Source: Desulfovibrionales bacterium (GTDB taxonomy: Bacteria > Desulfobacterota > Desulfovibrionia > Desulfovibrionales > Desulfomicrobiaceae). Taken from it: a stretch of 64,000 nt of DNA. The stretch covers positions 1 to 64,000 of the forward strand of contig JAAYGN010000092.1 in assembly GCA_012727715.1 (NCBI GenBank), in the 5' to 3' direction. The notes under the pieces are model-generated. The model had not been told where the DNA came from and did no database searches. It worked only from the letters and a program-made list of their open reading frames with translations. The stretch's first letter is position 1. Each line of letters begins with the position of its first letter. The position numbers were made by a program, and so were the translations under genes. Shown here one piece after another: positions 1 through 64,000 of the stretch.

Positions 1-1
1 A

Positions 2-35
2 GGATTCTGGATTGCTTCACTGCGTTCGCAATGAC
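2..35. repeat. Imperfect palindromic intergenic element (attgc...gcaat), possible dispersed repeat
   Basis: ggattctggattgcttcactgcgttcgcaatgac; resembles the GATTGCTTC..GCAATGAC type intergenic repeat seen in many genomes. Only one copy seen in the window. Confidence 0.35.
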
Positions 36-248
36 TTGTTTCGATTTAATCAGTACCTCCCTAAGGAGCGGACAAGTACAATACAGGTCCTCTAATGCCC
101 TTGAGCATACCTCATCAGCAGATTTTTCTTGCTATTCAAGGCATAATCCCTTAGACATGGCTGTTTCTACTCATTCCACACGCTCGAATTGTCTGGTTTG
201 GCCCATGGGGGCTCATGCGAGCGGAGGATTAAAACCAAGGAGCTTTTC

Positions 249-1043
249 ATGTCTTATGTAACCATGAAACAAATGCTGGAGACCGGTGTACATTTCGGTC
301 ACCAGACCCGGCGCTGGAATCCCAAAATGCGCCCCTTTATTTTTGGAGCACGCAAGGGAATTCATATCATTGACTTGCAACAGACTATTAAATTGTACCG
401 CAAGGCCCATGACTTTATTGTGGATACCGTAGCCAAAGGTGGGAAAATTATTTTTGTGGGTACCAAGCGCCAGGCCCAGGATGTGATCAAGGCCGAGGCT
501 GAACGTTGTGGCATGTATTATGTCACCAATCGTTGGCTTGGCGGGACCTTGACCAATTACCAAACCATTCGCTCCAGTATTGCCCGCTTGAAAAAATTGG
601 AGTCCATGTTTGAAGATGGCTCCGTCAACCGTTTTGTAAAAAAAGAAATTGTGGATATGGAACGGGATGTAACCAAGTTAAACCTGACCTTGGGTGGTAT
701 CAAGGACATGGAAGAACCCCCTGCAGCAGCTTTTATCATTGATCCCCATCGTGAAGAAATTGCTGTCAAAGAATGCCGCAAATTGGGTATTCCCATTATT
801 GCTGTGGTGGACACCAATTGCGACCCTGACCAAATCGACTATATTATCCCCGGCAACGATGATGCTATTCGCGCCATCAAACTCTTTTCCGCAGCCATGG
901 CTGATGCCTGTATTGAAGGCCAGGCCCTGGCTAAAGATACCATACCTGCTTCAAAAGAACAGGTTATTGAAGAAATACCTGTAACCGAGGCTCCCATTGC
1001 CGACGAGAATTCGGCCGACAATACGGACGAGGAGAAGGAATAA
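249..1043 (+). CDS. rpsB: 30S ribosomal protein S2
   Basis: [46 protein letters not shown] at 249 after aaggag. Confidence 0.97.
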
Positions 1044-1846
1044 TGAGTATTAGTGCATCAATGGTAAAAAACCTGCGCGATCGTACTGGCGTAGGCATGA
1101 TCGATTGTAAAAAAGCATTCACCGAATGTGGTGGTGATGAAGAAAGAGCCATTGCTTGGCTGCGCGAGAAAGGTTTGTCCAAAGCAGCAAAAAGAGCTGG
1201 CCGCGAAACTTCCGAAGGCTTGATTACTGTTGTCTTTGCTGAGGATGGCCAGTCTGCGGTCATGAGTGAACTTAAATGCGAAACTGACTTTGTGGCCAAA
1301 AATGAAGAATTCATTGCCTTGGCCCAAGGAGTTGCCAATAAAGCCCTGGAAATGAAAACAGATAATGTCGAAGCATTACCAGCTGAAGTTACCGACCTCA
1401 CTGATCTTATTGGAAAAATTGGTGAAAATATGCAGGTGGGCTGTCTGGCCTATATGGCCCTGACCCAAAAAGGTATTATTGGCTCCTATGTGCATTCCAA
1501 TAACAAGCTTGGTGTTTTGGTAAAACTCCATGGCCCGGCAACCCCAGAGTTGGCCAAGGATATAGCCATGCAGATTGCAGCTACAAATCCCATGTGCATT
1601 TGCCCAGATCAGGTGCCTGCTGAAGTTTTGGCCCAAGAAAAGGAAATTTATCTGGGCCAGGCCAAAGAAGAAGGCAAGCCTCAACAAATTGCAGAAAAAA
1701 TTGTTGAGGGACGTATCCGTAAATATTTTCAAGAAGTATGCTTATGTGAGCAGTCCTTTATTAAGGATGAAAAAAAGACCATCAAGGATCTGCTCGGGAA
1801 GGATACCACTATCGTCCAATTCTTCCGCTTTGCCGTGGGCGCATAA
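1043..1846 (+). CDS. tsf: Elongation factor Ts
   Basis: VKNLRDRTGVGMIDCKKAFTECGGD; overlaps the rpsB stop. Confidence 0.97.
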   Translation: MSISASMVKNLRDRTGVGMIDCKKAFTECGGDEERAIAWLREKGLSKAAKRAGRETSEGLITVVFAEDGQSAVMSELKCETDFVAKNEEFIALAQGVANKALEMKTDNVEALPAEVTDLTDLIGKIGENMQVGCLAYMALTQKGIIGSYVHSNNKLGVLVKLHGPATPELAKDIAMQIAATNPMCICPDQVPAEVLAQEKEIYLGQAKEEGKPQQIAEKIVEGRIRKYFQEVCLCEQSFIKDEKKTIKDLLGKDTTIVQFFRFAVGA

Positions 1847-1849
1847 CCA

Positions 1850-1871
1850 GGGGCCGCAAGGCCCTTTTTTT
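1850..1871 (+). terminator. Rho-independent terminator after tsf
   Basis: GGGCC-gcaa-GGCCC followed by TTTTTTT. Confidence 0.8.
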
Positions 1872-2006
1872 GGGTCTGTTGCCTGGAATACAGGGGACAA
1901 AAACCGTATCTGTCTTTGTTGCACCAGACCTATGAAATGAGTATAGACTCTTTGTTATGAGAGTTGAGGCCTTCAGCATTTTTACTTCGACCTAAGGACA
2001 CTATCC

Positions 2007-2726
2007 ATGGACAAATTGTGCTACAACCGAGTCATGCTCAAATTAAGTGGAGAAGCTCTGGCTGGGAATCAAGGTTTTGGTATTGATCCTCAGACCATTT
2101 TAGATATTTGCCAGGAGCTAGCCGAAGCGGCATCCTTGGGCGTACAAATGAGTCTGGTTATTGGTGGTGGCAATATTTTTCGAGGTGTATCTGTCTCCTC
2201 CAAAGGCATGGATCGAGCCTCAGCAGATTATATGGGTATGTTGGCCACGGTTATGAACGCTCTGGCTGTCCAGGATGCCCTGGAAAAATTAAACATCTCT
2301 ACCCGCGTCATGACTGCCATTAGCATGAAAGAAGTTGCTGAACCCTATATCCGCCGCCGAGCCATCCGCCATTTGGAAAAAGGTCGTGTGGTTATATGTG
2401 CAGCAGGCACAGGCATTCCATATTTTACCACAGACACAGCGGCTGCCTTGCGCGCCATGGAACTCAAATGTGATGCTATCCTCAAGGCGACGCGAGTCAA
2501 TGGAGTCTATGATAAGGACCCGGAAAAACATGTTGATGCAACTATGTATACCCGGCTTACCTATCTGGATGTCCTCCAACAACGCTTGCGGGTTATGGAT
2601 TCTGCCGCTATTTCTTTATGTATGGATAATAAAATGCCTATTGGAGTCTTTAATCTTTTTGTACCTGGAAATATTAAACGCGTAGTCAGGGGTGAAGACA
2701 TTGGAACTATTGTCACAGGAGAGTAG
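2007..2726 (+). CDS. pyrH: UMP kinase
   Basis: [22 protein letters not shown] ... [10 protein letters not shown]. Confidence 0.96.
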
Positions 2727-2728
2727 TC

Positions 2729-3283
2729 ATGGATGAACATGTGCAAGATTGTCATCAAAGAATGCAAAAAAGTATTGATAGCTTGGAAAAAGATTTTAAC
2801 AAACTGCGTACCGGACGGGCATCCACGGCCTTGGTAGATAATATTCGGGTTGATTATTATGGTACACCGACACCTTTGAATCAGGTTGCGTCAGTGTCCA
2901 TTCCTGATAGTCGAACTATTTCTATTTCTCCTTGGGATCGCAATGCCTTTAATAGTATTGAAAAGGCAATTATGAAATCCGACTTGGGGCTGACCCCCAT
3001 TAATGATGGTCGTGCTATTCGTATCAATATCCCGCCATTAACTGAAGAACGCCGTAAAGATTTGGTCAAAACAGCCAAAAAATATACGGAAGATGCCAAG
3101 GTTGCGATCCGCAATGTGCGTCGAGATATCAATGACACCCTTAAAAAAATGCAACTGGCCAAAGAAATGAGTGAGGACGAACAGCATAAGGCTCAGGATG
3201 AAATTCAAAAAATCACAGATAACTTTGTCAAAAAAGTAGATAGCGTACTGGCTGAAAAAGAGAAGGAAATCATGGAGATTTAG
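2729..3283 (+). CDS. frr: Ribosome recycling factor
   Basis: [35 protein letters not shown]. Confidence 0.97.
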
Positions 3284-3291
3284 CTCCCATC

Positions 3292-3993
3292 ATGCCTCCT
3301 CTCACACATCTTGCCATTATTATGGACGGCAATGGACGTTGGGCCAAAGCCAGAGGACTATCGCGTAGCGATGGACATAAGGCTGGAACCACCGCAGCTC
3401 GGGCCATTGTTCAGGAATGCCGTAAACTTGGCATCCCATATCTGACCTTGTACGCCTTTTCCAAAGAAAACTGGTCACGTCCCAAGCAGGAAGTGGGATT
3501 TTTATTCACCTTGCTCAAGGATTTTTTGGAGACGGAATTACCTACTCTGCTTCAGCAGGAGATACGCTTACACGTACTGGGAGATTTGAATGGGGTGCCC
3601 TTGGCCACACGAACCATGGTGCAGCACACTATGAATAAAACTGCGTTGGGCACAGCCATGACCTTGAATTTGGCTCTCAACTATTCTGGCCGTCATGAAA
3701 TCGTCCGGGCCTGCCAAAGGCTTTTGGCGCAAAAGGTGGCTCCCACTGATGTCAATGAAGAACTCTTTGCCCAACATTTGTACACCGCAGGAATGCCAGA
3801 CCCAGATCTGATCATACGCACCAGTGGAGAGCAACGCCTGAGTAACTATCTTCTTTTTCAAAGCGCCTATAGCGAGCTGTATTTTACTGATGTGGCCTGG
3901 CCTGATTTTCATGCATCAGAACTCCACCTTGCTCTCCAAGATTTTGCCCACCGTCAGCGACGTTTTGGAGCCACAGGAGAAGAATCAGCATGA
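3292..3993 (+). CDS. uppS: Isoprenyl (undecaprenyl diphosphate) transferase
   Basis: HLAIIMDGNGRWAKARG ... DLIIRTSGEQRLSNYLLFQSAYSELYF. Confidence 0.96.
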   Translation: MPPLTHLAIIMDGNGRWAKARGLSRSDGHKAGTTAARAIVQECRKLGIPYLTLYAFSKENWSRPKQEVGFLFTLLKDFLETELPTLLQQEIRLHVLGDLNGVPLATRTMVQHTMNKTALGTAMTLNLALNYSGRHEIVRACQRLLAQKVAPTDVNEELFAQHLYTAGMPDPDLIIRTSGEQRLSNYLLFQSAYSELYFTDVAWPDFHASELHLALQDFAHRQRRFGATGEESA

Positions 3994-4793
3994 CCAAGTC
4001 GCATGTACAACGTGTCCTGACCTCCATTCTTCTTCTGCCCATTCTTGGCTGGGCTATTTTTTGTGGTGATCCTGTTTTAAGCGTTATGCTTACCTTGGCC
4101 GCTGCTATTGGGCTGTTTGAATTTACAAGCATGTTTTGGCCAGGCAAGGAAAAATTGACCTGGAAAATTGGCCTGATCTTTGCTGGCATGACCATGATCT
4201 GGGCACCATTAACCTGGTCCGGCACAGCCTTGCTCCTCCTGGCTGCAATGGGTGCAGTGATCTTTTTTCTTCTGATCTACAATCAAAACACGGCACCCAA
4301 TGCATTTTGGGATAGCCAGGTGTTATTTTTTGGACTGCTCTATCTGCCCTTTATTTTGCGTCTGTTGCGCTATTTAAGTGCCCCAGAAATCATCTTGGTG
4401 CTTCTGGCCACCTTTGCCACAGACACCGGAGCCTACTATACAGGTAGTCATTGTGGCGGTCCCAAAATCTGGCCCAGTATCAGCCCTAAAAAAACCTGGT
4501 CAGGCTCCTTGGGTGGTCTCATATTATGCACTCTAGTCACCTTGGCCTTGGGACTTCTCTTGGGCTCAGCCCATTGGGGAGCATGGATAATGCTGGGTAT
4601 AGCCCTTAATCTGGCCGCCCAATTGGGTGACTTTTTTGAATCAGCGCTCAAACGTTGGCGAGGCATCAAAGATTCTGGCCAGGTCCTGCCTGGACATGGC
4701 GGGATTTTGGATCGTATTGATAGCCTGCTTTTTTCTTTGCCCATGTATTGTGGGTTGGCAGCTCTTGTTTCTTTTTTCCCACGTATCTCATGA
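3990..4793 (+). CDS. cdsA: Phosphatidate cytidylyltransferase
   Basis: Multi-TM protein with C-terminal GDFFESALKRWRGIKDSGQVLPGHGGILDRIDSL. Confidence 0.93.
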   Translation: MTKSHVQRVLTSILLLPILGWAIFCGDPVLSVMLTLAAAIGLFEFTSMFWPGKEKLTWKIGLIFAGMTMIWAPLTWSGTALLLLAAMGAVIFFLLIYNQNTAPNAFWDSQVLFFGLLYLPFILRLLRYLSAPEIILVLLATFATDTGAYYTGSHCGGPKIWPSISPKKTWSGSLGGLILCTLVTLALGLLLGSAHWGAWIMLGIALNLAAQLGDFFESALKRWRGIKDSGQVLPGHGGILDRIDSLLFSLPMYCGLAALVSFFPRIS

Positions 4794-6004
4794 AATATAT
4801 TTCTTCCCTTACTTCTTCTTTGCTGTCCGTACCAGGTCAGCGTTATCTATCCATTTTAGGCAGTACTGGTTCCATTGGCACCAGTGCCTTGCGAGTTGTG
4901 GCCAAAAATCCTGATTCCTTTCATGTTCTTGCGTTAGCTGGAGCCAAAAATATGGAGCTCTTGGCCCAGCAAGCAATACAATTTCGCCCTGAGCATGTTG
5001 GAGTGCTGGATGAACAAGGGGCCCAAAGCCTGGCCTCCTTACTCCCCAAGGACTATTCCCCGTGCATTCATATCGGCCAATCAGGGTATATGACCCTGGC
5101 CACCCTGGACCAAGCCCAAATTATTTTGGCCGCCCAAGTTGGGGCAGCAGGATTAGTACCTGCTTTGTCCGCAGCTCAGGCCGGAAAAGTGCTTTGTTTG
5201 GCCAATAAAGAAGCCTTGGTTTTAGCTGGACACCTCTTTCGCCAGGCCTGTGCTCAATCTGGAGCCATTATTTTGCCTGTGGACTCTGAACATAATGCCT
5301 TGTTTCAGGCCAGTCTTGGCCATGGCCACAACCAGATCGCCCGACTGATTCTAACAGCGTCAGGTGGGCCATTTCGAACCAAAACCGTAGAGGAAATGAC
5401 CAAGGTCACTGCGCAACAGGCCTTAAAACATCCCAATTGGTCTATGGGTGCTAAAATTTCCATTGATTCTGCCACCATGATGAATAAAGGGCTGGAAATC
5501 ATTGAGGCAGTGCAATTATTTGGTATGGCGTCTCAAGACATCAATGTGGTGGTCCATCCCCAATCCATTGTCCATTCTTTGGTGGAATATACTGATGGCT
5601 CACAACTGGCTCATTTAGGTATTCCAGATATGGAAATCCCCATTGGTTATTGCCTGGGTTATCCTCACCGTCTCAACATTGGCCTCCAAGCTCTGGATCT
5701 GGCGCAGATCGGCACCTTGACCTTTGCATCTGCAGACCCCATACGTTTTCCCTGCTTAAACCTCGCCAGGCAAGCCCTGGCCGCAGGTCCTGGCCACCTG
5801 GTCATCCTCAACGCGACCAATGAAGTAGCTGTGGACGCTTTTCTCCATAACCGCTTACCCTTTTTAGGTATCGCACAACTTATTGAACATATGCTGACAA
5901 CTACTCAACATACTGAGGCGCACAACCTGGAAGATATTTTGGCTTTGGACCACAATACCAGAATCTACGCTCAAGAAGCTTTAGGGAGGCTCAATGCTCA
6001 TTAG
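4790..6004 (+). CDS. dxr: 1-deoxy-D-xylulose 5-phosphate reductoisomerase
   Basis: LSILGSTGSIGTSALRVV ... LPVDSEHNALFQ ... SIDSATMMNKGLEIIEA; ATG at 4790 overlaps the cdsA stop. Confidence 0.96.
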   Translation: MKYISSLTSSLLSVPGQRYLSILGSTGSIGTSALRVVAKNPDSFHVLALAGAKNMELLAQQAIQFRPEHVGVLDEQGAQSLASLLPKDYSPCIHIGQSGYMTLATLDQAQIILAAQVGAAGLVPALSAAQAGKVLCLANKEALVLAGHLFRQACAQSGAIILPVDSEHNALFQASLGHGHNQIARLILTASGGPFRTKTVEEMTKVTAQQALKHPNWSMGAKISIDSATMMNKGLEIIEAVQLFGMASQDINVVVHPQSIVHSLVEYTDGSQLAHLGIPDMEIPIGYCLGYPHRLNIGLQALDLAQIGTLTFASADPIRFPCLNLARQALAAGPGHLVILNATNEVAVDAFLHNRLPFLGIAQLIEHMLTTTQHTEAHNLEDILALDHNTRIYAQEALGRLNAH

Positions 6005-7061
6005 TATTGCTGCCGTTATTGTTGTTTTAGGCGGACTTATTTTTTTCCACGAATTGGGTCATTTTGTGATAGCCCGAAGTCTGGGCATGGGTGTCAGTGT
6101 TTTTTCCCTGGGCTTTGGTCCTCGCCTGGCCGGCTTCAAACGCGGAAAAACTGACTATAAAGTGTGCGTCTTTCCCTTGGGAGGCTATGTACAATTGGTC
6201 GGACAGGGTCCTGACGAAGAATTACCTGAAGACTTTACACCAGAAGAATCTTTTTCCTCCCGACCGCCGTGGCAACGCATGCTGGTGGTCCTGGCTGGCC
6301 CTGTATTTAACTTTCTTTTGGCCTGGTTTATTTTTTGGGGCCTCTCCTTTAGTCAGGGAGTCCAGGAAATACTTCCAGTTATTGGTCAGGTCACCAAAGA
6401 TAGTGCGGCTGAACAAGGGGGGTTGCAGCCTGGGGACAAAATACTGGCAGTGGATGGTCGAATAATTGCTGCGTGGGAAGACTTGGTACAACGCATTGAA
6501 ACCAATAAAGGTGCCCCCATGGAGATCTCTGTGGAACGCGGCCAGGATTTACTTTTTCTCCACATTACTCCCAAACTTCAGGAGAAAAAAAATCTTTTTG
6601 GTGAAATTAAAACCATGCCCATGTTGGGCATTGCTCCCAAGGGAGAATGGGTCACCCGAGACTTAAACTTTTTTAGTGCAGCTCTGCATGGTGCCAGGCA
6701 AATTTGGGAAGTCAGTGGACTTATGCTTACAGGCATTGTCAAGCTCATTGAACGGGTTATTCCCTGGACAGACATGGGTGGAGTCATCCTCATTACCGAG
6801 ATGATCCACAAAGAAGCCCAAACCGGGCTCATCAATCTTTTGGCCTTGGCTGCGCTCATTAGTATCAACCTTGGCATTTTAAACCTCTTGCCCATCCCGG
6901 TCCTTGATGGTGGCCATATCTTATTCTTTTTTTTGGAAATGATCACAGGAAAACCTTTAAGCCAACAAGTGCAACAAGTGGCTTTAAAGATTGGTATTAC
7001 CTTACTTTTTATGCTCATGATTGTTGCCACTGCCAATGATATCCTGCGCCATTTCCGATAA
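5994..7061 (+). CDS. rseP: RIP metalloprotease RseP (site-2 protease)
   Basis: FFHELGHFVIAR zinc motif, PDZ domain, NLLPIPVLDGGH. Confidence 0.95.
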   Translation: MLISIAAVIVVLGGLIFFHELGHFVIARSLGMGVSVFSLGFGPRLAGFKRGKTDYKVCVFPLGGYVQLVGQGPDEELPEDFTPEESFSSRPPWQRMLVVLAGPVFNFLLAWFIFWGLSFSQGVQEILPVIGQVTKDSAAEQGGLQPGDKILAVDGRIIAAWEDLVQRIETNKGAPMEISVERGQDLLFLHITPKLQEKKNLFGEIKTMPMLGIAPKGEWVTRDLNFFSAALHGARQIWEVSGLMLTGIVKLIERVIPWTDMGGVILITEMIHKEAQTGLINLLALAALISINLGILNLLPIPVLDGGHILFFFLEMITGKPLSQQVQQVALKIGITLLFMLMIVATANDILRHFR

Positions 7062-7779
7062 TCCTCTTGTAGTTATCAATTGTGCTGAAGAGCGGGCCCA
7101 AATCGTCCTGGGTACCAGGACACAGCTTTTGTTTGCCGAAGAAATCCATTGTCCGGGCCAATCCATTGTCCATTTGCCCACAGCCATTGAGCGTGGCCTG
7201 CGTGTTGTAAATATCAAAGTTAAAAACCTGGCCGGCATTGCCTGCGTGCGTGGGCCAGGCTCTTTTACCGGCCTGCGCATAGCTCATGCCACCATGTACG
7301 GCCTGGCCCGCCCCTTTGCACTGCCCATGGCTGGTCTGGAATACCCAACTCTTTTAGCCCATCAGGCTGATCCATTTTTCCAGAAGGAAATCTGGGTTTT
7401 GACCTATGCTCGAAAAAAACAGATCTATATGCAGGGTTTTGTCCAGGGCCAGCCTTTGGGTCCAATTACCCCCCTGACAGTAGCTCAAGCCATGACAATT
7501 CTTGAAAAAAGAACTAAGTCTTTCTATCTTGTGGGCAGTGGCATTGCCAAAAATCACGAGTTTCAGGCCTTATCCAAGGCCCATATCTTCCCCCAATTCC
7601 TGCATACCCCTCATCCTCAACTCCTCCTTAATGCAGCTTTGGCTGCCAATTTTTCCACCCAGCCCCCTGTACCTCTTTATTTGCGCAAATCCGATGCTGA
7701 AGAAAATCTGGCCAATATTGCCCATGGCCGAGGCATTGATCCAGACCATGCCCGCCAGCATATTTTTGATTTTGAATAG
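7036..7779 (+). CDS. tsaB: tRNA threonylcarbamoyladenosine biosynthesis protein TsaB
   Basis: GPGSFTGLRIAHATMYGLA signature; overlaps the rseP 3' end; start inferred. Confidence 0.85.
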   Translation: MISCAISDNPLVVINCAEERAQIVLGTRTQLLFAEEIHCPGQSIVHLPTAIERGLRVVNIKVKNLAGIACVRGPGSFTGLRIAHATMYGLARPFALPMAGLEYPTLLAHQADPFFQKEIWVLTYARKKQIYMQGFVQGQPLGPITPLTVAQAMTILEKRTKSFYLVGSGIAKNHEFQALSKAHIFPQFLHTPHPQLLLNAALAANFSTQPPVPLYLRKSDAEENLANIAHGRGIDPDHARQHIFDFE

Positions 7780-7805
7780 TCTATCTCATTAATCCAAATT
7801 TCTGC

Positions 7806-7832
7806 TAAAGAAAATTTTCCTCCTGCCGATTC
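7806..7832 (+). promoter_or_regulatory. Sigma-28 (FliA) promoter of fliC
   Basis: TAAA-N15-GCCGATtc, canonical spacing, about 80 nt upstream of the flagellin ATG. Confidence 0.85.
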
Positions 7833-7912
7833 ACTTATCAAGAACAAGGAGTCGCAATACGCGACATAACCCCAAGGCAAGGAAGCCGTTACCCTTTCAA
7901 GGAGGAATTTAC

Positions 7913-8836
7913 ATGTCTCTCGTTATTAATAACAATCTCATGGCCATGAATGCGGCCCGCAATTTGTCCCAAGCATATTCCAGCTTGGCCCTGTCCACCA
8001 ACCGTTTATCTTCTGGTCTGCGCATCACTTCAGCTGCTGATGACGCTGCTGGGCTGGCTATTCGCGAGCTTATGCGTGCCGATATCGCCACCCTGAACCA
8101 GGGTATTCGTAATGCCAATGATGCTATTTCCATGATCCAGACCGCTGATGGTGCTTTACAGGTTATTGATGAAAAGCTCATTCGCATGAAGGAATTGGCA
8201 GAACAGGCCGCTACAGGTACTTACAGTTCGACCCAACGCCTGATCATTGATTCCGAATACCAGCAAATGGCTTCGGAAATCACCCGAATTGCCAATGCCA
8301 CAGATTTTAATGGTATTTATCTTTTAAATGGTGCTCTATCCACATCAGCAACTAATCCTGCTGATTGGGGAGATGATCACGAAGGCTCAGATATTAATTC
8401 CACTGGTCCCCTCAAGGTCCACTTTGGTACTGGCAACTCCTCGGCTGAAGACTACTATTATATTGCCATTGGTGACTCCACAGCCAAGGCTTTGGGAGTA
8501 GGTAATTCACTTGACGATGATCAGCAGGCAGGCTTTTCCATCTCCACTCAGGCTGGTGCCCAGCAAGCTCTGGATGCCATTAATGCAGCCATTACTTCCA
8601 AGGACAATATTCGGGCCAGCTTGGGTGCCATGCAGAACCGTCTGGAAAACACCATCACTAACTTGCAAATCCAGGCTGAGAACTTGCAGGCCGCTGAATC
8701 TCGCATCTCTGATGTGGATGTGGCCACAGAAATGACCCAGTTTGTGCGCAACCAGATCCTGACCCAGGCAGCTGTGGCCATGCTTTCCCAGGCCAACACT
8801 CTGCCCCAAATGGCTTTGCAACTGATGCAAGGATAA
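7913..8836 (+). CDS. fliC: Flagellin
   Basis: SLVINNNLMAMNAARNLSQAYSSLALSTNRLSSGLRITSAADDAAGLAIRE; C-terminal ANTLPQMALQLMQG. Confidence 0.97.
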   Translation: MSLVINNNLMAMNAARNLSQAYSSLALSTNRLSSGLRITSAADDAAGLAIRELMRADIATLNQGIRNANDAISMIQTADGALQVIDEKLIRMKELAEQAATGTYSSTQRLIIDSEYQQMASEITRIANATDFNGIYLLNGALSTSATNPADWGDDHEGSDINSTGPLKVHFGTGNSSAEDYYYIAIGDSTAKALGVGNSLDDDQQAGFSISTQAGAQQALDAINAAITSKDNIRASLGAMQNRLENTITNLQIQAENLQAAESRISDVDVATEMTQFVRNQILTQAAVAMLSQANTLPQMALQLMQG

Positions 8837-8860
8837 CTATCAATTGTAACCTTGTTCCAG

Positions 8861-8889
8861 GCCGGGTCGCGGAAGCGGTCCGGCTTTTT
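8861..8889 (+). terminator. Rho-independent terminator after fliC
   Basis: GCCGG...CCGGC followed by TTTTT. Confidence 0.75.
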
Positions 8890-8902
8890 CATTACTTAAC
8901 TC

Positions 8903-8918
8903 TGGCATCAGATTTGCT
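8903..8918 (+). promoter_or_regulatory. Sigma-54 promoter upstream of fliD
   Basis: TGGCAT-cagat-TTGCT; GG and GC separated by 10 nt as in -24/-12 promoters. Confidence 0.7.
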
Positions 8919-8957
8919 TAATTTTAGACAAGTGTAACTATAACCCAGAGAAAAAAC

Positions 8958-11027
8958 ATGGCTGACAATATTTCTTCCCTGACCTCATCCCTGACTTCCG
9001 GCTCTATCCACTTTACTGGACTTGGTTCTGGTACAGACTTTGAGTCCATGATCGACAAATTGATGGAAGCAGAGAAAATTCGCACCAAGCGCTTGGAATT
9101 GTGGCGTTCAGAATGGGAAACCAAAAGTGAAGAATTTGATAAGCTTTCCAGAGCCATGCTGGACCTGCACACTACCTTGCAAGGCATGAACACGCCTGAT
9201 GAATTTTTAGTTAAACAGGTCACAGTATCCAATCCCATGGCCTTAACGGCCACAGCCAACAGTATGGCGGAAGAAGCCACCCATGACCTGGAAATTGTTT
9301 CCCTGGCTACCAATGACATGCACATGGGTTCGGCAATTTTTTCCTCGCCTGAGGACAAGATAACCGCTGCTCCTGGTACTTTTTCCTTTGTCTATGGCAA
9401 CCGACAAATAAGTATTGATGTCAATGCGGACACCACCTTGTCCCAATTTGTCAGTCTCATTAATGCCAATGTTGGAAATCGTAACTATGTCCGGGCCAGT
9501 ATTATTAACGATGGCAGCGGTTATCGTCTACAATTACGGGGCATGGATTTGGGTGCAGGCAATAATATTCTTATTGATGATGATCTGACCACCCTGGATG
9601 CTTTCAAGGCCAACCAATTTGTCCAAACCCAACAGGCAAGCAACGCTCAACTGAAGGTTGATGGCTGGCCCAATGTGCCTGAAGCCAGGGCCATGATTCT
9701 TAAGGCCAGCACAACCTATGATACTATAACAGAGACCATAACCACTACCTCAGAAACACTAAAAATGGCCTATGCTGGTCAAATTCATTCCATTACCGTG
9801 GCCGCAAACAGCTCTGTGCAAGATCTCATTGACAGCATTAATACTGAAGTTGGTTTTACCATGGCCTCCACTATCATCAATGATGAAGGCAAAATGGAAT
9901 TACTGCTGACAGGCGAGGCAGGTTCAGCCAACCAAATTTCCATTGTCAATACTCCTGGTACAACTCTTGGCCAATTTCAAAGCACAGCTTTTACTCGTAT
10001 CCAAGGCGCAACAGACGGTTATATTGAGCGACCCACCAACTCCATCTCAGACCTTATTCCTGGTGTAACCATGAATTTGACCAAGGCCGGTGAATCAGTG
10101 ACCTTGGCGGCCAGTGTTGATACCGCAGGAGTTACAGAAAATGTGCGCACCTTTGTCAATAAAATTAACGAAGTACTTAAGCTTATTCAGGACCAGACCA
10201 AAGTGGATACTGTGGGTAAAAATGTTACTGGAGCCATTTTAACAGGCAACTATGGCGTACAAATGATTCAGCAGCGCCTCAAGGGCATTCTGGCCCAAAG
10301 TGGCCTGGGCTTTGACTACCATCTTGATCCCCTGACTTCTTTGGGCAGTGTGGGCATCACTACAGATACATCTCAGGGCTCATTGACCTTTGGGCTTTTG
10401 GTCTTTGATGAAAGTGTTTTTGCCTCTGCTTTGGCCAATGACCCTGATGCTGTGGCTCGTCTTTTTAGCGCAGATTACTATCCCTCTACCCGAGAAATAG
10501 TCAACGGCCAGGCAGTGGAATCATCCAACTTCAGGTTTGATTCGTTTGTACGGGGTGTCACTGGAGCTGGTGATTTCAAAGTTGCTTACTCCATTGAGGG
10601 AGGAGTGATTGTTGCGAGCCCCCCGCCAACCATCAATGGCTATCCAGCACACATAGAGGGAAACAAAATCACAGCCATGGGTGATAACAACCCGGCCAGA
10701 GGCCTGAGTATTGAAATACTCAATCTTGCTGATGGCACATTTTCTGGCCACGCCCAGATCAAATCAGGAAAAACCGAAGAACTTTCCGCAGCCATTAAAA
10801 CTCTGACAGATCCCCAGTCTGGAACTTTGGAAATTTTGAAGAATAATTATCAGGATATTATGGATGCCATTGATGACAAAATTGCCTACGAAGAGCGCCG
10901 CCTGACTCAGCTAGAACGCACTATGCGCCTACGTTTTGCCAACCTGGAAGCATTGCTGGGCAAATATGATGGACTGGCCAAACAGCTGGAATCCCAAATT
11001 AAAGGTCTAAGTAGTAAATCCTCATAA
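8958..11027 (+). CDS. fliD: Flagellar hook-associated protein 2 (filament cap)
   Basis: IHFTGLGSGTDFESMIDKLMEAE; C-terminal coiled coil; sits between fliC and fliS. Confidence 0.94.
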   Translation: MADNISSLTSSLTSGSIHFTGLGSGTDFESMIDKLMEAEKIRTKRLELWRSEWETKSEEFDKLSRAMLDLHTTLQGMNTPDEFLVKQVTVSNPMALTATANSMAEEATHDLEIVSLATNDMHMGSAIFSSPEDKITAAPGTFSFVYGNRQISIDVNADTTLSQFVSLINANVGNRNYVRASIINDGSGYRLQLRGMDLGAGNNILIDDDLTTLDAFKANQFVQTQQASNAQLKVDGWPNVPEARAMILKASTTYDTITETITTTSETLKMAYAGQIHSITVAANSSVQDLIDSINTEVGFTMASTIINDEGKMELLLTGEAGSANQISIVNTPGTTLGQFQSTAFTRIQGATDGYIERPTNSISDLIPGVTMNLTKAGESVTLAASVDTAGVTENVRTFVNKINEVLKLIQDQTKVDTVGKNVTGAILTGNYGVQMIQQRLKGILAQSGLGFDYHLDPLTSLGSVGITTDTSQGSLTFGLLVFDESVFASALANDPDAVARLFSADYYPSTREIVNGQAVESSNFRFDSFVRGVTGAGDFKVAYSIEGGVIVASPPPTINGYPAHIEGNKITAMGDNNPARGLSIEILNLADGTFSGHAQIKSGKTEELSAAIKTLTDPQSGTLEILKNNYQDIMDAIDDKIAYEERRLTQLERTMRLRFANLEALLGKYDGLAKQLESQIKGLSSKSS

Positions 11028-11050
11028 AAATATATAAAAGGAGTTGTATC

Positions 11051-11467
11051 ATGCACCGAGCCGCCAATGCCTATATGCAAACCCATGTAATTACCACCAC
11101 TCCCGGCCATTTGGTAGTTATGCTTTATGATGGAGCCATCACCTTTTTAGAACAGGCCAAGGAAGAAATTCAAGCCAAACATTATGACAAAAAGGGGATT
11201 CTTATTTCTCAAGCTCTGGATATTATTGCCGAGTTGGACAGCTCTCTCAATGCTGAAAAAGGCGGGGAGTTGGCCCGTAATCTCCACGCCCTGTACATGT
11301 ACTGCAATACTCGATTGCTCATGGCCAACTTGAAGATGGACACCAGTCTTGTGGACGAGGTTATAAATATCTTGTCCTCCTTTCGCTCTGCCTTTGCGGA
11401 AATTAATAAAGTCCAAATCCCACCCACAATGCAAAATAGTAATACGCCTGCCTATAGCCACTCCTAG
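11051..11467 (+). CDS. fliS: Flagellar export chaperone FliS
   Basis: ANAYMQTHVITTTPGHLVVMLYDGAITFLEQAKE. Confidence 0.95.
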   Translation: MHRAANAYMQTHVITTTPGHLVVMLYDGAITFLEQAKEEIQAKHYDKKGILISQALDIIAELDSSLNAEKGGELARNLHALYMYCNTRLLMANLKMDTSLVDEVINILSSFRSAFAEINKVQIPPTMQNSNTPAYSHS

Positions 11468-11585
11468 TGCTATTTATACATTTTAATTAGCTTTATGAAT
11501 AAAAGCCATCAGAACAATAACTAGACCTTGCCTGTTCAAAGCACTACACTTGGCATCCAATACTTAGAACTATAAGGATTTATGC

Positions 11586-13460
11586 ATGAGTGGCTTTGCT
11601 GGCTATTGTCATCTTCAAGGGTTACCCCCTTTTCCTGCTGTTCTCCCGGCCATGGCCAAAATCCTTGCCCATCGCGGCCCTGACCATACAGGATTTTTTC
11701 AGGATAGATGCTGCGCTTTGACTGCGTGCGAACAGACCATCATGCATCAAAGAACTGGCCTGACCCAACCCTTTATCCACCCCACATCAGGCCAAGTAAT
11801 TCTTTTTGATGGAGCTCTTTCCAATCTGCAAAAACTTCGTACCGATCTTGTTGCCCGCGGTCATACTTGCGAGTCAGACCAGGAAACTTTGATTGCCGCC
11901 TATAATGAATGGAATGAAACATTTGTTAGCCATATAGACGGTATGTTTGCCCTGGGGCTTTGGGATCCAGGCAAACAGACCCTGCTCCTAGCTCGGGACC
12001 GGCTTGGCCAAAAACCTCTTTTTTACTGCGCTTTGCCAGACAATACCTTGATTTTTGCCTCGGAAATCAAAGCAATCCTTTGTTTTCCAGGGGTCAGTCG
12101 TACCTTTAACGCCTTGGCCATGGACCGACTTTTGGACTTTGGCTTTAATCTCGCACCCTCAACATTTTTAGAAAGTGTCCAGCAACTCATGCCTGGCCAT
12201 ACTCTAACTCATAATTTCCAAGGCTCAAAAATCAGATGTTATTGGCAACTTTCACCTGTCAGCCAAACTATACAGACACAACAGGCTGCTGAAGGGCTCT
12301 ATGACCACCTGATGCAGGCCACCAAAAATTGTCTGATGGCAGACCAACCCATTGCTGCATATTTAAGTGGAGGCATTGATTCCAGTGCTGTGGCCGCTAT
12401 GTATGCTCTGCAAACAAAAGAACCTGTAAACACCTTGTCCATTACCTTTGAGGAAGCTGATTACGATGAACGTCATTTTGCCCGCCTGGTCTCCCAAGTC
12501 TTTAACACCAAACATCACGAATTTATCTGCACCATTGATGAAAAAGAAATTGAAAACCTCATTTGGTTTTTAGAAACCCCTTTGGTGACTCTACTTAATC
12601 TGCCTTTGTATTTATTGTCTCGCCAAATAAAAGAAATGGGCTTTTCCATAGTTCTTTCCGGAGACGGAGCTGATGAAATTCTTGGGGGCTACAGCTATTT
12701 CAAAATACTAAAAGCCATGAATTTTATTGGGCACCACGAATCCCCCACCAGAGCAAATCTTTTGCGCCGTATCTGGCCGGATTTGGGCAATCAAGATCAG
12801 GCCTGGATGCGCTACCGTATGCTCAAAAACTTTCCCATAACGCATCCGGCACTGCCCTATCGCTGGCAGACCTTTCAGTTCAAAGGACAGTTGTTATCCG
12901 ACACATTTTTGGAAAAACTGGCCTTGCACCAAAATGTACGCCAAAATGAACTGCCCATAATCCCCACTCAGCTGTCTTTGCTCGATCAGGCCCTTTATTT
13001 TGAAACGACCATGCGCCTGCCCAATCTAACCCTTGCGTTGGCAGATACCATGAGCATGGCCAACTCCGTACAATTGCGTTCCCCATTTATGGATCATCGC
13101 CTTGTGGAATATCTTTTTTCAATTCCCGGACATCTCAAAATGCGTGGGCTCAATGAAAAATTTTTACTCAAACGTGCCTTGAAAAATTTTCTACCCCAAG
13201 AAATCTGTACCCGTCCCAAGCAACCTCTGGCACCACCTGGAAAATGGTTTGTCAAAAAATTCCGTACCTTGATCGGAGATATACTTTCCTATCAGAATGT
13301 GCAGGCCAAAGGCTATTTTCGACCAGAATTTATGGAATATATCCTCAAAGAATTCGACCACAATAGCCCCATGGATTATAGTGGGGTGATTATTGTTGCC
13401 TTTTTTGTCCACCTTTTTGACCACCTGTTCCTCTCCTCCCCTCAGGGGTTTAGTTGCTAA
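11586..13460 (+). CDS. AsnB-family (asparagine synthetase-like) protein with degenerate glutaminase active site
   Basis: MSGFAGYC N-terminus (Ser at the catalytic Cys position), HRGPDHTG, SGGIDSSAVAAMYA PP-loop, VLSGDGADEILGGY. Confidence 0.88.
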   Translation: MSGFAGYCHLQGLPPFPAVLPAMAKILAHRGPDHTGFFQDRCCALTACEQTIMHQRTGLTQPFIHPTSGQVILFDGALSNLQKLRTDLVARGHTCESDQETLIAAYNEWNETFVSHIDGMFALGLWDPGKQTLLLARDRLGQKPLFYCALPDNTLIFASEIKAILCFPGVSRTFNALAMDRLLDFGFNLAPSTFLESVQQLMPGHTLTHNFQGSKIRCYWQLSPVSQTIQTQQAAEGLYDHLMQATKNCLMADQPIAAYLSGGIDSSAVAAMYALQTKEPVNTLSITFEEADYDERHFARLVSQVFNTKHHEFICTIDEKEIENLIWFLETPLVTLLNLPLYLLSRQIKEMGFSIVLSGDGADEILGGYSYFKILKAMNFIGHHESPTRANLLRRIWPDLGNQDQAWMRYRMLKNFPITHPALPYRWQTFQFKGQLLSDTFLEKLALHQNVRQNELPIIPTQLSLLDQALYFETTMRLPNLTLALADTMSMANSVQLRSPFMDHRLVEYLFSIPGHLKMRGLNEKFLLKRALKNFLPQEICTRPKQPLAPPGKWFVKKFRTLIGDILSYQNVQAKGYFRPEFMEYILKEFDHNSPMDYSGVIIVAFFVHLFDHLFLSSPQGFSC

Positions 13461-13501
13461 ACAAGACAAGTGTGAGTATTGTTTGGTTACAAAAGGAGAA
13501 T

Positions 13502-14413
13502 ATGTCACCCATGAAGATCACCTGTCCCAATTGCGGCTTTGCTCGCGATGTTGACGAAAAGAACCTGCCACCCAAAGCCGTTATGGCCACCTGTCCCAAG
13601 TGCAAACACCGCTTCAAATTTCGAGAGAGTACTCCTGCTTTTTTGGCAGAAGAACCAATCGCCCCAAAAGAAACTGGCCAGGAACATGAGGCTACCCCAA
13701 CCTTGGAGCCCACTCCTCCACAATCTCCAATACAAGAAGAGCCTCCAGGGGATTTATGGAGTGAACTGGAAGCTCTAAATGAGACAACTTCTGGTGAAAG
13801 TAACCAAGCAGCCGAATCTCAAGAACCAGCCCTCCCCCTTTGGGAACGGGTGGATTCAGGCTACGCCACTGCTTTTGTGCAGACCATCTTGGATATGTTC
13901 AAAAACCCCAGGCATTTTTTTTCCAGTATGCCCATGGGACATGGGTATATTAAACCCCTGATTTTTTTTCTGATCATTATTGAAGCTGTGGCCATATCAC
14001 AGGCCTTATGGCAAGTGCTGGGGATTTTACCCCCAAGTTTTTTTGCAGAAAGTATGCACCAAAGCTTTCAAACCCTAATCGCCCTTGTCCTTTATCCATT
14101 GCAAGTTATTATTTTTCTTTTTGTGGATACAGCTATTTGTTTTAGTTTTTTGCGTTTATTCAAAGCTGATACCAAGGGCTTTGAAGGCACCTTTAGGGCT
14201 GAAGTATATAGTTCTGTCCCCATGTTGCTCATGATCATTCCCCATATTGGACTCCCCTTAGCCATGATTGGGGTTACAGTGTACAAATTCTTGGGGCTCA
14301 AACACATTCATGGCGCAAGCTCTAAGCAAGTTATCTCGGTTATGATTTTGCCTATGCTCATTGCCATGGCTGTGGCTATTTTATTAATTTTGCTCACCCA
14401 AAACCATGTATAA
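13502..14413 (+). CDS. Zinc-ribbon (MJ0042-type) protein with C-terminal Yip1-like membrane domain
   Basis: MKITCPNCGF...ATCPKCKHRFKF plus several hydrophobic TM segments. Confidence 0.75.
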   Translation: MSPMKITCPNCGFARDVDEKNLPPKAVMATCPKCKHRFKFRESTPAFLAEEPIAPKETGQEHEATPTLEPTPPQSPIQEEPPGDLWSELEALNETTSGESNQAAESQEPALPLWERVDSGYATAFVQTILDMFKNPRHFFSSMPMGHGYIKPLIFFLIIIEAVAISQALWQVLGILPPSFFAESMHQSFQTLIALVLYPLQVIIFLFVDTAICFSFLRLFKADTKGFEGTFRAEVYSSVPMLLMIIPHIGLPLAMIGVTVYKFLGLKHIHGASSKQVISVMILPMLIAMAVAILLILLTQNHV

Positions 14414-14571
14414 AGACACCTGAGGCAAATATTGACCCCAGGTCAGTTGTCCACAGACCTTGACTTCATAACCTGAACTATTAGGTCTAGAACTCCTGGC
14501 TCGGTGTTTTTCGGGCTATTTATTATTCTTGTTGTCCGATTTTCCCAACAAAACTATATGATGAGGCATGT

Positions 14572-15765
14572 ATGATCGGTATTTCAAAATTGTATTGCGG
14601 CACAGTGGAACCTTCTGATGCTCTGCGCTATGGACGCCACTCCTCCCAACTTCCTTCCCATTTGCTGCAATTTGCCAAGGATAAAAAACCTGTTGTGGTC
14701 TGGAACATGACCCAGCGCTGTAACTTAAAATGCGTCCATTGCTATGCTCACGCTGTTGAACCAAGCAAACACAAGGATCCTATTTCCACAGATCAGGCTA
14801 AAACCATTATAGATGATTTGGCCCAATTTGGCGCACCAGTCATGCTTTTTTCTGGTGGTGAACCCCTGGTACGCGAAGATCTGGTGGAACTGGCCAAATA
14901 CGCTACCTCCAAAGGTATGCGCGCAGTTATTTCCACCAATGGTACCCTTATTACCAAGGCCAAAGCCAGAGAACTGAAAGAAGTAGGCCTGTCCTATGTG
15001 GGTATTTCTTTGGACGGATCCGAAGCAGTGCATGACCAGTTTCGGGCTGTTTCCGGGGCGTATAAACTGGCGCTGAAAGGTGTGGAAAACTGCCAGGCCG
15101 AAGGCCTTAAAGTAGGCTTACGGTTTACCATCAGCAAACGTAATGCCCAGGAAGTGCCCCACCTTTTTGATCTTGTTGAACAACTGGAAGTGCCGCGTAT
15201 CTGTTTTTATCACTTGGTATATTCCGGTCGTGGCTCAGAACTCATCAAAGAGGATCTGGACCATGGGGAAACCCGAGCCGTGGTGGACCTGATCATGAAC
15301 CGTACCCGTGATTTGCATGATCGAGGCAAACCCAAGGAAGTTTTGACTGTGGATAACCACGCTGACGGCCCTTATGTGTATTATCGTTTGCTCAAGGAAG
15401 ATCCGAAACGTGCGGCAGATGTGCTGGAACTTTTGAAAATGAACGAAGGTAATTCGTCAGGCCGAGGCATTGGTTGCATTTCCTGGGACGGCGCAGTCCA
15501 TGCTGACCAGTTCATGCGTCATATTACTTTTGGCAATGTCCTGGAACGACCATTTTCTGAAATCTGGGTCGATGAAAACATTGAGCTGTTACACAAGCTC
15601 AAAGACAAACGCCCCCATGTCCAAGGCCGCTGTGCTACCTGTCGTTTTTTAAATATTTGTGGTGGCAATTTCAGGGCCCGCGCTGAAGCCTATTATGATG
15701 ATTTTTGGGCTCACGACCCAGCCTGCTACCTGACGGATGAAGAGATCAGCGGTGAGCCCCTGTAG
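14572..15765 (+). CDS. ahbC: Radical SAM 12,18-didecarboxysiroheme deacetylase AhbC
   Basis: NMTQRCNLKCVHCYAHAVEP, C-terminal CATCRFLNICGGNFRARAEA; upstream of hemB and ahbD. Confidence 0.87.
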   Translation: MIGISKLYCGTVEPSDALRYGRHSSQLPSHLLQFAKDKKPVVVWNMTQRCNLKCVHCYAHAVEPSKHKDPISTDQAKTIIDDLAQFGAPVMLFSGGEPLVREDLVELAKYATSKGMRAVISTNGTLITKAKARELKEVGLSYVGISLDGSEAVHDQFRAVSGAYKLALKGVENCQAEGLKVGLRFTISKRNAQEVPHLFDLVEQLEVPRICFYHLVYSGRGSELIKEDLDHGETRAVVDLIMNRTRDLHDRGKPKEVLTVDNHADGPYVYYRLLKEDPKRAADVLELLKMNEGNSSGRGIGCISWDGAVHADQFMRHITFGNVLERPFSEIWVDENIELLHKLKDKRPHVQGRCATCRFLNICGGNFRARAEAYYDDFWAHDPACYLTDEEISGEPL

Positions 15766-15774
15766 GAGAATGTG

Positions 15775-16755
15775 ATGGAAAACTTTTATCGTGGCCGTCG
15801 CCTGCGTTCATCTTCAGCCCTGCGCGACATGGTCCGAGAAACAAAGGTTTCAGCCGCAGATCTGATTCAGCCATATTTTGTAGTCGAGATTGATCCCAAC
15901 TATAAAAAACCTATTTCGTCCATGCCAGGCCAATTCCAATTGGGCCTTAGTGCACTCATGGCTGAAGTGGAGCTGGCAGTAAACGCAGGACTTAAAAGCC
16001 TGATCCTCTTTGGTATTCCCAATGAAAAAGATCCTGTAGGCTCCGGAGCCTATGCTGAAGATGGTATTGTACAGCAAGCCATCCGTCGCATCAAAAAGAA
16101 ATGGCCAGAGCTGGTAGTGGTGGCAGACACCTGTTTGTGTGAATATACTTCCCACGGCCATTGTGGCCTGGTTTCCTCCACTGGCGAAGTGCAAAATGAC
16201 CCCACCCTGGAACTTTTGGCCCGCACTGCCCTGGCCCAGGCCCAGGCTGGAGCAGATATCATCGCTCCTTCGGACATGATGGATGGCCGGGTAGCGGCCA
16301 TTCGCCAGGCCCTGGATGCCAATGGTTTTATCCAGACGCCCATTATGTCCTATGCGGTAAAGTATGCCTCATCCTTTTACGGTCCCTTTCGAGAGGCTGC
16401 TGAAAGTGCCCCGCAATTTGGTGACCGCAAAACCTATCAAATGGATCCGGCAAATTGGCGGGAAGCCTTACGTGAAGCAGCGGCGGATGTAGATGAAGGC
16501 GCAGATATGCTCATGGTCAAACCAGGGCTGCCTTACCTGGATATTATCCGTTTGGTGCGTGACAATTTTGATCTGCCCGTGGCTGCCTACCAGGTCAGTG
16601 GAGAATACAGTCAAATCAAGGCCGCAGGACAATTGGGCTGGATTGATGAAACCTTGGTGGCTCTGGAAAGCCTGGTGGCCTTGAAACGGGCTGGGGCTGA
16701 TCTGATCTTGTCCTACTTTTCTCAAGATTTACTTAAGGCAGGACATATCTCATGA
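15775..16755 (+). CDS. hemB: Porphobilinogen synthase
   Basis: [17 protein letters not shown] ... [13 protein letters not shown] ... [15 protein letters not shown]. Confidence 0.97.
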
Positions 16756-17915
16756 CCCACCATCATCACCACAATAGCAAATCCGGGGCAGAAAATAATC
16801 TTGATTTTGGACATCCAAGAAAACATCCAGGTGGCATGGTTACTACCCTGGAAGATGGCAGTCCGGCCTGTAGGCTCATTGCCTGGGAAGTGACCAGATC
16901 ATGTAATCTGGCCTGTAAACATTGTCGGGCCGAAGCCCACCTGGAACCCTACGCAGGTGAACTGAGCACGCCTGAGGCCAAGGCCCTTATTGACACCTTT
17001 CCTCAAGTTGGAAATCCCATCATCATTTTTACTGGTGGGGATCCCATGATGCGCCCGGATGTGTATGAGCTGATGCGCTATGCCACAGACAAGGGCCTGC
17101 GTTGTGTCATGTCTCCCAATGGTACCCTGATTACCGAAGAAACAGCACAAAAGATCCAAGAAGCTGGTGTGCAGCGTTGCTCCATCTCCATTGATGGACC
17201 AGATGCCGCCAGCCATGACGAGTTTCGTGGTGTGCCTGGAGCCTTTGATGCGTCCATGCGTGGTATTGAGCTGCTCAAAAATGCTGGTCTGGAATTTCAG
17301 ATCAATACCACTGTAACCCGGGCCAACTTGGGCAGTTTCAAGCAGATTTTTGATTTGTGCGAGCGCATTGGTGCTGCGGCCTGGCATATTTTTTTACTGG
17401 TGCCTACGGGCCGGGCTGCCCAATTGGGAGCTGAAGTCATTACGGCCCAGGAATATGAAGAGGTCCTCAACTGGTTTTATGATTTTCGTAAAACCACCAA
17501 TATGCACTTAAAAGCCACCTGTGCCCCCCATTATTATCGCATTATGCGCCAACGAGCCAGAAAAGAAGGACTGGCCGTCACCCCGGAAAATTTTGGTCTG
17601 GATGCCATGACCAGGGGTTGCCTTGGAGGCACGGGATTTTGTTTTATTTCCCATGTGGGCCAAGTCCAGCCATGTGGATATCTGGAATTGGATTGCGGCA
17701 ATATACGCACCACACCATTTCCGGAAATCTGGCGCAATTCCAAGCAATTTCAGCAATTCCGTACCCAAAGTGACTATGAGGGCAAGTGTGGTATTTGCGA
17801 GTACCACAAAGTTTGCGGCGGATGTCGCGCCAGAGCCTACACCATGAATGATAATTATATGGCTGAAGAACCTCTGTGTTCCTATACGCCCAGACGCACA
17901 GCCAAGACTTCTTAA
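16752..17915 (+). CDS. ahbD: Radical SAM heme b synthase AhbD
   Basis: [52 protein letters not shown]-terminal MTHHHHHN. Confidence 0.87.
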
Positions 17916-17927
17916 GGCAGGGATACT

Positions 17928-18389
17928 ATGGACGATTATGATAGAAAGATTTTGGATATCATTCAAACCAACTTTCCCCTGGAATCCAGACCCTATGCAC
18001 AAGTTGGTCACCAAATAGGACTCACAGAAGCAGAAACCTTGGCCCGTGTACGTGCTTTGACAGAAAAAGGTGTTATTCGACGCATAGGAGCCAATTTTCA
18101 AACAACTAAAATTGGCTTTCATTCAACCCTATGTGCTGCTTCTGTGCCTGAAGAAAAAATTGACCTCTTTGTTGACCTGGTAAACCAACTTCCTGGTGTA
18201 ACTCATAATTACCTGCGCGCTCACCACCAAAATGTCTGGTTTACCCTCATTGGCCCAACAAAAGAACATGTTCGGAATACCCTGGCTGAAATTACCCAAA
18301 AAACCGGCATTGGGATCTTAAATCTACCCACCATAAAAATGTTCAAGATCAAGGTGGATTTTAAAATGGATGACCAGGAGGAAGACTAA
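17928..18389 (+). CDS. Siroheme decarboxylase subunit (AhbA/AhbB, Lrp-like fold)
   Basis: VIRRIGANFQTTKIGFHSTLCAA ... GVTHNYLRAHHQNVWFTLIG; downstream of ahbD. Confidence 0.85.
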   Translation: MDDYDRKILDIIQTNFPLESRPYAQVGHQIGLTEAETLARVRALTEKGVIRRIGANFQTTKIGFHSTLCAASVPEEKIDLFVDLVNQLPGVTHNYLRAHHQNVWFTLIGPTKEHVRNTLAEITQKTGIGILNLPTIKMFKIKVDFKMDDQEED

Positions 18390-19048
18390 TGCGTGAGCTT
18401 ATCCTTTCTCCATCTCTGCTTTCTGCGGATTTTGGCAACTTACGTGCAGAACTGGCTACCCTGGAAGAAGCGGGTCTCAAATGGGTACACTGGGATGTTA
18501 TGGACGGTCTTTTTGTGCCCAACATCACCTTTGGGCCACCCGTAATCAAGGCTCTGCGCAAAACATCCAGACTTTTTTTTGATGTCCACCTTATGATTGA
18601 ACGGCCGGAACGCTATATCCAGGAATTTGCCGAAGCCGGGGCTGATCTCCTGTGCGTCCACGCTGAAAGCACCCTGCATTTGGAGCGAACCTTAAGCGCT
18701 ATCAGGGATAATGGGATGCAGGTTGGCTTGTCTCTGAACCCAGGTACACCCCTAAATATTTTGGAATATGTTTTACCCCAGCTGGATATGGTCCTGATCA
18801 TGAGTGTTAACCCGGGCTTTGGGGGCCAGTCCTTTATTCCCTTTTGTCGAGAAAAAATTTGTGATCTCAAAAATATGATCCAGAAAAAAAATCTGTCCAC
18901 CCTAATCCAGGTAGATGGCGGGGTCACCCTGGACAATGCCCGAGAACTTTTTGAATTGGGTGCCGATATTTTGGTTTCTGGATCAGCTTTTTTTGGCTTT
19001 CCACCTTATAATAAAAGACATCAGGCCTTTTTGGAAGCTGTCGCCTAA
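18389..19048 (+). CDS. rpe: Ribulose-phosphate 3-epimerase
   Basis: LSPSLLSADFGNL ... WVHWDVMDGLFVPNITFGPPV ... MSVNPGFGGQSFI. Confidence 0.96.
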   Translation: MRELILSPSLLSADFGNLRAELATLEEAGLKWVHWDVMDGLFVPNITFGPPVIKALRKTSRLFFDVHLMIERPERYIQEFAEAGADLLCVHAESTLHLERTLSAIRDNGMQVGLSLNPGTPLNILEYVLPQLDMVLIMSVNPGFGGQSFIPFCREKICDLKNMIQKKNLSTLIQVDGGVTLDNARELFELGADILVSGSAFFGFPPYNKRHQAFLEAVA

Positions 19049-19162
19049 GCTCCAAACCATATTTAAGCACGTACTCCTGACTCACGGTTTCCCAAGCATA
19101 CCCAATGTATTGTCCATGAATTCTTTACCATGACCTGGCAAAAATTGAGAAATGCATTCTAA

Positions 19163-19191
19163 TCGTCAATGACTATAAACTGCATTGACGA
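19163..19191. promoter_or_regulatory. Perfect 9-bp inverted repeat overlapping a TATAAA box; candidate operator
   Basis: TCGTCAATG-actataaactg-CATTGACGA, about 45 nt upstream of the Lrp gene. Confidence 0.55.
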
Positions 19192-19236
19192 CACTGGTTA
19201 TATGAAATATATCTTGCAACCAAGAGGGCACCTATC

Positions 19237-19710
19237 ATGTTAGACAAAATTGATATCAAAATACTGAATATTCTTCAAACACAGGGCAAAATTACCAATG
19301 CGGATTTGTCTCGTCAGCTGGATATGGCTCCATCTGGAGTGTTGGCTCGAGTCAAAAAATTGGAACAAGACAATATTATTCAGGCCTATGATGTTCGCCT
19401 CAATCCCAAGGCTTTGGGATTATCCTTATCCACCTTTATCCTCATTAAAACACAAGATTCTGTGGGCAGCGCAGAAATAGGACGCCAGCTTGCAGGTATT
19501 TCCGAAGTTCAAGAGGTCCATTGGATTGCTGGTGAATATAATTACCTGGTTAAAGCACGAGTCAGTGGCACAGAAGCCTTGACTCTGCTCATGAAAAAAT
19601 TTGGTGAGCTTTCCGGGGTGTGTGATACTCGAACCACCCTTGTCCTAGACACCATCAAAGAATCTCAAGCAGTCTGCCTCGACTATGCTCAAACGAAAAC
19701 CAAAAAATAA
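19237..19710 (+). CDS. Lrp/AsnC-family transcriptional regulator
   Basis: LDKIDIKILNILQTQGKITNADLSRQLDMAPSGVLARVKKLE ... RTTLVLDTIKES. Confidence 0.9.
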   Translation: MLDKIDIKILNILQTQGKITNADLSRQLDMAPSGVLARVKKLEQDNIIQAYDVRLNPKALGLSLSTFILIKTQDSVGSAEIGRQLAGISEVQEVHWIAGEYNYLVKARVSGTEALTLLMKKFGELSGVCDTRTTLVLDTIKESQAVCLDYAQTKTKK

Positions 19711-19748
19711 TCGTCTTTTTTATAGTTAGTTTCCACAAGGAGTCAGCC

Positions 19749-22700
19749 ATGGACCATTCCGGCTTGGATAAAAAAATTATTGTACGCGGCAAAGAGTTTT
19801 TCACCAGTATTTCTGGGGAAGCTCCTTCCATTTTTAACAAGGGCTGGTGGACTGGTAAAGTTATGGACTGGTCCATGAAAAATGAAAACTTTAAGGTCCA
19901 ACTTTTTCGCTTTGTCGATGTCCTGCCCTATTTAAATACCTCCGCATCCCTGTCCCGACACATTGATGAATATTTTGCTGGAGAAGACCAAGATGTTCCA
20001 GCGGTCCTCAAATGGGGAGCTGGCGCTCTGGGCTCTGGATTTGCCGGAAAATTGGCGGGCGGGCTGGTGGCCAAAACCATTCGTTCCAATATCGAAGGTA
20101 TGGGCAAGCAATTCATTATTGGTGAAAACACTACTGATGCTCTCAAAAATCTGAAAAAAATACGCAAAGATGGCTTTGCCTTTACTGTGGATATTTTGGG
20201 AGAAGCTTCTGTCAGCGAATTGGAATCCGAGGCCTACCTCAAAGAATATATTGATCTGCTCAGTGCTCTGCAAACCGAATATACCAAATGGCCAGCCCTG
20301 GATGGTGAACTGGACTGGGGACACGCGCCCAGAGTGAACATTTCAGTCAAGCCCACGGCCCTGTTCTCCCAAGCCGCTCCTCAGGACTATGAGGGCTCTG
20401 TGCAGGGCATGGTCCATCGCTTAACACCCATTTTGCGCAAGGTTCGCGAGATGAATGGTTTTATGCGCATTGATATGGAGCAGTACAAATTTAAAGACAT
20501 CACTCTTGAAGTATACCGCCGCCTTCGTGATAGCGATGAGTTTCGTGATTATCCGCACCTGGGCATTGTTCTCCAGGCCTACCTCAAAGATACGGATCAA
20601 GACCTTGCCGATCTTATTGCCTGGGCTCGTGCCAAAAATCTGCCTATCTCCATCCGTCTGGTCAAAGGTGCCTATTGGGATGCAGAAACCGTTATTGCCA
20701 AGCAAAATGGCTGGGAAATTCCTGTTTGGACGATCAAGGCAGAAAGTGATGCAGCTTTTGAGCGTCAATCCAAAGTCATTCTTGAAAATCATGACATTTG
20801 TCATTTTGGTTGTGCCTCACATAATATTCGCTCCATTGCTGCAGTTATGGAAATAGCTCAGGAACTTAAGGTCCCTGATGAAAAATACGAGTTTCAAGTC
20901 CTCTACGGCATGGCTGAACCTGTCCGCAAAGGCCTGAGAAATGTGGCCAAACGTGTTCGCCTCTATGCTCCTTATGGTGACTTGATTCCTGGCATGGCCT
21001 ATTTGGTGCGTCGCCTTTTGGAAAATACAGCCAATGAATCCTTTTTGCGCCAGTCCTTTGCTGAAGAAGCAGAAATTGAACACCTTCTGGAAAATCCAGC
21101 TATGACCATGGAACGCGAAAAAAGACAGCAACCCGCTCCCGAGCCAACCAAGAGCCACAGCAAACCTCGTTTTACCAATGAGCCCTTTGCTGACTTCACC
21201 AAAACAGAAGTTCGCCAGGCTTTTATTGATGCAGTCAAGGAAGTACGTGGCCAATTGGGACGGCAATATCCGCTTGTTATTGGAGGTCAGGATGTGGTTA
21301 CCAACGACACCTTGCCTTCGGTCAATCCGGCCAATCCCAATGAACTGATTGGTACTATTTGCCAAGCATCCACCCAAGAAATTGACTTGGCTATTGAGGC
21401 AGCCAAAAATGCCGCTCCTGCCTGGAAAGACTTGGGCCCTGAAGATCGGGCAAATTATTTATTTAAAGCTGCTGAAATTGCACGCAAGGAAATATATACC
21501 TTGTCTGCTTGGCAAGTTCTTGAAGTGGGCAAACAATTTGATCAGGCCCAAGGTGATATTGCTGAAGGTATTGATTTTATGGAGTACTATGCCCGGGAAA
21601 TGATTCGCTTGGGCAAGCCCCAACGTATGGGCCGTGCTCCAGGTGAAATGAGTCTCTTATCCTACCAACCCAAGGGCATTGCTGCAGTGATCGCACCCTG
21701 GAATTTTCCCCTGGCCATCAGCTGTGGCATGAGTGCAGCAGCCATGGTCACAGGTAATCCAGTGCTCTATAAACCTGCTGGTCCATCTTCTGTTGTAGGC
21801 TATACGTTAATGGAAATTTTCCGCAAGGCAGGCCTACCAGATGGTGTGTTCAACTATGTACCAGGCCGCGGTTCAGTTATGGGTGACTATTTGGTGGAAC
21901 ACCCGGACATCTCCATCATTGCCTTTACCGGCTCCATGGAAGTAGGACATCGTATTGTCAACAAGGCCTCTGTGGTCCAGCCCGGTCAAAAGCAAATCAA
22001 ACGAGTGATTGCAGAACTGGGTGGTAAAAACGCTGTTATCATAGATGATGATGCTGATCTGGATGAAGCAGTGCGTGAAGTTCTGCATTCGGCTTTTGCT
22101 TTTCAGGGACAAAAATGTTCAGCTTGCTCACGCGTCATTGTGGTTGAGCCTATTTATCCCAAATTTATTGAGCGTCTGGCAGAAGGCGCCAAATCCCTGG
22201 CCATTGGTCCGGCTGAAGATCCTACCTACTTCATGGGCCCAGTGGTGGATGCTAATGCCCAGGCCAATATCAAAAAATACATTGAAATCGCCAAAAGTGA
22301 AGGCAAACTCGTCTTTGAAAGCACAGTGCCTGACCAGGGCTACTATGTGCCCATTACTATTGTGGAAGGCATTACCCCCGAACATCGTATTGCCCAGGAA
22401 GAAGTTTTTGGCCCCGTGTTGTCTGTGATGAAAGTCAAGGATTTTGATCAGGCTCTTGACTGGGCCAACTCAACTCGCTTCTCCCTAACTGGAGCAGTAT
22501 TCTCACGCAGCCCCAAGCATCTGGACAAAGCCCGAACCAAATTCAATGTTGGAAACTTGTACCTCAATCGTGGCTGTACTGGGGCATTGGTGGAACGTCA
22601 CGCCTTTGGTGGATTTAATATGTCTGGCGTTGGCTCTAAATCTGGTGGACCCGACTACTTGCTCCAATTTCTGGATCCGCGCATTGTCTGTGAAAATACC

Positions 22701-22751
22701 ATGCGCCGTGGTTTTGCCCCCATTGAAGCGGATGACGACTGGATTATTTAA
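19749..22751 (+). CDS. putA: Bifunctional proline dehydrogenase / L-glutamate gamma-semialdehyde dehydrogenase
   Basis: PRODH barrel (IRLVKGAYWDAE) plus ALDH domain (VIAPWNFPLAI, AELGGKNAVIIDDDAD, FAFQGQKCSACSR). Confidence 0.95.
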   Translation: MDHSGLDKKIIVRGKEFFTSISGEAPSIFNKGWWTGKVMDWSMKNENFKVQLFRFVDVLPYLNTSASLSRHIDEYFAGEDQDVPAVLKWGAGALGSGFAGKLAGGLVAKTIRSNIEGMGKQFIIGENTTDALKNLKKIRKDGFAFTVDILGEASVSELESEAYLKEYIDLLSALQTEYTKWPALDGELDWGHAPRVNISVKPTALFSQAAPQDYEGSVQGMVHRLTPILRKVREMNGFMRIDMEQYKFKDITLEVYRRLRDSDEFRDYPHLGIVLQAYLKDTDQDLADLIAWARAKNLPISIRLVKGAYWDAETVIAKQNGWEIPVWTIKAESDAAFERQSKVILENHDICHFGCASHNIRSIAAVMEIAQELKVPDEKYEFQVLYGMAEPVRKGLRNVAKRVRLYAPYGDLIPGMAYLVRRLLENTANESFLRQSFAEEAEIEHLLENPAMTMEREKRQQPAPEPTKSHSKPRFTNEPFADFTKTEVRQAFIDAVKEVRGQLGRQYPLVIGGQDVVTNDTLPSVNPANPNELIGTICQASTQEIDLAIEAAKNAAPAWKDLGPEDRANYLFKAAEIARKEIYTLSAWQVLEVGKQFDQAQGDIAEGIDFMEYYAREMIRLGKPQRMGRAPGEMSLLSYQPKGIAAVIAPWNFPLAISCGMSAAAMVTGNPVLYKPAGPSSVVGYTLMEIFRKAGLPDGVFNYVPGRGSVMGDYLVEHPDISIIAFTGSMEVGHRIVNKASVVQPGQKQIKRVIAELGGKNAVIIDDDADLDEAVREVLHSAFAFQGQKCSACSRVIVVEPIYPKFIERLAEGAKSLAIGPAEDPTYFMGPVVDANAQANIKKYIEIAKSEGKLVFESTVPDQGYYVPITIVEGITPEHRIAQEEVFGPVLSVMKVKDFDQALDWANSTRFSLTGAVFSRSPKHLDKARTKFNVGNLYLNRGCTGALVERHAFGGFNMSGVGSKSGGPDYLLQFLDPRIVCENTMRRGFAPIEADDDWII

Positions 22752-22772
22752 TTCTATTTTCAACAAAATCCG

Positions 22773-22805
22773 AAACAAAAACGCCCAAATTGGGCGTTTT
22801 TGTTT
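22773..22805 (+). terminator. Rho-independent terminator after putA
   Basis: Perfect inverted repeat aaacaaaaacgccca-aat-tgggcgtttttgttt. Confidence 0.85.
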
Positions 22806-23034
22806 ACTATCAGTATCTATAAATCCAAAAACAACGTACAATATACTTTTAATGCAAATAAATTGATTTCTAAATAAATTGCTGATAGCCGTTTTCTTTC
22901 AAAAAGTGTATGTTCTCTTTACTGGGCATGGTACTACTGTAGAAAAATCATCAGGTCACCAGTGCTATACAAAAAGTAAAAACCGGGTCGCATCCTGCGA
23001 ACCCCCAGTGTCATAAATCTGAAGGAGGATTCTT

Positions 23035-24165
23035 ATGAAAAAAAGATTGTGTGTGCTTGGATGCCTGACTTTGGTTATGCTTTTACTAGCCCTTGGTAGT
23101 GCCTGGGCCAAGACCATTCGTATTGGCCTCATGTGCCCTCTCACTGGATCCTGGGCCAGTGAAGGTCAGGACATGAAACAGATTGTTGAACTCTTGGTCG
23201 GTGAAACCAACAAAGCTGGTGGTATCAATGGTCACCAAATTGAACTTATTGTTGAAGATGATGGTGGCGATCCTCGTCAGGCCGGACTGGCAGCTACCAG
23301 CCTGACCACGAAAGATATTGTAGCTGTTATTGGCACTTATGGCTCCTCAGTCACTGAAGCTTCTCAAAATATTTATGCAGAATCTGACATTTTACAGGTG
23401 GCTACTGGATCCACATCCATTCGTTTGTCTGAAAAGGGATTACCCCTCTTTTTCCGTACTTGCCCTCGTGATGACGAACAAGGTTTAGTGGCAGCCAAAA
23501 TTTTGGATGATCTGGGCTTCACCAAAATCGCCATTCTCCACGACAACACCTCCTATGCCAAGGGACTGGCCGATGAAGGCAAGGCCCTACTTGAAAAAAA
23601 TGGGAAAGACATTGTTTTTTACGATGCCTTGACTCCTGGCGAACGCGACTACAACGCCATTTTAACCAAAGTTAAATCTACCAATCCGGAAGTAATTTTC
23701 TTTACTGGGTATTATCCAGAGGCTGGCATGCTGTTGCGCCAAAAAATGGAAGCTGGTTGGGACGTGCCCATGCTCGGTGGCGATGCAACCAATAATCCTG
23801 ATTTGGTCAAAATTGCAGGCAACAAGGCAGCTGAAGGCTATTTGTTTTTAAGCCCGCCTGTCCCTGGTGATCTGGACACCCCTGAAGCTAAAGACTTCTT
23901 GGCAGCCTACCAAGGTGCCTATGGCTCTGAGCCTGGTTCTGTTTGGGCTGTATTGGCCGGAGATGCCTATCGTGTTCTCGTTGAAGCCATTGCCAAAACC
24001 GATGATCCTAGCAGCGCCAATCTGGCCAGCTATCTTAAAACTACTCTCAAGGATTTTTCTGGGCTGACCGGTAAAATTTCCTTTAATGACAAAGGTGATC
24101 GTGTTGGTGACCTGTACCGTGTGTACAAGGTTGACGGCGAAGGTCGCTTTGTGCTCCAACCCTAG
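23035..24165 (+). CDS. livJ: Branched-chain amino acid ABC transporter substrate-binding protein
   Basis: Signal peptide; IRIGLMCPLTGSWASEGQDMKQIVELLVGETNKAGGINGHQIELIVEDDGGDP. Confidence 0.93.
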   Translation: MKKRLCVLGCLTLVMLLLALGSAWAKTIRIGLMCPLTGSWASEGQDMKQIVELLVGETNKAGGINGHQIELIVEDDGGDPRQAGLAATSLTTKDIVAVIGTYGSSVTEASQNIYAESDILQVATGSTSIRLSEKGLPLFFRTCPRDDEQGLVAAKILDDLGFTKIAILHDNTSYAKGLADEGKALLEKNGKDIVFYDALTPGERDYNAILTKVKSTNPEVIFFTGYYPEAGMLLRQKMEAGWDVPMLGGDATNNPDLVKIAGNKAAEGYLFLSPPVPGDLDTPEAKDFLAAYQGAYGSEPGSVWAVLAGDAYRVLVEAIAKTDDPSSANLASYLKTTLKDFSGLTGKISFNDKGDRVGDLYRVYKVDGEGRFVLQP

Positions 24166-24176
24166 TGTCTTTTTTT

Positions 24177-24207
24177 GAGCGCCTTGATACCCAAGGCGCT
24201 CTTTTTT
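24177..24207 (+). terminator. Hairpin with U-tract between livJ and livH
   Basis: gagcgccttg-atacc-caaggcgctc-tttttt. Confidence 0.85.
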
Positions 24208-24229
24208 AACTCCTTGCCCGGCATGTATT

Positions 24230-25135
24230 ATGGAAGAATTCTTTCAACAATTGACGAACGGCCTAGCTGTAGGTGGAATCTATGCCCTCATAGCCCTGGG
24301 ATACACCATGGTTTATGGGGTTATGAAGCTTATAAATTTTGCTCACGGAGATTTATTTACCATTGGTTCCTATCTTGGGCTAACACTGCTTATTTCCCTT
24401 GGTCTGTTTGATAAAATAGGTCCACTACCCGGTGTGATTATTCTGGCTATTATGGTCATGATCTTGGTCGCCCTTATTGGAGCCATGCTTGAACGGGTAG
24501 CCTATAAACCCTTACGCCAATCACCACGACTGACAGCTGTGGTCTCGGCTCTGGGGGCATCTATTTTTTTTCAAAATGCCATTATGGCCATCTATAGTCC
24601 AAAATTTCTTGTCTATCCTCACGACATTCTGCCCAGAGTAGCCATTCATATTCTGGGCATTGATATCCCCATTATGCGCATAGTTTTGTTTATGACTTCG
24701 TTAGTACTCATGGCTGCGCTTTACTTTTTTATCCAAAAAACAAAAATCGGCACAGCCATTCGAGCAGCTGCCATTGATCAGGGCGCTGCCAAGCTCATGG
24801 GCATCAATGTTGACCGGGTTATCATGCTCGTTTTTTGTATTGGCCCTGCCTTGGGTGGTGCTGCAGGACTGATGGTTGGGCTATACTACGGTCAAGTCAA
24901 CTTCAATATGGGCTGGATGTATGGTCTGAAAGCCTTTACTGCGGCTATTTTGGGAGGAATCGGAAATATTCCTGGTGCCATGGTCGGAGGATTATTGTTG
25001 GGTGTCATAGAGGCTCTTGGCGCGGCCTATATATCCATTGCCTGGAAAGACGCTATCTCCTTTTGTGTGCTGATTCTGATCCTTATTGTGCGGCCCACTG
25101 GCCTACTCGGTGAACGGGTGGCGGAAAAAGTATGA
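24230..25135 (+). CDS. livH: Branched-chain amino acid ABC transporter permease LivH
   Basis: QQLTNGLAVGGIYALIALGYTMVYGVMKLINFAHGD. Confidence 0.94.
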   Translation: MEEFFQQLTNGLAVGGIYALIALGYTMVYGVMKLINFAHGDLFTIGSYLGLTLLISLGLFDKIGPLPGVIILAIMVMILVALIGAMLERVAYKPLRQSPRLTAVVSALGASIFFQNAIMAIYSPKFLVYPHDILPRVAIHILGIDIPIMRIVLFMTSLVLMAALYFFIQKTKIGTAIRAAAIDQGAAKLMGINVDRVIMLVFCIGPALGGAAGLMVGLYYGQVNFNMGWMYGLKAFTAAILGGIGNIPGAMVGGLLLGVIEALGAAYISIAWKDAISFCVLILILIVRPTGLLGERVAEKV

Positions 25136-26088
25136 AGCCAATTAATTTCTTATACCTCGCTGTTGCTCTTGTTATTGCCACATGTCCCCTGTTTTTAAAT
25201 GCCTACTGGACTGATGTTATAAATAATGTGGGCCTATACGCTATTTTGGCCTTAAGCTTGAATGTCATTTTGGGTCATGCTGGCCTTTTTCATATGGGCC
25301 ATGCTGCCTTTTATGCCATTGGTGCATACACCACTGCAATTTTGAACACCACTTATGCCATTCCTGTCCTGTGGCTCATGCCTCTAGCAGGTCTGGCGGC
25401 TGGTGTTTTTGCCTTGATCATTGCCCGGCCCATCATCCATTTGCGAGGTGACTATCTGCTTATTGTGACCATTGGCATTGTTGAAATTGTACGTATTGCC
25501 CTCATTAACAATGTTTTTGGCATCACGGGCGGAGCCAATGGTATTTTTGGTATTAGTCGTCCTCTTATTTTTGGGCTGAAAATAACAAAACCCATGCAAT
25601 TTTTTTATCTTATCTGGGGCTTTGTGGCCATAACCATCTTTTTGCTCTCACGCCTGGAACATTCCCGCTTTGGGCGGGCCCTCCTGTTTATCAAGGAAGA
25701 TGAAATTGCCGCCGGAGGCAGTGGCATCAATGTGGCCCATTACAAGCTCATTGCTTTTGTTATTGGAGCAGTTTGGGCGGGTATGTGTGGGACCATTTAT
25801 GCCGCCAAAATGACCATCATCTCACCAGAATCCTTTTCCTTTGCCGAATCTGTTATGCTTTTTACCATTGTTATATTGGGAGGTTCTGGAAGCATTCCCG
25901 GGGTACTCTTGGGAGCCTTTCTTTTGGTCGGTCTACCGGAACTCTTCCGTGGGCTGGCTGAATACCGCATGCTTGTCTTTGGTGCTGCCATGGTCTTGAT
26001 GATGATTTTTCGCAATCAAGGCTTATTGCCTCCAAGGCCAAAGCATTATGATGTTTCCTCTCTTGGCCAAGGAGAAAAAGCATCATGA
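25132..26088 (+). CDS. livM: Branched-chain amino acid ABC transporter permease LivM
   Basis: LSLNVILGHAGLFHMGHAAFYAIGAY; overlaps livH and livG. Confidence 0.94.
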   Translation: MKPINFLYLAVALVIATCPLFLNAYWTDVINNVGLYAILALSLNVILGHAGLFHMGHAAFYAIGAYTTAILNTTYAIPVLWLMPLAGLAAGVFALIIARPIIHLRGDYLLIVTIGIVEIVRIALINNVFGITGGANGIFGISRPLIFGLKITKPMQFFYLIWGFVAITIFLLSRLEHSRFGRALLFIKEDEIAAGGSGINVAHYKLIAFVIGAVWAGMCGTIYAAKMTIISPESFSFAESVMLFTIVILGGSGSIPGVLLGAFLLVGLPELFRGLAEYRMLVFGAAMVLMMIFRNQGLLPPRPKHYDVSSLGQGEKAS

Positions 26089-26849
26089 ATATTTTAAGCG
26101 TTGATGGCTTAAGTAAAAGTTTTGGCGGCCTCATGGCAGTCAATGATGTCAGCTTTGAAGTAAAAAAAGACAGTATTGTGGGACTCATTGGACCCAATGG
26201 TGCGGGGAAGACCACTGTTTTCAATTTAATTACTGGAAACTATCAGCCCAACACCGGAACAGTCCTCTTTGATGGTCAAAACCTTGTTGGATTACCAACC
26301 CACATCATTGTTGAGCGAGGAATTTCCCGCACTTTTCAAACCATCCGGCTTTTTCAAAATATGACTGTGTTGGAAAATGTTTTGGCTGGTTGCCATTGTC
26401 GCATGAAATGTGGATCTTTGGCCGCCATGTTGCGTAGTCCAGCACAACGCAAAGAAGAAAAGCAGGCTCTAGGCCAGGCCATGGATGAATTGAAATTTGT
26501 TGGCCTGGACCATGAATGGCAAAATAAAGCCAAAAATCTGTCCTATGGCAACCAGCGCTTGCTGGAAATTGCCAGAGCTTTGGCCACCAGACCCAAACTC
26601 ATTGTCCTTGATGAGCCAGCCGGAGGGATGAATGAGCAGGAAACACAAAAATTGATCCAGCTCATTCGAGCTATTCAATCCCGTGGTATTACTGTGCTTT
26701 TAATTGAGCACGATATGGGCTTGGTCATGCGTGTGTGTGCTTCCCTCATTGTCCTTGAGCATGGTGCCAAACTGACCTCGGGTACTCCAGCTGAAGTTCA
26801 AGCTGACCCACGCGTTATTGAAGCCTACCTCGGATCTGATTCTGAATAA
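26085..26849 (+). CDS. livG: Branched-chain amino acid ABC transporter ATPase LivG
   Basis: GPNGAGKTTVFNLITG, LIVLDEPAGGMNEQE. Confidence 0.94.
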   Translation: MNILSVDGLSKSFGGLMAVNDVSFEVKKDSIVGLIGPNGAGKTTVFNLITGNYQPNTGTVLFDGQNLVGLPTHIIVERGISRTFQTIRLFQNMTVLENVLAGCHCRMKCGSLAAMLRSPAQRKEEKQALGQAMDELKFVGLDHEWQNKAKNLSYGNQRLLEIARALATRPKLIVLDEPAGGMNEQETQKLIQLIRAIQSRGITVLLIEHDMGLVMRVCASLIVLEHGAKLTSGTPAEVQADPRVIEAYLGSDSE

Positions 26850-26859
26850 GGGACCACAT

Positions 26860-27573
26860 ATGCTGCTTAAAATTGAAAACTTACGTGTCAACTATGGCAA
26901 CGTCGAAGCCCTGCATGGAATTAGTCTGGATGTGGCTGAAGGCGAAATTGTGACCATCCTCGGAGCCAATGGTGCTGGAAAATCCACTACATTAAATGCC
27001 ATTAGTGGACTTATGAATATAACTGGTGGCAATATCTTTTTTAAGGATATCGCACTGCACAAGCTTCCGGCACATGAAATTGTAAAATTAAAAATTACCC
27101 AAAGTCCTGAAGGTCGTCGTGTTTTCACCACATTGACTGTGGAAGAAAATCTTATGCTTGGAGCTTTCACCTCCACAGATACGGACCGTATTCAAAAAAG
27201 CCGGGCCTGGATTTATGATCTTTTTCCGCGTCTGCAAGAACGTCGTAAACAATTGGCAGGAACGTTAAGTGGGGGAGAACAGCAAATGCTGGCCATGGGC
27301 AGAGCTCTTATGGCTAATCCACAAATTTTACTTCTGGATGAGCCAAGCCTTGGGCTGGCCCCTATTTTGGTCAAGTCCATTTTTGATACTGTGCGGGAAA
27401 TCAACAAATCTGGAGTCACAGTTATTTTAGTGGAACAAAATGCCAAAGCAGCATTAAAACTTGCGGATCGGGGTTATGTCATGGAAGTAGGCAAAATTGT
27501 TTTGGCTGATTCCGCTGCCAATTTACTGGAAAACAAACAAGTTCAGCAGGCCTATTTGGGTGGTGGGCATTAA
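26860..27573 (+). CDS. livF: Branched-chain amino acid ABC transporter ATPase LivF
   Basis: GANGAGKSTTLNAISG, LSGGEQQMLAMGRALM, LLLDEPSLGLAP. Confidence 0.94.
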   Translation: MLLKIENLRVNYGNVEALHGISLDVAEGEIVTILGANGAGKSTTLNAISGLMNITGGNIFFKDIALHKLPAHEIVKLKITQSPEGRRVFTTLTVEENLMLGAFTSTDTDRIQKSRAWIYDLFPRLQERRKQLAGTLSGGEQQMLAMGRALMANPQILLLDEPSLGLAPILVKSIFDTVREINKSGVTVILVEQNAKAALKLADRGYVMEVGKIVLADSAANLLENKQVQQAYLGGGH

Positions 27574-27651
27574 AGCTCTCAACCTGTTGGGAGGACAAAC
27601 CCTCCTCTAAAAGCATTGTTGATACTGATAAAAATCATCTCCAAAAAAATT

Positions 27652-28950
27652 CTACTCTTCTTTTCTACGCAATAGCCCGTGCTCCAAAAGTAATACACTG
27701 AGTGTCCCCACAACAAAACCATTTCCTGCTACTGGAATCAACGTCTTGGGAAAAGTGGCAACAACTTCTGTTGGCAAAAAAGAAACCAACACACTGATCA
27801 TCACCGGTACGCTGATAATCATGGCATCATGAAAGGTAAACTCCTGGGAACCAAAAGCGACCATCAAACCGGCAGCCAATTGCAAACCCATGATATACAA
27901 AAGAATTGTGCCAATGACCACGGCAGGTATATCCCAAATCATGGCAATGGCCGGGGGCATAAAAGAAATCAAAGCAAGGCACAACGCAGCAGGTACAAAG
28001 CAGATCCGCGAAGCATTGCCATTGGAAGAAATAATGCCTGCTGTTAAAGAGAAGTTCACCAGGCCAATGACTCCCCAAAAACCAGCAATAATATTGGATA
28101 AGCCCGTAACCACCATGCCTCTGGTCAAGCGCCTCTCCATATTGGAAGGCCGCAAAAGCTTACCCAAGGACTCAATGGACCCAAGGTCATTGATTGCCAA
28201 AGCAAGAAAACAAATAAGAAAGGAAAGCACCAACCCCAGATCCCAGACAAAGTGGATATTCCAGTGGGTGAGCATGGAAGAAAACAAGGGTAAATCAGCA
28301 TGAACAATGGTCCCTGCGGATGGAAGAAACACGAGGCCTGCAAGACCTCCCACCACCAGGGCCCAAACCAGCATGGTCGAACGCCATACTCCCCGCAAAA
28401 GCCGATCTCCGGCTATCATGGCCAACAGCAAAACCAGAGCAAAGAGCAAATTGCGACCCACTTGGTCTGGGCTTGGAGCAGTCAACATTAATTTAAGAAT
28501 TGTGGGGGTGATGGTTAAGGCAATAAGTATTAAAATCGTGGCCACAACCCTTGAGGTAAAAAGCTTGGCTACATAACGAAAAAGTCCTGAAGCACAAAGG
28601 GCGGTCAAAAACATACCACCTATGGCCATGCTACTGTAAATAGCATTAAAATCATGGTTGCCACTGGATATAATACCCACCAAAAGGATCACTGCCGGAC
28701 CAACGACCAAGGGTAAACGGTGCCCAAAAAATATTTGGATAATCAAGGTCATGGCAGTTAAAAACAACAATTTTTGCATATAAAATAATTGGGCAACAGA
28801 CTCAGAAAAGTGCAAAGATGCAACGATCTTGCCCATAATAATAACGGAAACCCCTGTTACTGCCAGCCATTGTAGCCCATAAAGCAGTAATGCACCCCAA
28901 GCAGGACGATCATTAATACCATAACGAATAAAAGAGGGTCTCATAAGCAT
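27652..28950 (-). CDS. NCS2-family uracil/xanthine permease
   Basis: About 12 TM segments; QIFFGHRLPLVVGPAVILLVGI; C-terminal half typical of nucleobase:cation symporter 2. Confidence 0.75.
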   Translation of the reverse strand: MLMRPSFIRYGINDRPAWGALLLYGLQWLAVTGVSVIIMGKIVASLHFSESVAQLFYMQKLLFLTAMTLIIQIFFGHRLPLVVGPAVILLVGIISSGNHDFNAIYSSMAIGGMFLTALCASGLFRYVAKLFTSRVVATILILIALTITPTILKLMLTAPSPDQVGRNLLFALVLLLAMIAGDRLLRGVWRSTMLVWALVVGGLAGLVFLPSAGTIVHADLPLFSSMLTHWNIHFVWDLGLVLSFLICFLALAINDLGSIESLGKLLRPSNMERRLTRGMVVTGLSNIIAGFWGVIGLVNFSLTAGIISSNGNASRICFVPAALCLALISFMPPAIAMIWDIPAVVIGTILLYIMGLQLAAGLMVAFGSQEFTFHDAMIISVPVMISVLVSFLPTEVVATFPKTLIPVAGNGFVVGTLSVLLLEHGLLRRKEE

Positions 28951-29006
28951 CAGATGGGTTTATGTTGTGTTGAAAACAAGGATCTCATGCGTTGTACACC
29001 CAGAGA

Positions 29007-30359
29007 TTACAACTTAACTCTGGGCTGAACAGATGAGGCATTAGGACTGGTCAACAAGTGTACCAGCATCTCCTGGGCCTGATCAAGGGTACAACATTCA
29101 TCAATATTTTGCTGTAAATAGGAACGAATGGGAGTTATCATTTGTAAGGCATGGTCAACTTCTGCGTTGGACCCCGGTGCATAGGCGCCAATATTGACCA
29201 TATCTTCCACTCGATTATAGGTAGCCAAGAGATGTATAAGCTGCTGGACCAAGGCAATGACCTTTTTGTCTGTCACATCTGAACTCAACCGACTAATACT
29301 TTTGAGCACATCAATAGACGGATAGTGCCCCTGATCGGCCAGTTCTCTGGTCAAAACAATGTGTCCATCCAAAATGGACCGCACCGCATCAGCCACAGGC
29401 TCGTTAAAATCATCTCCTTCCACGAGCACTGTATAAATACCCGTGATACTTCCCTTGGCCGAACGACCGGCCCGCTCTAAAAGACGAGGCAGGTGAGAAA
29501 AAACAGTGGGCGTATATCCACGTGTGGTAGGTGGCTCCCCTGCTGCCAGCCCCACTTCTCGTGCGGCCATGGCAAAACGAGTCACAGAATCCATCATCAA
29601 GAGTACGTCTTGTCCTTGATCACGAAAAAACTCAGCCATGGCTGTGGCTGCATAGGCAGCCCGCATACGTACAAGGGGCCCTTGATCTGAAGTTGCCACC
29701 ACCAAAACAGACCTGGCTAACCCCTCAGGACCAAGATCTTTTTCTATAAAATCCACAACCTCACGTCCGCGTTCCCCAATCAAGCCAATAACATTGACAT
29801 CTGCTGAAGTGTATCTGGCAATCATACCCATCAGGGTACTTTTGCCCACACCAGAGCCAGCCATAATACCTACACGCTGACCTTTACCCAAGGTCAAAAG
29901 TCCATTAATGGCTCGGACGCCAACGTCCAAAGCATCACTAATACGCGGTCTGGTCAAAGGGTTGGGGGGATCTGCATGCAAGGGGTAATACCTGGCCGGA
30001 AGGATGGTCTTGGCTGGGTCAAGCGGTACGCCAAAGGCATCCACAGCCTGGCCCAAATATCGATTGCCCACAGGAAAATGGGGTGGGGTACTGGTATTAC
30101 GGATAAGACTGCCAGGACGTACACCGCGCATTTCACCATAAGGCATGAGTAAAATAACATCGTCACGAAAGCCAACCACTTCAGCGTTGATACTTCGGTT
30201 GCCTTTGTGATCAGGAATAAGCTGACAAACAGACCCCAACGGGGCCTTGATGCCCTTGCCTTCAGCGACTAAACCCACAACCTTGGTAATCTTTCCATAG
30301 GCTTGAGCTGGTTGTAAGCTCGATAAAAGTTCCAGGGTTCCTTGCAGATCTACAGTCAT
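29007..30359 (-). CDS. fliI: Flagellum-specific ATPase FliI
   Basis: GIMAGSGVGKSTLMGMIARYT, GERGREVVDFIEKDLG, LLMMDSVTRFAMAAREVGLAAGEPPTTRGYTPTVFSHLPRLLERAG. Confidence 0.97.
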   Translation of the reverse strand: MTVDLQGTLELLSSLQPAQAYGKITKVVGLVAEGKGIKAPLGSVCQLIPDHKGNRSINAEVVGFRDDVILLMPYGEMRGVRPGSLIRNTSTPPHFPVGNRYLGQAVDAFGVPLDPAKTILPARYYPLHADPPNPLTRPRISDALDVGVRAINGLLTLGKGQRVGIMAGSGVGKSTLMGMIARYTSADVNVIGLIGERGREVVDFIEKDLGPEGLARSVLVVATSDQGPLVRMRAAYAATAMAEFFRDQGQDVLLMMDSVTRFAMAAREVGLAAGEPPTTRGYTPTVFSHLPRLLERAGRSAKGSITGIYTVLVEGDDFNEPVADAVRSILDGHIVLTRELADQGHYPSIDVLKSISRLSSDVTDKKVIALVQQLIHLLATYNRVEDMVNIGAYAPGSNAEVDHALQMITPIRSYLQQNIDECCTLDQAQEMLVHLLTSPNASSVQPRVKL

Positions 30360-31057
30360 GGCTCCACATAACCATCAAAAATATTTCTCACCTGTTCAAA
30401 CCTGGAAGAAATAGAGTTATCAATCACTCCTTCACCACTTTCCAGACGGACTCCCCCAGGCGCTACATCGTGAGCTGTACGTAAAATAATTTCTGGCAGA
30501 GCAGGCTGGTCAACTTTGGCCTGGGCAAGAATTTGCTGTGCATGGTCAGTGTCTTCAGGGCAAACGTACATGGTGACCACAGACTGAGCATGAATTTGGG
30601 TCACAGATTCCTCAAAAAGAGCGCTTAGAGCCTGAAAACGATGCTCCTCAAGCATAACTCCAAAAGATTTTTCAAAAGCCAAACGCAAAATTTGGAACAA
30701 AACATCTTTGTGTTGCGAAAAAACCTCTTCTTTGGCCTGAACCAAAGCATGTTCAAGGCTGTCCAAAAATTTGACAACTCGTTGTTTCTCCACCTCTACC
30801 TGTTCCTGGGCATCCTGTTTACCAGCCCGATATCCCTCCTCTTTCGCCTGGTTCCGAATGCCTTCAGCTTCCGCCAGGGCCTGCTCCAGAATTTCCCGAG
30901 CTTTTTTCTGAGCTCGTTCACGGACCTGGTCCATATATCTTTCCTCGGTTTCAGTATTCCAGAAAACAGTTTCTGGCCGATCGAAATGATGTAAGGAGCG
31001 AGATTGTAAGCCATAAATAATACGACTCTGGCTATGAGGCGATGACTGATCAGACAA
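30356..31057 (-). CDS. fliH: Flagellar assembly protein FliH
   Basis: Charged coiled-coil protein between fliG and fliI; C-terminal HDVAPGGVRLESGEGVIDNSISSRFEQV; probable TTG start at 31057 overlapping the fliG stop. Confidence 0.82.
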   Translation of the reverse strand: MSDQSSPHSQSRIIYGLQSRSLHHFDRPETVFWNTETEERYMDQVRERAQKKAREILEQALAEAEGIRNQAKEEGYRAGKQDAQEQVEVEKQRVVKFLDSLEHALVQAKEEVFSQHKDVLFQILRLAFEKSFGVMLEEHRFQALSALFEESVTQIHAQSVVTMYVCPEDTDHAQQILAQAKVDQPALPEIILRTAHDVAPGGVRLESGEGVIDNSISSRFEQVRNIFDGYVEP

Positions 31058-32057
31058 GAACTTCCCCTCCACTGCCAGCAATAACAAGGCGCCCTTCAGC
31101 TTCCAGACGACGAACTTGTTTGACAATATTTTGTTGTGCAGCCTCAACTTCTGACAATTTGACTGGCCCCATGATTTCCAAATCTTCACGAATCATATTC
31201 CCAGCACGTTCTGAAAGATTTTTGAAGAACTTGTCTTTGAGTTCATCAGGAGATGTCTTCAGGGCCAAGGTCAGATCTTCATTACTTATCTCTTTGAGCA
31301 CTTCACGAATGCCTCGATCATCGATCTTCAATATATCCTCAAAAATAAACATGAGTTGCTTGATTTCATCAGCCAGCTGGGCGCTATCTTCTTCAATATC
31401 AGCCATAATTTCTTCTTCTGTAGCTCGATCAATGGCATTTAAAATCTCCGCCACAGCATTAACACCACCTACTTTACGACCTTCCTTGCCCCCAATGGCA
31501 ATGAGCTGGCTTTGTAAGACCCGGGAGACTTCCACCAGCATCTCATCAGCAACAGCTTCCAGTTTGGCCAGGCGTATAAGCACTTCTGGGCGTACTCCTG
31601 GCGCCAGATGCTGCACCAGGTTACCCGCACTTTCCGGAGGAAGATGTCCCAAAATAAGGGCCAAAGTTTGAGGATGCTCGTTTCTTAAAAGTTGTGCTAA
31701 AATTTTAGGACTAACATTTCCCAACTCCTTAAACGGTGCTGGTCCAGAATCAAAATCCAATTCATCCAGAATATATCGGGCAGTGTCAGAGTCCAGGTTG
31801 GAAGAGATCATCTTGCGGACCTGTTCTGGCCCACCATAGAGCATTTCCTTACCCAAAGTCATGGATTGGTTAAATTCCCGCAACACTTCTTCCGCCTGCT
31901 CTTTGGAAATAGTGTCGAGCTTGGCCATGGCTTTGGACACAGCCGAAATCTCGGATCGCTCGAATTTTTTAAATGCTTCCGAAGCAAAAGCATCGCCCAG
32001 CGCGAGGATGAGTATGGCCGTTTTTTGCGGGCCAGTAAGTTTTGTACCTGTTGCCAC
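31050..32057 (-). CDS. fliG: Flagellar motor switch protein FliG
   Basis: LTGPQKTAILILALGDAFASEAFKKFE; C-terminal IMGPVKLSEVEAAQQNIVKQVRRLEAEGRLVI. Confidence 0.97.
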   Translation of the reverse strand: MATGTKLTGPQKTAILILALGDAFASEAFKKFERSEISAVSKAMAKLDTISKEQAEEVLREFNQSMTLGKEMLYGGPEQVRKMISSNLDSDTARYILDELDFDSGPAPFKELGNVSPKILAQLLRNEHPQTLALILGHLPPESAGNLVQHLAPGVRPEVLIRLAKLEAVADEMLVEVSRVLQSQLIAIGGKEGRKVGGVNAVAEILNAIDRATEEEIMADIEEDSAQLADEIKQLMFIFEDILKIDDRGIREVLKEISNEDLTLALKTSPDELKDKFFKNLSERAGNMIREDLEIMGPVKLSEVEAAQQNIVKQVRRLEAEGRLVIAGSGGEVLV

Positions 32058-33668
32058 TTAGGCTTCTCCTTGTGTCAACCATTGGCGCATAATCACCACT
32101 GCCTGATCCATATTTTGTTCGACCAACTGTTGCGCAACATGCTTGGCATTTTCAATACGTTTGGCACTATCCACTGCTGCCAAATCATCTTCACTCATCC
32201 CTTCCGTCAAGGCCATCAGCTCTTCGGCTGGAGATAATTGAGCTGTAGTATCCGCAGCTGTAGGCTCGGCAATTTTAGGTCGAATTAATGCCAGAACTAT
32301 TGGCCGGGCCACAAAAAGCAGAAACAGAAGCACAATAAGGGTATTGAGAAGGGGCTTGCCAAAAAGGTGAAAATACTGCGAGGCCACCTCAATCAAAGGC
32401 TGTGGTTCACTGTCCATAAGATCACCAAAAGCCACGGAAGAAACTTCAATGGCATCTCCCCGCTCATCGTCAAAACCTACTGCCCGCTGAGTTAACTGCC
32501 TGATCTGTATGATTTGTTCTGCATTTAACGGTTCAAACATTGTTGAGCCATCTTCTTGGGCCATATACTTCCCGTCAACCAAAACCGCAACGCTCAGACG
32601 CTTGATACTGCCAATGGGACTAACAATTTGCTGCTCTTCACGATTAATATCAAAGTTAGTTGTTGAGGCAGTGCGAGTGCTTTCCTGAGCAGTCCCTGAA
32701 GCAAGGCGGTCATTTTCTCCCTGATAATTGGGGTCTGGAGTCCCACCATCAACATTGGCACTTCCCCGGCTTTCTTCTTCACTTTTAACTTCACTCCGTA
32801 CCACTGCAGATTTGGGATCAAAAATCTCCTTGCGGATAGTGGTCCGACTGAAATCCAGATCAGCATTGACCCGAGCGATAACTTTGCCTGCACCCACAAT
32901 GGGAATAAGCAATTGCTCAATGCGCTGCTCAAGATCACGTTGCAGGGCATGTTGATATTCCAGCTGGCTGGAAGAAAGCCCGGCTATATCTTTATCTGAT
33001 CGGGGCTCATACAGCACCTTACCCCGGCTATCAGCCACAGTGACATGTTCTGCATCCATACCCTCCACACTGGTAGATACCAGATTGACAATGGCTTGCA
33101 CTTGCTGTGCGCCAAGAGCTCTGCCCCCTCTAAGCTTGAGCATAATGGCTGCTGAAGGAGGAGCCTGTTCTTCAATAAAAAGACTCTTACTGGGGAGCAC
33201 CAAATGAACGCGAGCACTTTCAACCTCAGGAAATTCAGAGATGGTTCGCGATAGCTCTCCTTGCAATGCCCTTTGATAATTAATGTTTTGTACGAAATTG
33301 GTCTGGCCAATATTGGTTTCATCGAAAAGTTCAAACCCAACGCCCTGGCCATGCAATGAACCTTGCCCGGCAAGTTTTAATCGAGATTCATAGACCAAAT
33401 GTGCAGGCACCAAAACTGTCGAACCAGCGTCACTGATCTGATAAGGAATTTTTTCCTTTTGCAGATAGGCAATAACCGTGGCTGCGTCTTCTTGGTAGAG
33501 CTGGGAATACAGCACCTTGTAATCCGGTCGATTTATCCAAAAAATCATTCCCAAAAACGCTACCAACACTGACGCCAGCAAACCGCCAAGCAAAACACGA
33601 TGCGCCAAAGATTTGTTGTTCAGATAATCCTTGGCCTTGGACAGAGAATTTTGCAGAAAAGGGGGCAT
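32058..33668 (-). CDS. fliF: Flagellar MS-ring protein FliF
   Basis: RPDYKVLYSQLYQEDAATVIAYLQKEKIPYQI ... YQRALQGELSRTISEFPEVESARVHLVLP. Confidence 0.97.
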   Translation of the reverse strand: MPPFLQNSLSKAKDYLNNKSLAHRVLLGGLLASVLVAFLGMIFWINRPDYKVLYSQLYQEDAATVIAYLQKEKIPYQISDAGSTVLVPAHLVYESRLKLAGQGSLHGQGVGFELFDETNIGQTNFVQNINYQRALQGELSRTISEFPEVESARVHLVLPSKSLFIEEQAPPSAAIMLKLRGGRALGAQQVQAIVNLVSTSVEGMDAEHVTVADSRGKVLYEPRSDKDIAGLSSSQLEYQHALQRDLEQRIEQLLIPIVGAGKVIARVNADLDFSRTTIRKEIFDPKSAVVRSEVKSEEESRGSANVDGGTPDPNYQGENDRLASGTAQESTRTASTTNFDINREEQQIVSPIGSIKRLSVAVLVDGKYMAQEDGSTMFEPLNAEQIIQIRQLTQRAVGFDDERGDAIEVSSVAFGDLMDSEPQPLIEVASQYFHLFGKPLLNTLIVLLFLLFVARPIVLALIRPKIAEPTAADTTAQLSPAEELMALTEGMSEDDLAAVDSAKRIENAKHVAQQLVEQNMDQAVVIMRQWLTQGEA

Positions 33669-33695
33669 GGTCAAACCTCGTATGTATACAACCAT

Positions 33696-34022
33696 TTAAA
33701 ACTGAATACGCATTAACTCTTGATAGGCCTGCATGACTTTGTTGCGCACTGCGGAAGTCATATCCATGGCTAATCCTGCTTTTTGCAGGGTGATCATCAG
33801 TTCGTGGACATTTTGACTTTTTCCCGATGCAAATTCTTCAATCATACGCATATTATCTTGTTGCAAAGCATTCACCTTGCCCAAGGAGTCACTGAGGGTT
33901 TGTGAAAAGGACGTAGTGGCTTCTTTGGTATTTTTTAGGCCTGAAATACTTTGAGAAGCGTTTAAAAGATCGTTGGCAGCAGTATACGCCTTAATAGCTA
34001 ACGGTGTGGTTGCCATGTGCAT
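33696..34022 (-). CDS. fliE: Flagellar hook-basal body complex protein FliE
   Basis: VHELMITLQKAGLAMDMTSAVRNKVMQAYQELMRIQF. Confidence 0.95.
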   Translation of the reverse strand: MHMATTPLAIKAYTAANDLLNASQSISGLKNTKEATTSFSQTLSDSLGKVNALQQDNMRMIEEFASGKSQNVHELMITLQKAGLAMDMTSAVRNKVMQAYQELMRIQF

Positions 34023-34045
34023 CCTCCTAGATATTGAACAAAAAT

Positions 34046-34483
34046 TTAACGACCAATTTCCAGGGCCTTAGTAAACATGGCTTTGGCCGTAGTAATGGTT
34101 GAAACATTGGCTTCATAGGCGCGCATGGCTGACAGCATGTTCGTCATTTCTTCCACCACATTGATATCTGGATAACTGACATACCCTTCTTCATCAGCAT
34201 CTGGGTGCCCTGGCTCGTAAACTCGGCGCAGACCACGGCTGTCATTTTGAATAGAGTCCACACGAACTCCCTTGATTTCGTCATCCAGAGCAGATTTCAT
34301 TACTTTTAGGAAAGGGCTGTCCACTTCTGTTTCCTTAAAAATAACTTCTTTACGCCGATAGGGGCCACCATCAACAGTGCGTGTGGTTTTGGCATTGGCC
34401 AAATTCATGGACACAACATTTAAGTGTGTACGTTCGGCCTTTAGTCCCGAAGCTCCAATATCTATGGCGGTCATGAAATCCAT
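34046..34483 (-). CDS. flgC: Flagellar rod protein FlgC
   Basis: AIDIGASGLKAERTHLNVVSMNLANAKTTRT; C-terminal MLSAMRAYEANVSTITTAKAMFTKALEIGR. Confidence 0.96.
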   Translation of the reverse strand: MDFMTAIDIGASGLKAERTHLNVVSMNLANAKTTRTVDGGPYRRKEVIFKETEVDSPFLKVMKSALDDEIKGVRVDSIQNDSRGLRRVYEPGHPDADEEGYVSYPDINVVEEMTNMLSAMRAYEANVSTITTAKAMFTKALEIGR

Positions 34484-34893
34484 TATTTTGCTCCTTCCTG
34501 AATGGTCTGCTTGAGTCCAGAAAAGTTCTTCTGAATAACTGTAGCCAAGGTGGTGTACAGCAAATTATTTTTGGCCATGGCTGACATTTCCTTATCCAGA
34601 TCAACATTATCTATACCCTGGATAACACGGGGCACCAGTTCTTTGGTCACAGAAGCCTCAGTATCATCGACAGAAAACTTGCTGGGCATATGCTTGGGAT
34701 GGGTCCTCGAAACTGCGCCACTATCAGCAAGACCCAGGGCGGACTGGAGATCTTTTTCAAATTCCAGGGTCCGTGCCTTGTATCCAGGAGTATTGATATT
34801 GGCCAAGTTGGAACTGACAATGTTTTGACGCTGGAGTTGGAAATCCATCACTTTGGCTGTTACATCCATATGTCTCGGAAACATACTTTTCAT
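34483..34893 (-). CDS. flgB: Flagellar rod protein FlgB
   Basis: RQNIVSSNLANINTPGYKARTLEFEKDLQ. Confidence 0.96.
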   Translation of the reverse strand: MKSMFPRHMDVTAKVMDFQLQRQNIVSSNLANINTPGYKARTLEFEKDLQSALGLADSGAVSRTHPKHMPSKFSVDDTEASVTKELVPRVIQGIDNVDLDKEMSAMAKNNLLYTTLATVIQKNFSGLKQTIQEGAK

Positions 34894-34966
34894 AATATAA
34901 CCTCATGTAATTGCGATCAAAATATTTTTTATTGGTCCCAAGAGTACCAATTGTTCCCTGTCTGCT

Positions 34967-34984
34967 TGCAATGACCATTCCAAT
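34967..34984 (-). promoter_or_regulatory. Candidate sigma-54 promoter of the flgBC-fliEFGHI operon
   Basis: Minus strand TGGAAT-ggtca-TTGCA; GG and GC separated by 10 nt. Confidence 0.55.
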
Positions 34985-35072
34985 TTAAAACATAGAGATA
35001 TTTCCTTGAAAAACATGGTGTTACTATCTTGACAATTCATATTATGAAAAAAATCCTAGGGTATAAAATATT

Positions 35073-35088
35073 TGGCACTCATGTTGCT
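35073..35088 (+). promoter_or_regulatory. Sigma-54 promoter upstream of the TPR gene
   Basis: TTGGCAC-tcatg-TTGCT, near-perfect -24/-12 consensus, 55 nt upstream of the ATG. Confidence 0.85.
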
Positions 35089-35142
35089 TTACCCCTTGCA
35101 TCTGATCAAGACTATCTGATTTTCTGACAAGGAGGAAAAATT

Positions 35143-35700
35143 ATGAGTTCACATCTGGATTATGAAATCAACAAGGAATTGGGCGAATGTTATTTGTTCA
35201 TGGGTGAATTGGACAAAGCAGAAAGCTACTATGAAAAGGCAGCTGGCAGTAACGGAGTTCATCCTGATCCGTATTTGGGGCTGGCCACTATTGCTGTACA
35301 ACGTGGCGATTTGGGCCGGGCCCTGTCCTTATATCAAAAGGCCAATGACATTGTGCCTACGGACAAGTCTTTGGCCGGCATGGGCCTTATCAACGCCCAA
35401 CAAGGAGACCATTCTTCTGCATTTACCTTTTTTACACAGGCTCTGGACGTCAATCCAGAAAATATGATCGCTCTCTTTGGTCTGGTCCAGGCAGCACATG
35501 TTCTTGGTCGTACGGCTGATGCCATCGTTCCCCTGGGACGATATCTGGATCTGAATCCAACCAAGAGTGAAGTGCGTTATGCCTTGGGCGGTTGTTTAAG
35601 CAGTTGCGGCCGTGTTGAGGAAGCCAAAAAACAGCTGGCACACACCCTGGAGTTGGACCCTGACTATGCACCTGCAACAGAGCTCCTGTCTCAATTGTAA
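35143..35700 (+). CDS. Tetratricopeptide-repeat protein
   Basis: ELGECYLFMGELDKAESYYEKAA, ALSLYQKANDIVPTD, AFTFFTQALDVNPEN, AKKQLAHTLELDPDYAPA repeats. Confidence 0.88.
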   Translation: MSSHLDYEINKELGECYLFMGELDKAESYYEKAAGSNGVHPDPYLGLATIAVQRGDLGRALSLYQKANDIVPTDKSLAGMGLINAQQGDHSSAFTFFTQALDVNPENMIALFGLVQAAHVLGRTADAIVPLGRYLDLNPTKSEVRYALGGCLSSCGRVEEAKKQLAHTLELDPDYAPATELLSQL

Positions 35701-35859
35701 TTTTGATATCTTGCCAAAGTCTATCTTGTTTCAGGTCATGTCCTCCCTTGTCTGTCTCTGTTGATGAGGGTGGGCTTAAAAGCCTGCCCTCCTTGTGCCT
35801 TCTTGCATCTTTGCTCCAAAGCTGGCAGGGGCACAACATTAACGACAAAGGAGAGCAGC

Positions 35860-36465
35860 ATGGACATGCTACCAATTCGCCGGGCTATCCTCAGTGTCAC
35901 AGATAAAACTGACCTTGTGGACTTTGCCCATTTTCTAGATGGTTTTTCTGTGGAGTTGATCTCCACTGGCGGGACCTATCAGGTCTTGGCTCAAGCCGGA
36001 CTAAAAGTACGCCCAGTGAGCGAACTGACTGGATTTCCAGAAATTTTGGATGGTCGGGTCAAAACCCTGCACCCCCATATTCATGCTGGAATTTTGGCCA
36101 GCAAAGATAATCCCAGGCATATGCAGACCTTGCAGGATCGTGGCCTGGCACCCTTTGATCTCGTGTGTGTCAATCTTTACAATTTTTCTAAAGCTGTGCG
36201 CCAAGGTCTGGCTGACACCGATGCAGTGGAACAAATAGATATTGGCGGACCAACCATGCTCAGGGCTGCAGCCAAAAATTTTTACTCTATAGCTGTTTGC
36301 CCTGATCCGACCTTGTACAGCCAGGTTATGCAAGAAATGAAAAAATATAATGGCTCCCTGACCTTGGCTTTTAGAAAACGCATGGCCGTGACCACCTTCA
36401 AGGCTACTGCTGATTATGACAGTATGATTGCCAAATACTTGGCTGGCTCTGACCACACTACCTGA
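35860..36465 (+). CDS. IMP cyclohydrolase (stand-alone PurH N-terminal domain)
   Basis: RRAILSVTDKTDLVDFAHFLDGFSVELISTGGTYQVL ... PEILDGRVKTLHPHIHAGILA ... IDIGGPTMLRAAAKNF; ends without the AICAR transformylase domain. Confidence 0.92.
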   Translation: MDMLPIRRAILSVTDKTDLVDFAHFLDGFSVELISTGGTYQVLAQAGLKVRPVSELTGFPEILDGRVKTLHPHIHAGILASKDNPRHMQTLQDRGLAPFDLVCVNLYNFSKAVRQGLADTDAVEQIDIGGPTMLRAAAKNFYSIAVCPDPTLYSQVMQEMKKYNGSLTLAFRKRMAVTTFKATADYDSMIAKYLAGSDHTT

Positions 36466-36561
36466 GACAGTCTGGATTTGCTCATTGGCCACCAACAGTT
36501 CTATCAATGGCAATAGACAATTGGTGCTCCCCCTGGCTCTACTTGGACAAGGAGATTTCTT

Positions 36562-38184
36562 ATCGCCTCCAAACCTCTGGGCAATCTTGTTGGGCTTAAA
36601 CCCAGTCAAATTACTGCTATTTCCCGTCTTTATAACCGACGCTTCCCTAATCAGGGTGGCTTTACTCTGGAACAAGCCCGTGAGCTCTGCCTTCTCAGTA
36701 AAGCTATCAGCCGCCAGCTAGGTGTGCTGATCAATCGCAAGGGTGTGCCCATCATGGTCTTGGTAGGTGAAGCAGACAAGATTATTATCCCTGAACTCAG
36801 TCGTCACCGCCAGGCTGATTCCAGACTGTCTGGATTACGTCTGATACACACCCATCTGGACGCAACTTTGCTTACCCAAGACGATCTGATGGATATGGTT
36901 TTTTTACGTCTGGATGCGCTCTGCGTCTTGACCATTGACCGCCATAGCTCTCCGCAACTATGCCAAATCGCCCATCTTCTACCGCCCAATGTCGAAGAAA
37001 AACCCTATGTGGTGTACCCAGCCATGAACTGGGATGAAGTTGACTTTGATTTTGAGGCCAATGCTCTGGCTTTGGAAGACGAATTGGCACGCTCAGGCCA
37101 AGGGGGCATAAGCACAACCAACGCTGGCACAGCTATTTTGATCAGTGTGGGCACACGCCCCAAAAATGAGCAGGAACAATCCCTGGCAGAACTGGCTGAA
37201 TTGGCACGCACCGCTGGACTGGAAGTGGTGGATATTGTGGTGCAACGTGTCGGTAAAACAAATCCCAAATTAATTCTTGGCCGAGGCAAGCTGGCAGAAC
37301 TGGAAACGCTGGCCTTACAAAAAAATGCCTCAATCCTTGTTTTTGATCAGGAATTGACCCCCACCCAACAACGCAACTTGAGTCAGATTACTGAACGCAA
37401 GGTTTTAGATCGCACCCAGCTTATTTTGGATATTTTTGCTCAGCGGGCCCAAACACGAGAAGGAAAACTCCAGGTGGAGATGGCCCAGCTCAAATATATG
37501 ATGCCTCGATTGGTGGGACAAAACCGAGCTCTTAGCCGCTTGACAGGGGGTATCGGGGGCCGAGGCCCAGGGGAAACCAAATTGGAAATGGATCGTCGAA
37601 AAATCCGTGACCGGATCACACAACTTAAAATTGCCCTTAAAAATGTACGCAAACATCGCCAGGCCACACGAAGTCGTCGGGACAAAGCCGGACTGCCTGT
37701 AGTTTCCCTGGTTGGATATACCAATGCTGGAAAATCAACACTATTAAATACCCTGACCAACAGTAACGTCTTGGCAGAGAATAGACTTTTCGCAACCTTG
37801 GATCCCGTCAGTCGCAGACTGCGCTTTCCAGAAAATCGTGAAATTATCTTGACTGATACTGTGGGCTTTATTCGTCATTTACCCGATGACCTGCGTGAAG
37901 CCTTTATGGCCACCTTGGAAGAGCTTAATAATGCGGATTTGCTCATCCATGTTGCGGATGCCGCACACCCAGAAGTGGATCAACAATTGGATGCAGTAGA
38001 AAAAATTTTACGAGATCTCAAAATTGAGGACATTCCCCGCATTTTAGCCCTGAATAAAATGGATTGCTTGCCAGATGCACAACGTGAAACCCTCACCTTC
38101 CTCCATCCAGAGGCTCTGTTTATATCTGCTTTACACCCGGACTCATTGGTAAGTCTGGTGGATAAAATAAAAAGCCTTTTGTGA
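36562..38184 (+). CDS. hflX: GTPase HflX (proposed non-AUG start; first standard start codon is GTG at 36724)
   Basis: GYTNAGKSTLLNTLTNSNVLAENRLFATLDPVSRRL, DTVGFIRHLPDDLREAF, GIGGRGPGETKLEMDRR; in-frame N-terminal sequence GNLVGLKPSQITAISRLYNRRFPNQGGFTLEQARELCLLS lies upstream of the GTG. Confidence 0.85.
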   Translation: MASKPLGNLVGLKPSQITAISRLYNRRFPNQGGFTLEQARELCLLSKAISRQLGVLINRKGVPIMVLVGEADKIIIPELSRHRQADSRLSGLRLIHTHLDATLLTQDDLMDMVFLRLDALCVLTIDRHSSPQLCQIAHLLPPNVEEKPYVVYPAMNWDEVDFDFEANALALEDELARSGQGGISTTNAGTAILISVGTRPKNEQEQSLAELAELARTAGLEVVDIVVQRVGKTNPKLILGRGKLAELETLALQKNASILVFDQELTPTQQRNLSQITERKVLDRTQLILDIFAQRAQTREGKLQVEMAQLKYMMPRLVGQNRALSRLTGGIGGRGPGETKLEMDRRKIRDRITQLKIALKNVRKHRQATRSRRDKAGLPVVSLVGYTNAGKSTLLNTLTNSNVLAENRLFATLDPVSRRLRFPENREIILTDTVGFIRHLPDDLREAFMATLEELNNADLLIHVADAAHPEVDQQLDAVEKILRDLKIEDIPRILALNKMDCLPDAQRETLTFLHPEALFISALHPDSLVSLVDKIKSLL

Positions 38185-38231
38185 TTCTTCTGTGTATAGT
38201 GGGGACAATGAGACCAGTACGTTTTTAAAAA

Positions 38232-38624
38232 TCAGTCATAAAAACGAATTTGCACGTTGGGATTTTGTCGCCATGCATCAAATTTTTTTCTCAACCACTG
38301 TTTGAACAGATTGCGGGTCAAGGGAAAAAGAATCAAAAGTCCCGCAGCATCCGTTATGAGCCCTGGAACAACTAACGCCATACCAGCTAAAAAAATAAGT
38401 AGTCCATCAAGCAAATCTTCCGCAGGCATAAACCCTTGTGCTAAATTTTCACGCACTCGAAGCATCACAGACAGCCCTTGCATGTGTGCCAAATATGCCC
38501 CAGCCATTGCCGTAACAATAACCAGAGCGATAGTTGGTAGCACACCAATCATACTCCCAATACTGATGAGCACATACAGCTCAGCTATGGGCACAAGCAC
38601 AAAAAAAAGAAAAAGTTTCCCCAC
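38232..38624 (-). CDS. FxsA-family membrane protein
   Basis: LFLFFVLVPIAELYVLISIGSMIG ... FLAGMALVVPGLITDAAGLLILFPLTRN. Confidence 0.85.
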   Translation of the reverse strand: MGKLFLFFVLVPIAELYVLISIGSMIGVLPTIALVIVTAMAGAYLAHMQGLSVMLRVRENLAQGFMPAEDLLDGLLIFLAGMALVVPGLITDAAGLLILFPLTRNLFKQWLRKKFDAWRQNPNVQIRFYD

Positions 38625-39860
38625 TTATCCCTCTCCAAAGGCGAGCTGATTCATGGTTTCCCGATCACGAAGGCCCAGAAAATACAGCACTCCATCCAAA
38701 CCCACATTGGAGATAGCCTGGCCTGCACCTTCACGCACTACAGGTTTGGCATGAAAGGCAATGCCCAAACCAGCCACGTCAAGCATGGGCAGATCATTGG
38801 CGCCATCACCCACAGCAATGACCTGGGCCAAAGAAATTTGCTCCTTGGCGGCAATTTCTCGCAAAAGCCTGGCCTTACCAGGACCATCAACAATGTCACC
38901 CACCAGATTACCTGTCAGGAGTCCATCCCGGATTTCCAGCTCATTGGCATGAACATAGTCTATGCCCAAATGGGCTTGCAAACGGTAACCAAAATATGTG
39001 AACCCACCAGACAAAATGGCAATGGTGTACCCCAAACTTTTCAATGTTCGGATTAAATGCTCAGCACCTTCGGTTAAAGGTAAGGTATCCGCAACCTCTT
39101 CCAGAACTGATACTGGTAAACCCTCTAGCAGACGAACACGTTCACGCAAGCTCTGGCTAAAGTCCAATTCCCCCCGCATGGCTCGTTCGGTAATACTTGC
39201 TACTTGTTGCCCTACTCCAGCTCGTTTGGCCAATTCATCAATGACTTCAGCCTGAATCAAGGTGGAGTCCATATCAAAGCAGACCAAACGACGAATACGG
39301 CGAAAAGCGGTATCTTCCTGAAAGCCAATATCAATCCCCTGCTGCCGAGAGAGATCTAAAAAAGCAGCACGCATGGCAGAAATATCTCGTGGCGTTCCGC
39401 GCACAGAAAACTCTACACAGGCTCTGGGTGTAGCCGGAACATTGATCAAGGACCGCCGTCCTGTCAGCCGCGTGATATTATCAATGGTCAGATTGTTATC
39501 CGCCACAATCTGGGCCAGCAGGGTGAGGTGTTCAGCAGTCAAAGTCCGCCCCAAAAGAGTGACAATATAGCGTTTGCGTCCCTGCATGGTTACCCAGGAT
39601 TCATAATTGTCCTCGGAAATAGGAGAAAACTTAAGAGTTAGACCTTGGGTATGAGCCCAGAACAATAAGTCTTTGACCACAGGGCAACTCTGATTTTCCC
39701 TGGGTACTTCAATGAGTACACCCAAGGATAATTCTTCATGAATGACTGACTGGCAAATATCCAAAATAGTCACTCCAGACTGGGCCAATTGCCCCATAAT
39801 GCCTGCCAAAAGACCATTACGGTCTGCTCCAGAAATTTGAATTAAAATTATTTCTCGCAT
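38625..39860 (-). CDS. serB: Phosphoserine phosphatase with N-terminal ACT-like domains
   Basis: CFDMDSTLIQAEVIDELAKRAGVG ... AVGDGANDLPMLDVAGLGIAFHAKP. Confidence 0.94.
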   Translation of the reverse strand: MREIILIQISGADRNGLLAGIMGQLAQSGVTILDICQSVIHEELSLGVLIEVPRENQSCPVVKDLLFWAHTQGLTLKFSPISEDNYESWVTMQGRKRYIVTLLGRTLTAEHLTLLAQIVADNNLTIDNITRLTGRRSLINVPATPRACVEFSVRGTPRDISAMRAAFLDLSRQQGIDIGFQEDTAFRRIRRLVCFDMDSTLIQAEVIDELAKRAGVGQQVASITERAMRGELDFSQSLRERVRLLEGLPVSVLEEVADTLPLTEGAEHLIRTLKSLGYTIAILSGGFTYFGYRLQAHLGIDYVHANELEIRDGLLTGNLVGDIVDGPGKARLLREIAAKEQISLAQVIAVGDGANDLPMLDVAGLGIAFHAKPVVREGAGQAISNVGLDGVLYFLGLRDRETMNQLAFGEG

Positions 39861-39862
39861 AA

Positions 39863-40702
39863 TTATTTGTGCATAAGCCCCCAAGTACGCATGGCTACCC
39901 ACTCCAATGTTACCGCAGGTTGTGCACCAAGGCGTAAACTTTCCAGGGCATTTTCAATAATAACACAGGTCTGACGCATGGAAACCACATCCAAACGCCT
40001 GCTTAAAATCTGGGCCAGGTTGGAAACTGGAACACCATAACCAGCCTGTACCAAAGACCGTTGCACTTCACGTAAAATACGTCCAGCCAGGTCTGTATCC
40101 ACAGCTCCTTTTTTGCTGGTACAATCCAAAAGATTGCCGCGGCCCGTTTGTATAAACTCACCCAATTTGTGCATCCAGTCCTGCAATTGAGGGTCACTTT
40201 CCTCAATCCTTGGCCAACTCAAGGTCAGTACAAAACTTCGAGAAACCAGTGTGGGCAAAAGAATTTCCCGAGTGGGAGCCAAAAGGACAAAGATATTACC
40301 CGGTCTTGGCTCTTCCAGGGACTTGAGCAAAGCATTGGCCGCAGCAGGAGTTAAGGCTTGGGCTTCGGCTACAACCATGACCCGATAACCATGCCCTACA
40401 GGAGGGTCACTGAGTACAGTGCGAATATCACGGATAGTTTCAATGGAAATGGTACCTAAAGCGCCATCCAAAAAAATAAGATCGCGATAGGTATCTTCAA
40501 TAATCTGGACACAAAGACGGCATTGCCCGCACGGTGCATGCTCTTGCTGACAATGAAGACGAGCAGCCCAAAACAGGCTCAAATTGCGGCGTTCCTCAAT
40601 GGTTCCGCCTTCAAGCAACAAAGAACTGGGTGGATATGAGGCCAATCGATCCAAAAATGTCCTCACCCGGGACTGACAAGCAATAGTCTGGCTCCAAAGC
40701 AT
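39863..40702 (-). CDS. holB: DNA polymerase III delta-prime subunit-like protein
   Basis: CGQCRLCVQIIEDTYRDLIFLD ... YRVMVVAEAQALTPAAANALLKSLEEPRPGNIFVLLAPTREILLPTLVSR. Confidence 0.83.
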   Translation of the reverse strand: MLWSQTIACQSRVRTFLDRLASYPPSSLLLEGGTIEERRNLSLFWAARLHCQQEHAPCGQCRLCVQIIEDTYRDLIFLDGALGTISIETIRDIRTVLSDPPVGHGYRVMVVAEAQALTPAAANALLKSLEEPRPGNIFVLLAPTREILLPTLVSRSFVLTLSWPRIEESDPQLQDWMHKLGEFIQTGRGNLLDCTSKKGAVDTDLAGRILREVQRSLVQAGYGVPVSNLAQILSRRLDVVSMRQTCVIIENALESLRLGAQPAVTLEWVAMRTWGLMHK

Positions 40703-40724
40703 GCCGTACAAAAATAAACGTATG

Positions 40725-42002
40725 CTAGGAACGGATAATGGTTTGATCTCGGTCCGGACCCACAGAAACAATACCTACCGGGATACCCAATATTTCTTCA
40801 ATGCGCGCAATGTAGTCTCGAGTGGTCTGGGGCAATGCATGGTAATTGCGACAACCAGAAATATCCTCCTGCCAACCTGGAAGGGTTTCATAGACAGGCT
40901 GAACTTGGGCCATGCCATTTTCTTCTTGTGGCGGATAGGTTATTTCTTGTCCTTTATATTGGTAAGCCACACAAATTTTCAATTCATCCAGGCCACCCAA
41001 GACATCGAGTTTGGTCAAAGCGATTTCCGTTGGCCCGTTAAGACGCTGAGACTCACGCAACACAACCAAATCCAGCCAGCCGCAACGACGTTTGCGGCCA
41101 GTAGTGGCACCAAACTCTGCCCCTTGAGTTTGCAAATAGCTACCAACTTCATCTTGAAGTTCTGTGGGAAAAGGCCCAGCCCCCACACGAGTTGTATACG
41201 CCTTGACGATGGCCACAACACGTTCAAGCATATGCGGTGGACATCCCGCCCCTATAGCAGCACTGCCGGCAACAGTATTGGAAGAGGTCACAAAGGGATA
41301 GGTACCATGATCTATATCCAGATGCGTACCCTGAGCTCCTTCAAAGAGGATTCCTTGGCTCGCATAGTCCTGAATAATTGTAGAAATATCACCAAGATAG
41401 GGGGCTAAACGCCGGGCAATGGGGAGAAGCTGATCAAAGATACCTGCTGCTGATAGTGGCACCTGGCCATACAACCCTTGGAGCAGAGCATTCTTTTCAA
41501 CCAAAGCTTTTTCAATTTTATGTCGCAGCAAAGGCTCATTCGCCAGATCTGCGGCGCGAATACCAATACGAGCGGCTTTATCTTCGTAGCATGGACCAAT
41601 ACCCCGACCTGTGGTTCCAATTTTATCAGCACCTGATTTGAAATTTTCACGAGCTCCATCAATAGCCCGGTGATACGGCATAATCAGTTGGGCTTTATTG
41701 CTGATCACCAGCCGTGCAGGACTGACATCCACTCCAGACATCTCCAGCTTGTCCATTTCCGCACAAAAAACAAAAGGATCGAGTACCACACCATTACCAA
41801 TGAGGCATTTTTTGCCCTGATGCAAAATACCAGAAGGAATAAGATGCAAAATAGTTTGCTGACCATTGACAACCAGGGTGTGTCCAGCATTATTACCCCC
41901 CTGAAAACGAACAATGGCGCCAACTTCCGTGGTCAACAAATCAACAATTTTTCCTTTTCCCTCATCGCCCCATTGGGCACCAATAACAACTATATTGGCC
42001 AT
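40725..42002 (-). CDS. purA: Adenylosuccinate synthetase
   Basis: [22 protein letters not shown] ... [12 protein letters not shown] ... [17 protein letters not shown]. Confidence 0.97.
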
Positions 42003-42235
42003 AAATCTGGTCTCCTTGTCTTGGTGTTACGCCCCTTTGCACAATGGCAAATGGCTTTCATCTGTACGAGGCGGTTGACAATGTGTCAATTTATCTTGCT
42101 CATTGTTTTGCCGCATGTGGTCTTGTTTTCTCAATCCAGGTCCAAAAATCCAGGTTTGCCGTTTGAAACAGTGCGTGCTAGGTGCGTTTCTTTCAGCTTC
42201 TTTGTAGGGGATTCCCAAATAATTTTGGAGAAAAT

Positions 42236-43510
42236 ATGTCTAATCTCAAAAAAATGTATCATACCATGCATACAGATCCTTTCCCTGAGACCTTAACCCT
42301 GACTCTGGGCCAGCAGACCATCAGCTATACGAAAAAAACCTGGGATATTGATGGCACACAAATGGGGCTGCGTTATGGTGAAAATCCAGATCAGCCAGCT
42401 GCTCTGTATGCAATTGCCTCGGGAGCACTCACCCTGGACGGAATAAGTTTTCAGCAAGGACAACACAAACTGGTCTCTGCTTTGACGGAAGACAACCTTA
42501 TTCAGTTTGGTAAGCACCCTGGAAAAATCAATCTCACCGATGTAGATAACGGCATAAATATTTTACAATATCTTACGGCCAAGCCCGCAGCAATTATCCT
42601 CAAGCATAACAATCCCTGTGGTGCAGCGTGGTCCGATGACGGACTGTATCCTGCTCTGGCCAAAGCTTTTACTGCGGACCGCATTGCCGCCTTTGGAGGT
42701 ACCATTGTCGTCAATCGGCCTGTAGATAAAACCTGCGCCCAATGTATAACTTCCAGTTATTTTGAAGTCATTGCTGCCCCAGACTATGATGACCAAGCGG
42801 TGGAACTTCTCAAAACGAAAAAAAATTTGCGGATCATTCGTATTCCTGCTTTAGGACATTTGGAACAGGTTATTGGTATTCCATTTCTGGACATCAAATC
42901 TTTGCTCGATGGCGGCCTGATTCTTCAATCATCATTTTGTAATCGTATTTTGAATCCAGCTGATTTTCTTGCAGCTGAAGCAACCAAGGATGGCACCACA
43001 TATCTGGCACGCAGGCCCACTACCCAAGAAGCTGAGGACCTGCTTTTTGCTTGGGCAGTGGAAGCTGGAGTTACTTCCAATTCTATTATTTTTGCTCGCA
43101 ATGGAGCAACCATTGCCATTGGTACTGGTGAACAAGACCGGGTAGGATGTGTGGAGCTCACCATCCAGAAGGCATATACCAAGTATGCGGATCGACTGGC
43201 TTTTGAACGTCATGGTCTGTCTTTGTACGAGCTGAAGGAACAAGGACAAACCAGTGCAGATCTGGCTCAGGCCTTATCTGCAATTTTACAGGAAACCAAG
43301 GCCAACAAAGGAGGCTTACCTGGGTCTGTCCTGGTTTCTGATGGTTTTTTCCCTTTTCGTGATGGAGTCGATCTGGCCATTGCTCAAGGGGTAACCGCCA
43401 TTGCCCAGCCTGGAGGCTCCATTCGTGATCCTGAAATCATTCAAGCCGTTAATGAAGCCATCCCGCAGGTTGCCATGGTTTTCACTGGTCAAAGATCATT
43501 TAAACACTAA
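42236..43510 (+). CDS. AICAR transformylase (stand-alone PurH C-terminal domain)
   Basis: LRYGENPDQPAALYA ... ILKHNNPCGAA ... SDGFFPFRDGVDLAIAQGVTAIAQPGGSIRDPEIIQAVNE ... MVFTGQRSFKH. Confidence 0.93.
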   Translation: MSNLKKMYHTMHTDPFPETLTLTLGQQTISYTKKTWDIDGTQMGLRYGENPDQPAALYAIASGALTLDGISFQQGQHKLVSALTEDNLIQFGKHPGKINLTDVDNGINILQYLTAKPAAIILKHNNPCGAAWSDDGLYPALAKAFTADRIAAFGGTIVVNRPVDKTCAQCITSSYFEVIAAPDYDDQAVELLKTKKNLRIIRIPALGHLEQVIGIPFLDIKSLLDGGLILQSSFCNRILNPADFLAAEATKDGTTYLARRPTTQEAEDLLFAWAVEAGVTSNSIIFARNGATIAIGTGEQDRVGCVELTIQKAYTKYADRLAFERHGLSLYELKEQGQTSADLAQALSAILQETKANKGGLPGSVLVSDGFFPFRDGVDLAIAQGVTAIAQPGGSIRDPEIIQAVNEAIPQVAMVFTGQRSFKH

Positions 43511-43579
43511 TGTACTACCCTGCTAAGGTATGCGTAAAAGCTACTTCAAGCAGCGCGCTTTATGCGCATAAGGCCTTTT

Positions 43580-45625
43580 ATGTCTGCCATGAGTACCCCA
43601 CAAGCTGGGTGTATTGTCGAGTTTTTGCAAAACAACCAACCCGTGATTGCTTGGGTGTTGGAGATACAAGGAGCAAGATTACGTCTTTTCACTGCCAGCC
43701 AGCGTGAAATGAAATTGCCCATTTCCAGAGTCTTACCCTGGATCGGGCCACAATACTCCACAGGAGCCAGTCGCCAGGAAATACTTGACCACCTGCTTAC
43801 TCATCACGGCCAACGTGAGCGAATAGCAGATTCTGTGGACACCCTGGAAATTTGGGAGCTGGCCCAAGGAGAAGTGGAAGAAGCAGAAATAGACTGGTTT
43901 GCCAGCCTTATTGGTGAATCTGATGACGCAGACCAAAGAGCCGGACTGGGCCGAAAACTCCTGCAAACCAAAACTCACTTTCGATTTACCCCACCCAAAT
44001 TTGAAATCTATTCTCTGGACATTGTTGAGCGTCGCCAAGAAGAATTGCGCAAGGCTAAAGAACGTGAACGCCTGGTGGGCTTTGGGCAGGATTTTTTACG
44101 TGCGTTGTGGGAGCGTTTTTGCAAACGAAAACAATCCTTGCCTGAGACCAACCCAGAGCAGGAAGAGCGGTTACGTGATCTTTTGATGACTCGCATTACT
44201 AGTCCTGATGATCGGGATTCAGAGGCATTATGGAAGGTCATGAGCCAGGGATTGCCTGAAGACCCTTTTTTACCTCTCTATTTAGCCCAGGCGTGGGGTA
44301 TTGTTACACAACATTTCAATGTGCATCTGGCACGGGCTGGATACGCATGGAGCTCGCAATGGGCCGAAAAACATACGGAAGCCATCTCCACCATTAAAGC
44401 CACAGTTCTCTCCAGGGCAGCTGAGCCCATTTTGAAGATTATGACCATAGATGCGGCCAGTACCCAAGATTTGGATGATGGTTTTTCTTTGGAAAAAACA
44501 AACACTGGCTATCTTCTGCACCAGGCTCTGGCCTGTCCTGCCCTAGGTTGGGAATTTGATTCTGCCTTGGACCGAGATGTCCAACACCGCTACACCTCTT
44601 TGTATCTGCCCGAGGGGACCAGTCACATGCTTCCCCAAGAGCTGGGCACTGGTTTTTTTAGTCTGGCCAAAGGACAAAAACGGCCTGCCCTGGTTATTAC
44701 TTTTGATCTTGATGAGCAGGCCCGGCTCCGCTCCTGTTCTCCTCAAGTGGCCTGGGTGCATATCAATACAAATTGGACTTTTACAGAAGTGGAAGAAGAT
44801 CTTGCCTCAGATAAAACAACGCTGCTGACCCACGCTCACACTTTGGCCATGCTGCTGCGCCAGCAGCGTGTTGCTGCTGACCATGCTGTCATCATGGAGC
44901 AACCTGATCCGCAAATTGTTCTGCAAGGAGATTTGACACAGCCCACAGTCCATATTGTTCAGCCCAAACCTACGTCCAAAGCCCAAATGATCGTCTCGGA
45001 ATTCATGATCCTGGCCAATAAAACCATGGCTGCCTGGGCATTGGAGCACGACGTTCCTTTGTTATTTCGCACGCAAAACATCACCTTACCTGCAGAAAAT
45101 GCCGGAGTTTGGAGTGATCCCACAGATATTTATCGATTGATTAATACTATGGGTCCCTCCATTTTGGAATGTGAACCCAAGCGCCATGCAACCTTGGGGG
45201 CTACAGCCTATGCTCCTGTTACATCGCCTTTGCGCCGCTATTCTGACTTCATTAATATGGCACAAATTATTGGAAAATTGACGGGCCAAGGGCGCTTGTT
45301 GGATAAAAATACCTTGGAAAACTTACTTCCTGTTCTATCTGCTCGCGCTGAAGCAACGGGACAGGTACAACGTCTGCGTTTACGATACTGGAAATATGAA
45401 TATTTTCGTCAAAACAGCAAAAAAATGCGCTGGTCCGGAATAATTGTCGATCCTGGATCCATGTTAACCACCATTGCTTTGCCAGATGTACAACTTTTTT
45501 TAAAAGCTCCACGTAAAATTTTTGGTGACAAAGTGCGTGTGGGTCAACGATTTGCCATCCGTATTGGTCGAGTTGATCCTTTGGCCGGTGAAATAAAAAT
45601 CATTGAGGCTTGGGAAGAGGAATAA
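43580..45625 (+). CDS. RNB-domain (RNase II-type) ribonuclease
   Basis: KIMTIDAASTQDLDDGFSLEK RNB metal motif; YAPVTSPLRRYSDFINMAQI. Confidence 0.88.
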   Translation: MSAMSTPQAGCIVEFLQNNQPVIAWVLEIQGARLRLFTASQREMKLPISRVLPWIGPQYSTGASRQEILDHLLTHHGQRERIADSVDTLEIWELAQGEVEEAEIDWFASLIGESDDADQRAGLGRKLLQTKTHFRFTPPKFEIYSLDIVERRQEELRKAKERERLVGFGQDFLRALWERFCKRKQSLPETNPEQEERLRDLLMTRITSPDDRDSEALWKVMSQGLPEDPFLPLYLAQAWGIVTQHFNVHLARAGYAWSSQWAEKHTEAISTIKATVLSRAAEPILKIMTIDAASTQDLDDGFSLEKTNTGYLLHQALACPALGWEFDSALDRDVQHRYTSLYLPEGTSHMLPQELGTGFFSLAKGQKRPALVITFDLDEQARLRSCSPQVAWVHINTNWTFTEVEEDLASDKTTLLTHAHTLAMLLRQQRVAADHAVIMEQPDPQIVLQGDLTQPTVHIVQPKPTSKAQMIVSEFMILANKTMAAWALEHDVPLLFRTQNITLPAENAGVWSDPTDIYRLINTMGPSILECEPKRHATLGATAYAPVTSPLRRYSDFINMAQIIGKLTGQGRLLDKNTLENLLPVLSARAEATGQVQRLRLRYWKYEYFRQNSKKMRWSGIIVDPGSMLTTIALPDVQLFLKAPRKIFGDKVRVGQRFAIRIGRVDPLAGEIKIIEAWEEE

Positions 45626-45698
45626 TCTTGTCCCCTTGGATTTTTTAGCGTAATAGATATAAAGACATGGCAACATTCACAAACCAAGGAGAATAATT

Positions 45699-46286
45699 AT
45701 GGCAACAATATTTTGGCTGGCAATAAGTTATTTAATTGGTGCCTTGCCTTTTGGGCTCATTGTATCCAGATCGTGCTGCAATGTTGATCCTCGTCAGCAA
45801 GGAAGTGGCAATATTGGAGCAACCAATGTTGGCCGTGTATGTGGCACAAAATATGGCGCTCTGACTTTGGGGTTGGATATTCTTAAAGGATTTATTCCTG
45901 TATTTTTAGCATCATTTTTTTCAGACTCAGGTTTTTTTCTCTCCCTCGTAGCTTTAGCTGCCGTTAGCGGTCATATGTTTTCTGTCTTTTTGAATGGTCA
46001 GGGTGGTAAAGGCGTTGCAACCTGGGCTGGTGCCTTTGCAGCCATTTCTTTTTCTGGCACTGTATTTTGTGGACTGGTCTTTTTAATTGCTCTCTACTTT
46101 TTTAATTATGTCTCTTTAGCCTCCATGACCATGGTAGCTTTGATGCCCATCGTCCTGTTGTTTAAAGGTCATTGGGGTGCTATTCCTCTTGCTCTTGTAC
46201 TTATGGCTCTCATCTTTTGGAGACACGCAGAAAATATTCAACGCCTAAAAACAGGGGAAGAAAATTCCTGGAAAACTACGAGCTAA
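45699..46286 (+). CDS. plsY: Glycerol-3-phosphate acyltransferase PlsY
   Basis: YLIGALPFGLIVSR ... QGSGNIGATNVGRVCG ... LNGQGGKGVATWAG. Confidence 0.95.
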   Translation: MATIFWLAISYLIGALPFGLIVSRSCCNVDPRQQGSGNIGATNVGRVCGTKYGALTLGLDILKGFIPVFLASFFSDSGFFLSLVALAAVSGHMFSVFLNGQGGKGVATWAGAFAAISFSGTVFCGLVFLIALYFFNYVSLASMTMVALMPIVLLFKGHWGAIPLALVLMALIFWRHAENIQRLKTGEENSWKTTS

Positions 46287-46304
46287 CGCGATAACTCACC
46301 GCAT

Positions 46305-46344
46305 ATAAAAAACGCCATAACAACATTGTTATGGCGTTTTTTAT
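46305..46344. terminator. Bidirectional terminator between convergent plsY and the glycosylation locus
   Basis: Perfect 19-bp inverted repeat ataaaaaacgccataacaa-ca-ttgttatggcgttttttat. Confidence 0.88.
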
Positions 46345-46363
46345 GGTCAAGCCAGTCCAAATT

Positions 46364-48247
46364 TTAATGCAAAACACATGAACTCGCATTGGGCGCATAC
46401 TCCGGCACTATATTGGACAATTGGCATCTAATATCCTCAGCTTGGAACCTCTCGGCCAAACCAATCAGTGTCTTGATATCCTTAAAAAAATTTGCCTGTA
46501 CTGCCCCTTCAGAACTTCGTAAAACCATGATCAAATCATGTCCGGTTTCCAACACATCCTCACCCTCGGTAATCAGTTCCTCATATAATTTTTCGCCAGG
46601 TCGCAATCCAATGAATTTTATACCAATATCCGCTGGATCCCGACCAGACAAAAGGATCAAATCCCGAGCCAAGTCAGCAATACGTATTGGCTGACCCATT
46701 TTAAGCAAAAACACTTCTCCGCCCTGTCCTTGAGCCCCTGCCTGAACAATAAGTTGGGCAGCTTCAGGTATGGTCATAAAATATCGCGTTACTTCTGGGT
46801 CTGTCACAGTTACTGGGCCACCACGCTCAATTTGGCTGCGAAAAAGTGGAATGACTGATCCCGACGATCCCAGCACATTCCCAAAGCGTACCGCCATAAA
46901 TATGGTTTTTCCTCCTGTTAGCCCCAGCATAATCTTTTCTGCTACACGCTTGGAAGCACCCATAACATTGGTGGGACGTACAGCTTTATCCGTGGATACC
47001 AACACAAAACGCTGCACGTCATATTCTACAGACAATTCCATGACCACTTGTGAACCAAGAATATTATTGGTCACGGCCTGCCAGGGATTAAGCTCCAGCA
47101 TAGGTACGTGCTTATATGCCGCAGCATGAAAAACAACTGCTGGCTGATACTGCTGAAATACTGCATCCATGAGCACACGATCTTGTACTTGTCCCAATAC
47201 AGCCCGGTATGAAGAAAAATCTATCTGGTGTAAAAGCTCCATTTCCATGGAGTAAAGATTTTCCTCTCCAGCATCCACCATCACCAGCAGTCCGGGCTTA
47301 AAACGAACAATCTGACGACAGAGTTCCGACCCAATAGACCCTCCAGCTCCAGTAACCAAAACCACTTTATCTTGAAGATATTCCTCAATACCTGGAATAT
47401 CGAGATGTATTTCCGAACGGCCCAATAAATCTTCATAACGTACATCTGCCAAAGCCTTAATGCTCACCCGACCGCTCACTATATCCTGCAGGGCGGGCAT
47501 TTTTTTCAATCTAACCCGGGCAGATTCACACATAGTTATAACTTCACGTAGCTGACTTCCTTGCGATCCAGCAGCATTGATGAGTACCTCGTCAATGGCC
47601 ATCTCCTGAATCAAATGCGGCAGACGGGATACAGGCCCATATATAGGCAGACCATGAATACGACGACCAATACGCACCGCATCATCATCAACAAAGCCAG
47701 CCAATTCAAAATTATTGCCTCCCGGCCCCATCATTTCCCGGGCCAGGCGTGCACCAATGTCATCAGCCCCAACAATCAAAGCCCGATATCTGGAGCCATG
47801 CCCAACTCCTGCCTTTGAAGATGGGTACATGGCCTCATAGGCGATACGAATAAAAATACGTGCCCCACTGGCCAAAAGAAAGGTCAAAAGAAAATCAAGA
47901 ATAAAGACTGATCTGGGAAAACCCTGAAACTGGGTGGTCAAGGCAATATAAGCAACCAAAATACATTCAGACAAGATCGCTGCACTGCCAATACGCCACA
48001 AGTCGCTTAGACCTGTATAGCGCCACATGCCCCGATACAGGCCAAAAGCACCAAAACAAACCAGTTTACACGTCACAGCTACAGGCAAAATCTCCAGCAT
48101 GGAGCCCAAAAACATATCTGGAATTTCAAACTCAAAACGAAGGCCATAGGCACTGATAAGCGCCAGAGCAAACAACCCAGCTTCACCCACAATCATGACA
48201 TAAAAATTTTTATTCTTAAAAAGCTGGGAAGGTGAAAAGGCACTCAT
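46364..48247 (-). CDS. Membrane-bound nucleoside-diphosphate-sugar 4,6-dehydratase (CapD/WbpM/PglF family)
   Basis: N-terminal TM region; VLVTGAGGSIGSELCRQIVRF; FHAAAYKHVPMLELNP; VSTDKAVRPTNVMGASKRVAE. Confidence 0.92.
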   Translation of the reverse strand: MSAFSPSQLFKNKNFYVMIVGEAGLFALALISAYGLRFEFEIPDMFLGSMLEILPVAVTCKLVCFGAFGLYRGMWRYTGLSDLWRIGSAAILSECILVAYIALTTQFQGFPRSVFILDFLLTFLLASGARIFIRIAYEAMYPSSKAGVGHGSRYRALIVGADDIGARLAREMMGPGGNNFELAGFVDDDAVRIGRRIHGLPIYGPVSRLPHLIQEMAIDEVLINAAGSQGSQLREVITMCESARVRLKKMPALQDIVSGRVSIKALADVRYEDLLGRSEIHLDIPGIEEYLQDKVVLVTGAGGSIGSELCRQIVRFKPGLLVMVDAGEENLYSMEMELLHQIDFSSYRAVLGQVQDRVLMDAVFQQYQPAVVFHAAAYKHVPMLELNPWQAVTNNILGSQVVMELSVEYDVQRFVLVSTDKAVRPTNVMGASKRVAEKIMLGLTGGKTIFMAVRFGNVLGSSGSVIPLFRSQIERGGPVTVTDPEVTRYFMTIPEAAQLIVQAGAQGQGGEVFLLKMGQPIRIADLARDLILLSGRDPADIGIKFIGLRPGEKLYEELITEGEDVLETGHDLIMVLRSSEGAVQANFFKDIKTLIGLAERFQAEDIRCQLSNIVPEYAPNASSCVLH

Positions 48248-48313
48248 GAGATATCCTTCTAAATTCTATGGACCTATTGTATGAAGCACTAAATGACAGC
48301 AAACACCACAGGC

Positions 48314-49492
48314 TTACATACGAGTTGCAGCACTCATGACCTTGGTGACCACAGCTACGACCTGCTCCATATCTTCAGCGTTCAAAGTCGGATGTACCAA
48401 AAAAAGCAAACTGCGCTGCCCAAGGTTGGCGGCCACAGGTAGCGGTTTTTTTGGACTCAAGCCAGTGCGCATAAAAGCCTGTTCTCGATAAATTTCCGGG
48501 CAAATTCCAGCCAGGCAAGGTACACCAGCAGACCGAATTTCTGCAACGATTCGGTCCCGATCCCAACCTTGAGCCAATGTCGAGAGATCCACAGAAAGAT
48601 AAAATTTATAATAGGCATGGAAAAAATCCTGGCCTGGGACCTGGATGTCCATTCCAGACAAATACTTCAGCCCATTGATCAGGATCTGGGCATTTGCCCG
48701 GCGCTGGGTCACCCATTGGTCCAGCTTGGACAATTGGATACGGCCAATGGCCGCCTGCATCTCGGTCATGCGCCAATTGGTGCCAAAGGATTCATGGACA
48801 AAACGAAATCCACTCCCAATATGGGGTGTATGCATGAGGGTCCAGCTCTTGCCATGGTCCTTATAGGCCCAGGCCCGCTCAAAAGCTGTCTGGTCATCCA
48901 CAAGCAGCATGCCCCCTTCACCCCCGGTGGTCATGATCTTGTCCTGACAAAAGGAAAAGGCTGCCGCATGTCCCAAAGAACCAACAGGTCTGCCTTTATA
49001 TTGGGCACCATGGGCCTGGGCGCAATCTTCAATAACAATGAGATCATGCTCCCTGGCGAGGTCCATAATGGGGTCCATGTCACAGGGCCAACCCACCAGA
49101 TGCACGCAAATAATAGCTTTGGTGCGTGGGGTCAGGACCTGGGCAATGGTTTGGGCGGTGATATTACGTGAAATAGGATCCACATCAGCCAGCACCGGAC
49201 GCGCTCCCCGAGCCACCACACAGCTGGCTGAAGCAATAAATGTCCAGCATGAGGTAATGACCTCATCCCCTGGCTCAATGCCAAAAGCCTCCAGTGCCAA
49301 TTCCAGAGCCACAGTGCCATTGGCCAAGCTGATAGCCTGATTCCGTCCTACATAGGCGGCAAATTCCTGTTCAAAAAGCCGACATTCCTGACCTGTCCAA
49401 TAATTGACCTGGCCTGAGGCCAGGACACGCTCCACTGCCTCGCGTTCGTCTGGGGAAAAAACTGGCCAAGGGGGGAAAGAAGTATTTAGCAT
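48314..49492 (-). CDS. DegT/DnrJ/EryC1/StrS (PglE-like) sugar aminotransferase
   Basis: NGTVALELALEAFGIEPGDEVITSCWTFIASA; VIEDCAQAHGA; SFCQDKIMTTGGEGGML. Confidence 0.92.
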   Translation of the reverse strand: MLNTSFPPWPVFSPDEREAVERVLASGQVNYWTGQECRLFEQEFAAYVGRNQAISLANGTVALELALEAFGIEPGDEVITSCWTFIASASCVVARGARPVLADVDPISRNITAQTIAQVLTPRTKAIICVHLVGWPCDMDPIMDLAREHDLIVIEDCAQAHGAQYKGRPVGSLGHAAAFSFCQDKIMTTGGEGGMLLVDDQTAFERAWAYKDHGKSWTLMHTPHIGSGFRFVHESFGTNWRMTEMQAAIGRIQLSKLDQWVTQRRANAQILINGLKYLSGMDIQVPGQDFFHAYYKFYLSVDLSTLAQGWDRDRIVAEIRSAGVPCLAGICPEIYREQAFMRTGLSPKKPLPVAANLGQRSLLFLVHPTLNAEDMEQVVAVVTKVMSAATRM

Positions 49493-50148
49493 ATGAAATC
49501 CTCTAAATCAGAAAACCGATCTATCCAAAGCCCTGGATGACAAACAGGATCTACTTTACATTGAGTATGAATATTTTGGCCAGCATCACGCACCCCGATA
49601 GTTTGCCAACCCAATTGATTGGGTGCTAAAAAATCTTTTTTGGGATTGTCTGCGACATAAATAAAGGTGCAACCCAGAAAATCTTGCATGACTTGATGAA
49701 ATCTCAAGGGATCAGGTTTGGATCGCCCAGCCCATTCTTCTGAAATATAGGCAGGCAAATGTGCCAGTCCCAGGGCCTTAAGTTTTAAACGTTGAGAAAT
49801 GGACCTACCATCCGTAAGTATAGCCAAGGCAGCGGATTTTTCCTGCAACTTGCACAAAGTTGTCCTTACGTCTTCAGACAATTTGATACACGGCATATGC
49901 AAACGATAAGCCCATAAAAGTGATTCCTTGACCGACATCTCAAGGCGTAAATGTTGAACAAGCCGGCCCAAAAAATCTGTTTCTCCTTGTTCCCTCCAAA
50001 GTTTCATCTCTGCCAAAAGATCTTGACCATATAAAGAGATAACAAGTTGCGATACATGGTTGATGCCGGATTCCACATAAGCTGCTTCCGGGTACAATGT
50101 ATCATCCAAATCAAGGACAACGCAGGTTTTTTTATCAATCCGGAACAT
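49486..50148 (-). CDS. HAD-superfamily hydrolase
   Basis: VVLDLDDTLYPEAAYV; ILTDGRSISQRLKLKALGL; FIYVADNPKKDF. Confidence 0.88.
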   Translation of the reverse strand: MFRIDKKTCVVLDLDDTLYPEAAYVESGINHVSQLVISLYGQDLLAEMKLWREQGETDFLGRLVQHLRLEMSVKESLLWAYRLHMPCIKLSEDVRTTLCKLQEKSAALAILTDGRSISQRLKLKALGLAHLPAYISEEWAGRSKPDPLRFHQVMQDFLGCTFIYVADNPKKDFLAPNQLGWQTIGVRDAGQNIHTQCKVDPVCHPGLWIDRFSDLEDFIC

Positions 50149-51094
50149 GAACGACTACCTTGGCGTCATAGCGGAGCATCAAAAGATTTTCTGTCCAATC
50201 TTCAAATTTCCCTATTTCTTGCTGAAGAAAATACTCTCTGACCAGCCAATCTGGATAGTCAGCTCCAGCAGCTGAACTTAGTGGAAATCCGCCTCCAAAA
50301 CGTGGATTGATCTCAAGACCTTTAATGTCTCCTGATTGGGGGTTTCCAAAAACTTGAATGGTGCAGCAACCACGAAAACCCTTGAGTTTAGACAGTCGCG
50401 GCCATAAAAACTCATAGACAAAATGTTTACGCGTAATGCCTTTACTGACCTCTCCTGCCCGAACTTCTATACGTTCACGGGGAACCAGACATTGCAAAGT
50501 TCCATACCGATCATAATACCCATCAACTGTATATTCCTTATATTCTGGACCTATGAACTCCATAAAAATATTTTTTTCATTAGCAAGCATGTTATGGGTT
50601 AATTCATTTTTACCTCTGATTATGGCTGTCCCAATACTGCTACTGCCATCATAAGGCTTGCAAAAACATGGAAAAGTCAGAGAAGATCGCGCATAAATTG
50701 TTGGATAAGGTATATCTATGGATTGAAAGAGCTGACCTGTTTTCCTTTTGTCACGACAAGACATAACCAGGTCACACGAGGAAATAAGTACGATGATGCC
50801 ATCTCGGGCAAAGTCCTCGCGCAAGGAACATAGGACTGGAAGTTCTGTATCTATAGTAGGAATAACAAGTCGGACTTGTTGATCAAGGCAAAGCTTGTGC
50901 AATGCTTGGGCATATCCGCCAGAAGTCACTCGAGGTAACGTAAAATGGCCATCAGCCACATGACAGGCCGCGGACCATTGCGGTACAGCGTCCGCGGCCA
51001 AAACTTTTCCATCAAGACCATGATTAATCATGGCTGTTTGAAAATTTTTTAACAACTCAACTCGACGGCCGGCAGAGAGTATAAGAATATTCAT
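50135..51094 (-). CDS. ATP-grasp domain protein (CarB/PylC-like carboxylate-amine ligase)
   Basis: MNILILSAGRRVELLKNF; CKPYDGSSSIGTAIIRGKNEL; EYTVDGYYDRYG; GLEINPRFGGGFPLSSAAGADYP. Confidence 0.87.
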   Translation of the reverse strand: MNILILSAGRRVELLKNFQTAMINHGLDGKVLAADAVPQWSAACHVADGHFTLPRVTSGGYAQALHKLCLDQQVRLVIPTIDTELPVLCSLREDFARDGIIVLISSCDLVMSCRDKRKTGQLFQSIDIPYPTIYARSSLTFPCFCKPYDGSSSIGTAIIRGKNELTHNMLANEKNIFMEFIGPEYKEYTVDGYYDRYGTLQCLVPRERIEVRAGEVSKGITRKHFVYEFLWPRLSKLKGFRGCCTIQVFGNPQSGDIKGLEINPRFGGGFPLSSAAGADYPDWLVREYFLQQEIGKFEDWTENLLMLRYDAKVVVHVPD

Positions 51095-51693
51095 GAGCTT
51101 TTGTCCTTGGTCCCTGTAAACTTGGGCATGGTTGCTTCACCTGCCGCATTAATACCTTCCCGCCCTAAGACCGCCTTGATGGTCAACCATAAAATCTTCA
51201 GATCTAACGCCATACTTTGATTATCCACATACCAAAGATCAAGATTAAACTTTTCTTCCCAACTTAAGGCATTGCGACCATTGACTTGAGCCCAGCCCGT
51301 AATTCCTGGTCGAACTTCGTGACGCCGGGCCTGTTCTTTGGAATACAGAGGCAGATATTCCATAAGTAACGGCCTTGGTCCCACCAACGACATATCTCCT
51401 TTGAGCACATTCCAAAGTTCCGGCAGTTCATCCAAAGATGTGGATCGCAAAAAACGCCCCCAAGCTGTCAAACGCTGGGCATCGGGCAAGGGCTGCCCGG
51501 CTGCGTTTTTCACATCACGCATGGTTCTAAATTTAAACATGGTAAAAGGTTGTCCATGCAGACCCGGACGAACTTGGGTAAAAAATACTGGCGCCCCCAG
51601 AACCAGGCGTATTATCAGAGTGATGATCAGCAACAAGGGCGCAAAAAAACATAATGCCAATAAGGAAACAACAATGTCAAAACCGCGCTTCAT
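51091..51693 (-). CDS. Undecaprenyl-phosphate sugar transferase (PglC-like initiating phosphoglycosyltransferase)
   Basis: MKRGFDIVVSLLALCFFAPLLLIITLIIRL; FKFRTMRD; LPELWNVLKGDMSLVGPRPLL; RPGITGWAQVNGRNALSWEEKF. Confidence 0.93.
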   Translation of the reverse strand: MKRGFDIVVSLLALCFFAPLLLIITLIIRLVLGAPVFFTQVRPGLHGQPFTMFKFRTMRDVKNAAGQPLPDAQRLTAWGRFLRSTSLDELPELWNVLKGDMSLVGPRPLLMEYLPLYSKEQARRHEVRPGITGWAQVNGRNALSWEEKFNLDLWYVDNQSMALDLKILWLTIKAVLGREGINAAGEATMPKFTGTKDKSS

Positions 51694-51696
51694 AAC

Positions 51697-53934
51697 CTAG
51701 TTAGCCTTATAAACCCGAACCCATGGGTAGAGGTCATCGACCAATTCAAAGTGAGGATTAAAAGAATCAGGATCAGCAATGAGCATCTGCACCATCAAGG
51801 AATCATACATCTTTTTTTCCATAAGATAAGCTTGATTGGCCAACCTATTGATAAGTAAATGCAATCCCGAACCATTGGGCCATGTGGTGTACTCCCGAGC
51901 ATTGTCAGCCTCAAGAATATCCAAAGAATCAACGGGGATTTGTTGACCTTGCACGAGTATCACCCCTGTTTCTTGGTCCACACTAAACTGACCTGACATC
52001 AAATGCATCCGGCCTGGTGCACCTTGCCCGGTTATTAAATCCCAATGACCATAAAAACTGATCCAATAGGATAACCGAAAATTTTCCCAGGAAACCACAA
52101 AATACTGATCTGGCAAATCAGCATCCAGGATCAGAGGTGCTGAAGACAAAGAGTCCACAAAACGAGTAGCCTCTTCTGGCCCCATGTCTTCCAGAGTGGC
52201 GACAGGGTTGGACCAATAATATTTTTTTGGAAGAACCTGGTCGTCTTCAAGCTGCTGAACATCATTGCTCTGGGATTCTGCACCCAATGCCTTGGCTTGC
52301 ACGGCTGCATCTCGTTGTACCTGGGTTACATATTTCATGAGTTGGCTGGCCAGCATGGGTGAGGAGGTACTATGAATTTTGGCCAGGGGATAAAGCCAGG
52401 GACCATCGTGAGCCCCTCCATCGGCAAAAGTAAGGCGCTCGGCATAGTATTGTCCGGCATAGCCATAATCCCACCACTGCCATAACCTGGAGTCAGGCTT
52501 GGTTTTTTCACGCAGATCTAAAAAAGCCTGGGCATAGACATTAGGCAGCACAGGAATGGGACTGGTGTTTTGCATAAATTTACCCATAGGCCAAAATACA
52601 GCCACGCATAAAATAAGCTGGGCAATCCAGCGTCGTCCCTGAGATTGTCCCAAAAGTCGCATCACTTCAGCCAGGCCCAGACCAAACCCTGCACCCAGGG
52701 CCACGCCGCCAAACATGGCAAAACGATTGCCCAATTGCACACTGGCTATACTCAAACCTAAAAAGGGTAAAAATAAAAGGAGTTGTGGCCGACGATACAC
52801 AGCAAAAAAATAGAAGCCCAAGCCCAGAAAGAAAAGATAGCCATGTCCGGTCATGCGCATGGCCAAATCAGCCCAGGGCACGTTTTGTGCTTCGCGCACG
52901 CTTTGGGTAATACCGGGCAATTTCAGAGCTGAAACACGAACCTCTTCAGTCACATTTTTACTATAGCCAACAATGGCCTGGCCATAAGTCAAAACCTTGG
53001 TATGTAGCCCAGCATAAATAAAAATCACAAGCGCGGCCAAAGTAAAAATAAGCCATCCATTACGCTGTTTCCACAAATTCGGTTTGATCCAAAATATTGC
53101 TCCCAGGCCCAAGACAGCCCCCAGACCAACCAAACCACCATAGGTCAGGGCATAAACCATAAGTAGGCCTACCCAAAGTTCCACCCATTTTTGGGGAGGA
53201 GTCAAAACCAGGGATAAAAGAGCAGCCATACCCAAAACAGCAAGGAGAATGCTACCACTTTGGGGATAAAAAAACATGCTCAAAAATCCGCAAATTCCTG
53301 TAAGAGCCAGCATAACCAAAGACCAAGATTGTTTGGACTCAGCTAAAAGTGCATCCGGTCTCCAGGATTCTCTGGTTTGAGTAGTGATCCAGACCACCAA
53401 AGCGCAAACAAAAGCAACAGGAAATAACAGGGCAACCAAATCTGTGTCACAAAAGCCCAGCCGGGTACGGGCCAGAAAACCAATGCTCGACGCAGCCAGT
53501 ACAGAAAATAGCACCCCACCTTCGGTCAGCCGCATAAACCTGGCCAAAAGACAAGCAGGTACAGCAACCCAGGGGATCAGCAGGACCGGAAGCCAAAAAC
53601 CAATAATACCTAAAGAAAGTCCGGTTATGACATGCAACCAGCGAATAATTCCAGTAAAGGCCCAGTGCACATAGCTGCCCACACCTTTGGCTCCAGCCAG
53701 CCAGGCATAAGCGTCATGAGTGGCCATAAGCGGCTCCCCACCAATCCAATAGGCGTCATGCTGCCAGGGGCCGTATTCAATGAGGCGAAGGGCGGCATTA
53801 AGAAAAAAAGCCAGCCCCAGGGCCAAAAAAAATTCTCCCTTTTCTCCCAACTCCCAAAAAGTATCCGGCCCAAGCAAAGAAGATGCTGGTTTCTCATCCG
53901 TACTGGATTGAGGATTCTTCCTGTTTTCTGCCAT
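51697..53934 (-). CDS. Oligosaccharyltransferase, STT3/PglB family
   Basis: Multi-TM N-terminus with THDAYAWLAGAK and GFCDTDLVALLFP acidic motifs; soluble C-terminus with LWQWWDYGYAGQYYAERLTFADGG (WWDYG). Confidence 0.92.
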   Translation of the reverse strand: MAENRKNPQSSTDEKPASSLLGPDTFWELGEKGEFFLALGLAFFLNAALRLIEYGPWQHDAYWIGGEPLMATHDAYAWLAGAKGVGSYVHWAFTGIIRWLHVITGLSLGIIGFWLPVLLIPWVAVPACLLARFMRLTEGGVLFSVLAASSIGFLARTRLGFCDTDLVALLFPVAFVCALVVWITTQTRESWRPDALLAESKQSWSLVMLALTGICGFLSMFFYPQSGSILLAVLGMAALLSLVLTPPQKWVELWVGLLMVYALTYGGLVGLGAVLGLGAIFWIKPNLWKQRNGWLIFTLAALVIFIYAGLHTKVLTYGQAIVGYSKNVTEEVRVSALKLPGITQSVREAQNVPWADLAMRMTGHGYLFFLGLGFYFFAVYRRPQLLLFLPFLGLSIASVQLGNRFAMFGGVALGAGFGLGLAEVMRLLGQSQGRRWIAQLILCVAVFWPMGKFMQNTSPIPVLPNVYAQAFLDLREKTKPDSRLWQWWDYGYAGQYYAERLTFADGGAHDGPWLYPLAKIHSTSSPMLASQLMKYVTQVQRDAAVQAKALGAESQSNDVQQLEDDQVLPKKYYWSNPVATLEDMGPEEATRFVDSLSSAPLILDADLPDQYFVVSWENFRLSYWISFYGHWDLITGQGAPGRMHLMSGQFSVDQETGVILVQGQQIPVDSLDILEADNAREYTTWPNGSGLHLLINRLANQAYLMEKKMYDSLMVQMLIADPDSFNPHFELVDDLYPWVRVYKAN

Positions 53935-54317
53935 TGAAATTTTCCTTTACTGATTTTTTGTATTGGTCATGTATACATCTCCATATGCGTAGTCAGAATC
54001 CCCTATCCATTAAAAATCACAAAAATCTCATTTTCAAATCCGTAACCCCTGTGACAAACATATATTGACCTAAAAATCCATTACTGCTTTACCTTTATAA
54101 CAAGTACGGCTTTATGCATAGGCTTTGATTGACTGCAAGAAATTGGAGATTACTAAAATGCCTGTGCCTCTATTTATTAAAATTTCTTCTTCTACCACGG
54201 TCAAGCTAATAGAAATCTCTTTGCACTCTTGAATGCAATATCTAACAATTCCCAAGACCTGACCACTCGTCAATACCAAAGAACTGTCAGGAACCTCTGA
54301 GACAAAACAAAGCCAAT

Positions 54318-54341
54318 AAAAAAGGCCCCGAAGGGCCTTTT
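54318..54341 (-). terminator. Terminator of the qrc operon
   Basis: aaaaggccc-cgaa-gggcctttt with A/T-rich flank (U-tract on minus strand). Confidence 0.75.
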
Positions 54342-54351
54342 ACATCCAGCT

Positions 54352-55590
54352 CTAAGCCTGTTTATTGAGTTCTACTTCCTGTGGAAAGATAGGTAAGTAA
54401 CGGTAAGATAAACTCATGACCAAGAACCCATAGGCCACAATCATGAGGGAAGTGGACCACTCAGCCCAGTTGGGATAATAGGTAGTCCAACGATCAAAGG
54501 GCATAACTGGTATGGCCAGACCTTGAACCGTGAAGACAAAACGATTGATGGTCACCCCAATAGCCGCCATAATAGCTGCCAAATACATAAGGGCTGGAAT
54601 TTTACGTACCTGGGGGAGCACCAGCATAATTGCTGGCAAGAGCCCAAACCAAAAGAGTTCTGCCCAAAGCAATCCTTTCCCATAACCATGCTCACTACTG
54701 AACATCTCATCAAAGGTCAGGCCCATTCCAGGCAAAATACCTGCTGCCCAAGCATAGGTGTCTAATATTTTAAAAAAGATATAAAAACACAATAGCAGAC
54801 CGGAAATCTTAGCCAAAAGAGCCTTGGTCTTGTAGCTAATGAGCTTGCGACCAGTAATAACTTCCATCAAAGTGCCGCAAAGCATGGTAAATGCCGGGCC
54901 ACAGGCTATGGCCGAGGAAATGAACAAAAAGAAGGTCCAGGGCCAAATGAAGAATCCTTCACGATAAACCAGAGGGCGGCCAAAAAGAACGCCATACATA
55001 CCACCCAAAGAACCCTGGTGAAAAAAGGACAAGAAGGTACCAATACCAGCAAAAAGCGGCATGTACACATGGAAGTTGTGTGCTAAATGATGGCAGAACT
55101 TGTTTTGGTTGATCTTGCGATTTTCCAAAATCAGGGGAACATATTCAATGATCAACACTGTGCAATAACAGGTGATACAAAAGATAACTTCTGTAAGCAT
55201 GGAGTGCACATTGGGATGCCAATAGCCAAACCAGGCCCGTAGTGGTTGACCAATATCCAGCACCAAAATGAGCATGGCACCAGAATAACAAAGGAATCCA
55301 ACAATTACTGCGAGATTAATAACATTTTTGAGTTCATCAATGCGAATAATGTAACGCAGAAAACCAGAAAAAAAGGCTCCCGCACCCAGGGCAATGACAG
55401 CCAGGTCAAAGGTGATCCATAGCCCGAATCCAAAGTAGTTATCCAGACCGGTAACACCAATACCATTACTAAAAATTTGAAATGCAGCGTAGCCGCCCCA
55501 AGCCAAAAAGACACTGATGGCAGCCAGCCAAACCAGGAATTTCCCAGCGGAACAACGTTCTACCCCTTCGGGCCAGTACGCACTAGACAT
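54352..55590 (-). CDS. qrcD: Quinone reductase complex subunit QrcD (NrfD-like membrane protein)
   Basis: About 10 TM NrfD-type protein; last gene of a cytochrome c / molybdopterin-like / Fe-S / NrfD operon. Confidence 0.87.
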   Translation of the reverse strand: MSSAYWPEGVERCSAGKFLVWLAAISVFLAWGGYAAFQIFSNGIGVTGLDNYFGFGLWITFDLAVIALGAGAFFSGFLRYIIRIDELKNVINLAVIVGFLCYSGAMLILVLDIGQPLRAWFGYWHPNVHSMLTEVIFCITCYCTVLIIEYVPLILENRKINQNKFCHHLAHNFHVYMPLFAGIGTFLSFFHQGSLGGMYGVLFGRPLVYREGFFIWPWTFFLFISSAIACGPAFTMLCGTLMEVITGRKLISYKTKALLAKISGLLLCFYIFFKILDTYAWAAGILPGMGLTFDEMFSSEHGYGKGLLWAELFWFGLLPAIMLVLPQVRKIPALMYLAAIMAAIGVTINRFVFTVQGLAIPVMPFDRWTTYYPNWAEWSTSLMIVAYGFLVMSLSYRYLPIFPQEVELNKQA

Positions 55591-56353
55591 TTTCGCCCCC
55601 CTTGTCATTCTTCAGGTAGTTGTCCCCAAGCTTGCGCACCCATTCCCGCTCGGAATAATAATAGACTTGCGGATCGGTACCAAGTTTCACCAACAGACGA
55701 AATGCATTGGGACTTGCCACCAGCTTACTGATCTCATGATCAGGATTATGCAGGTCTCCAAACGTGATGGCACCGGTGGGGCAAATCTCTGCACAAGCAG
55801 GAATATAGGCGTCTTCGGCCAATTGGGTGGGATCCTCATCATTCATACGTGCCCGTTCTTTGGCGGCCATGAAACGATGATGACAAAAAGTACATTTTTC
55901 TACCACCCCACGAGGCCGGGCGGAAACATAGGGAGTCAGAGTTTTTTCCATGCCCTCAGGCCAAACCGGATCAAACCAGTTAAAATACCGAGCATGATAA
56001 GGGCAGGCGGCCATACAGTACCGACAACCAATACAACGAGGATAAACCTGACTAACAATGCCTCCCTCTTCGTCTTTGGTTGTTGCTACCACCGGACAGA
56101 CTGTAGAACAGGATGGTTTACCACATTGCATGCACGGTCTGGGTAAATAGGCAACTTCGTGATGAGGAAAAGGCTCCCCATTGGATAACTCGTATATATT
56201 CATCCAGTCATTGGTGCGTAGTTTATTACCAGCCTCAACCTCAGGCGAAAGATTATTCTCTGCCCGACAGGCGACAGTGCAGGCGCCGCACCCGGTGCAT
56301 TTGTCAAGATTGACAAGCATGCCCCATTTTACTTTAAATTCAATTGCTTGCAT
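55583..56353 (-). CDS. qrcC: Quinone reductase complex Fe-S subunit QrcC
   Basis: DKCTGCGACTVACRAENN; CMQCGKPSCSTVCPVVA; CIGCRYCMAACPY ferredoxin motifs. Confidence 0.9.
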   Translation of the reverse strand: MQAIEFKVKWGMLVNLDKCTGCGACTVACRAENNLSPEVEAGNKLRTNDWMNIYELSNGEPFPHHEVAYLPRPCMQCGKPSCSTVCPVVATTKDEEGGIVSQVYPRCIGCRYCMAACPYHARYFNWFDPVWPEGMEKTLTPYVSARPRGVVEKCTFCHHRFMAAKERARMNDEDPTQLAEDAYIPACAEICPTGAITFGDLHNPDHEISKLVASPNAFRLLVKLGTDPQVYYYSEREWVRKLGDNYLKNDKGGENV

Positions 56354-56390
56354 AGCGAATACCTCTTATTTTTTCCAGATGCTCAGGACA

Positions 56391-58451
56391 TTACGCCTTA
56401 CCAAGGACAACCTGCACTGTGGCAAACCGGGACACTCCGGTCTGATCTTCTGTGCTGGCAGGCAACAGTTTAAAGACGTTATCTCCTTTACCTCGGGAAA
56501 AATCATCCCAAGCGGTATGGCCAAACCCCAGAGGAGCCACGACTGTATTGTCCATTACACCTTCAAAGATGCGCAACCTTGCCTGACACTCACCGCTAGC
56601 GCTCGTCAGCTTGACAGCATCGTCTTGTTGCAGTCCAAGATTTTTGGCTGTGACACCATTGACCAACACGTACATTTCCCGACCAGACATTTCATCATAG
56701 CGAATAGCGTTAGTTCCAAAGGGCGGGGTAGCAAGCTTGGAGCTTCCTATTTTGAGCCGTACAACTGGAGCCAAAGCCAGGGATTTTCCATCAGCCACAG
56801 GAGCTTCTATCTCGCGCAAAGGCGTGGACCATAACTCCAAATCCTGAACTGGAAACTCTGTGCCTACCCAAGCAGTGCCATCAACCATATCATCATAGTC
56901 TGCACCAAGAGCTTCAGCCTTGGCCTGAACTACATCTTCAAAAGAATCAAAGCCAAGATCCAGACCAGCTGCACTAGCTACAGACAAAAGTACATCTCCA
57001 GCAGGCTTGGTATCATACACAGGCTTAATAATTGGAGCTGCGACAGTATAAAGAGGCTGGGCAGAACCATAAGGACTATAGCTATCATCCAGGCGTTCAA
57101 AACCATAGCTATCGGGCATAATCAAGTCTGCCAGAGCAGCAGTTTCATCCATAAAAGAGCTAAAGGAAACCAAAAAGTCAGCTTTTTCCAATGCTGCTTG
57201 GACCTTAGCCAAATTCGGCAGGGAATGAGCTGGATTGGCACCATAAATCATAAACACAGCAGGTGCGCTGGCGCTACCATCAGCAATAGCACTTAAGTAC
57301 GCAACCAAATCATTGGCGAGCAAATTCTTGTGTTCCATGGCTGCGTCAATCACCCTTGGATTCCAGGGTAAAACACGCACACCACCTGTTTCATTGATAC
57401 GCTCCAAGAGCATATTCAGACACATGCCAGCTACTGCTTCAAAAGCACCTAAACCCTGACTGGCCCCAGCAGCAGTAAGCACCAACGGATGTTTGGCTTT
57501 GCCCAAGGTTTGTGCCAATTCTTTGATGGTCTCCGCAGGTACCCCTGTAATTTGAGCAACTTTTTCCAAAGGATATGTACTGCTGACAAATTGAGAAAAC
57601 TGGGAAAATCCAGACCAGAAAGGACGCCCTCCACCATCAGCAATGATCACACCAGCAAGGCCCATAGCTAAAACTGCTTCTGTTCCAGGAGCACAGGGGA
57701 CCCACTTATCAGCTACAGCCGCAGTACCATTTTGTGCGGGACCTACATACACATATTGAGCATCTTTTTTCCGACCAGCCGCAAAAGCTTTGCCATTGCG
57801 AGTCACATTGCCCCAAGATCCAAGCACATCCGCACCAAGCATCAAAATATAATCTGAATTTTCAAGGTCATATCCAATTTGACCATCACCACCAAGCAAA
57901 GCCAGGGCTTGTGCAGCTGGACCACTTTCACTGGGCATAAGAAATGCATTCTTGGAACCAGCCTGGCCCACAAGACCTGTTAAAATATCGGTTACAGATC
58001 CAGTTTCATCTCCGCTGACCATGGCAATATCGGATCCAGCAGCCTTGATTTTTTCAGCCAAAAGACTTTCAGCTTCTTCCCAACTAATATCCTTAAAGGT
58101 ATTCCCGTCTTTCACTTTTGGATTTCTCACCCGGGAGGGGCTATACAAAAGCTGAACACTGGCCGCGCCCAAAGGACAAATGCCGCCAAGACTTAAGGGA
58201 TGATCCGGATCGCCTTCTGCCACCACCGGATTTCCGGCAATAGTCTTGATCTTAATGCCATAGGCGTCAGCTCCCAGTTTGCACAGGGCAAACCGCTTAC
58301 CCTCTTCACCATATTTTAGTCTGGGAATCCAGGACCAGTTTTGTGACCAAATGGAAACATCATCTAATGTTTTCCATATTACAGGAGTCAAAGTTGTGCC
58401 AACAGCACCACCCACCACCAGAGAAATAAAGCTTCTTCTATCAAATCCCAT
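56391..58451 (-). CDS. qrcB: Quinone reductase complex molybdopterin-oxidoreductase-like subunit QrcB
   Basis: Tat-like signal DRRSFISLVVGGAVG; molybdopterin oxidoreductase fold; lacks the usual N-terminal four-Cys Fe-S motif. Confidence 0.88.
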   Translation of the reverse strand: MGFDRRSFISLVVGGAVGTTLTPVIWKTLDDVSIWSQNWSWIPRLKYGEEGKRFALCKLGADAYGIKIKTIAGNPVVAEGDPDHPLSLGGICPLGAASVQLLYSPSRVRNPKVKDGNTFKDISWEEAESLLAEKIKAAGSDIAMVSGDETGSVTDILTGLVGQAGSKNAFLMPSESGPAAQALALLGGDGQIGYDLENSDYILMLGADVLGSWGNVTRNGKAFAAGRKKDAQYVYVGPAQNGTAAVADKWVPCAPGTEAVLAMGLAGVIIADGGGRPFWSGFSQFSQFVSSTYPLEKVAQITGVPAETIKELAQTLGKAKHPLVLTAAGASQGLGAFEAVAGMCLNMLLERINETGGVRVLPWNPRVIDAAMEHKNLLANDLVAYLSAIADGSASAPAVFMIYGANPAHSLPNLAKVQAALEKADFLVSFSSFMDETAALADLIMPDSYGFERLDDSYSPYGSAQPLYTVAAPIIKPVYDTKPAGDVLLSVASAAGLDLGFDSFEDVVQAKAEALGADYDDMVDGTAWVGTEFPVQDLELWSTPLREIEAPVADGKSLALAPVVRLKIGSSKLATPPFGTNAIRYDEMSGREMYVLVNGVTAKNLGLQQDDAVKLTSASGECQARLRIFEGVMDNTVVAPLGFGHTAWDDFSRGKGDNVFKLLPASTEDQTGVSRFATVQVVLGKA

Positions 58452-58469
58452 GGTACATCCACTCCTCTC

Positions 58470-59009
58470 TTATTTGTGGCACACAAAGCAGGCGTTACTG
58501 GTCCCACGTTGTGCATGGCATCGTTCGCACTGCCACATCTTCATGGTATCCTTACTGTAACCCGTGAGCCTGTTTTCAAAATAGACGGGTGGAGTACTCA
58601 TGTTGGCCACGTCCGGATGACAATTAATGCACTCAATGTCCTTATGTGCAATGTGGGAAAAATAGGCATTGTCAGGCTGCTTTTGATAAACCAGCCATTC
58701 AACCTCTCGCTCTTTTTCCACGTACTCGGCCACAAAAAGAGCCTCGTCAGGATCATCGCCTTGCACATCCTCGTGACAATCAACACAATTCGCGTTGGTC
58801 GGCAGTCCAGTAAAGGATCCGTCGTCCCGAAACGCATGGCAGTCTTCACATTCCATGCCTTGATCTTCCACATGCACGATGTGATCGAACCGGATGGGTT
58901 GGGTCTTCTGACTGTATAAGACTTTGGGAAATCCCCACCAACCAAGCACGATCGATGCTACCAAGCCGATCAGGAATGGTAACACCACGCAGCTTTTGCT
59001 TTTTGCCAC
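58470..59009 (-). CDS. qrcA: Quinone reductase complex multiheme cytochrome c QrcA
   Basis: N-terminal anchor; CEDCH, CVDCH, CINCH, CERCH, CFVCH. Confidence 0.88.
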   Translation of the reverse strand: MAKSKSCVVLPFLIGLVASIVLGWWGFPKVLYSQKTQPIRFDHIVHVEDQGMECEDCHAFRDDGSFTGLPTNANCVDCHEDVQGDDPDEALFVAEYVEKEREVEWLVYQKQPDNAYFSHIAHKDIECINCHPDVANMSTPPVYFENRLTGYSKDTMKMWQCERCHAQRGTSNACFVCHK

Positions 59010-59188
59010 AGCCCTCTCCTCCTACCGCATTGAAATAAAATTGTGAAAAACGGACACTAAATATAGCTTTCTGTATGCAAGGGGATCACTCTATGTCAAG
59101 AGATAATGAAAAAAATCACGAAGTTCCATAGGCAAACAATCGCACGGGAATAAAAAACTTTTTCCTCATAAAATCTAGGCTATAAGAA

Positions 59189-59743
59189 TCAGGCTGCAAA
59201 AAATGGAGAGGTGAAGTCTCGGAGCAAGGGCATATGGGTATCTTTTTTTGAAAGAATGGGCTCCAGGTCAGGCCATTTTATACCTAAATCAGGATCATTC
59301 CAAAAAATACCCCCATCATGTTTTGGCGAGTAAAAGGTATCAACTTTATAAAAAAATAACGTATCAGAAACCATGGTCATGTAACCATGGGCCAGGCCCT
59401 TGGGAATTAAAAGTTGCTGTCTATTTTCTGCAGACAAGATAAAGCCCTGCCATTTTCCAAAAGTAGAAGAGTTTTGTCGTAAATCTACCACAACATCAAA
59501 AACAGCTCCTTGTAAGACACGTACTACCTTGGTCTGAGCCATGGGAGGAGCTTGAAAGTGCAGGCCTCGTACTACTCCGGCCTGACGAGAAAAGGCTTCG
59601 TTATCCTGGACAAAATCAAGGTTCAATCCATGTTCGAAGAATTGTCGTTGACTATAGGTTTCACAAAAATACCCACGGTGATCACTGAAAATCTTGGGCC
59701 TGAGCAACAACACATCGGGGATATCCGTTACCATGACTTCCAT
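59189..59743 (-). CDS. rfbC: dTDP-4-dehydrorhamnose 3,5-epimerase
   Basis: DHRGYFCETYSQRQF; FVQDNEAFSRQAGVVRGLHFQAPPMAQTKVVRVLQGAVFDVVVDLR. Confidence 0.93.
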   Translation of the reverse strand: MEVMVTDIPDVLLLRPKIFSDHRGYFCETYSQRQFFEHGLNLDFVQDNEAFSRQAGVVRGLHFQAPPMAQTKVVRVLQGAVFDVVVDLRQNSSTFGKWQGFILSAENRQQLLIPKGLAHGYMTMVSDTLFFYKVDTFYSPKHDGGIFWNDPDLGIKWPDLEPILSKKDTHMPLLRDFTSPFFAA

Positions 59744-59861
59744 TTTTTTCTCCTGTGCCAAAATATCCTTGTTGGCCGATTATAGAATACCCCGGTAAAA
59801 AACAATGTTCCTTTTCTTGCTGATCATGGACACATCCATAAATCACAAATGCCACAGGATA

Positions 59862-61217
59862 TTATCCTGCCATCTTTTCCCGCAGCACCCTGGCCTTACG
59901 CCAGGCACCAGACTGAATACGTAAAGTCCAAAGGACAGCTGTGGCCAGAATATACAAGGTGGACAGAGTCCATTCCAAATAGAGATTAGGATAAAGCCAA
60001 TCAACCAGCCCAAGGACGACCAGAAAAAAACAGGTAACCCCAAAAAAGGTTCGTGCCACCCAGCGGGTATCACCCACAGCTCCCAAAACTCCACCAAAAA
60101 CAATATTGGCCGCATCAAACAGGCAGTAAGCTGCAATGAACTTCATAACAATTATGCCGGCTTGAATAATCTGCCCAGTTTCCGGGGTCTGTCCGGCAAA
60201 AATGGCCACCAATGGAGCTGAAGCTGTGGCAAAAAGTGTGGCCATGACCAGTAGCCAGACTTCGCACACAGCCAGAGATTGCCAGGCAATAGGCAAGATA
60301 TCCTGATCTCGACCAGCCCCTCTGGCTTGAGCAGCCAAGATACCGGCGGCCTGAGCCAGGCCCATGGCCGGGAAAAAGGCCAGACCGTTAATACGAAAAG
60401 CAATACTGGAAACAGCCAGTTCCACAGTTCCAATGCGGCCCACAGCCAGCAAGAAGAAAGTCCAGGCCATGAGTTCAACACTGATTCTAAAGCCCATGGG
60501 CATGGCCAGTTTGAGGAAATGTGCAAATTCATGCCAATGAAAGGCCCAGGCCAAACGATTACCCAACCCTCCTTCCAGGCCAAAAAGCAAGAGATACATG
60601 CTTGCAGCCACAGCTTGAGCAATGACTGTACCCAAGGCCGCACCAGCAATGCCCAGGCGGGGTAAGCCCCACTCACCAAGAATAAACCCCCAATCAAGCA
60701 CTGCATTGACCACAAAGGCCGTCATGGTCACCCAGGTCACTGTGGTTGCCCGGCCTGTGCCTGCCAGCCAACCAGCCAAAGCACCACTTAAGACTGGAAA
60801 AAGGGACCCAGCCATGCAAATCCAAAAATAGGTGCGTTCGGCCAGAGCCACATCAGGTTCATGACCCACAAAAAGAAACAAACAGCCCACGGGCCAGGCC
60901 ATAACCAACCCCAGTACTCCAGCCATAAGGGAAGTCTGGATGCCCAGCCAGGTGGACTTATGAATTCCACTGGTGTCACCTCGCCCATGATTATGGGCCA
61001 CAAAAGTACCGGCATAAGCAGCAATGCCAAAAAGAAATCCCTGAAAAAGAACGACAGCCATGCTCGACGGTCCCATGGCCGCCACGGCTGTACTGGAATG
61101 CAGGGAAAGAACAAAGGCATCCACAATCTGCATCAAGGTAATAGTTGATGTGGATAAAATCAGAGGCAAAGCCAGCCGTAACAGACTGGGAATATGTGTA
61201 AGCAAAAAGTTCTCCAA
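59862..61217 (-). CDS. MATE-family efflux transporter
   Basis: About 12 TM segments; LRLALPLILSTSTITLMQIVDAFVLS. Confidence 0.87.
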   Translation of the reverse strand: MENFLLTHIPSLLRLALPLILSTSTITLMQIVDAFVLSLHSSTAVAAMGPSSMAVVLFQGFLFGIAAYAGTFVAHNHGRGDTSGIHKSTWLGIQTSLMAGVLGLVMAWPVGCLFLFVGHEPDVALAERTYFWICMAGSLFPVLSGALAGWLAGTGRATTVTWVTMTAFVVNAVLDWGFILGEWGLPRLGIAGAALGTVIAQAVAASMYLLLFGLEGGLGNRLAWAFHWHEFAHFLKLAMPMGFRISVELMAWTFFLLAVGRIGTVELAVSSIAFRINGLAFFPAMGLAQAAGILAAQARGAGRDQDILPIAWQSLAVCEVWLLVMATLFATASAPLVAIFAGQTPETGQIIQAGIIVMKFIAAYCLFDAANIVFGGVLGAVGDTRWVARTFFGVTCFFLVVLGLVDWLYPNLYLEWTLSTLYILATAVLWTLRIQSGAWRKARVLREKMAG

Positions 61218-61301
61218 ATGATGTTCTTGAACAAAGATGCAGACTAACTCAGAGAGGGATCAAGACAGGAAAGACGTTGGGATTGTCGTCACCGCACTAA
61301 C

Positions 61302-62378
61302 TTACTTATACTGCCCCCTGAGTACTTCCCAGTAACCAGTCTTGTCTGAGCCAACACGCCGAATCCAGCCTTGTTCCCGTAATTTTTGTATGTGTCGCTT
61401 AATGGTCCGGTCACTCACTGACAGTGCCTGTCCCAGTTGGATAGCTGTCAGTTCGGGATTACCCTGCAACAAGAGGAGGATCTGTCCTGAAATTTTATTT
61501 TGAGGGACATTTTGAGGGACATTTAGGAGGACATGTTCTTGAACACGGTCAGCAGGCAGGTCCTTTGTTTCCCATTTTGTCTCTGTAGCCACATCAATAT
61601 ATTTATACAAAGAATTCTCAATGGCCCCAAGCATAAAGGTGATAAAAGGACGGCAATCCTGGCCATTTTTGTGTGAATCCTGCAAGGATTTGTAATAGTG
61701 AGCCTGGTTGTTATAAACCAATGTCTCTATGGGCATCCAGGCAAAAAGAGGATTCCACTTGCATAGAATCAGGCTTTGCCACAATCGGCCAATCCTGCCA
61801 TTTCCATCGCAGAATGGATGAATATACTCAAGCATGTAGTGGATAACAGAACTGACGATAAGCGGATGTGCTGCTCTTTCTTGCCCCCATTCCAGAAGCT
61901 GGACGACCAATTTGGGGGTATCTTTGGCTGGAGAACCTCGGTGCAAAACAACGCCATCACTACGTACCACTGCAACATCCACAGTACGAAATTGGCCAGA
62001 CTCATCTACAAGAGCTTCCGTCAGAGTGGCATGGGCACTGAGCAGATCATGCACTGACCATGGATTGTAGGTCTCCATCTGATTATAGGCCAGCCAAGCA
62101 TTCTGTACTTCTTTAATGTCTTTGGGTGGCCCCCAGACAGGCTTGCCGTTAATAACATCAGTGACTTGGCCCACAGTAAGGCGATTGCCCTCAATGGCAG
62201 TGGATGCATAAATGGAAAGAATACGGCTAAGCTTGCGCAGGTGGAAAACGTCAGCAGATTGCTCCTCGCTGATTTTTACCCTTTCCAACAAGGCATGAAT
62301 GTTACCAACAAGCTCATACCATTTGGGATCAGCTGTGTAGAATTTCTCAAGGAGAGTGATGAGTTTTTCTTTTTGCAT
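61302..62378 (-). CDS. Fic-domain protein with C-terminal winged-helix domain
   Basis: HPFCDGNGRIGRLW Fic motif; STAIEGN inhibitory-helix motif; C-terminal HTH. Confidence 0.93.
   Translation of the reverse strand: MQKEKLITLLEKFYTADPKWYELVGNIHALLERVKISEEQSADVFHLRKLSRILSIYASTAIEGNRLTVGQVTDVINGKPVWGPPKDIKEVQNAWLAYNQMETYNPWSVHDLLSAHATLTEALVDESGQFRTVDVAVVRSDGVVLHRGSPAKDTPKLVVQLLEWGQERAAHPLIVSSVIHYMLEYIHPFCDGNGRIGRLWQSLILCKWNPLFAWMPIETLVYNNQAHYYKSLQDSHKNGQDCRPFITFMLGAIENSLYKYIDVATETKWETKDLPADRVQEHVLLNVPQNVPQNKISGQILLLLQGNPELTAIQLGQALSVSDRTIKRHIQKLREQGWIRRVGSDKTGYWEVLRGQYK
61501..61524 (-). repeat. In-frame 12-bp tandem repeat encoding VPQN-VPQN in the Fic protein
   Basis: tgagggacattt repeated twice. 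Confidence 0.8.
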
Positions 62379-62393
62379 CTTCTCTATCCATGA

Positions 62394-63596
62394 TCATTCA
62401 TGTCGTAGGGCGTCGATGGGATTGAGTCCAGCAGCCCGGCGGGCTGGAAAAAATCCAAAAATAACCCCAATGGCTGCAGAAAAAATAAAAGAAGCCATAT
62501 TGATGGTTGGGTCAAAAACATAGGGGATGTCCATGAACCCGGCCAAGGCCATGGATGCGCCAGTGGCCAGGGCAATACCTGTCAGTCCGCCCAGACTGGA
62601 AAGCACCACCGCTTCAATCAAAAATTGTAACAGTACTTCTCGCTCCAGGGCACCAATGGCCAGACGGATACCGATCTCCCGGGTCCGCTCTGTCACGGAT
62701 ACAAGCATGATATTCATGATGCCAATACCGCCCACCAATAGGCTCACCGCAGCCACAGCCCCCAAAAGCATGGTCAGGATCTTGGTGGTGCTGGTCAGGG
62801 CCTCGGCAATTTGCCTGGTATCCATGACTCGAAAATCATTGTCTTCACCTTCCAAAATATTACGGCGTTCCCGAAGCAGCAAGGTGATCTGCTTTTTGGC
62901 CGCATCAATGGATGCTCCATTTTTAATGGAAATACTCATGCGCCCAATATCTGGACTGCCCACCAAACGACGCTGCACTGTCCTCAGGGGCATGATCACT
63001 GTATCATCCTGATCTGAACCCATGGCCGACTGTCCCTTGGATTTGAGCACCCCAATGACTTCACAGGCAAATTGCTTGATGCGAATTTCACTGCCCACCG
63101 GGTTTTGCCCACCAAAAAGCTTGTCCCGCACAGTATCGCCAATAACACAAACGGCCCGGCCAGCTTTGAGTTCTGTATCCGAAAATGTTCTGCCTGAGGC
63201 CAATTCCCAATTACCTGCTGGGAAATAGTCATTGGTACTGCCCGTGACCACAGTGGACCAATTATTGGCCTGATACACAGCTGTTACAGATTTATGAGCC
63301 ACAGGAGCAATCCATTCAGCCAAAGAAATTTGGTCCCCAATGGCCTCCACATCAGCCATTTTGAAATTGGGTGCTCCGCCAGAACCAGGCCCAAAACGCT
63401 GACCAGGTACAACCATGATCAAATTGCTGCCCATACTGGAAATTTGGTCAGTCACGGATTTGGTGGCCCCATTGCCCAGAGTGACCATGGTAATCACCGC
63501 GGCCACACCAATGACAATGCCCAAAACCGTCAAAAACGAGCGCATCAGATTACGACGTATGGCCCGCAAAGCTAAAAGAAAGGTATTCCAAAGCAT
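62394..63596 (-). CDS. MacB-like ABC transporter permease (FtsX family)
   Basis: LRAIRRNLMRSFLTVLGIVIGVAAVI; GGIGIMNIMLVSVTERTREIGIRLAIGA. Confidence 0.92.
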   Translation of the reverse strand: MLWNTFLLALRAIRRNLMRSFLTVLGIVIGVAAVITMVTLGNGATKSVTDQISSMGSNLIMVVPGQRFGPGSGGAPNFKMADVEAIGDQISLAEWIAPVAHKSVTAVYQANNWSTVVTGSTNDYFPAGNWELASGRTFSDTELKAGRAVCVIGDTVRDKLFGGQNPVGSEIRIKQFACEVIGVLKSKGQSAMGSDQDDTVIMPLRTVQRRLVGSPDIGRMSISIKNGASIDAAKKQITLLLRERRNILEGEDNDFRVMDTRQIAEALTSTTKILTMLLGAVAAVSLLVGGIGIMNIMLVSVTERTREIGIRLAIGALEREVLLQFLIEAVVLSSLGGLTGIALATGASMALAGFMDIPYVFDPTINMASFIFSAAIGVIFGFFPARRAAGLNPIDALRHE

Positions 63597-64000
63597 TAGC
63601 TTGCCTCGCTATGGCGAAAATCACTATCCACCCGGCCATCCACAAAACGAATGATCCGCTGGGCATAGGCGGCAATTTCCGGTTCATGAGTGACCATGAC
63701 CACGGTAATACCACGCTCCTGATTAAAGGAAGCAATAAGGTCCATAATTTCCTGGCTGGTACGTGTGTCCAGATTACCTGTGGGTTCATCAGCCAAAAGG
63801 ACCATGGGCGTGGTCACCATCGCCCTGGCAATGGCCACGCGCTGTTGCTGTCCGCCGGATAATTCTGCCGGAGTATGGCGTTCCCAGCCCTCAAGACCCA
63901 CTTGCTGCAAGGCGATTCTGGCTGCCTCTTGGCGTTCTTTGGCTGGCAGACCACGATAAACAAGAGGCAGCTCCACATTTTCCAAAGCCGTGGTCCGGGC
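63596..64000 (-). CDS. ABC transporter ATP-binding protein (MacB/LolD type), truncated by the window end
   Basis: [33 protein letters not shown]; Walker A lies beyond 64000. Confidence 0.9.

Follow-up and report, generated by a model that had tools for sequence, protein, structure and literature searches.

What does an AsnB-family protein do once its glutamine site has been taken apart, and from which source would it then draw its nitrogen? This question is raised by a gene lying behind fliS in the window, that is, the whole stretch of 64,000 nucleotides of contig JAAYGN010000092.1 analyzed here. The window comes from a fragmented assembly (G000; 2.53 Mb, 92% complete, 271 contigs), which we infer to be a member of Desulfomicrobium. 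The 624-aa product of the gene (Table 1) matches the profiles PF00733 (Asn_synthase, E=6e-79) and GATase_7 (E=6e-30), and its score against TIGR01536 (NCBIfam) is 385 bits, above the curated cut-off of 267. Directly after Met, where the N-terminal catalytic Cys was sought, Ser2 was found. The reading frame opens with ATG AGT GGC (MSGFAG), just 3' of a ribosome-site-like AAGGA stretch. Because this start is aligned exactly with the start of MCGIAG orthologs, Ser2 is not due to a mis-called start, and the original prediction that Ser stands in place of Cys was borne out.

Table 1. The asnB gene, its protein domains and other features of the window.
Feature	Position	Strand	Basis
fliC flagellin, upstream neighbor conserved with asnB	7913..8836	+	neighborhood comparison
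fliD	8958..11027	+	neighborhood comparison
fliS, directly 5' of asnB in 18/18 orthologous loci; 118-bp gap in the window	11051..11467	+	
AsnB-family protein, 624 aa; glutaminase site dismantled N-terminally, synthetase site intact C-terminally	11586..13460	+	ORF, profile matches, alignment
Class II (Ntn) glutaminase-type domain, residues 1-215, N-terminal, fold retained	11586..12230	+	alignment, model
ATP-PPase (synthetase) domain, residues 216-624, C-terminal	12231..13457	+	alignment; residue list PMC3885529
Zinc-ribbon and Yip1 membrane protein, 3' of asnB	13502..14413	+	
Siroheme-dependent heme pathway genes	14572-19710		
Pgl-like cluster: CapD/PglF-type dehydratase, DegT aminotransferase, HAD hydrolase, PylC-like ATP-grasp ligase, PglC-type sugar transferase, STT3/PglB oligosaccharyltransferase	46364-53934	-	
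Fic-domain protein with C-terminal winged helix	61302-62378	-	

The asnB site behind fliS

Close orthologs of asnB were found in 18 of 348 genomes of the order; 15 of these belong to Desulfomicrobium, which is represented by 16 genomes, and three to a sister genus. All 18 carry the gene directly 3' of fliS in the fliC-fliD-fliS block (the contig of G003 begins within fliD, and fliC was not seen there). Cys2 and the NGEIYN segment are present in 16 of the orthologs and lost in two, the window protein and that of G010, these being the only two Ser-type genomes found in the collections searched. Codon 2 is AGT in the window and AGC in G010, compared with TGC in relatives, and both reading frames are intact (624 and 626 codons). 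Linkage to fliS is thus conserved throughout, and the Ser-type genes occupy the ancestral locus, whereas Ser2 is confined to these two proteins. Another Desulfomicrobium genome, G008, has the order dxr-rseP-tsaB-fliC-fliD-fliS-zinc ribbon-ahbC and no asnB, with 224 bp between fliS and the zinc-ribbon gene (L165, G008:C48, between 7487 and 7263). In G017, from a third genus, the zinc-ribbon gene also directly follows fliS and asnB is absent. Altogether, one site exists in three states in Desulfomicrobium: intact (13 genomes), disarmed (2) and absent (1).

Among other features of the window, the heme pathway genes presumably run, judging by sequence resemblance, in the order ahbC-type radical SAM, hemB, ahbD-type radical SAM and two AhbA/B-like regulators flanking rpe. 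The Pgl-like cluster likely serves bacterial N-glycosylation, and the ATP-grasp enzyme in it may act as a sugar-modifying amide ligase.

The glutamine site and the synthetase site

In the glutaminase domain of the window protein, Ser2, Glu49, Gln50, Met53, Asp75 and Ala77 replace Cys, Arg, Leu, Ile, Asn and Glu. FDGALSN stands where FNGEIYN is usual, and the predicted alteration of this segment, including its oxyanion Asn (Asn75 to Asp) and its Glu (Glu77 to Ala), was therefore correct. Two further losses had escaped the original prediction, as had the existence of a second genome with the same syndrome. Arg49-Leu50, part of a conserved R-R-L motif, has become E-Q, and Glu496, which belongs to the synthetase domain and faces the glutamine pocket, has become Gln. 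Glu496 aligns with Glu-414 of human ASNS, described as 'absolutely conserved' and lying <5 A from the glutamine pocket (PMC6748925), and as belonging to the network by which the tunnel gate Arg-142 is kept open (PMC11615228). The gate position itself is retained as Lys143 in the window protein. At position 142, which corresponds to the human tunnel residue Val-141, the orthologs have Lys and both Ser-type proteins Gln. Of the glutamine-binding set of Arg, Asn, Glu and Asp (PMC3885529; PMC6748925), the window protein has lost Arg49, Asn75 and Glu77 and retained Asp98.

Across 89 outside AsnB homologs, Cys2, Arg49, Leu50, Asn75, Glu77 and Glu496 show no variation wherever they are aligned; no conclusion is based on the E. 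coli AsnB row of this alignment. At these positions the window protein reads S, E, Q, D, A, Q and the G010 protein S, R, E, D, C, Q, so that six of six and five of six, respectively, have been lost; both proteins keep Gly76 and Asp98. Judged from the alignment, the combined loss is far beyond chance, because these six positions never vary in the outside homologs. Its concentration was assessed over the columns that do not vary among the 16 Cys-bearing orthologs, with eight glutamine-site columns (the human hydrogen-bond network plus Glu-414, from the literature) that were picked after the alignment had been seen. The changes affect 6/8 of these columns versus 26/223 others in the window protein (Fisher p=1e-4) and 5/8 versus 31/223 in the G010 protein (p=0.003). 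Within the glutaminase domain alone, concentration at the active site gives p=0.011 for the window and p=0.094, not significant, for G010. By domain, glutaminase versus synthetase, 21/79 versus 12/153 invariant columns are changed in the window protein and 23/79 versus 14/153 in the G010 protein (p=2e-4 for each).

A sequencing or assembly error, or a wrong start, might be suspected since AGT is one base from TGT and the assembly consists of 271 contigs, but six catalytic positions have changed together, the start agrees with the orthologs, and the same syndrome recurs, with AGC, in the independent genome G010. The probability of such an artefact is negligible. The presence of Cys2 in close orthologs, true for 16 of 18, had been named beforehand as the mark of a point mutation or sequencing error; on the aligned sequences the Ser-type state is neither, because six residues are co-changed and G010 independently shows nearly the same set.

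Some other Ntn hydrolases use Ser as nucleophile. Ser2 might accordingly still work in a rearranged site that hydrolyzes glutamine or another amide, as would fit the occurrence of Ser, not an inert residue, in both genomes and the retention of Gly76 and Asp98. However, the oxyanion Asn75 is Asp, Glu77 is Ala or Cys, Glu496 is Gln, and Arg49-Leu50 is gone in the window protein, as is Leu50 in G010; moreover, a change from Cys to Ser takes one base, so Ser needs no special reason. A working Ser2 is thus highly improbable, and the window protein has almost certainly lost glutamine hydrolysis, as far as its residues tell.

The synthetase site presents the opposite picture. Its catalytic residues as listed for AsnH (PMC3885529), Ser261, Asp265, Ser266, Gly359, Asp363, Lys525 and Lys545, are all retained in the window protein, with 0/7 changed there and 0/7 in G010. 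The PP-loop SGGIDSSA and the SGDGADE motif are intact, as had been predicted, and the protein, an AsnB-type N-type ATP pyrophosphatase, has likely kept its adenylation chemistry. The basic residue that contacts the aspartyl carboxylate in simulations of the human enzyme (Arg-403; PMC11615228) was sought and Leu485 was found, in the window protein and in all orthologs; outside homologs have Gln (73), Lys (15) or Leu (1). As a separate observation, the substitution R249C (window codon 12330-12332) is common to both Ser-type proteins, with Arg in 82, Gln in 6 and Cys in 1 of the outside homologs.

An AlphaFold model of the window protein (mean pLDDT 78) has the full two-domain AsnB fold, and its best structural matches in the PDB are the hydroxyamidotransferase TsnB9 (7YLZ), E. 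coli AsnB and human ASNS. The Cys-bearing G015 protein, modeled as a control, gave a similar result. Disorder of loop 51-60 was considered as a sign of damage and set aside, the G015 loop being similarly uncertain (block pLDDT 53 vs 40). Compared with AsnB/ASNS (E. coli 1CT9, human 6GQ3; TIGR01536), the window protein is alike in two-domain architecture, PP-loop, SGDGADE-type acidic cluster, Lys525/Lys545 and fold. It differs in having no catalytic Cys, Arg49, Asn75, Glu77 or Glu496, and in having Leu485 where the E. coli and human enzymes have Arg and some homologs Lys. With its Cys-bearing syntenic orthologs (identity 59-62% within the genus and about 48% to those of the sister genus), it has in common the post-fliS locus and the synthetase catalytic set; the whole glutamine site is theirs and is gone in the window protein. 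TsnB9 is its best PDB match by sequence as well as by fold, and its reported name implies a fold able to accept nitrogen from a donor besides ammonia, but TsnB9 keeps Cys at position 2 and is only about 22% identical to the window protein.

Rates of change and origin of the Ser-type proteins

Branch lengths (window/G010) are shortest in the flanking genes (0.25/0.29), longer in the synthetase domain (0.52/0.63) and longest in the glutaminase domain (1.07/1.54). Between the two genomes, synonymous sites are saturated, and raw pN proportions were therefore used instead of dN/dS ratios (0.37 for the glutaminase domain, 0.28 for the synthetase domain). Because pN is low while synonymous sites are saturated, the sequences indicate that both domains of the Ser-type AsnB are still constrained and that the gene is not a free-running pseudogene.

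These rates bear on the possibility of slow decay, in which a dispensable gene lost its glutaminase first and now encodes an enzyme with little or no activity left. Both domains are indeed accelerated relative to the flanking genes, G008 has its zinc-ribbon gene directly after fliS without asnB, and Asn is obtainable without AsnB (GlnRS, GatB and an AspRS with RRDHGG; see below). However, intact frames persist in two diverged genomes, non-synonymous change is far below saturated synonymous change in both domains, and all seven synthetase catalytic residues are intact, with changes that are concentrated, not random. Slow decay is thus unlikely.

The window and G010 proteins have identical derived states at Ser2, Asp75, Gln142, Cys249 and Gln496. 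A sister relationship of the two is not rejected by trees (p-AU 0.3) and is weakly favored (support 51/70 and 68/59); G010, an independent genome, is probably, but not firmly, sister to the window genome, and by sequence a single loss event likely lies behind both. Part of the divergence may be older than the loss. The Cys-bearing G004 (L014) likewise has a fast-evolving glutaminase domain (branch length 0.62 vs 0.18 for the flanks), with its catalytic residues intact; G004 groups with G008 (support 82/61).

Nitrogen source and acceptor

Ammonia-dependent amidation, with the glutaminase domain kept as a scaffold, appears to be the most likely outcome of these changes, and is held with moderate confidence. 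Following the presumed removal of Met1, Ser2 in a site deprived of Asn75, Glu77 and Arg49 could not support glutaminase chemistry; the C-terminal domain would adenylate a carboxylate acceptor, which would then take free ammonia (cytosolic NH4+/NH3) to give the amide. C1A and C1-deletion mutations disrupt the glutamine step (PMC6342913), and free ammonia has been argued to have direct access to the synthetase site (PMC11615228). The NAD synthetase family, with its single-domain ammonia-dependent and its glutamine-dependent forms (PMC3376133), is a precedent for glutamine-using and ammonia-using members of one family. There, however, the glutaminase is of an unrelated nitrilase type and is absent in the ammonia form, while in the window AsnB the domain is kept and disarmed. 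Loss of the glutamine-binding residues after loss of the Cys would relieve inhibition by glutamine, a possible reason for the coordinated changes. In engineered human Cys-1 mutants, bound glutamine reportedly inhibits the ammonia reaction via an abortive complex (Sheng 1993).

Several points speak against the ammonia reading. No sequence feature marks ammonia use, and the nucleophile could be another amine. The rate of change of the synthetase domain is about double that of the flanks, and Cys249 and Gln496 lie in this domain, whose chemistry may therefore be altered or weaker. Moreover, asnB is dispensable, because G008, which lost or lacks the gene, has the locus without it.

If another amine were the nucleophile, the adenylated acid would be coupled to it within the molecule or from a second substrate, as in beta-lactam synthetase (1JGT) and carbapenam synthetase (1Q15), which have the AsnB fold and a glutaminase half that no longer functions. 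These precedents, which lost the Cys and changed reaction, are both among the structural matches of the model, and the synthetase-domain changes R249C and E496Q are common to the window and G010 proteins. However, both precedents rank lower in that list than TsnB9 and AsnB. The motif of beta-lactam synthetase is SGYGSD, with the Tyr of a catalytic dyad; the window protein has Asp360 at that place in SGDGADE, in agreement with its Cys-bearing orthologs. A biosynthetic cluster, such as an antibiotic biosynthesis neighborhood, was sought around asnB, and flagellin and heme genes were found. No sign of the beta-lactam synthetase-like route raised by the original prediction was thus seen, and a new nucleophile is decidedly improbable. 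For the reaction and role proposed there, loss of the glutaminase is strongly supported and free ammonia is the best-supported nitrogen source; a role in flagellin or glycan modification is a possibility suggested by gene linkage, and G008 lacks asnB at the same locus.

As to the acceptor, AsnB need not serve protein synthesis, since by analogy with Bdellovibrio, where Asn is made on tRNA (PMC4206432), Asn could be made on tRNA without it. GlnRS is encoded in 16/16 genomes, as is GatB (in G010 as a fragment only). AspRS carries RRDHGG, which we take to be the mark of a non-discriminating AspRS. AsnA is absent from all 16 genomes, which rules it out as a replacement, and a second AsnB as backup was found in G010 and not in G000. 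Loss of AsnRS in G000 was also discounted: asnS was not found, but in relatives it lies behind priA, and the priA of G000 is cut off by a contig end. For G015, the apparent absence of asnS falls at a masked run of 5000 N, and for G009 it probably has the same cause. In several genomes, including the 100%-complete G012, the syntenic AsnB is the sole AsnB-type enzyme.

A non-aspartate acceptor is therefore plausible for the whole syntenic family, because Leu485 replaces Arg/Lys, a route to Asn exists on tRNA, and this is the sole AsnB-type enzyme of several genomes. The window enzyme, whose acceptor may thus be other than free aspartate, probably has that of its Cys-bearing orthologs. Each of the 18 orthologs lies at the flagellin locus, but in G008 and G017 this locus is present without asnB, and no relevant literature on asparagine and flagella in Desulfomicrobium was found. 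AsnB relatives elsewhere amidate peptidoglycan (PMC3885529), and by analogy peptidoglycan would be no less likely an acceptor than flagellin glycan. The full scenario, in which conversion to ammonia dependence at the same locus removed the glutamine-binding residues of both domains under selection against jamming by glutamine, in an enzyme acting on a non-aspartate, flagellum-linked acceptor, is quite unlikely.

Annotation by profile would name the window protein 'glutamine-hydrolyzing', as its TIGR01536 score is above the cut-off, and would very probably be wrong. Asparagine synthetases with engineered Cys mutations have long served in studies of the production and transport of ammonia, and here a natural counterpart is found at one locus in one genus. 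Together, the intact and disarmed orthologs could be used to test whether lost glutamine binding relieves the inhibition of a Cys-less enzyme by glutamine, and could show how a class II amidotransferase switches its nitrogen source.
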